Shown here one piece after another: positions 1 to 26,966 of a stretch of DNA of 26,966 bases. The DNA lies in IMG/VR virus record IMGVR_UViG_3300042564_000529, positions 1 through 26,966 of that record. One strand, 5' to 3'. The translations under genes were made by a program, and so were the position numbers. Positions within the stretch are counted from its first letter, which is position 1, and each line of letters starts with the position of its first letter. The notes under the pieces are model-generated. The model saw nothing but the letters and a program-made list of their open reading frames with translations. It was not told the DNA's origin and made no database searches. This DNA is from a virus.

Positions 1-147
1 CTTGCTATTTCCAATGTTAAGGTCTCCCTTGACTCTGTTAAGCCAACTCTGGAAATCTTTAAGCCCATCTCCGAAAGCCTCCCAATCAGAAACGTTATCT
101 CTTCCTGACTGAACGTAGTCATCCCACTCATCCTTCATATGGCTCAT
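1..147 (-). CDS. Hypothetical protein, 5' end only (runs off the left edge)
   Basis: An open frame starts at an ATG at 147-145 and runs through the left edge without a stop, giving at least 49 residues. The start overlaps the stop of the upstream Toprim gene as ATGA (bases 147-144), the coupling seen throughout this arm. The peptide is acidic and rich in Trp and Asp (for example DEWDDYVQSGRDNVSDWEAF). I recognise no domain in the visible part. Its place directly after primase suggests a replication-module gene, by context only. Confidence 0.6.
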   Translation of the reverse strand, partial: MSHMKDEWDDYVQSGRDNVSDWEAFGDGLKDFQSWLNRVKGDLNIGNSK

Positions 148-761
148 GCTGATACCTTGCTCCTTAGATAGTCGTACCCTTGCGATAGGTACATTGAATT
201 AACATCTTCACCGTCTGGCATCTGCAGTGTTACTACTGACGAGAGTTCTTTGGCGAGGTTCTTTGCGAAGTCCGACCCTGGTTGGTCACCGTCAGCAAAA
301 ACATAGACCGTCTCAAAGTCTTGGAGGATGCGTGAGTAATGTTTCTTCCACGAGTTCGCACCAGGTACACCCACAGCAGGGATACCACACTTGTAATGCA
401 AAGTAATTGCATCAATCTCACCCTCACATACCGCAATGTAATCTCCTGCTGATTGTAGTGCTGTTACATTGTATAGACGGGTAGAAGTCCCTGGTAAACC
501 CATGTATTTGGGTTCACTGTTGTCCATGCTACGGAACCTGATGTCAACCACACCTGTTGGTGTGATGTACGGAATAACCAAGCGACCAACGTATGCCTCG
601 TGACTAGGTAGAGGTTCTGCGACTACTCCGAGGTGGGCTGTAGCCCCGTCTTCTAGAGATAATCCCCTCTTTGCTAGGTACCCTTCGGCTAGATGAATGT
701 TTGCCTTGTATGTTGCCACGGCTTTCGCCAGTGATGCCTTCTGCGATTGTGATAGCCTCAC
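144..761 (-). CDS. Toprim domain of DnaG-type primase (separate gene or second half of a split primase)
   Basis: This frame carries the catalytic Toprim fold of DnaG-type primases, which make RNA primers at the replication fork. Motifs (numbered from a longer reading that begins with TTG at 833): the conserved glutamate in CEGEID around residues 136-141, the acidic DGD at 181-183, and the typical late motif MPDGEDVNSMYL near 205. A YLAKRGL segment near 52 matches the linker after the zinc domain. I chose the GTG at 761 because GAAGGAG lies nine bases upstream (777-771); the TTG at 833 and ATG at 824 lack a ribosome site. The frame overlaps the CHC2 zinc-finger frame (604-975) in a +1 relation. 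Together the two frames make one normal primase N-terminal half, so this is either reinitiation, a programmed +1 shift or an indel. The fold assignment is firm; the expression mode is not. Confidence 0.8.
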   Translation of the reverse strand: MRLSQSQKASLAKAVATYKANIHLAEGYLAKRGLSLEDGATAHLGVVAEPLPSHEAYVGRLVIPYITPTGVVDIRFRSMDNSEPKYMGLPGTSTRLYNVTALQSAGDYIAVCEGEIDAITLHYKCGIPAVGVPGANSWKKHYSRILQDFETVYVFADGDQPGSDFAKNLAKELSSVVTLQMPDGEDVNSMYLSQGYDYLRSKVSA

Positions 762-975
762 GGAATCCAACTCCTTCTTTTTCCATAATAATTTTATAGG
801 TGTCACCCTTAACTCCGCAAGCATGACACGCAAATATGTTTTCTGTTACGTTGACACTAGCAGATGCAGTTGAATCCTCGTGAACTACACACTTTATCTT
901 CTGCCAGCCCCATGTTTCACGTATGTTTGTAGCACCGTAGTGTTCAAGCACAGGTTGTATGCTGTGCTTTTCCAT
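604..975 (-). CDS. CHC2 zinc-finger domain of DnaG-type primase
   Basis: This is the N-terminal zinc-binding domain of bacterial or phage primase, which recognises the template initiation site. The ligands are C29-X2-H32-X17-C50-X2-C53, followed by GVKGDTYKIIMEKEGVGFREAI, typical of CHC2 domains, up to about residue 85. From there to the stop (residues about 86-123) the sequence turns Ser/Arg-rich and looks like out-of-frame translation, while the +1 frame carries the expected continuation into Toprim. The start ATG overlaps the stop of the upstream resolvase-like gene as TAATG (977-973). The gene therefore codes for the zinc domain plus either a non-functional tail or, after a frameshift around 715-740, a full primase. 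Confidence 0.8.
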   Translation of the reverse strand: MEKHSIQPVLEHYGATNIRETWGWQKIKCVVHEDSTASASVNVTENIFACHACGVKGDTYKIIMEKEGVGFREAITIAEGITGESRGNIQGKHSSSRRVPSKEGIISRRRGYSPPRSSRRTST

Positions 976-1310
976 TAGTACCCTGCTTCTTCTAGTAGTT
1001 TAAACCACTCCGACACTGGCATGGTAGCGTACCACTTGCCAACGTCTAGTGTTCCTGTCTTCTTGTGTATGACAACACCAGTCTCAGCCTTGTCATTAGT
1101 CATCTCCACCTCAAGTTCCTTGAGCCATGCAGATAACTTCATCTCTCTGTGATTCTTTACCTCAATAACAACAGCAGGAATGCCAGCAATGTCGCCCCTA
1201 TCGTTATTACCGTTGAGTGCTCGTCTCTCCACATGTTTACGTCCCTTACTTACAAGCCAATTAACAACGGCAGTCTCGGCAGATGTTCCCTTTATCTTAC
1301 TCTTGTTCAT
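975..1310 (-). CDS. Small PD-(D/E)XK nuclease, Hjc-type Holliday-junction-resolvase-like
   Basis: A 111-residue protein with a compact PD-(D/E)XK nuclease core: a helix with E12, then D40 in GDIAG, then E50-V-K52 in AVVIEVKN. This spacing and size fit archaeal Hjc-type and phage Holliday-junction resolvase-like nucleases, which cut branched DNA during recombination or before packaging. It lies between a second small nuclease-type gene and primase, overlapping the upstream 66-residue gene by 14 bases and primase by TAATG. A different structure-specific or restriction-type nuclease of the same fold cannot be excluded. Confidence 0.7.
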   Translation of the reverse strand: MNKSKIKGTSAETAVVNWLVSKGRKHVERRALNGNNDRGDIAGIPAVVIEVKNHREMKLSAWLKELEVEMTNDKAETGVVIHKKTGTLDVGKWYATMPVSEWFKLLEEAGY

Positions 1311-1497
1311 GTCTTATCCCGTCCGCTATCATTGCAAACTGTAACTGTTCAGCCACCCATTCAAGTGCACTGCACGCTTCATGTAAGTCTTGCTCACAGA
1401 AGTCATCACCAGTGTCACGTATTACCTTAATGATTTCATAGAAGGATACGTACTGCTCCCCGTCATAGAACACACGGGATATATGTCTACCTTCCAA
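1297..1497 (-). CDS. Hypothetical small protein between two nuclease genes
   Basis: This is a 66-residue acidic protein containing YDGEQYVSFYEIIKVIRDTG and a helical, Trp-containing C-terminal half. I do not recognise a family. I prefer the TTG start at 1497 because AAGG lies nine bases upstream and it keeps the overlap with the upstream gene to 11 bases. ATG codons in frame at 1545 and 1524 would give 82 or 75 residues but lack a well-spaced ribosome site and overlap the neighbour more. The gene ends 14 bases inside the resolvase-like gene. Confidence 0.55.
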   Translation of the reverse strand: MEGRHISRVFYDGEQYVSFYEIIKVIRDTGDDFCEQDLHEACSALEWVAEQLQFAMIADGIRHEQE

Positions 1498-1894
1498 TTT
1501 GCACAACCTTACAATCACTGACATCCACAACAATGAACTGTTCATCCTTGGTATAGATTGTGTCCTTGGTTAACACCTCGGACTGCTTAACCTTAGCACC
1601 ACTGATTAACATTGCGTGTGTTCTCTCATGGTTGAGCATAACAAACAACGATATGTCATTAGCAAACTTCATCTTGCGACCAGGTAAGTGCACGGTTTCA
1701 AATGGAAACGTGTCACCATTCCAGTTGTGCTTGACCTCTACCTCGTACTGAACATCTTTAGATAGTAAGTCAATGCCATACTGGTCAGGGTTAACCCATG
1801 CTTGTATGCCATTTAAACCTAGCCACGCAATGACAAGTTCTTTAGCATCATCATTAGTGTCGTATAGTTCTGGACTAAATGGTTTAGTAATCAT
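1487..1894 (-). CDS. PD-(D/E)XK nuclease-like protein
   Basis: A 135-residue protein with a probable PD-(D/E)XK core: D42 in YGIDLL, then E53-V-K55 in YEVEVKHNW, with a preceding helix around residues 15-29. Such small single-domain nucleases occur in phage replication modules, where they may act as resolvases or in host-DNA degradation; the substrate here is unknown. The gene starts inside the end of the 24-residue membrane peptide gene (11-base overlap) and is the second of three nuclease-fold genes in this arm, with the resolvase-like gene at 975 and the RecB/Cas4-like pair at 3325-4181. Confidence 0.55.
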   Translation of the reverse strand: MITKPFSPELYDTNDDAKELVIAWLGLNGIQAWVNPDQYGIDLLSKDVQYEVEVKHNWNGDTFPFETVHLPGRKMKFANDISLFVMLNHERTHAMLISGAKVKQSEVLTKDTIYTKDEQFIVVDVSDCKVVQIGR

Positions 1895-1958
1895 TTCTAT
1901 CCAGGTATAACAGCAATGCGAGCAGTGCTACTAGCCCTACAATTATTACTAACTCCAT
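1884..1958 (-). CDS. 24-residue single-pass membrane micropeptide
   Basis: This short gene reads MELVIIVGLVALLALLLYLD followed by RNDY and a stop: one hydrophobic helix with a charged C-terminal end. Its ATG overlaps the helicase stop as TAATG (1960-1956), with AGGACGCAAGG upstream, and its end overlaps the next gene by 11 bases. This tight coupling on both sides argues that it is translated. Function is unknown; a membrane-located regulatory peptide is possible. Confidence 0.6.
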   Translation of the reverse strand: MELVIIVGLVALLALLLYLDRNDY

Positions 1959-2740
1959 TACCTTGCGTCCTCTAAGTCTGCAATGAACATATATTCTGGC
2001 AGGAACTGCAACCACACTGGGTTATTACCCGAAGGGTCAGCCTTACCATAACGGTTCTTGACACTGGCAACACCAAGCATTCCGTCTTGTTGTCCCACCG
2101 TAAGAATGAGGGCTGGTAGTTGGTTAACCATACCTTGGACTGCTGACCTAGGTTGACATGGCGTACCAGAATATCCTTCTTTAGTGTGATGCAGTACCAC
2201 AACAGCGGCGTTCGTATCACGTGCCAGATACTTAAGTTCCTTGAGCGCACTACGCATAGCACCAAACTCTTCGCCACCGTCCATGTTAATATCCATTAGG
2301 TTGTCAACAACTATTAACGCAGGGCTTTCGCCAAGCGTTTCTTCAAGAGCAGTTACCTCATCATCCAAGTCGCTTAAACTAGGTGATGAATCAAATGACC
2401 AATAGATGTGTCGTGCTTGTGCTAACTTTTCCTTAGCCAAGTCAGGTTGCTCGGAGATAATCTTCTCTGCATCTGTTTGTGACACACCCTCAATCATGGA
2501 ATACAAACGCATTGCCATGGTGTGAGCATTGGTATCTGCTGATACGTACAGTGTTGGTGCTTGCATACGCAAGGCTAGTGCTAAGGCAAGTGTTGACTTA
2601 CCTGCACCAGGTGTGCCAGCAATTAACGATACCTCTGAACGTCTAAAGATAATCTTGTTCTGTTCAAACGTACGAAAGACTGCTGGCATTGGCTCGCCAC
2701 CAATGTCTGAACGTCCTACCGAACGGCTTAATGTTTTCAT
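1958..2740 (-). CDS. RecA-fold ATPase, DnaB-like replicative helicase domain
   Basis: A 260-residue RecA-fold ATPase. Walker A is GTPGAGKST at residues 42-50, Walker B is ALIVVDN at 141-147, and a sensor-type VVLHHTKE lies at 182-188. KNRYGK at 228-233 is placed like the arginine finger of DnaB/RadA-type hexameric enzymes. It lacks the N-terminal DnaB domain, as is common for short actinophage helicases. It probably unwinds DNA at the fork with the split primase encoded downstream. The start is well supported: AAGGAGG sits just upstream of the ATG. The alternative is a RadA-like recombination ATPase. Confidence 0.85.
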   Translation of the reverse strand: MKTLSRSVGRSDIGGEPMPAVFRTFEQNKIIFRRSEVSLIAGTPGAGKSTLALALALRMQAPTLYVSADTNAHTMAMRLYSMIEGVSQTDAEKIISEQPDLAKEKLAQARHIYWSFDSSPSLSDLDDEVTALEETLGESPALIVVDNLMDINMDGGEEFGAMRSALKELKYLARDTNAAVVVLHHTKEGYSGTPCQPRSAVQGMVNQLPALILTVGQQDGMLGVASVKNRYGKADPSGNNPVWLQFLPEYMFIADLEDAR

Positions 2741-2838
2741 TTGTCCTCCTTGTTAAGCGTGGGATGTGTGGACTTGCACCACATGTAGGCTTTCTGACCT
2801 ACATCCCTATCCGTATTGACTGGCTTCCCCTCCAGCAA
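2737..2838 (-). CDS. Possible small protein upstream of the helicase
   Basis: A frame of about 33 residues from a TTG at 2838 ends in an ATGA overlap with the helicase start. The peptide contains KPVNTDRDVGQKAYMWCKST, which looks protein-like. No ATG is available except an internal one at 2784 (15 residues), and the ribosome site is weak. The same bases also hold a 7-bp hairpin, so this could instead be an untranslated leader. Confidence 0.3.
   Translation of the reverse strand: MLEGKPVNTDRDVGQKAYMWCKSTHPTLNKEDK
2783..2804. repeat. Inverted repeat, 7-bp stem
   Basis: ATGTAGG at 2783-2789 pairs with CCTACAT at 2798-2804 around an 8-base loop. A second copy of the right-arm motif pairs with GGGATGT at 2761-2767, so two alternative foldings exist (GGGATGT with ACATCCC, or ATGTAGG with CCTACAT). 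It lies about 40-65 bases upstream of the helicase start in its mRNA. Confidence 0.5.
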
Positions 2839-2865
2839 TACAGACCTATATTCAGTTATGTTTTC

Positions 2866-2882
2866 CTAGCACCCGATGCTAG
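2866..2882 (-). terminator. Hairpin at the end of the zinc-ribbon gene; possible weak terminator
   Basis: CTAGCA (2866-2871) and TGCTAG (2877-2882) form a 6-bp stem with a 5-base loop that includes the TAG stop of the upstream gene. On the minus strand it is followed by GAAAAC with no U-run, so intrinsic termination is uncertain; it may be an attenuator or processing hairpin. Confidence 0.35.
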
Positions 2883-3325
2883 AAACTGTTCCACTCTGGT
2901 GTGTTGCGGTTAGCAAACGTTGGTGAGCACTGGTCTGCAGTACCCTTAGGTGTTGGGCAGAAGAATGCACGCCATTCTCCCTTAGCACCGTTGCCTGTTC
3001 GCTTAACCATTGCACCGTGAATGCACATCTTATCGCTACCTGCTGGTGCAGATACCCCTACTGGCGGTGCTTTAGGGGCAAACGCTGGTACTTCTGGTAC
3101 AACTTCCCCACCAAGTGAGGCTTGAATGATAGCAACTGGGTCAGTTGCTAGTACACGTGGTGTTGATACACCAGTGAATGCTTCTTCCAGTGTGCTGATT
3201 GCATCAGGTCCACCCTGTGCAATGAGAGCATTGACGTTAGCGATTAACTCTTCGGCACTGTCACCACGTGCTGTGATGATTGTACCCTTGCTTGTCTTTA
3301 CGTTTACTACATAGTTCTTTTCCAT
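2879..3325 (-). CDS. Protein with C-terminal Cys/His zinc-ribbon-like module, possible DNA-binding replication factor
   Basis: A 148-residue protein in three parts: an N-terminal 60 residues with beta strands (ENYVVNVKTSKGTIITARG-type) and a helix; a Pro/Ala/Val-rich flexible linker at about 68-96; and a C-terminal module starting at MCIHGAMVKR, with Cys/His residues in CIHG, FFCPTPKG and DQC that look like zinc ligands. It sits between the RecB/Cas4-like nuclease and the helicase, coupled to the nuclease by TAATG. A single-strand-binding or replisome accessory role is plausible by position only; I cannot assign a named family. Confidence 0.7.
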   Translation of the reverse strand: MEKNYVVNVKTSKGTIITARGDSAEELIANVNALIAQGGPDAISTLEEAFTGVSTPRVLATDPVAIIQASLGGEVVPEVPAFAPKAPPVGVSAPAGSDKMCIHGAMVKRTGNGAKGEWRAFFCPTPKGTADQCSPTFANRNTPEWNSF

Positions 3326-3978
3326 TACTTATCTCCATTCTGATACTTACAATCGTTAGTAAAATTACACATCTTGCAGTGGTCAAAGTTAGGTATAAAG
3401 ATACCAGCCCTTCGTGCCTTGTCAAACATTCCCACGATTTCTGACACGGCTTCACGTGTCCACTTATCTAGGCTGATTAACTCTGATACTGCACCCTTAC
3501 GTGCATCCCAGTATACACCGTACTTGGGACGTACTCCGAATGTTTCCTCCATGGCTACCGCATAGATACCCAACTGAAAGTCTGATGACGGCATACGTTT
3601 GCCAGACTTGATGTCCAGCACCACAAGGCTACCGTCAGGTAACTCCATCATGCGGTCAAGTGCACCCTTAACCATGACACCATCAAGGTTAATGTTGAAT
3701 ACTAACTCAATGGCAGGTACACCTTGAGGTGTAACCCATAGTGACATCAACTCTTGGGTAGTACGAAAGTTTACCCAGTTCTTGACCATGTTTAAACCGT
3801 TTGCTTGCCACCAGTTGCCGTCTTCCTTGTTAGGGTTGGCTATGGTTGCAGTGCCACCAGCACGCCACAGTGATGTGTCTTGCTCTACTCCACGTTGACG
3901 GTCTAGGTTCTCTTGCCAAGACTTTGACCATAGTTCCTCAGGCGTAGCCTGTGTAGGGATTAGTTCTTGTTGTTCCAT
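3325..3978 (-). CDS. RecB/Cas4-type PD-(D/E)XK exonuclease, C-terminal part
   Basis: This 217-residue protein carries most of a RecB-family nuclease: GALDRM with D108, then VVLDIKSGK with D122-I-K124, then QLGIYA with Q135 (the RecB signature glutamine), and near the C-terminus HCKMCNFTNDC with C201, C204 and C210. These three cysteines match the C-terminal ligands of the 4Fe-4S cluster in Cas4/AddB-type nucleases. The expected N-terminal motif (first Cys and the G-x3-H-x3-E motif) is missing here but is encoded by the gene just upstream (3978-4181). The genes join at TAATG, in frames offset by -1. Together they make 284 residues, a usual phage Cas4-like exonuclease length. Confidence 0.8.
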   Translation of the reverse strand: MEQQELIPTQATPEELWSKSWQENLDRQRGVEQDTSLWRAGGTATIANPNKEDGNWWQANGLNMVKNWVNFRTTQELMSLWVTPQGVPAIELVFNINLDGVMVKGALDRMMELPDGSLVVLDIKSGKRMPSSDFQLGIYAVAMEETFGVRPKYGVYWDARKGAVSELISLDKWTREAVSEIVGMFDKARRAGIFIPNFDHCKMCNFTNDCKYQNGDK

Positions 3979-4181
3979 TATCGTCCCTCTGCTTCCCAGA
4001 GTTGACGGTCATAGGCTTCGGTTGCTTCGTGAACAGCAACACCACCAGCCAACCACCATGTCTGTCCTTCAGGGACAGCCAATGCTTTCTGTAACCAGTA
4101 CTTGTACCCACAAGAATTGTACGTACCTATCTGGCTATGGCTTACGTGTACGGGTAACTCATACCCATTCACCTTAATCAT
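3978..4181 (-). CDS. RecB/Cas4-type exonuclease, N-terminal part (split gene)
   Basis: A 67-residue protein matching the start of a Cas4/RecB-type nuclease: SHSQIGTYNSCGYKYWL with C24, the first predicted Fe-S ligand, then WWLAGGVAVHEATEAYDR with H51 and E55, the RecB motif I. It ends in TAA overlapping the ATG of the C-terminal part. Neither piece has all the active-site and cluster residues, so function would require either assembly of two chains or a -1 frameshift. The gene follows a predicted promoter (4270-4298) and a leader with two hairpins; AGAGGAC is the likely ribosome site. Confidence 0.75.
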   Translation of the reverse strand: MIKVNGYELPVHVSHSQIGTYNSCGYKYWLQKALAVPEGQTWWLAGGVAVHEATEAYDRQLWEAEGR

Positions 4182-4199
4182 TTGTCCTCTGTTTCTTAT

Positions 4200-4246
4200 G
4201 TTCGCCTTTAAGGGCGAACCTATTATTGGTTCTGCCTATGCAGAAC
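4200..4246 (-). repeat. Two tandem hairpins in the leader of the nuclease operon
   Basis: GTTCTGC/GCAGAAC (4229-4235 with 4240-4246, 4-base loop) and GTTCGCC/GGCGAAC (4200-4206 with 4213-4219, 6-base loop). Both have 7-bp perfect stems, and both begin GTTC and end GAAC. They lie between the predicted transcription start near 4263 and the ATG at 4181. Neither has a U-tail, so they may protect the 5' end, mark a processing site or act in antitermination. Confidence 0.6.
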
Positions 4247-4269
4247 ACGTGTTGTTGTTGTGTTATTAA

Positions 4270-4298
4270 GTTGTAGTCCATGTTATGGTGGTTGTCAA
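4270..4298 (-). promoter_or_regulatory. Sigma70-type promoter for the RecB/Cas4-helicase-primase operon
   Basis: On the minus strand a perfect -35 TTGACA (4298-4293), a 17-base spacer and a -10 TACAAC (4275-4270). Transcription would start near 4263 and read through 4181 leftward to the primase genes, most of which overlap or abut. It resembles the second early promoter at 7109-7137 (TTGACC, 17 bases, TAAAAC). Confidence 0.6.
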
Positions 4299-4312
4299 AT
4301 CGTATACGGCGT

Positions 4313-4402
4313 GTCATGGGAGCAGTGATGAAACATGGAGGTGAAAAAATCACCGCTCAACCATGACAGCCATACTTATCTTCCCATGAGAATTACCTCA
4401 TG
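4313..4402 (-). repeat. Structured intergenic segment with nested inverted repeats
   Basis: GTCATGG (4313-4319) and CCATGAC (4361-4367) form a closing stem around an inner hairpin, GGTGA-AAAAA-TCACC (4340-4354). Next to it, CATGAG (4385-4390) and CTCATG (4397-4402) flank the stop codon of the upstream gene, which sits in the 6-base loop. On the minus strand the segment lies after the 135-residue gene and before the promoter at 4298, so a terminator or processing region is the simplest reading. Confidence 0.45.
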
Positions 4403-4800
4403 TCAAACAAGTCTCCTTGTACTTCGTCACTATCTGCAAGCACTTTGGTAGGTACAAGCAGTTTAAACACCTTGGCTACATCACCTTGCTTGAGAGCACG
4501 GATGTTACCTCGTCCCTCGTAGTCTTTGGTAGCCATAGTGTCTGACTCGTACGGTCCGAATAGAAACTGTCCGACACCTTGATAGTTCACACCTACTACG
4601 TAGAGTTCACGGTCACGGCGCATGTCATCTATCATCTTCCAGATAATCTCTGCCAGATACACCACGTCATGGTGTTCCTGTTCAAGGACATCAGCGATAG
4701 CCTCAAGTTCTTTCTTGCGTGTCCTCATCTGCGCATTAAGTCTGTTAGAAACTTGTTCTCCCGATACAACCTGCGTATTGCTAATGCCTGTCCAAGGCAT
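4393..4800 (-). CDS. Hypothetical protein with C-terminal clamp-binding-like motif
   Basis: A 135-residue protein of no family I can name. Residues about 15-60 are helical and charged (RTRKKELEAIADVLEQEHHD), the middle is a beta-rich GVNYQGVGQFLFGPYE segment, and the C-terminus has QGDLFDMR. QGDLF fits the bacterial sliding-clamp binding pentapeptide (QxxLF type, best known as QL[SD]LF), so the protein may dock on the host beta clamp; this is inference from five residues. No in-frame ATG, GTG or TTG lies between an upstream TAG and the ATG at 4800, so this start is the only likely one. It is the last gene before the predicted operon break at 4300. Confidence 0.65.
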   Translation of the reverse strand: MPWTGISNTQVVSGEQVSNRLNAQMRTRKKELEAIADVLEQEHHDVVYLAEIIWKMIDDMRRDRELYVVGVNYQGVGQFLFGPYESDTMATKDYEGRGNIRALKQGDVAKVFKLLVPTKVLADSDEVQGDLFDMR

Positions 4801-4819
4801 ACCATAAATAGAATGAAAC

Positions 4820-5005
4820 TCATAGGCTACCTAGTACCTCCTCCTCTAGCAATGCACCTTGCATTGTAAACATCAAGCGTTCAAACGTCTCACGTTTCAT
4901 AAAGAAATGCGTATTACCCAGAAAGATTGACGCACTATCAGCCTCAACCTCTACGTGTATCTCCTCGTATACGTCTGACTCTTTCTCAACTGTACTGATT
5001 ACCAT
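4820..5005 (-). CDS. Hypothetical small acidic protein
   Basis: 61 residues, acidic in the first half (VEKESDVYEEIHVEVEADSA) and more hydrophobic in the second (RLMFTMQGALLEEEVLGSL). No family recognised. Its ATG overlaps the WhiB stop as TAATG (5007-5003), so it is probably co-translated with WhiB. The pattern of alternating strands then a helix suggests a small alpha/beta fold. Confidence 0.6.
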   Translation of the reverse strand: MVISTVEKESDVYEEIHVEVEADSASIFLGNTHFFMKRETFERLMFTMQGALLEEEVLGSL

Positions 5006-5292
5006 TACTTCTTAGTCCAATCATTCTCTGGTAGATTTAATCTAATGTTTAGTTTGTTGCGGATGACACGTCTTTCATACGGTGTAGTGCCACCCCAGAA
5101 ACCATACTTCTCGTGCTTGATAGCGTAGTCTGCACACTCAACCAAGATGTTACAGTTGGAGCAAAACTCTTTTAAGTCTGCAACCTCCTGCGCTGTGGTC
5201 TTGTTGTCATAGTCCTGATAGAACACATCAACACCCATACGTGCACAGTTCTGTGTGCCGTCATAGTTTGGATACTTAATCTCACTCCTCAT
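5005..5292 (-). CDS. whiB: WhiB-family Fe-S transcription factor
   Basis: A 95-residue WhiB-like protein: four cysteines, C16, C44, C47 and C53, in the C-Xn-C-X2-C-X5-C pattern that holds a 4Fe-4S cluster, then YGFWGGTTPYERR (residues 63-75), the G-[VIF]-W-G-G turn that contacts the sigma factor, followed by a basic C-terminal segment. WhiB proteins bind region 4 of the primary sigma factor and modulate host promoters; phage copies can repress host whiB genes or steer host transcription. The start has AGGTGG about seven bases upstream. It is the best evidence here for an actinobacterial host. Confidence 0.92.
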   Translation of the reverse strand: MRSEIKYPNYDGTQNCARMGVDVFYQDYDNKTTAQEVADLKEFCSNCNILVECADYAIKHEKYGFWGGTTPYERRVIRNKLNIRLNLPENDWTKK

Positions 5293-5407
5293 CTAAGTCC
5301 ACCTCTATCTCCTCTGAATCTGTACAGCCGTGCTCATTACAAGTCCAATAGTGGTAGCCGTCACGGGTATCTTGCCATACCCAGTCACAATGCATAGTCT
5401 CACTCAT
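5282..5407 (-). CDS. Small Cys/His-rich zinc-finger-like protein
   Basis: A 41-residue protein with CDWVWQDTRDGYHYW followed by TCNEHGC: C7, H19, C23, H26 and C28 could bind one zinc ion. The acidic tail (EEIEVDLDEE) overlaps the WhiB start by 11 bases. The ATG at 5407 overlaps the end of the upstream zinc-finger microprotein gene (5400-5525). Role unknown; small zinc fingers of this type often bind nucleic acid or host proteins. Confidence 0.6.
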   Translation of the reverse strand: MSETMHCDWVWQDTRDGYHYWTCNEHGCTDSEEIEVDLDEE

Positions 5408-5525
5408 TGTCTGGTCTCCCCTCGCAAGCGTGCCAAGGGTCATTCAATCCACACCGCTTACATACATACACATCCTGTGTGTATACGGTGTGTAGTTCAT
5501 CATCATCTAATTCATACGGTGACAT
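5400..5525 (-). CDS. Small zinc-finger protein (CxxC...HxxC)
   Basis: 41 residues; the centre reads YVCKRCGLNDPWHACEG, a C-X2-C-X6-H-X2-C arrangement that looks like a single zinc knuckle. The N-terminal half is acidic (YELDDDEL). GAGGAGG sits ten bases before the ATG. The gene begins 14 bases inside the preceding gene and ends inside the next, so it is part of a translationally coupled string. Confidence 0.65.
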   Translation of the reverse strand: MSPYELDDDELHTVYTQDVYVCKRCGLNDPWHACEGRPDNE

Positions 5526-5946
5526 CTGGTCTAGCCTCCTCTAGTTCACGTTGCGCATAGTGCAACAGCCCGTGTATGTCATTGGTATTCATAAACTCAA
5601 TGATTGAAAGTTTAAGTAACGCATCACCTAACTTATTGTGCGGATACTGTAAGTATTCGTAGAAAGTAACCGTGCTGTTGTTGAAATCCACAACAGGTAT
5701 GTATCCATACTCCGTATCGGTTGGGTTGTTAATACTAAAGGCGTACCCTGCCTTACTGTCCCAAGATGTACCTACCAGTTGAGACATAAAGATACGGTTG
5801 GCACGTTCGCTACTCTTGCTATGCGTACCTGCCTCCCACAATGCACACTTTAACTGTACGTCCCAATCTTTTCCGCCCCAATGAGAGTAAAGATACAACA
5901 CGTCACCGCCTCTATCGGTTACACCGAATGTAAACCTGTCACCCAT
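5512..5946 (-). CDS. Hypothetical protein
   Basis: A 144-residue protein with an aromatic, beta-rich N-terminal half (FTFGVTDRGGDVLYLYSHWG, then KDWDVQLKCALWEAG) and a helical C-terminal half ending in RELEEARPDV. I do not recognise a family. It starts by overlapping the stop of the 52-residue upstream gene (ATGGGTGA) and ends 14 bases into the next. Likely an early accessory gene. Confidence 0.65.
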   Translation of the reverse strand: MGDRFTFGVTDRGGDVLYLYSHWGGKDWDVQLKCALWEAGTHSKSSERANRIFMSQLVGTSWDSKAGYAFSINNPTDTEYGYIPVVDFNNSTVTFYEYLQYPHNKLGDALLKLSIIEFMNTNDIHGLLHYAQRELEEARPDVTV

Positions 5947-6097
5947 TAGTTGCCCCCTCTAGTTGTATCTGTACCGTGTCACACAACAGTTTTAACAGTT
6001 CATTCCATTCGTCCTCGCTCTTGATGTAACCCATTTCGTAAAGGTCACTGGCGTACCAAGAGATTGCCTCGTCTTTCCATGTTGGTTCTTTATCCAT
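5939..6097 (-). CDS. Hypothetical small protein
   Basis: 52 residues: WKDEAISWYASDLYEMGYIK, then a helix (WNELLKLLCDTVQIQLEG). GAGGAGG lies eight bases upstream of the ATG at 6097. Overlaps the previous gene by 8 bases and the next by 8 bases. No family recognised; helical and acidic. Confidence 0.6.
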   Translation of the reverse strand: MDKEPTWKDEAISWYASDLYEMGYIKSEDEWNELLKLLCDTVQIQLEGATNG

Positions 6098-6212
6098 TGT
6101 TCATACCTCCTCTGATTACAATGTATTCGTCATACGTTTCGTCACTTGCCATACGCACCATTAGTTCGTCTAGTCGTGCGAATACGTCTTGCTCTCGCTT
6201 GAATAGTTTCAT
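6090..6212 (-). CDS. Hypothetical small protein
   Basis: 40 residues (MKLFKREQDVFARLDELMVR and a short acidic tail), largely helical. Its ATG at 6212 overlaps the stop of the 74-residue gene as TAATG, with GGAGG just upstream (GGAGGAAATGTAATG). It overlaps the next gene by 8 bases. No function can be assigned. Confidence 0.55.
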   Translation of the reverse strand: MKLFKREQDVFARLDELMVRMASDETYDEYIVIRGGMNNG

Positions 6213-6436
6213 TACATTTCCTCCATACTATTTTCTTTAAGGATTACGGCTAACGCATCCTCCATTTTTAGGTAAATCTCTTTATGTATTGGGTAGTCAG
6301 GGTCATCAGGGTAAATCCATTCCTGTATCTCGCTGTCATAGAATAACCTGTCGTTTAAGTCTTGCACCGTATCAACATCAACTTGCCATTGTTCGGTACT
6401 TGAATCGTACATAACTACGTATTGGTATTGCGCCAT
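6212..6436 (-). CDS. Hypothetical small protein
   Basis: 74 residues with an N-terminal beta strand (YQYVVMYDSSTEQWQVDV) and an acidic helical C-terminus (KMEDALAVILKENSMEEM). Coupled on both sides by TAATG overlaps (6438-6434 and 6214-6210), with AGGAGG ahead of the start. Unknown function. Confidence 0.6.
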   Translation of the reverse strand: MAQYQYVVMYDSSTEQWQVDVDTVQDLNDRLFYDSEIQEWIYPDDPDYPIHKEIYLKMEDALAVILKENSMEEM

Positions 6437-6522
6437 TATTTTTCCTCCTGTTTAACGTCACACCCATTGAGAGCATGACTATCTAATGTATTCCAACACT
6501 TAACGCATAGTTCTTTTATCAT
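6436..6522 (-). CDS. 28-residue zinc-finger microprotein, paralogue of the gene at 7477-7623
   Basis: The peptide MIKELCVKCWNTLDSHALNG, then CDVKQEEK, has C6, C9, H16 and C21 in a C-X2-C-X6-H-X4-C pattern. The first 21 residues are nearly the same as the start of the 48-residue gene at 7477-7623 (M-I-R-E-L-C-V-K-C-W-N-T). A good ribosome site (GGAGG) precedes the ATG at 6522 and the stop overlaps the next gene as TAATG. Confidence 0.65.
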   Translation of the reverse strand: MIKELCVKCWNTLDSHALNGCDVKQEEK

Positions 6523-6539
6523 TGTGTTACCTCCATAAC

Positions 6540-6722
6540 CTAGTCATTCACTAGCACATAGTGCTTTTCTCTTAGATGCTCACGGTATCTCCGCATAGCC
6601 TCCGCCTTGCTGTATTGGTAGTACACCTGACGCTCATACCATGAACCGCCTAGTACCGTGTCCCTGACGTGTGCGCTAACCTCTAGTGCGCCTGACGGGT
6701 GAATCTTTCGTGCTGTAATCAT
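6540..6722 (-). CDS. Hypothetical small basic protein
   Basis: 60 residues starting MITARKIHPSGALEVSAHVR, with an Arg-rich helical C-terminal half (AEAMRRYREHLREKHY). The start at 6722 is chosen over one nine codons upstream because it overlaps the preceding stop as TAATG with GAGGAG upstream. No family recognised; the basic helix would suit nucleic-acid binding. Confidence 0.6.
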   Translation of the reverse strand: MITARKIHPSGALEVSAHVRDTVLGGSWYERQVYYQYSKAEAMRRYREHLREKHYVLVND

Positions 6723-6874
6723 TATGCTGTCTCCTCTACCCAACCCCAAGACACGTTGTGTCCTGCCTTGGTGTATGCCTCCACCGTTACCCCGATAGGG
6801 ATAGTTAGTGGGAGAGTTGCCAGAATCTTGCCTGTTACTTTGTCAAGGATTACAAATCCTGTCGTGCTGTTCAT
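6722..6874 (-). CDS. Hypothetical small protein
   Basis: 50 residues, beta-rich start (TTGFVILDKVTGKILATLPL) and a Trp-containing end (SWGWVEETA). TATGGAGG lies upstream of the ATG at 6874. Ends in TAATG overlap with the next gene. No function assigned. Confidence 0.6.
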   Translation of the reverse strand: MNSTTGFVILDKVTGKILATLPLTIPIGVTVEAYTKAGHNVSWGWVEETA

Positions 6875-6902
6875 TTGAAACCTCCATAGTTTCTAGTTGT
6901 TG

Positions 6903-7076
6903 TTACTTGCCTTGCTTGTTGTTGTAGTTACACCTAAGGCATAGCCACTTGCCTTGCTTTTTACCTGCCCACGCTGCCGTAGGTTTCTCGCATTGCTCAC
7001 ACTTGCCGTCATACGGTGGAGCATTCACACCCCACACAACATCCGTACCGCTTGATTGCTTAATCGTGATTTTCAT
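6903..7076 (-). CDS. Small zinc-ribbon protein
   Basis: A 57-residue protein with two CXXC pairs, KCEQC (C26, C29) and LCLRC (C46, C49), 16 residues apart: a compact zinc ribbon. Lysine-rich between and after the pairs (AGKKQGKW, NNKQGK), consistent with nucleic-acid binding. It is the first gene downstream of the promoter at 7109-7137, with GGAGG before the ATG. Homology to a named family was not recognised. Confidence 0.65.
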   Translation of the reverse strand: MKITIKQSSGTDVVWGVNAPPYDGKCEQCEKPTAAWAGKKQGKWLCLRCNYNNKQGK

Positions 7077-7108
7077 TACTAACCTCCATTAGTTTCTTGC
7101 TTACTTAA

Positions 7109-7137
7109 GTTTTAGCACCTGCCGTTATCAAGGTCAA
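7109..7137 (-). promoter_or_regulatory. Sigma70-type early promoter
   Basis: On the minus strand TTGACC (7137-7132), a 17-base spacer, TAAAAC (7114-7109). Start of transcription near 7102, about 25 bases before the zinc-ribbon ATG at 7076. Four 11-bp tandem repeats end 10 bases upstream of the -35, so the promoter is probably regulated. Confidence 0.55.
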
Positions 7138-7147
7138 GGCTATTTGA

Positions 7148-7191
7148 AAACCTTTACCAAATCTTTACCATTCCGTTATCATTCCGTTATC
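7148..7191 (-). repeat. Four tandem 11-bp repeats upstream of the early promoter
   Basis: Read on the minus strand from 7191 to 7148 there are four contiguous 11-mers: GATAACGGAAT, GATAACGGAAT, GGTAAAGATTT and GGTAAAGGTTT, with consensus G[AG]TAA[AC]G. The period is one helical turn, so a bound protein would stack on one face next to the -35 at 7137. The array overlaps the last codons of the 39-residue gene. Confidence 0.7.
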
Positions 7192-7298
7192 TTGTAGAAC
7201 ATAAGCACGATAATCCCTGCACTTGCTACCAAGCAGGTCAGGGCGATTAAGTTGCTACCTAACCGCCGTGCCCTAGGTGTCCAGTTCCAATCTCTCAC
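7179..7298 (-). CDS. Small single-pass membrane protein
   Basis: 39 residues starting with GTG at 7298, overlapping the preceding stop as GTGA, with GGAGG upstream. A basic, Trp-containing N-terminus (RDWNWTPRARRLG) is followed by a hydrophobic helix (LIALTCLVASAGIIVLMFY) and a short tail. The positive-inside rule would put the N-terminus in the cytoplasm. Unknown role. Confidence 0.6.
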   Translation of the reverse strand: MRDWNWTPRARRLGSNLIALTCLVASAGIIVLMFYKITE

Positions 7299-7480
7299 GG
7301 CGTTACCTCCACTCTAAAATCCTCCACCGTTGCCGTACCGTGCCCGTGTAAGGGCGTTACGACATACCGTGTACGTCCATAGGCTTGCTTTACGTCCATA
7401 ATCCTGACGGCTACCCGTAGCCCGTTAGTTTCTAGTAATCCTTCACGCCCTAGTGGGTGTGCCAGTTCCTTGATGCTCAT
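7295..7480 (-). CDS. Hypothetical small protein
   Basis: 61 residues, beta-rich (LETNGLRVAVRIMDVKQAYG, then RTRYVVTPLHGHGTATVEDF), likely a small barrel or SH3-like fold, by eye only. The start at 7480 is preferred to an upstream ATG at 7531 because it overlaps the stop of the preceding zinc-finger gene as ATGA and has GGTGAAGG upstream. No family recognised. Confidence 0.6.
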   Translation of the reverse strand: MSIKELAHPLGREGLLETNGLRVAVRIMDVKQAYGRTRYVVTPLHGHGTATVEDFRVEVTP

Positions 7481-7623
7481 ACCTTCACCGCCCCCGTGCA
7501 TTCGGCACACTTGCGGTATGAATTGCCACAAGATAGCGAGGATTCAAGCGGTTCGGCGCAACAGCCGTACAGAGCGTGACTTGCTACCGTGTTCCAGCAC
7601 TTAACGCATAGTTCTCTAATCAT
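7477..7623 (-). CDS. 48-residue Cys-rich zinc-finger protein, paralogue of the gene at 6436-6522
   Basis: It begins MIRELCVKCWNTVASHALYG and continues with further cysteines: C6, C9, H16, C21, C22, C32, C39 and C42, enough for two zinc sites, the last being CAEC. The N-terminal 21 residues duplicate those of the 28-residue gene about 1 kb downstream; the C-terminal 27 residues are extra. Coupled to the upstream gene by TAATG and to the next by ATGA. Confidence 0.65.
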   Translation of the reverse strand: MIRELCVKCWNTVASHALYGCCAEPLESSLSCGNSYRKCAECTGAVKV

Positions 7624-7763
7624 TAGTTACGCTCCTCTAGTGCCTCTAGTTCGGTGGCTATCCAGTCAATAACCTGACTGGCAGACATTGACCAGCCTCC
7701 AAACTTTTCATAAGCCCCGTCTAGCACCTCTTGAATAGTTGCGTATTCTGTATCTTCTTGCAT
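7623..7763 (-). CDS. Hypothetical small acidic protein
   Basis: 46 residues (MQEDTEYATIQEVLDGAYEK, then a helix ending TELEALEERN). Acidic and helical. TATGGAGG lies upstream of the ATG at 7763. First gene after a hairpin-bearing gap. Unknown function. Confidence 0.6.
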   Translation of the reverse strand: MQEDTEYATIQEVLDGAYEKFGGWSMSASQVIDWIATELEALEERN

Positions 7764-7789
7764 TGCTGTACCTCCATACAGTTTCTATC

Positions 7790-7838
7790 TGGCTAAGGTT
7801 TAGCCAAGCCCTCCCCCGTACCCGTGAACACGGGGGAG
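7790..7838. repeat. Two strong hairpins in the gap after the ArdA-like gene
   Basis: CTCCCCCGT (7811-7819) pairs with ACGGGGGAG (7830-7838), a 9-bp stem with a 10-base loop; TGGCTAA (7790-7796) pairs with TTAGCCA (7800-7806), a 7-bp stem with a 3-base loop. They occupy most of the 93-base gap 7764-7856. No U-run follows on either strand. Confidence 0.6.
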
Positions 7839-7856
7839 AGTCAAGCCCCTTAGAGT

Positions 7857-8207
7857 CTAGCGGTTGAAGAAGTAGAACCCGTCAGAACTCCACACGTCCC
7901 CACCGAGTTCTAAATCACGCCCATACTTTTCATAGTCAAAGTAGAACCGCAATTCGCCCAGTATCTCTACATCAATGATGCCCAGTTCCTCCATTCGGCA
8001 ACCTAGCCACTCTTGGTAGTTCCACCCCTCCGCCTCGCCTATGTAGGCATCTACCGCATCATCAATCCATTGGGCTATTTCGTCCCAGTCGTTGTTCATG
8101 TTGCCCCAGTAGGCGAGAATTGCACGGGTTGGGATTCCGTAATCATTGGCGAATTGTTCCGCCTCGTCTAGTTGGGTGATTGCTGTCATCTCTAGATTCG
8201 TTGTCAT
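7857..8207 (-). CDS. ardA: ArdA-like antirestriction protein, short form
   Basis: A 116-residue, strongly acidic protein (25 Asp/Glu against 6 Lys/Arg). Its C-terminal part, YFDYEKYGRDLELGGD at 89-104 followed by GFYFFNR, and DAYIGEAEGW near 53-62, match the signature regions of ArdA proteins. ArdA mimics bent B-form DNA and blocks type I restriction enzymes. Usual ArdA proteins are about 165-170 residues with three domains; this one seems to lack the N-terminal domain and keep the middle and C-terminal ones. AAGGAGG before the ATG supports this start, so it is not merely mis-started. Early expression of an antirestriction protein fits its place near the origin-proximal end. Confidence 0.75.
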   Translation of the reverse strand: MTTNLEMTAITQLDEAEQFANDYGIPTRAILAYWGNMNNDWDEIAQWIDDAVDAYIGEAEGWNYQEWLGCRMEELGIIDVEILGELRFYFDYEKYGRDLELGGDVWSSDGFYFFNR

Positions 8208-8228
8208 TGTCTTTCCTCCTTGTTTCTT

Positions 8229-8270
8229 GGGGCTAGTTACCCCGTCCCGTCCCCCTCCCGAAAGAGGGGG
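8229..8270. repeat. GC-rich hairpins upstream of the ArdA-like gene
   Basis: CCCCCTC (8251-8257) pairs with GAGGGGG (8264-8270) around a 6-base loop, and GGGG (8229-8232) can pair with CCCC (8240-8243). Both lie in the 77-base gap between the 61-residue gene and the ArdA-like start. Could be a partial terminator or a processing site setting ArdA mRNA apart. Confidence 0.5.
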
Positions 8271-8284
8271 GCGAGGCGTACCAA

Positions 8285-8470
8285 CTAGTCTTGTGTTATT
8301 GCGGTTACGTTTACCCTGCGCATTGTCTGGCTAGTAATGACACACGCTAAGCATGAACAATGGGCAACCGTAACTACTTGCCCGTACTTTTCGTAAAGTT
8401 CAGTTAAGTCGTGAACCTTTAGCCCGTCAATGTCTAGCCACTTTCTGCCCTCTATGTCGTGTGTATTCAT
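8285..8470 (-). CDS. Hypothetical small protein
   Basis: 61 residues, with GLKVHDLTELYEKYGQVVTV followed by AHCSCLAC, a Cys/His cluster (H42, C43, C45, C48 roughly) that might bind metal. GGGAGG precedes the ATG at 8470. Second gene of the leftward operon. No family recognised. Confidence 0.6.
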   Translation of the reverse strand: MNTHDIEGRKWLDIDGLKVHDLTELYEKYGQVVTVAHCSCLACVITSQTMRRVNVTAITQD

Positions 8471-8474
8471 TGCC

Positions 8475-8630
8475 CTACGCCTCCCAATGGTAACTAGTGA
8501 TGTCTAACGTTTCTTCATTGTCTGCCTGTAAGAATAGTCTAATTTCATTGTGTATTTCGTCCAACGTCATTTCATTATCTGCCCGATAATTGAACTCTAA
8601 CGTGAGCGGAATTCTCACCGTGTAAATCAT
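8475..8630 (-). CDS. Hypothetical small protein, first gene of the leftward operon
   Basis: 51 residues (MIYTVRIPLTLEFNYRADNE, then a helix and an acidic strand ending SYHWEA). ACGGAGG lies upstream of the ATG at 8630. It is the most origin-proximal leftward gene, so probably among the earliest transcribed. The fold looks alpha/beta; no family recognised. Confidence 0.6.
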   Translation of the reverse strand: MIYTVRIPLTLEFNYRADNEMTLDEIHNEIRLFLQADNEETLDITSYHWEA

Positions 8631-8690
8631 TTCTTACCTCCGTTTATCTGTCGGGGCTTATCCCTGACAAGAACAAGTAGAGCAGACAAA

Positions 8691-8745
8691 GGTTAACAGG
8701 AGGTTAATTACAGGTGAACAACAGGTGAACAGTTGGTGAACAATA
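8691..8745 (+). repeat. Five tandem 11-bp iterons
   Basis: Contiguous 11-mers begin at 8691, 8702, 8713, 8724 and 8735: GGTTAACAGGA, GGTTAATTACA, GGTGAACAACA, GGTGAACAGTT and GGTGAACAATA. The core is GGT[TG]AACA. They lie between the first leftward gene and the DnaA boxes, so they may serve as initiator-binding iterons, as an operator for the leftward operon, or both. Confidence 0.8.
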
Positions 8746-8915
8746 ATCCACAGGTGAGGCACAGTTATCCACAGGGAGACTGTACACCGCCAACAATTAG
8801 TTAAACTTTCAACCATTTAACTTTCAATAGTTTAATTTTCAACTACCTGTGGGGGTAGGGATTGGATACACTTTGTCCACAACCTTATCCACACCTGTGT
8901 ATAACCTGTGGATAA
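8744..8915. other. Probable replication origin: DnaA-box cluster
   Basis: DnaA boxes (TTATCCACA): perfect copies at 8765-8773 and 8885-8893 (plus) and 8907-8915 (minus); one-mismatch copies at 8744-8752 (TAATCCACA), 8873-8881 (TTGTCCACA) and 8896-8904 (minus, TTATACACA). Four of the six fall within 43 bases. With the flanking 11-bp iterons (8691-8745), three 15-bp AT-rich repeats (8801-8845) and the AT-rich stretch 8941-9112, this has the parts of a bacterial-type origin. It lies exactly where transcription of the two arms diverges. It implies use of host DnaA, since no phage initiator is evident here. Confidence 0.75.
8801..8845 (+). repeat. Three 15-bp AT-rich direct repeats inside the origin
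   Basis: TTTCAA recurs at 8807, 8822 and 8837 with an exact 15-base period, inside units TTAAACTTTCAACCA, TTTAACTTTCAATAG and TTTAATTTTCAACTA. They sit between two groups of DnaA boxes. They may be unwinding-element repeats like the AT-rich 13-mers of bacterial origins, or sites for another initiator. Confidence 0.7.
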
Positions 8916-9055
8916 CCTATGACCCCCAGTTGTTAAGGGACGGCTCGTTATTATATATAGACTCCCATTAAATATTTTTTCCAGTATTTTGGTAATAGGC
9001 ACACAATATAAAACCCATTGGATAAAGGACTTTAAAAATAGTTTATAACAATTTG

Positions 9056-9084
9056 GTAACGAAACGTTACAGTCCCTTTGTAAC
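9056..9084. promoter_or_regulatory. Operator-like palindrome next to the late promoter
   Basis: GTAACGAAACGTTAC (9056-9070) is a perfect inverted repeat of GTAACG about a 3-base centre. A further GTAAC at 9080-9084 forms a second inverted pair with GTTAC at 9066-9070. The sites lie immediately upstream of and over the predicted -35 (9078-9083), a position suited to a regulator of the late operon. Confidence 0.5.
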
Positions 9085-9106
9085 AGGGTTAGTATATATG
9101 TAGGAT
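9078..9106 (+). promoter_or_regulatory. Candidate promoter for the late operon
   Basis: TTGTAA (9078-9083), a 17-base spacer and TAGGAT (9101-9106) give a plausible sigma70-type promoter with a start near 9113, just ahead of four tandem hairpins and about 180 bases before terminase. Match to consensus is moderate, so activation by a phage factor is possible. Confidence 0.4.
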
Positions 9107-9118
9107 AAAATAACATAA

Positions 9119-9220
9119 GTGCGCTTTGGCGCACACAACCTAATGGCAGCCTTTGTGGCTGCCTTTAACAACCTAAAGCAGCCCTTTGGGGGCTGCTATT
9201 ATGAGCGCCTTTCGGCGCTC
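9119..9220 (+). repeat. Four tandem hairpins in the late-operon leader
   Basis: Within 102 bases: GTGCGC/GCGCAC (9119-9124, 9129-9134), GGCAGCC/GGCTGCC (9145-9151, 9157-9163), AGCAGCC/GGCTGCT (9177-9183, 9191-9197) and GAGCGCC/GGCGCTC (9203-9209, 9214-9220). Stems are 6-7 bp, every loop contains CTTT or TTT, and hairpins 2 and 3 share AGCC-type arms. No gene overlaps. Possible roles: stacked terminators read through late in infection, antitermination RNA, or 5' mRNA protection. Confidence 0.75.
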
Positions 9221-9292
9221 TTATATTAAGTTCTTTATATCATTTTATTACGAGATGATATTAGGTGAATGCTTTAGACAGGATAACTTCAT

Positions 9293-11179
9293 ATGGCAGC
9301 CAAGGGCGGTGCAGAGCACCATAATGTGGTACGCCTGAGAGAAGACAAGTCCAAGGTTATAGCCCACGTAGAAAATGGCATTGAGGTGCGAGCCGCCATT
9401 GCCATGGTCGGTCGCAAGCCCGATGTTCTAAAGAAGTGGCTCACAGACCCTGTGTTTGCCAAAGACCTAGAGATAGCACGCACCAAGGGTTCAGACCTAA
9501 TGAAGGTCACGCTAGGTACCGAAAACGGCAAGAAGATAGACTTCGCCACATTCTCCAAAGAGTTCTTAGGTAATGAAGTATTCCCTCACCAGCAGGACTG
9601 GATTGACGTTCTGGAGGGAAGGGAGCCTAGTTGGCTTCATCCAGCCATGTCCTATGAAAAGGGCAACAAGAACCGTATCTTAATTAATGTGCCACCTGAG
9701 CACGCCAAATCCACCGTAATCACCGTAGGCTATAGCACCTATCGTATTGCCATGGATTCCAACGTACGTATCATTGTGGTGTCCAAGACTTTAAATAAAG
9801 CCCGTGAGTTCGTCTATTCCATCAAGCAACGCCTATCCCACCCACGCTACGCCAAGTTGCAGCAGGTCTATGGACCTTCTGGTGGCTGGAAAGAAGACTC
9901 TGACACCTGGAAAACCGACACAGTTTACTTAGGTCAAGAAGCCCGTGATAGTTCTGAAAAGGACCCTACGCTTCAGGCGCTAGGTATTGGTGGTCAGATT
10001 TACGGTGCTCGTGCTGACCTGATTATCCTAGATGACGTTATCACTACTGCCAACGCCCACGAGTGGGAGAAGCAGTTAGACTGGCTTCAGAAGGAAGTAA
10101 TCACCCGTCTGGGTAAGAACGGCAAGTTACTTATAGTAGGCACCCGTATCGGTGCTGTAGATTTATACCGAGAACTCCGCAATCCAGAACACTGGTCTGG
10201 TGGTGCAAGCCCGTTTACACGCCTTGCTATGCCAGCCGCTTTAGAAGTTCACGATGACCCTAAGAAGTGGGTTACTCTCTGGGAGCGCTCAGACCGTCCT
10301 TGGGATGGTGACGAGGATGCCAAGCCAGATGAAGATGGTTATTACCAGAAATGGGATGGACCAGCACTCTTTGCAAGACGTAGCGAGGTGACTGCCTCAA
10401 CATGGGCACTAGTTTACCAGCAACAGGACATTGACGATGACGCAATTTTTAATCCAACGATTGTTAACGCCTGTGTTAATCGTATGCGTAAACCTGGTCC
10501 TCTCCGTGTGGGAGCGGCTGGACATCCACGAGACGGACAATGGGTCACACTAATTGGCATGGACCCTGCTATGGCAGGAAAGACTGCGTTAGTTGTCTAT
10601 GCGATTGACCGTCAGTCTGGTAAGCGTCTAGTCCTAGATGCCTACAACATGTCAGACCCTACCCCAGGTAAGATTCGTGCAATCATTGAAGACTGGATTA
10701 ACACCTACAAGCCAGTAGAACTGCGTATTGAAATCAACGCCCACCAGAAGATGTACGAGGTGGACGAAGAGTTCCGCCAGTATCTGGCTAATAAGGGTGT
10801 TAGATTCTCTAGCCACTTCACTGGCAAGAACAAGTGGGACACTGACTTCGGTGTGGCTGCTATGCAAGGCTTGTTCGGTACTATGACAAGCAACAAGCAC
10901 AACCGAGATAACCTCATTGAACTACCAGACCCTCAGTACCACGAGGGTATCAAGGCTCTAATCAATCAGTTGATTACTTGGAAGCCTGGAACTCGCAATC
11001 CTACAGACGTTGTTATGGCTCTGTGGTTCTGCGAGATTAAAGCCAAGGAAATGATTCAGCACTCTGGAAATCAAATCTGGCACGCAACTAGCCGCTTTGT
11101 TACTCAACGACAGATGGCAAAGCAAGCAGTTGTTAATCTTGACGATTTAGCAATGGAACAATTTACAACTTATCTTTAA
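9293..11179 (+). CDS. terL: Terminase large subunit
   Basis: A 628-residue DNA-packaging motor. ATPase: a Walker A variant, NVPPEHAKST, at 132-141; Walker B, LIILDD, at 243-248; a coupling motif, LLIVGTRIG, at 279-287. Nuclease (RNase H-like): GMDPAMAGKT with the first Asp, RIEINAHQ, and the last Asp in NPTDVVMALW. The first 65 residues contain NGIEVRAAIAMVGRKPDVLK, which resembles a helix-turn-helix of the kind found in small terminase subunits, and no separate small-subunit gene is visible. It is the first gene of the rightward operon; AGGAT about nine bases upstream is the likely ribosome site. Confidence 0.93.
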   Translation: MAAKGGAEHHNVVRLREDKSKVIAHVENGIEVRAAIAMVGRKPDVLKKWLTDPVFAKDLEIARTKGSDLMKVTLGTENGKKIDFATFSKEFLGNEVFPHQQDWIDVLEGREPSWLHPAMSYEKGNKNRILINVPPEHAKSTVITVGYSTYRIAMDSNVRIIVVSKTLNKAREFVYSIKQRLSHPRYAKLQQVYGPSGGWKEDSDTWKTDTVYLGQEARDSSEKDPTLQALGIGGQIYGARADLIILDDVITTANAHEWEKQLDWLQKEVITRLGKNGKLLIVGTRIGAVDLYRELRNPEHWSGGASPFTRLAMPAALEVHDDPKKWVTLWERSDRPWDGDEDAKPDEDGYYQKWDGPALFARRSEVTASTWALVYQQQDIDDDAIFNPTIVNACVNRMRKPGPLRVGAAGHPRDGQWVTLIGMDPAMAGKTALVVYAIDRQSGKRLVLDAYNMSDPTPGKIRAIIEDWINTYKPVELRIEINAHQKMYEVDEEFRQYLANKGVRFSSHFTGKNKWDTDFGVAAMQGLFGTMTSNKHNRDNLIELPDPQYHEGIKALINQLITWKPGTRNPTDVVMALWFCEIKAKEMIQHSGNQIWHATSRFVTQRQMAKQAVVNLDDLAMEQFTTYL

Positions 11180-11187
11180 GGATATTC

Positions 11188-12972
11188 ATGGCACTCTCAA
11201 TGGAACAGGTCGCTGACAAGGTACTTTACCTACGCCAGCGATACTCAGTACGTGACCAGCGTATGGCTGATATCACTGCTGTACGCCGTGGTGACATGGT
11301 ATCGGTATACCCTGACATGTTCCCTGAGGGCATGACCAAGCCAATGATTGCCAACTTCGTTGACGTTGTTGCTCGTGACTTGGCTGAAGTTCTAGCACCA
11401 TTGCCATCGTTTAACTGCCAGACACCTGACGTAACATCTGACAGGGCAAAGAAGAACGCTGACTTGCGTTCCATGATTGTCAACAACTACGTTGAATTTT
11501 CTGGGTTACAAACCCAGATGTATACAGGCGCAGATTGGTATAATACCTATGCCTTCCTGCCGTTTGTTGTAGAGCCTGACTTTGAGGCTCGTATGCCACG
11601 CATTCGTGTAGAAAACCCATTGGGTGCTTACCCAGAATATGACCGCTACGGACGATGTGTTTCATATAGCAAGCGTTACCTAAAGTCCATTGGTGAACTA
11701 CTTGTAGAGTTCCCAGAGTACGAACGTCAAATTCTTGGTGGAGAAGACTACAGAAATGTAGACCTTGGAACACTACTTGATTTGATTCGCTACGAGGACA
11801 AAGACCAGGTAATCCTGTTCCTTCCACAACGAGGAAACCTTCCCCTTCGCAAGGCAAAGAACCTACTAGGTAAACTAAGCGTTCGCATTGCTAAGCGTCC
11901 AGGCATTGACACCGAAGACCCACGTGGTCAATTTGATGATGTCATCTGGGCACAGATTGCTCGTGCTCGCTTTAGCCTTCTAGCCATGGATGCTGCTGAG
12001 AAATCAGTTAATGCGCCAATGGTTGTTCCACAGGATATGCAAGAGTTTGCGTTTGGTCCTGATGCAGTCATGCGAACCGCCAACCCACAGGGTGTTCGCC
12101 GTGTTGGTCTAGAGATTCCTCCTGGTGCTTTCCAAGAACAAGCAATCCTTGAACAAGAAATGCGTATGGGTGCTCGTTACCCAGAAGGTCGCTCAGGAAC
12201 AGTCAATGCATCCGTAATTACGGGTTCTGGTGTTCAGGCACTTCTTGGTGGCTTTGATTCCCAAATCAAGGCTGGTCAGCAAATCCTTGCCGAAGCACTG
12301 CAGGATGTAATGGCTCTAGCCCTAGAGATGGACGAAAAGTTATTTGCTGGCGAGAAGTCAACGCAGATGACCTACAATGGTGCACCTTACGTTCTTAAGT
12401 ACAGCCCAGAAAAAGATATCAAGCAAGACTACAGTGTAAACGTACGTTATGGTCTGATGTCAGGACTTGACCCATCACGTGCTCTTATCTTCAGCCTTCA
12501 GGCTTTACAGGCAAACTTAATCTCACAAGAATTTGTAATGCAAGAACTTCCATGGAACGTAAACGTATCCAAGGAGATTGAACGCATTGACATTGAAAAA
12601 ATGCGTGGTGCACTTATGGGTGCACTTAACGCAACCTCAACCGCTATACCTCAAATGGCATCACAGGGTCAAGACCCATCAGATATTGTTATGAAGATTG
12701 CTCAGGTTATTGACGCTCGCCGCAATGGTAAGAGTGTAGAAGATTCGGTTATGGAAGTATTCAAGAAACCAGAACCAGTAGAACAACCTCAAGAGCAAGC
12801 ACCACTAACCCCAGAAGAAATAATGGGTGCAATGGGTGGTGCTCCACAAGCAGCCCCAGGCGAGGGTGCTCCAGTTGAAGCACAAGGACCCGATACTATG
12901 GGTGGTGCTCCTGTTGCAGCATCCCCTGGGGCACCTAACATTCAGGATATCTTAGCGCAACTAGGTGGATAA
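11188..12972 (+). CDS. Portal protein
   Basis: A 594-residue portal, which forms the dodecameric ring at the vertex through which DNA is packed and released. Recognisable features are the N-terminal PMIANFVDVVARDLAEVLAP, the ENPLGAYPEYDRYGR stretch typical of actinophage portals, and a long helical region followed by a Pro/Ala/Gly-rich tail from about residue 520 (PEPVEQPQEQAPLTPEEIMG and on). The order after terminase and the size agree. AAGGAT precedes the start. Its stop overlaps the start of the protease gene as TAATG, suggesting coupled synthesis. Confidence 0.88.
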   Translation: MALSMEQVADKVLYLRQRYSVRDQRMADITAVRRGDMVSVYPDMFPEGMTKPMIANFVDVVARDLAEVLAPLPSFNCQTPDVTSDRAKKNADLRSMIVNNYVEFSGLQTQMYTGADWYNTYAFLPFVVEPDFEARMPRIRVENPLGAYPEYDRYGRCVSYSKRYLKSIGELLVEFPEYERQILGGEDYRNVDLGTLLDLIRYEDKDQVILFLPQRGNLPLRKAKNLLGKLSVRIAKRPGIDTEDPRGQFDDVIWAQIARARFSLLAMDAAEKSVNAPMVVPQDMQEFAFGPDAVMRTANPQGVRRVGLEIPPGAFQEQAILEQEMRMGARYPEGRSGTVNASVITGSGVQALLGGFDSQIKAGQQILAEALQDVMALALEMDEKLFAGEKSTQMTYNGAPYVLKYSPEKDIKQDYSVNVRYGLMSGLDPSRALIFSLQALQANLISQEFVMQELPWNVNVSKEIERIDIEKMRGALMGALNATSTAIPQMASQGQDPSDIVMKIAQVIDARRNGKSVEDSVMEVFKKPEPVEQPQEQAPLTPEEIMGAMGGAPQAAPGEGAPVEAQGPDTMGGAPVAASPGAPNIQDILAQLGG

Positions 12973-13481
12973 TGACTACAATCATTGCCATCAAAAAGCG
13001 CAAAGGGTTTATCTTTGCCGCTGATGCACAAATAACTGATACCGAACGACCATACATGCACAACAGTATGAAGAAGGTTGTTGAAGTTGGTGACTATGTT
13101 ATGGCTGGTGCAGGTAACTCACGCTGCTGTGATGTTATCTTATACGGTTGGGAACCACCGTACTATGACGGAACCGAGCACTACACATTTATGGTGTCAA
13201 AGTTTATTCCAGAGATGCGTAAGCAGCATGAAGATGCTGGCATCACACTAAAAGAAGACGAAGACTTTGTTTTCCTAGTTGGTTTCAACGGGAGAGTATT
13301 TCAGGTCGCTGGCAATTATGCGGTACTAGAAACCAATACTGGTTTGTACGGCATAGGAACTGGCGCAGCATATGCACTTGGTGCTCTAGCCCAAGGTGCA
13401 ACTATTACAGAAGCAATGAATGTTGCTAAGAAATTTGATATTAATACTGGTGGAAAAATCCAGATAGTTGAAAGAGGATAA
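12972..13481 (+). CDS. Proteasome/HslV-type N-terminal-threonine protease in the head cassette
   Basis: A 169-residue Ntn-hydrolase of the proteasome beta/HslV family (peptidase family T1). After removal of Met1 it starts TTIIAIKKRKGFIFAADAQI. Numbering from that Thr gives the canonical catalytic set: Thr1, Asp17 in AADA, Lys33 in NSMKKV. It also has MAGAGN at 43-48 (oxyanion glycine region) and YGIGTGAAYALG at 125-136, where T129 takes the place of the conserved Ser of GSG. HslV itself has about 175 residues and also begins Met-Thr without a propeptide, so length and start fit. HslV normally needs the HslU ATPase; none is seen here. Sitting between portal and scaffold/capsid, where phages usually encode the prohead protease, it may process head proteins. 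The family call is strong; the function is inference. Confidence 0.85.
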   Translation: MTTIIAIKKRKGFIFAADAQITDTERPYMHNSMKKVVEVGDYVMAGAGNSRCCDVILYGWEPPYYDGTEHYTFMVSKFIPEMRKQHEDAGITLKEDEDFVFLVGFNGRVFQVAGNYAVLETNTGLYGIGTGAAYALGALAQGATITEAMNVAKKFDINTGGKIQIVERG

Positions 13482-13483
13482 TT

Positions 13484-13948
13484 ATGGCTAAAGGTGGATA
13501 TCGCAAGCCAGCAAACCCTGCTGCAGTATCGGGTCCAGGTTCTCTTTCTCGCCGTACTGATGGTGGTCCAATCCAGGGTGCTAAAGAAATTCCTGGCGGT
13601 GGCAAATATGGAGAACGTAAAGAACTAGCAGACCTACAGGCAGGTGCAGCAATGCAGGGAAATCCAACACCTAGTATGCCAACCCCACAAGTTTCTGCCC
13701 CACGTGAACCAATTACAAATCTTTTTGCTCCAACAGAACGACCAGAAGAGCCAGTAACCGCTGGTTCACCAGTTGGTCCAGGTCGTACTCCACAAGTTAA
13801 CCAACAGGGTCGTTACGTTGTTGTGTCAAAGTACATGGATACGCTACGTGAGATGGCTGCTGATAAGAGTGCACCAGAATCTTTTAAAACATTCTTTAAA
13901 TATGTTGAAGCAGCAAATCGCATGGACGAGATAAATGCAACTCGCTAG
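13484..13948 (+). CDS. Pro/Gly-rich protein, probable virion or head-assembly component
   Basis: 154 residues: a basic, Gly/Pro-rich and probably disordered first 105 residues (AKGGYRKPANPAAVSGPGSL), then a helical C-terminal part (SKYMDTLREMAADKSAPESF, YVEAANRMDEI). I recognise no enzyme family. AGAGGA precedes the ATG. Located directly after the protease, it could be a substrate, a partner or a minor head protein; a long disordered arm with a folded tail would suit a cleavable assembly factor, as speculation. Confidence 0.65.
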   Translation: MAKGGYRKPANPAAVSGPGSLSRRTDGGPIQGAKEIPGGGKYGERKELADLQAGAAMQGNPTPSMPTPQVSAPREPITNLFAPTERPEEPVTAGSPVGPGRTPQVNQQGRYVVVSKYMDTLREMAADKSAPESFKTFFKYVEAANRMDEINATR

Positions 13949-14120
13949 AGATATTGCAGCGTTTACCAATGTATTTGGTGTTGAAGACGCTGACTTTGTT
14001 ATGACAATGGCAACCATCCCATGGAAATCGGAAGATGACCGAAATGGTTTTATTAACGAAATCATTGACATGAACAATGGTGCGTTGTATATGAATTATC
14101 CCGATGAGGAAGGTGCCTAG
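13935..14120 (+). CDS. Hypothetical small protein in the head cassette
   Basis: 61 residues (MQLARDIAAFTNVFGVEDAD and an acidic end, NYPDEEGA), helical. It overlaps the preceding gene by 14 bases and the next by one base (TAGTG). A small adaptor or assembly factor is possible by position; nothing more can be said. Confidence 0.6.
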   Translation: MQLARDIAAFTNVFGVEDADFVMTMATIPWKSEDDRNGFINEIIDMNNGALYMNYPDEEGA

Positions 14121-17100
14121 TGTCGTTATTTGATATTACAGCACCACAAAAACAAAATCTTTCTCAACGTTTAATTAGTGGTCTTGCTCAAAGCATTTCT
14201 GGCATGGGTAAAGGCTTAGGATTTATAAGTTCTGGGGCTACCTCTGGATTAACTTCGCAATACGCAGGAACTAAAACTGCAGCCGCTGGTGTTGATACGT
14301 CAAAGATTATTCCTCAACTAACTCAAACTTCAGAAATTGCTATTGACACAGAAATTGGAGTAGCAAATGAAAAATTACTCTACCCATATCGTCAGTTTGT
14401 AGCAAGACCAGTATCAACTGCACTACTTGTGGCTAACGAAAGTTACCAACAGCAGAAGATAAACAAAACATACGGAGTAACTACTCCAGATGTTGGTGGA
14501 TTTTTAGGAACTGCATTTAATGTAGCAACTTCTGGTATTGACCTAGCCTCTTCATACCAAGATATAGACCTATGGAAGTCAGCATGGCTTGATGCTCGCA
14601 ATGTTTCACCAGGTCAAGCCTACGTTAGTTACATTGGTTCACGTATAGACGGTACTCAGGGCACAGATAAACTTGATTACACGAATAAAGATGAAGTTCA
14701 CGCATACTTCAGTCGTGGTCCACAAAAATACATTTCATGGGGTATTGATACAACCTTAGCAGTTGGTGCAGACCCTATAGCGCTGGCTGGTGGTGCAGCA
14801 GGTTCAGCAGCACGCAAACTTGTTACAGTTCCACTAACCAAAAAGAACATGTTTAAGGTATCTTCTAATATAGATGCTGCTACTGCTGGAACCGTAAACA
14901 ACTGGTCACCACTTATTGGTCTTGTTCGTGAAGTTGCGGATGAGCCAAACGGAATTGAATACGTTCTTGCACACACAATGGTTGCTGGAAACGTACCACT
15001 TGCTAATGAACTAATAATAGCAGGTCGCATTGCAAATGAAACTGGCGATGCAACTCGTCTTGGTCAGGTACTAAAAGTTTCTATTGGTGACTCAAAGACT
15101 ATTGATGATTTAATCTATGCTGACTATGTTTACGCTTCAGATATTGCAATCTTAAATAATGAGTCAGCATTTATTCGTGATTCAATTGCAAACTTAGACA
15201 TTAGATTCTCTGCAGAAACTACCGCTATTCCTGAGATGATTGTCAAGCAACGTGAAGCCATGGTAAAACAGGCTGAACGTTTAACTGAAGAAGCAAAGCA
15301 ACTACAGACTCAGCAAAAAATAGTAAACGAGATTGTCCAAGAAACTCCAGTTGGCTCAATTCAGCGCCAAACTGTTTCTCCGTTTATGGCTATTGAACGT
15401 GCTCGTGTCAAGAATGCAGTTAACTACATCAATGGCTACTGGGGAACTGAACAGGTTGGTCCATTTACAAAGGTTCTTCACTATTTAAACCCATCCACTA
15501 GATTAAAGGAAGCACCATCAGGTGCTGCCACTATCGGTGGTATTGCTGGTGATAGTTCAAACCTAGAGTTTAATGCCCGTGTACGTCTATGGGGCAAGTT
15601 AACTGGCAAGAGTGCTGATGTTCAAATGCGCTTTGGTGCTATGTACGCAAGCAACCTTGATAAGGGTGCACGCTTAAAGTTAATGAAAGACTTTGACGAA
15701 AAGTCAATGGTTGATGTAATTGTTAAACGTGTCGTAATTGATTCGGGCATGACCAAAGACGAACAGAAGATTGCCCTAGAAGTTGCTAAGGTAATTGGTA
15801 AAGAAAGTCGCAAGCATCGTGACAATATGATGCTTCAGGCTTTAGAAACTAACTACACCATTAATGATGGTAGTGGTTCAACTATTCTTATTAAGTTTTT
15901 GCAGGACCAAGTTGATGCTATTGCTGCTGATATTGCACGCAAGACTCGTGGTCCTGGTGCAGAAATAACAGATAATGATATTACTCTTGCTAAACAACAA
16001 GTTAGTGATGACTTCCGTGATGTTCCAGCACGTACGGCACAAATTCAAAACGTTCACTTTGGTGTTGACTTAAGAGATTTTGATGGCAGAATTGCTGAAA
16101 ATGTTGGACTAATTAGAAGCATAGTAAACGAAATTGCTAACAATCCTGCATACAGTAACAGAAGTGATTACAAGAAAATCGTTGAAGAGTTCTCCAAATG
16201 GAAATCTGGAGAGATGTTATTCAGCGATAAGGTAGCATCTTTAGTTGATGCATCAGCACGCCGCCGTGGTAAAGATAGATTAGTTGATGGTCTTGACTTC
16301 TTGTACACAGATATCTGGAAGCCAACTACTCTTGCCTCTTTACATTACACAAGTCGTAACGTAACTGAAGGATGGGGGCGTGTACTAGCAGTAACATCGG
16401 AAGTACACCGAGATACTGGTATGCCGTTTACTGAAATCCTAAAGTCAACATATGACGAAGGAGTTATAAGACGCATATTTGGCAATAGGGCTGTAATCCG
16501 TGATGAAAAAAATGCAAAGGCTTTAATTAATAGAAGTCGTATTGAACTTATTGGAGAACAAAGCAAGGCTAATAATGCGGTAGCAGATGCGGTATACAAT
16601 TCAAACGATTCCTTGTTCGCTTCATACACAGAAGGATTAGTTGCAGCAGATAACATTGCAACAGTTTACGCTAACTCAACAGCATACAAGGGTATCGTTG
16701 ACCAAATGCGTAACATGCCATACCGTTTTGCAACAACTGATAATGTTCCTAAAAACATAAATGGCGAACTGTTTGAAAAGTTTGTATCTGGAGATATGCC
16801 TGGTGCTTTCCAGATACTAGCCAGTGCTGAACAGCCGTACATCCTAGAGACTATGGCTGCGTTACAGTCAAAGGTACGTAGAGAACTAGACTTGATAGAC
16901 ACCATCTTTGCAAGTCCTGAGTACACTAACTTACCAGCAGGAATGCAGGATGACTTGTGGCGCACTAATTTAATGTTAGCACAAATGGATTCATCTATTC
17001 AGGGATTGAGCGCAGCAGCATTGGCTAAGGCTAGTGTTCGCAATGAAGTTGAAACTTTAACTCGTAAGACAGATGTTCTTGGTAATATTAAGAAGTCTGG

Positions 17101-19816
17101 CGAAGGTGAATTTGAACTTATTCCTGGATTACTTATGTCACCAGATTCTTTTGCTGGACCTATTGGTGCAATCATGCGTAAAGAATCATCTGCTGCCCTG
17201 TCAGGCGCAGCCACTGTATTCAACTTAAGTCGCTCATCAATGAACAGCATCCTAAATGGAAACGTTAAGCGTGGTATTGTTAATCCTCTAGACAATGCTG
17301 GAACACAGAATCCACTATGGGCTAACGTTGCCGCAGATTACGCTAACCGTCAGATGCGTGACATTGCTTCACAAAAGTTTATTGGTTTAAATCCTAAGAA
17401 CGAAGAAGACTTAAACACTGTAATTTCTTGGGCTAAATCAAGTGACCCTGCCGCAGTCCGCTGGCGCAATGAAATGTCAGAGGTTATAGATAACCTAAAG
17501 CGTACTAGCAACGACCCTATTGAAGTGTTAATTCGTGAAGATGCAATGTTCATTGAAGCAACTCTTCCAAACTATGGTATTGATGGTCGTGTTATCTCTC
17601 CTCTGCGTGATGTAGATGGCAACTTAATTTATACAGAGGCTGGAAAGCGCATCCCTGGCACCAACGTTATTGCCGAAGAATCAGGACAACTTATTCCTGG
17701 TCTACGTCAGAAGGCGCTTAAGGGTGAACTTACAGTTGATGACATGCTTGAGATTCCTGAAATGCAGCGTGCTTCAGTTAACGGTGCTATTGCCGAAAAG
17801 AGTAACGCAAGTCTTTGGAAGAAACTAACAAACTCAATGTTTAAGTGGATTGGTTCACTTCCTGAAGATACGTTTGTTCGTCATCCATTTTACCGTGCTA
17901 TGTATCAAACAGAACAACGCCGCATTGGTCAGATGTGGTTAGCCCAAGGTAAAAGTGTTGACTACATAAACGCACGTATTGATGTATTGCAGGATTCTGC
18001 ACATAGGTTTGCCTATAAGCAAACAATGGAACGTTTGTATTCAGTACAACGTAAGACTGACCCAGGTGAAACTTGGAGATTCGTCTCACCATTCTACATG
18101 GCTAAGCAAAACTCAAATCGTTTTTGGTTTGGATACGCCATGCGCAATCCACAATACGTAGGTAGACACCTCTTAATGTGGACAGCACCAGGTCGTGTAT
18201 TTGATGTTGAGAATGAAAATGGCGAAGACGTATCAGGTGTTAATCCACTGTTCTCTGAGGGTGTAAAGGCAAAGATTACCATTCCAAATGGCATGGCTGA
18301 TGCACTTAATATCCCAAGAGATTCTCGTTTAGAGTCACAATTATCTTCATGGGACCTTGTTAACAACGGTTACTTACCATTCGTTCCTGAGGCTGGTGGA
18401 CCTGTATTTGATTACAGTGCCTCTTGGTTATTTAACTATGCTTCAGGTAAACCGTGGGACCCAGAACTGTTGCTAATCAAGATGGGTATGGACCCAGAGA
18501 TGGTTAGAAAAATTATAGCACCTTATGTTGGCAAGGCTCCTAGCACTGAATCACGTGAAGCAATCTTTAATTTATACTTGAATCCTAATGCTTGGATGCG
18601 TTCTTTGCTTGCTCCTTTGGCAACTGTGCCAGTTATCAGTGACATAACCGAGATACTTGACCCAACTGCTATTGACCGTTTTGGTAACAGAACTATCAAG
18701 AATTTTAAGATGCTATATGAACAGTGGACACAGGGACAACCATATAACGAAGAACTAAACACTTCCCAGCAGCAAGATAAAATTGCTGAGATGTATTCTG
18801 AGGCTGCAGGTTATGCAATTCAGGAACAGTTATGGGAATCTTTGTGGTCGTTCGGTCCAACAGTTGGCAATGTAAAGATTGAAGATTACGCAAATCGTAA
18901 GGCTTCTGAATTAAGAGTATATCGTTCACGCTTTGGATATGATGAAGGAACTCTTAAGTTTATTCAGGAAAATACAAAGTACAATGAGGCTGGTGAAATC
19001 ATCTCCTACGGAACATATACTTTGTCAACTGCCGAAGGTAGCAACAATGAAGCCAATCCATTTGGTGTTGCTGGAACTCCTCAGACAGTTCGTGGAATTG
19101 TTCAAAATAAAGAACTTTGGGATAAGGTTTCTAGTATTGAGGCTGGTTCAGACAATGCTCCAGACAATAAGATTCTCGGTTCCATGTTCAATCAGGGAGA
19201 CCGAAACAAGGACTACAGCCAAACGGCTAACAATAAGTTATATTCACTTAATGTAAAGCGCAAAGTTAAGCAAACTGCTGCAGAAAAGAATGCCATTGCA
19301 GTTGACTTTGGAACCGATGAATACTTTGCAATCCTTGATTCTTACGAAGCCAAGGCTGAGGCTGCTGGTATTGAAGTTGGCTCAAAGGCTTACAAGGCTG
19401 CATATAAAGAAGATATTGATGCTGACGTTGAAGCACTAGCAAAGCGTAATCCACTTTGGTACCGTGAAAGTGGAACCATTAACTTGCGTAAGGCTGACAA
19501 CAACGTCAATGCCGTTCTTAACGTTCTTGAGGACCAGACATTCCTTGATACAGTTGGAAAGAATAATAAACTTATTGAGGCTATTCATTCTTACATGCTG
19601 TACCGTAAGCCTTTAGTTGAACAACGCTTAGCAATTTCAGATGACCCAGATACGGACATCTACAGAGCGAATAAATACGCAGGGCTTGTTGAAGATAAAG
19701 ATGAAATTGCGGCTTCAATTTCCGAGCAAGTCCCAGAGTTTGCAAACTTCTACAAGTATTACTTGAGAAGAGACCCATTGTTTAGTGATAGAGAAATTGC
19801 GGAGTATAGAAAATAA
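14120..19816 (+). CDS. Giant (1898-residue) virion protein, probable DNA-ejection/internal virion protein
   Basis: The largest gene of the window, starting with GTG at 14120 in a TAGTG overlap. The N-terminal 130 residues are Gly/Ser/Ala-rich and hydrophobic in places; a coiled-coil-like stretch (KQREAMVKQAERLTEEAKQL) lies near 375-405. The rest is mostly helical and has two Trp/Arg/aromatic segments, TDIWKPTTLASLHYTSRNVT around 735 and GETWRFVSPFYMAKQNSNRF around 1315-1335, of a type seen in very large podoviral inner proteins. No enzymatic motif is obvious. Its position between portal and scaffold, not after tail-tube genes, argues against a siphoviral tape measure. I infer an internal core or ejection protein that leaves the head with the DNA. 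Confidence 0.65.
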   Translation: MSLFDITAPQKQNLSQRLISGLAQSISGMGKGLGFISSGATSGLTSQYAGTKTAAAGVDTSKIIPQLTQTSEIAIDTEIGVANEKLLYPYRQFVARPVSTALLVANESYQQQKINKTYGVTTPDVGGFLGTAFNVATSGIDLASSYQDIDLWKSAWLDARNVSPGQAYVSYIGSRIDGTQGTDKLDYTNKDEVHAYFSRGPQKYISWGIDTTLAVGADPIALAGGAAGSAARKLVTVPLTKKNMFKVSSNIDAATAGTVNNWSPLIGLVREVADEPNGIEYVLAHTMVAGNVPLANELIIAGRIANETGDATRLGQVLKVSIGDSKTIDDLIYADYVYASDIAILNNESAFIRDSIANLDIRFSAETTAIPEMIVKQREAMVKQAERLTEEAKQLQTQQKIVNEIVQETPVGSIQRQTVSPFMAIERARVKNAVNYINGYWGTEQVGPFTKVLHYLNPSTRLKEAPSGAATIGGIAGDSSNLEFNARVRLWGKLTGKSADVQMRFGAMYASNLDKGARLKLMKDFDEKSMVDVIVKRVVIDSGMTKDEQKIALEVAKVIGKESRKHRDNMMLQALETNYTINDGSGSTILIKFLQDQVDAIAADIARKTRGPGAEITDNDITLAKQQVSDDFRDVPARTAQIQNVHFGVDLRDFDGRIAENVGLIRSIVNEIANNPAYSNRSDYKKIVEEFSKWKSGEMLFSDKVASLVDASARRRGKDRLVDGLDFLYTDIWKPTTLASLHYTSRNVTEGWGRVLAVTSEVHRDTGMPFTEILKSTYDEGVIRRIFGNRAVIRDEKNAKALINRSRIELIGEQSKANNAVADAVYNSNDSLFASYTEGLVAADNIATVYANSTAYKGIVDQMRNMPYRFATTDNVPKNINGELFEKFVSGDMPGAFQILASAEQPYILETMAALQSKVRRELDLIDTIFASPEYTNLPAGMQDDLWRTNLMLAQMDSSIQGLSAAALAKASVRNEVETLTRKTDVLGNIKKSGEGEFELIPGLLMSPDSFAGPIGAIMRKESSAALSGAATVFNLSRSSMNSILNGNVKRGIVNPLDNAGTQNPLWANVAADYANRQMRDIASQKFIGLNPKNEEDLNTVISWAKSSDPAAVRWRNEMSEVIDNLKRTSNDPIEVLIREDAMFIEATLPNYGIDGRVISPLRDVDGNLIYTEAGKRIPGTNVIAEESGQLIPGLRQKALKGELTVDDMLEIPEMQRASVNGAIAEKSNASLWKKLTNSMFKWIGSLPEDTFVRHPFYRAMYQTEQRRIGQMWLAQGKSVDYINARIDVLQDSAHRFAYKQTMERLYSVQRKTDPGETWRFVSPFYMAKQNSNRFWFGYAMRNPQYVGRHLLMWTAPGRVFDVENENGEDVSGVNPLFSEGVKAKITIPNGMADALNIPRDSRLESQLSSWDLVNNGYLPFVPEAGGPVFDYSASWLFNYASGKPWDPELLLIKMGMDPEMVRKIIAPYVGKAPSTESREAIFNLYLNPNAWMRSLLAPLATVPVISDITEILDPTAIDRFGNRTIKNFKMLYEQWTQGQPYNEELNTSQQQDKIAEMYSEAAGYAIQEQLWESLWSFGPTVGNVKIEDYANRKASELRVYRSRFGYDEGTLKFIQENTKYNEAGEIISYGTYTLSTAEGSNNEANPFGVAGTPQTVRGIVQNKELWDKVSSIEAGSDNAPDNKILGSMFNQGDRNKDYSQTANNKLYSLNVKRKVKQTAAEKNAIAVDFGTDEYFAILDSYEAKAEAAGIEVGSKAYKAAYKEDIDADVEALAKRNPLWYRESGTINLRKADNNVNAVLNVLEDQTFLDTVGKNNKLIEAIHSYMLYRKPLVEQRLAISDDPDTDIYRANKYAGLVEDKDEIAASISEQVPEFANFYKYYLRRDPLFSDREIAEYRK

Positions 19817-20997
19817 TGGCACCTAAAGTCAGAACAAACGAAACTCCTACACCAACTCCAACACCGAGTCCTACACAAACTCCAACCATTCCAATTAAAA
19901 CTGGAAGTAGTGGTAGCGGTGACAAGCCAAGTACACTTGTACCTCCTGCGTCAAACAAGACCCCTAATCGCATTGAAGATACAGACGTTGCGTGGCAAGT
20001 AGGTGGTAGAGGAGATGTCCTAAACTACAAGCCAGTTGGTGCTGCAAAGAACTACATGACACCTAGCGCTCCAGAATACTCATGGGTACTTAGCCAGTTT
20101 AAAACCTGGGGTGCTGCCTACACTGGTAAGCGCAACGTACGCACTTTCTGGGAACAGATGGTTGATGAAGCCAGTGGTTCAAACACCACACCATGGCAGG
20201 TAATGCAGTCTTACATGTCTGGTGAAGGTGCTCCTCCAGTTGTTGGAGACGGAACTGGCGGTCCTTCAACATCTGTATCAATACAGCAGTTTGATAAAGA
20301 TACCGCTGCCACAATAGTTGATGCTGCCCTACTTACCGTATTTGGTCGCAAGGCTACGGACGCTGAAAAGAACAGTTTCTTTAAGGAACTTAATCAGGCA
20401 GCCAAGGCTGGAACAGTTACAAAAACCACTCGTAAGGGTGGCAAAACCGTAACTACAACAACTCAAAAGTTTGACCAAAAAGGTTTCATTGACAAATACA
20501 CTGGTACCGTCCTTGAAGGAATGCTTACTGGTCAAGAGCAACTTGACCTTAGTGGTGAAGCAGGAAAGATTCAGGATACCTTACGTCAATATTCAAATGA
20601 CATGGGTGTTATTCGCAGTGACAAAGATATCCTATCTGATGTTCGCCGCATTGTTAAGGGTGAAGTTACTGCCGAAGATGCAGCCAATGAAGTACGTAAA
20701 CAATCAGTAGTTCTGTACAAAAATTTTGCTGACCGTTTGAATGCTAATCCAAATTTAACTGTGCGTGACCTTGCCAATCCTTACATTAAGTTAATGGCTG
20801 ACACTTTTGAAATGGACATGAACAACATATCTTTAACTGATGCAACTATTCAAGGAGTATTGAGCCAGGAAAAATTACCTGCTCAAGGAGATTTTTATAA
20901 GCAACTTCGTCAAGATGCTCGCTACCGTAATACGACTACTGCACAAAGAGAGGCTTCCAGTTTTGCAACTGGTCTAGCCTCAGCGATGGGATTCTAA
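19816..20997 (+). CDS. Probable internal virion protein with PT-rich N-terminal linker
   Basis: 393 residues. Residues about 8-30 are a Pro-Thr repeat (ETPTPTPTPSPTQTPTIPIK), then a Trp/aromatic region (YSWVLSQFKTWGAAYTGKRN) and a long helical section (ALLTVFGRKATDAEKNSFFK). The C-terminus, RYRNTTTAQREASSFATGLA and on, has the Ala/Ser-rich helical look common to the ends of actinophage virion proteins. Coupled to the giant protein by TAATG. Likely packaged in the head or at the portal vertex; function otherwise unknown. Confidence 0.6.
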   Translation: MAPKVRTNETPTPTPTPSPTQTPTIPIKTGSSGSGDKPSTLVPPASNKTPNRIEDTDVAWQVGGRGDVLNYKPVGAAKNYMTPSAPEYSWVLSQFKTWGAAYTGKRNVRTFWEQMVDEASGSNTTPWQVMQSYMSGEGAPPVVGDGTGGPSTSVSIQQFDKDTAATIVDAALLTVFGRKATDAEKNSFFKELNQAAKAGTVTKTTRKGGKTVTTTTQKFDQKGFIDKYTGTVLEGMLTGQEQLDLSGEAGKIQDTLRQYSNDMGVIRSDKDILSDVRRIVKGEVTAEDAANEVRKQSVVLYKNFADRLNANPNLTVRDLANPYIKLMADTFEMDMNNISLTDATIQGVLSQEKLPAQGDFYKQLRQDARYRNTTTAQREASSFATGLASAMGF

Positions 20998-21873
20998 ATG
21001 GCTTACGCTGATGAAGTTGCCTTTGGTAACGTCTTTGCACAACTAACTGGACTTGACCCTACAAAAAACCCATGGGTTAATAGTCTATATTTAGTAGCAA
21101 AAAAGTATGTTGATACAAACCTTGTTTCATACAACGACCCAACTATTTATGATTTACTTTTAACTGACACACAATCACCAGAACTTTCTGGATTTCGTGA
21201 CAGATTTTCCGTTTATCTTGCGCAACGCAATGATGCTATTTCTAAAGGAACTATTCCACAGTTTTCAAACCTTAGTGAATACGTTCAAACCGAAAAGGCT
21301 TATGGAAATATATTGCGTTCCAAGCCAGCATTTGCTGACCTTGCAACTGATGCAAATATTAAACAGTTTATTTCTGGAAATGTTTCCGTTGATGAAGTAC
21401 AGGCTCGCATTGACAATGCCTACTATGCTGTAAGTACCGCTGACCAAGCACTAAAAGACCAGATTAAAGAACAGTTCCCTAGCCTAACAGATGATGACTT
21501 GGCTAAGTCCTTGGTCACTGGTAACACTGATTCAGTACAGCAAAAGATTAAGTTCGGTGCTGCTGGTATTGCAGCCTCTGCCAAGGTCGCTGGTATCCAA
21601 GCACAGTCAAACCTTGAGGACCTTGCCAAGCAAGGTGTTACTCGTGAGACTGCCCTAAAGGGCTTTCAACAGGTTGCTCGTGAACGTGGTGGAATCCAAC
21701 AAGCATCTCGTATGTTTGGTGGTACTGGACCAACACAGGCTGAACTAGAAGCAGAAGCATTAACTGGTGCAGAATCGGCATCAGCCAAGCGTCTTCGCTC
21801 ACAGGCTCGTGCACAGTTTGGTGGTTCCTCTGGAATCGTTACTGGTTCGCTAGGTCGCAAGAAGCAAGTATAA
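20998..21873 (+). CDS. Probable internal virion protein
   Basis: 291 residues, helical and Ala/Gln-rich. It begins YADEVAFGNVFAQLTGLDPT, has helical heptad-like stretches around 170-230, and ends in a basic Gly/Ser tail (ARAQFGGSSGIVTGSLGRKK). This composition resembles small internal (ejection) proteins of podoviruses, but I cannot name a family. It directly follows the previous gene with no gap and precedes a hairpin-bearing break in the operon. Confidence 0.55.
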   Translation: MAYADEVAFGNVFAQLTGLDPTKNPWVNSLYLVAKKYVDTNLVSYNDPTIYDLLLTDTQSPELSGFRDRFSVYLAQRNDAISKGTIPQFSNLSEYVQTEKAYGNILRSKPAFADLATDANIKQFISGNVSVDEVQARIDNAYYAVSTADQALKDQIKEQFPSLTDDDLAKSLVTGNTDSVQQKIKFGAAGIAASAKVAGIQAQSNLEDLAKQGVTRETALKGFQQVARERGGIQQASRMFGGTGPTQAELEAEALTGAESASAKRLRSQARAQFGGSSGIVTGSLGRKKQV

Positions 21874-21874
21874 A
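21846..21874 (+). promoter_or_regulatory. Possible capsid-gene promoter
   Basis: TATAAA (21869-21874) is a good -10; TTCGCT (21846-21851) lies 17 bases upstream as a poor -35. A start near 21881 would put the hairpin at 21878-21904 at the very 5' end of a scaffold-capsid transcript. Weak on its own, supported by the break in an otherwise gap-free operon. Confidence 0.3.
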
Positions 21875-21877
21875 ACT

Positions 21878-21904
21878 CTCGGTGGATTAACCGCCCCCAC
21901 CGAG
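21878..21904 (+). repeat. 8-bp-stem hairpin ahead of the scaffold-capsid pair
   Basis: CTCGGTGG (21878-21885) pairs with CCACCGAG (21897-21904) around an 11-base loop. It is followed by TAAAAG and no U-run. With the hairpin at 23547-23578 it brackets the scaffold and capsid genes. Confidence 0.6.
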
Positions 21905-21956
21905 TAAAAGAGCGGTAGTACATACCAACCTGCATACCCCTGTGTAGGAGTGAGAC

Positions 21957-21980
21957 ATGTACGAACAACAACTAATGTAA
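21957..21980 (+). CDS. Possible 7-codon leader peptide before scaffold
   Basis: An ATG with TAGGAG six bases upstream opens MYEQQLM and a stop, ending 14 bases before the scaffold start and next to the scaffold ribosome site (AAGGGAG). A mini-cistron could raise or tune scaffold translation. It is too short for certainty. Confidence 0.3.
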   Translation: MYEQQLM

Positions 21981-21994
21981 GGGAGATAGTTGCG

Positions 21995-22486
21995 ATGAGC
22001 AACAATAATCAAGACTGGGACGATGACTTAGAGTTTGAGGACTATGACGATGCACCATCACGTGGTTCATCTGATGATGTACTCAAGAAAGTCCGCCGTG
22101 CCGAACGTGCGAAAGACAAACAACTCAAAGAGTTGCAGTCCGAATTGGAAGCATTGCGCAAGTTCCAACGAGAAGCAACAATCAGCCAAGTCTTGGCGGA
22201 GAAAGGTGTCAACCCAAAGGTTGCCAAATTCATTCCAGCAGATATTGAAATGTCCTCGGACAGCATCAGTAACTGGCTGACTGACAATGGTGAACTGTTT
22301 GGTGTTGCTGCACCTACACAACAAAGCGCAGTAGATGTCAATGACATGGCTGCATTGCGTCAAATAGATGCAGTAACATCTGGTGCTATTTCTCCAGATG
22401 ACGTGAATGATGCTTTCAACATCATGAACAATGCCTCGTCTGCGGAGGAGTTACTTAACTTCCTCTACAGTCAAGGCGCAGAATAA
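21995..22486 (+). CDS. Scaffolding protein
   Basis: 163 residues: an acidic start (DWDDDLEFEDYDD), then a charged coiled coil (KKVRRAERAKDKQLKELQSE through about residue 70), a small domain (KGVNPKVAKFIPADIEMSSD), and a helical end. Acidic-plus-coiled-coil proteins directly before the major capsid gene are typical phage scaffolds, which guide procapsid assembly and leave or are degraded before maturation; the HslV-like protease of this cassette is a candidate to do the latter. The start at 21995 has GGGAG upstream; an in-frame GTG at 21950 is less likely. Confidence 0.75.
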   Translation: MSNNNQDWDDDLEFEDYDDAPSRGSSDDVLKKVRRAERAKDKQLKELQSELEALRKFQREATISQVLAEKGVNPKVAKFIPADIEMSSDSISNWLTDNGELFGVAAPTQQSAVDVNDMAALRQIDAVTSGAISPDDVNDAFNIMNNASSAEELLNFLYSQGAE

Positions 22487-22519
22487 TCGCAAATAATCTA
22501 ACCCCTAAGGAAATATACT

Positions 22520-23530
22520 ATGCCGAATACAGGCTTATCAGGTGGTAGTGCCGCAACTAACGGTGGTCTTGGTGGTGGCGCTTACGCTTCCGCTAACAAC
22601 GTTGGTGCTTTCACTCCATCAAACGCCGCAGGTCTAGTTCAGAAGGCTTACGACCGCCTTGTTGAATTTGAACTGCGTGCAACCCCACTCATCCGCTCCG
22701 TAGCGGACAAGAAGCCAGCACGTCAGGCAATGCCTGGTTCAAGTGTTGCGCTACAAATCTACAACGACCTTGCTGTTGCTAAGACTGCTTTGTCGGAAGA
22801 TGTAGACCCAACAGCAGTTGCTCTTGCTACTCCAGACATCGTAACCGTAACTCTAAACGAGTACGGTAACGCAACTGTAGTAACTCGCAAGTTGCAGTTG
22901 ATGTCTCTTGCAGACGTTGACCCTGCTGTTGCTAACATCCTTGCATTCAACATGGCTGATTCCATTGACGAACTAGCACAGGATGCACTACTTGCAGGTA
23001 CTAACGTACTTTACGCAACTGGTGGAACAACCACTGCAACAACAACCTCAGGTATCACTTCAGATGACACACTATCTGCTGCTGACATCCGCCGTGCAGT
23101 TGCAAAGTTGCGCACTAACAAGGCTTCAGGACGTAAGGGTTCACTTTACTGGTGTGGTATTCACCCAGAAGTTTCCCACGACCTTCGTGCCGAAACTGGT
23201 GCAGCATCTTGGCGTAACCCACACGAGTACCAGAGCAATGATGCAATCTGGGCTGGCGAAATTGGTCAGTTTGAAGGTGCATACTTCATTGAGTCTCCTC
23301 GTCTACGCAAGGCTGCAAATGGTGCAGATAGTATCAACACCTACGCAACCTTCCTATGTGGACAGCAAGCACTTGCTGAGGCTGTTGCCGAAGAACCACA
23401 CGTGGTTATCGGTCCAGTCGTTGACAAGTTGATGCGTCAGCGTCCAATCGGTTGGTACGGTGTTCTAGGACACGCAGTATACCGCAATGAGGCACTGTTC
23501 CGCATTGAGTCTGCTTCAAGCATTGCTTAA
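22520..23530 (+). CDS. Major capsid protein (N4-gp56-like / HK97-fold)
   Basis: 336 residues. The first about 25 residues are Gly/Ser/Ala-rich, then KAYDRLVEFELRATPLIRSV and SVALQIYNDLAVAKTALSED, features of the N4-gp56/P22-coat-like family of HK97-fold capsid proteins, with VTVTLNEYGNATVVTRKLQL in the middle and a Trp-rich C-terminal half. It follows scaffold at the expected place, has AAGGAAA upstream and is closed by a strong hairpin. No obvious long N-terminal delta domain is seen beyond the Gly-rich arm. Confidence 0.85.
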   Translation: MPNTGLSGGSAATNGGLGGGAYASANNVGAFTPSNAAGLVQKAYDRLVEFELRATPLIRSVADKKPARQAMPGSSVALQIYNDLAVAKTALSEDVDPTAVALATPDIVTVTLNEYGNATVVTRKLQLMSLADVDPAVANILAFNMADSIDELAQDALLAGTNVLYATGGTTTATTTSGITSDDTLSAADIRRAVAKLRTNKASGRKGSLYWCGIHPEVSHDLRAETGAASWRNPHEYQSNDAIWAGEIGQFEGAYFIESPRLRKAANGADSINTYATFLCGQQALAEAVAEEPHVVIGPVVDKLMRQRPIGWYGVLGHAVYRNEALFRIESASSIA

Positions 23531-23546
23531 TTAGCGACACTAATCT

Positions 23547-23578
23547 CACTCCTAAGTCATATAACGGGCTTAGGAGTG
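23547..23578 (+). terminator. Hairpin after the major capsid gene
   Basis: CACTCCTAAG (23547-23556) pairs with CTTAGGAGTG (23569-23578), a perfect 10-bp stem with a 12-base loop, 17 bases past the capsid stop. What follows (GGGTTATGTTTC) is only weakly U-rich, so partial termination or 3' protection of the capsid mRNA is likely. Confidence 0.6.
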
Positions 23579-23610
23579 GGGTTATGTTTCTAACATAGAA
23601 GGAAAACATA

Positions 23611-23862
23611 ATGGCTTATCTATTCGCACCACCTACGGTGGACCAGGGACCAGCAGGTGGTGGCTGGCTGTTCTGGCGGTACACACTAAAGCGTGGGATT
23701 ACTGTCTACAAGATTGGTAATGATTGGTACGAAGAGCAATATCCTTGGCAAGATGATTTAGAACAAGCAAGTGTTGTCTACCTTGGTGGACATGAGTACA
23801 CCGTAACCGAAGCCGAGAAGGATGACCTTGAGGCTGCTGGCTACGAGGTGAGTACAGTATGA
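23611..23862 (+). CDS. Hypothetical protein after the capsid gene
   Basis: 83 residues: beta-rich and aromatic (GGWLFWRYTLKRGITVYKIG, NDWYEEQYPWQDDLEQASVV), ending in a short acidic helix (TVTEAEKDDLEAAGYEV). Located where head-tail connector or decoration proteins are often found. AAGGAA precedes the ATG and the stop overlaps the next gene as ATGA. No family recognised. Confidence 0.6.
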   Translation: MAYLFAPPTVDQGPAGGGWLFWRYTLKRGITVYKIGNDWYEEQYPWQDDLEQASVVYLGGHEYTVTEAEKDDLEAAGYEVSTV

Positions 23863-24085
23863 GTTTAATAGAATCACTATCGGTTGTATCGTTAGCCCTA
23901 ACTATTATTGCAATGTTAGGCAAGTGGTTAATTGTTAATCCACTTAAGAACTTTATTAAAGAACAGACATATCCTATCCAGCCCACGGCTAATGGTGGTC
24001 GTAGTCTTCCAGACATTGCTCGTGCGGTGGACAGGATTGAAAAGCGTTTAGATGAGCATATTACATTACATCTTAAGGATGAACT

Positions 24086-24089
<4 letters not shown>
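23859..24089 (+). CDS. Small membrane protein, possible holin
   Basis: 76 residues: one hydrophobic N-terminal helix (SVVSLALTIIAMLGKWLIVN, residues about 8-27), then a soluble charged part with a coiled-coil-like C-terminus (ARAVDRIEKRLDEHITLHLK). A one-helix holin or a virion-associated membrane-contact protein would fit; no lysin lies next to it in the window, so holin is only a possibility. Confidence 0.55.
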
Positions 24090-25392
<1,303 letters not shown>

Positions 25393-25393
25393 C

Positions 25394-25723
25394 ATGGCTT
25401 ATACATACAAGGTACTTGCACAGAGCGCTCCTAGCGCTACAACTAACACAGATGTTTACACTGTTGGTTCTGGTAAGCAAGCCATTATTTCTACCATTAC
25501 TGTCGCTAACCGTAGTGCTACTGCAAGAACATACCGCATTGCAATACGACCTGCTGGTGCTACCTTGGCTAACCAGCATTACATTGCTTACGATGTAACT
25601 GTTGGCGCTAACGACACAACTCCATTAACACTTGGAGTTACTCTTACCGCTACTGATGTTGTAACTGTTTACGCCTCAACTACTGATTTATCATTTGGAA
25701 TATTTGGTTCGGAGATTTCCTAA
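25394..25723 (+). CDS. Small beta-rich tail-associated protein
   Basis: 109 residues, Thr/Ala-rich beta strands throughout (ISTITVANRSATARTYRIAI, TATDVVTVYASTTDLSF). Probably an immunoglobulin-like or jelly-roll capping protein of the fibre cassette. It starts one base after the collagen-like gene and overlaps the next as TAATG. No catalytic motif; precise family unknown. Confidence 0.55.
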   Translation: MAYTYKVLAQSAPSATTNTDVYTVGSGKQAIISTITVANRSATARTYRIAIRPAGATLANQHYIAYDVTVGANDTTPLTLGVTLTATDVVTVYASTTDLSFGIFGSEIS

Positions 25724-26538
25724 TGGCTGTTAAGTTATTTGCTCAATCAAGTGTTGCTAATTCTAAATTTACTGGTGTTACTACTGGTATGTTAAAAGAC
25801 GCAGACATATCTGGAACTACAGGCAGTCCCACAACTGGAACTTATACAGATAGTGGAATTAACTACAAATATTACTCATTCACAGGTTCAGGTTCAATCA
25901 CTCTCACAAAGTCGGGATTGGTAGATTGCTTAATAATTGGCGGTGGAGGCGGTGGTTCTTCATTTGGTGGCGGTGGTGCTGGTGGTTATTTAAGTAAAAC
26001 AAGCGCATATTTAGATTCAGGAACTTTGACTGTAACAGTTGGCGCAGGTGGTTCGGCTGTAAATATCGGGACTTCATCGTCAATTGCTAACACTTTTTTT
26101 AGTTTTGGTGGAGGTTTTGGCGTATCAACTGCTACAACTGCGTCACAAGGTGGTTCTGGAGGAGGTGCAGCCGACTCTGCTAGAGGTGGAAAAATTGGAA
26201 ACGGTGTAGCAGGTCAAGGATTTAATGGCGCACTTGGCGCAACAGACCTTGCTACTTATACTTCAGGTGGTGGTGGTGGTGGCGCTAGCGCAAATGGTTC
26301 TGCTGCTGCTGGTTCAACAGGAGGTGCTGGAGGTGCTGGTGCAAGTTCAAGCATTACAGGTACAGCGGTTTCAAGAGGCGGTGGTGGTGGGGGCGATAGT
26401 AACACTGGGGCTGCTGGGGCTGCTGGCACTGGTGGCGGTGGTTCACGTTCAAGTGGTACTGCTAACACTGGCGGTGGCGGTTCTGGTTCTAGTGGCGCTG
26501 GCGGTTCAGGAATAGTAGTAATAAGGGTGCGAGCATAA
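25723..26538 (+). CDS. Glycine-rich tail fibre protein
   Basis: 271 residues. After a beta N-terminal part (TYTDSGINYKYYSFTGSGSI, TLTKSGLVDCLIIGGGGGGS) come long Gly-rich tracts with GGGG blocks, spaced by short Ser/Ala/Thr stretches, up to GGSGIVVIRVRA at the end. This resembles phage adhesin domains built from polyglycine-II helices, which form flat receptor-binding tips. It probably adds the host-recognition surface to the collagen-like stalk encoded upstream. Confidence 0.7.
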   Translation: MAVKLFAQSSVANSKFTGVTTGMLKDADISGTTGSPTTGTYTDSGINYKYYSFTGSGSITLTKSGLVDCLIIGGGGGGSSFGGGGAGGYLSKTSAYLDSGTLTVTVGAGGSAVNIGTSSSIANTFFSFGGGFGVSTATTASQGGSGGGAADSARGGKIGNGVAGQGFNGALGATDLATYTSGGGGGGASANGSAAAGSTGGAGGAGASSSITGTAVSRGGGGGGDSNTGAAGAAGTGGGGSRSSGTANTGGGGSGSSGAGGSGIVVIRVRA

Positions 26539-26801
26539 TGGCGCATTTTGCAAAATTAGAAAATAAAATTGTTTCACAAGTAATCGTTCTAAATAACGAA
26601 ACACTTGGCAACTTAGAATTTCCAGCAAGTGAAGTAGTAGGTCAAGAATTTATTGCGTCACTTGGACTTGTTGGCACTTGGAAGCAAACCAGTTATAACG
26701 CAAATTTTCGTGGCAAGTACGCAGGTTCAGGCGATACCTACGATGAAATCAATGACGTATTCGTTGCACCTGTAATAGAGGAAATAACTAATGACAACTA
26801 G
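26538..26801 (+). CDS. Small tail-fibre-associated protein of a type common in aquatic phages
   Basis: 87 residues beginning AHFAKLENKIVSQVIVLNNE, with LVGTWKQTSYNANFRGKYAG and TYDEINDVFVAP. The W-[KI]-Q-T-S-Y...F-R...YAG...YD...D-x-F pattern recurs in short proteins and fibre C-termini of cyanophage-type and other aquatic phages. Function unknown, perhaps a fibre tip or assembly factor. Overlaps its neighbours by TAATG and 11 bases. Confidence 0.65.
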   Translation: MAHFAKLENKIVSQVIVLNNETLGNLEFPASEVVGQEFIASLGLVGTWKQTSYNANFRGKYAGSGDTYDEINDVFVAPVIEEITNDN

Positions 26802-26966
26802 ACCAGGTTATGTATGGGATGCCACTGCATCTGAATGGGTTGAGATTGGACAGGCTGCTGTTGTAGCCCCTGTTGCTTACCAAGCAAGTGAACCATCTTC
26901 CCCAGCAACAGGTGACATCTGGATTGATAGCGATGATGAAGTACCTAGTGTTGATTCAACTCTTTA
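26791..26966 (+). CDS. Tail-associated protein, 5' end only
   Basis: Starts at ATG 26791, overlapping the previous gene by 11 bases, and runs off the right edge with at least 58 residues. It contains RPGYVWDATASEWVEIG and SEPSSPATGDIWIDSDD, the latter matching the C-terminal [17 protein letters not shown] motif of the collagen-like fibre. Likely another fibre or receptor-binding component. Confidence 0.6.
   Translation, partial: MTTRPGYVWDATASEWVEIGQAAVVAPVAYQASEPSSPATGDIWIDSDDEVPSVDSTL

Follow-up and report, generated by a model that had tools for sequence, protein, structure and literature searches.

ArdA proteins are typically 166-177 aa long (PMC3906837), and the locus described here raises the question of whether a much shorter phage protein that resembles only the later part of ArdA is a DNA mimic in its own right, one half of a split protein, or a remnant. 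The gene lies in IMGVR_UViG_3300042564_000529, a whole viral record of 26,966 bases that we refer to throughout as the window.

The leftward arm of the window encodes a primase, a DnaB-like helicase, an exonuclease, and a resolvase, and the rightward arm a terminase, a portal, and a major head protein. The nearest deposited phages are the 'Ca. Planktophila' phages E7 (OX376640, a cultured Nanopelagicales phage) and F5 (OX376641), with identities of 71% for the head protein and 54% for the terminase; Streptomyces phages come next. The window also carries a WhiB gene (5292..5005; PF02467, E 1.2e-11), and WhiB is reported in all members of the E7/F5 family (PMC10202952). Relatedness to these phages together with the WhiB gene therefore identifies the window as an actinophage, as a sequence-only reading of the locus had supposed, and a freshwater origin is most likely.

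Several features elsewhere in the window are recorded here in passing. A 1898-aa protein (14120-19816, +) drew a blank in Pfam at E 0.01, and its only PHROG match is to a family without assigned function; judged by its position, it is probably a virion protein. Long GPT/GST-type repeats characterize a collagen-like protein (24415-25392, +). A 64-nt direct repeat is found at 6460-6523 and 7561-7624 in copies that are 80% identical, each beginning a short peptide, MI(K/R)ELCVKCWNT, when read on the minus strand, and two copies of a similar repeat occur in L007.

An ArdA homolog without domain 1

The short ardA gene is read from the minus strand (8207..7857, Table 1); plus-strand frame 1 across the same span contains stops. 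Its product, counted from the ATG, has 25 acidic and 6 basic residues for a net charge of -19, matching the value first estimated for it. Many ArdA proteins of 166-177 aa have net charges of -22 to -29 (PMC3906837), and the same published lengths show that the window protein, at 116 aa, was correctly described as about 50 residues shorter than usual. The strong ribosome site proposed at its start is also present, with GGAGG ahead of the ATG, and GGAGG followed by xAAGA is common to the window and to the related loci L003 and L004.

Table 1. Features at and around the short ardA gene of the window
Feature	Position	Strand	Basis or remark
Short ArdA-like protein, 116 aa	7857..8207	-	ORF, Pfam ArdA, PHROG 2059, 2w82, syntenic orthologs L003/L004
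Ribosome-binding site AAGGAGGAAAGACA	8208..8221	-	direct reading; precedes the ardA ATG
Two short hairpins, ardA leader	8229..8275	-	stability no better than chance
Stable GC-rich hairpin	7790..7856	-	fold; directly 3′ of the ardA stop
Upstream small ORF, 61 aa	8285..8470	-	no likeness to ArdA domain 1
Large terminase subunit	9293..11179	+	phrog_38, E 1.5e-59; landmark, one flank of the slot
Conserved 78-aa ORF	7295..7531	-	landmark, opposite flank of the slot; homolog in 8 of 10 leader-bearing contigs

Predicted folding of the whole ardA leader (8284..8208) gives -30.1 kcal/mol (z -1.21), a value at least matched by 24 of 200 shuffles, and that of the GC-rich hairpin beyond the stop gives -33.5 kcal/mol (z -3.15; 3 of 200 shuffles equally low). 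The latter is not among the predicted terminator-like sites. No sigma-70 promoter stands out for ardA, with one promoter-like site in 7200-9300 versus 3.1 in shuffles, and Rfam returned nothing above gathering scores in the four sources searched.

Homology to ArdA is found by three routes, all confined to the equivalents of domains 2 and 3; the sequence-only reading had named middle and C-terminal signatures. The Pfam ArdA profile (PF07275) matches the protein with E 4.9e-6 over profile positions 63-151 of 155, its 27.7 bits barely above the cut-off of 27, and gives a single match of 29.6 bits in a search of the whole record. The anti-restriction family phrog_2059 matches with E 5.6e-11 (profile 78-170 of 181). 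Among PDB sequences, the Tn916 ORF18 ArdA (2w82) matches with E 0.0017 over its residues 121-157, the significant match being confined to 38 residues near the C-terminus of the window protein. Here YFDYEKYGRDL (window residues 89-99) aligns with YIDYQAYGRDL of 2w82. The two proteins have in common the C-terminal motif Y-x-D-Y-x-x-Y-G-R-D-L as well as domains 2 and 3 and an acidic character, and differ by the absence of domain 1, some 50 residues, from the window protein. The motif is invariant in 28 aligned sequences, partly by construction because most of them were retrieved by it. A full-length ArdA, that of L001, is 38% identical to the window protein in alignment. At E<=1 the window protein has five PHROG matches, none of them to an Ocr-like family, and PADLOC gave no match at E<=1.

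The window protein does not span all three ArdA domains, as Pfam profile positions 1-62 have no match; like the small ArdA proteins of the sArdC kind, it is instead short, here 116 aa, and resembles ArdA in its C-terminal part only, here Pfam 63-151. In ORF18, domain 2 spans residues 62-103 (PMC3969726), and alignment suggests that window residues from about 1 to 54 correspond to domain 2 and residues 55-116 to domain 3.

The predicted fold is consistent with this assignment. AlphaFold gave a poor monomer model from 3 sequences (pLDDT 54.6), and from 28 aligned sequences, an input that includes ArdA sequences, a model with a mean pLDDT of 84.3. Foldseek placed 2w82 first with this model (E 0.076, probability 0.94, TM 0.52 by query), with no match at E 0.001 or better. 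VIA-align over the Foldseek list also ranked the ArdA structure first, over 105 residues (2w82 residues 59-164; rmsd 3.7, Z 5.7), tied in Z with an unrelated chain in the second row (5.4) that covers only 45 residues. These values are modest alone, and they agree with the sequence evidence for domains 2 and 3.

A six-frame search of the window with our own domain 1 profile revealed no such domain: the top score, 5.7 bits (E 4.5), fell on another ORF 1.4 kb away, and nothing was reported at E<=5 in the 123 nt by which the open frame extends 5′ of the ardA ATG. The upstream 61-aa ORF was likewise silent with this profile and has no Pfam match above cut-off and no PHROG match at E<=0.1. We therefore reject an N-terminal domain in an adjoining frame. 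The Pfam ArdA profile likewise matched the whole record only once. In these searches no first domain was found, in agreement with the original claim.

The distant ORF would matter if ArdA were split in this phage, the window protein being one half and domain 1 coming from another phage gene as an sArdN-like partner. This acidic 74-aa ORF (6436..6212) is the best domain 1 candidate by our own profile, scoring 5.7 bits in the window and 7.0-8.3 bits in relatives, but none of the corresponding E-values (0.3 to 4.5) reaches significance, and the Pfam ArdA profile does not match it at E<=10. Direct comparison with domain 1 by hhalign gave a probability of 2.2%, with an E-value of 0.022 that applies to a single comparison, and on this basis the ORF was rejected as a split domain 1. 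Furthermore, it is kept (92% over 51 residues) on the L283 contig, where the ardA position is occupied by an Ocr-like gene instead. We regard a split ArdA as extremely improbable.

As an observation in its own right, the 74-aa ORF (6212-6436, -) is conserved at 10 viral loci with 64-95% identity, with no significant family match.

Conservation and distribution of the short form

Syntenic orthologs of the window protein are present on two contigs (L003 and L004), at 77% and 62% identity, and the terminases of these contigs are 96% and 97% identical to that of the window. Both orthologs have the start and length of the window protein, the short ArdA proteins of the two closest relatives have net charges of -21 and -20, and pairwise dN/dS of the short ardA gene is 0.33-0.48 (three pairs, two methods). 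Judged from these comparisons, the short form is no assembly accident, since its start is common to two syntenic relatives and dN/dS lies in this range.

A more distant counterpart is encoded by phage E7. Its 116-aa protein (773..423 in OX376640) adjoins the terminase and is the sole ArdA match in the record (Pfam ArdA E 9.7e-9, profile 76-153 of 155). It resembles the window protein in length, in lacking domain 1, and in lying by the large terminase gene of a related actinophage (terminase 54% identical); it is distant enough in sequence for a tblastn search of the phage collection to miss it at E 0.01 when the window protein is the query, and its upstream ORF is 59 aa. An E7 protein was annotated in 2023 as an anti-restriction protein homologous to ORF18, its length going unremarked in the available text (PMC10202952); we take it to be this 116-aa protein because the record holds no other ArdA match.

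Used as a tblastn query at E 0.01, the window protein has no close relative in deposited phages or plasmids. Other short forms used as queries matched 68, 3, and 48 phage records, and the ArdA gene was full length (168-185 aa) in all five of those that were inspected.

Whether other short ArdA forms exist, a point raised by the sequence-only reading, was examined in viral contigs. Three DNA-motif scans yielded 43, 34, and 85 stretches, of which 80 of the 85 in the third were taken; among the matches listed, this gave 157 loci, of which 156 encode the protein motif within an open reading frame. By our own profile, built partly from the same sequences, domain 1 is present in 133 and absent in 23 of these 156 loci among the matches listed, a set that by design holds motif-keeping proteins only. 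Complete forms without domain 1 account for 13 of the 156 loci among the matches listed (L011, L015, L023, L024, L038, L046, L072, L075, L104, L148, L151, L161, and L166) and represent 11 distinct proteins of 103-125 aa, lengths that depend on a starting methionine chosen by eye. L011 and L024 share their contigs with L003 and L004. The remaining 10 of the 23 comprise long proteins (L036, L125, L156), ambiguous proteins of about 155 aa (L084, L091, L133), and four proteins cut by a contig end (L073, L102, L129, L164). In 12 short-form records, E7 included, the Pfam ArdA profile gave one match per record and none before profile position 45; in a full-length control record the match spans 1-145.

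A search of six short-form contigs with the window terminase gave matches of 96-97% on two and of 27% on one, and none on the other three, which are possibly fragments. The short form therefore occurs in more than one phage group. A single origin of the phage short forms was examined by trees. In a tree of domains 2-3 (139 rows), the 13 short rows lie on one side of a branch (bootstrap 89, not settled; SH-aLRT only 10). Shuffles required a mean of 12.6 changes, and none of 500 was as low as observed; short rows were trimmed from their own start and full rows from a point 90 residues ahead of the motif, a difference that may favor such grouping. When domain 3 is used alone (138 rows), the best tree has 7 changes, and the AU test does not reject a single clade (p-AU 0.306).

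Short forms were also sought in bacteria. Domain 1 is present by our own profile in 75 of the best 80 of 260 relatives on bacterial genome contigs and absent in 5, which may be frameshifts. ArdA occurs in 6 of 396 Actinomycetota genomes, one of these being the search centre chosen for having ArdA; none of the 396 carries a C-terminal-only form, as five of the matches start from the first profile position and the sixth, a weak one, covers 14-119. A scan of bacterial genome contigs with the window protein alone gave 22 stretches, none of them confirmed.

Several lines of evidence argue against the short gene being a decaying or truncated ardA on its way to loss. First, length and start are the same in L003 and L004, the ribosome site is kept, and dN/dS is 0.33-0.48. 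Second, complete short forms are found on other, more distant contigs. The missing domain 1 would itself fit decay, as would the related phage F5, where our search of 13 kb did not detect an ArdA-like frame (best E 1.9) and which is also reported to be without this gene (PMC10202952). Taken together, we consider decay highly unlikely.

A variable slot behind a three-hairpin leader

In relatives of the window, the stretch between the terminase and the conserved 78-aa ORF is a variable slot. The short ardA gene of L003 and L004 is preceded there by a leader with three small hairpins, from which the window's own ardA leader differs. On contig 3300008113_008228 (L187, the same contig as L283), a near-identical leader is followed by a different acidic protein of 107 aa (1429-1752, +), with 23 acidic and 4 basic residues. 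This protein matches phrog_2568, 'ocr-like anti-restriction', weakly (E 1.3e-5), a PHROG that was also matched in 1 of 14 control genomes; it has no Pfam match above cut-off and no PDB match at E<=10.

A scan requiring two of the three hairpins returned 10 stretches on 10 contigs (those of L011, L024, L283, and L284-L290). The first ORF 3′ of the leader encodes a short ArdA on two of these contigs, an Ocr-like protein on three, an 83-aa phrog_871 protein on two, an acidic 73-aa protein on one, and a 51-aa ORF on one, with no assignment on the last. On 8 of these 10 contigs the leader is flanked by the terminase and the 78-aa ORF, and on the other two the 78-aa ORF is absent from the sequence examined.

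Across 7 distinct leaders, all 114 of 114 pair cells are standard and three pairs are changed on both sides. The covariation score was reached by none of 500 shuffles, and slid versions of the structure pair at 30-38%; this control is lenient, because the same sequences served to draw the structure and hairpins 2 and 3 were largely prescribed by the scan pattern. A leader with compensatory changes thus stands ahead of several unrelated small ORFs in the slot, where it could exert translational or antitermination control.

A broader picture of these phages can be offered tentatively, as possible but less than likely. They may have a two-domain ArdA lineage of their own, of single origin, together with a swap slot of freshwater actinophages by the terminase, in which unrelated DNA mimics (short ArdA or Ocr-like) are exchanged, and the gene in residence, whatever it is, is controlled by a conserved RNA leader of three hairpins in front of it.

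Predicted function of the short ArdA

We consider it probable that the window protein is an ArdA-type DNA mimic that lost domain 1, or never had it, and acts against a type I methyltransferase. Homology to ArdA, the missing domain, the acidic charge, conservation, and synteny are observed directly; early expression, dimerization, target, and activity are what we infer from them. The protein would retain domain 2, which is helical, and domain 3, which is acidic, and would be made early as a product of the leftward arm. A dimer held together by domain 3 would form an acidic arc, shorter than that of full ArdA, which would occupy the DNA groove of the host type I methyltransferase core, made up of one S subunit and two M subunits, and thereby keep phage DNA out.

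Published work on ORF18 gives this model its expected consequences. The ORF18 dimer interface is formed by domain 3, and interface mutants in this domain lose anti-modification while mostly keeping antirestriction; domains 1 and 2 were inferred to face HsdR, and antirestriction was assigned to them (PMC3906837). Because of this published split, the short ArdA is expected to have good anti-modification activity and, relative to full ArdA, weaker or altered antirestriction; loss of domain 1 could cost activity, since antirestriction was assigned to domains 1 and 2 (PMC3906837).

Known small proteins offer further comparison. Relief of type I restriction by small ArdA proteins of either end (sArdN and sArdC) was reported in 2025; sArdC was shown to act against both restriction and methylation, and a dimer of it on EcoKI was predicted (PMC12548430). 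Like the window protein, sArdC of Lactococcus cremoris is an acidic C-terminal ArdA part without domain 1; it comes from bacterial chromosomes, and its length is 114 aa in the text of that report (PMC12548430). Its published primers, however, put the YGRD aspartate at residue 40, against residue 98 in the window protein, so by our own reading the tested sArdC begins inside domain 3 and has no domain 2 (PMC12548430). The label of a minimal DNA mimic, given by the sequence-only reading, is therefore fair for the window protein but not unique to it, as a C-terminal ArdA part such as sArdC can be active (PMC12548430). T7 Ocr is likewise a small anti-restriction DNA mimic, a homodimer of 116 residues (PMC4872106), and Ocr-like matches occur in the slot of relatives and not in the window.

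An ArdA-derived mimic might instead be aimed at some other protein that binds DNA, for instance a transcription regulator of the host or a different defence complex. A promoter repressed by AllR is opened by sArdC and by R64 ArdA, with direct AllR binding shown for ArdA (PMC13300388), and short forms keep the acidic surface while losing a part tied to HsdR (PMC3906837). However, sArdC as tested alleviates type I restriction (PMC12548430), and the Ocr-like anti-restriction match in the slot on three contigs suggests restriction as the shared target. We thus judge a different target unlikely, although less so than a decaying or split gene, and favor a mimic directed at the type I methyltransferase.

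The activity of small ArdA proteins and the annotation of the E7 protein are already published. In the literature searched, mostly open-access, we found no description of a phage ArdA lacking domain 1 only, or of the swap slot, and what seems new is a phage ArdA that keeps domains 2 and 3, together with its slot setting.

These findings point to the domain-1-less ArdA as a maintained phage form. It may serve as a natural test of how the ArdA domains divide their work, with antirestriction through domains 1 and 2 and anti-modification through domain 3. Furthermore, the swap slot, with its short ArdA and Ocr-like genes, may indicate where more genes against restriction can be sought in phages that infect freshwater Actinobacteria, an abundant group.
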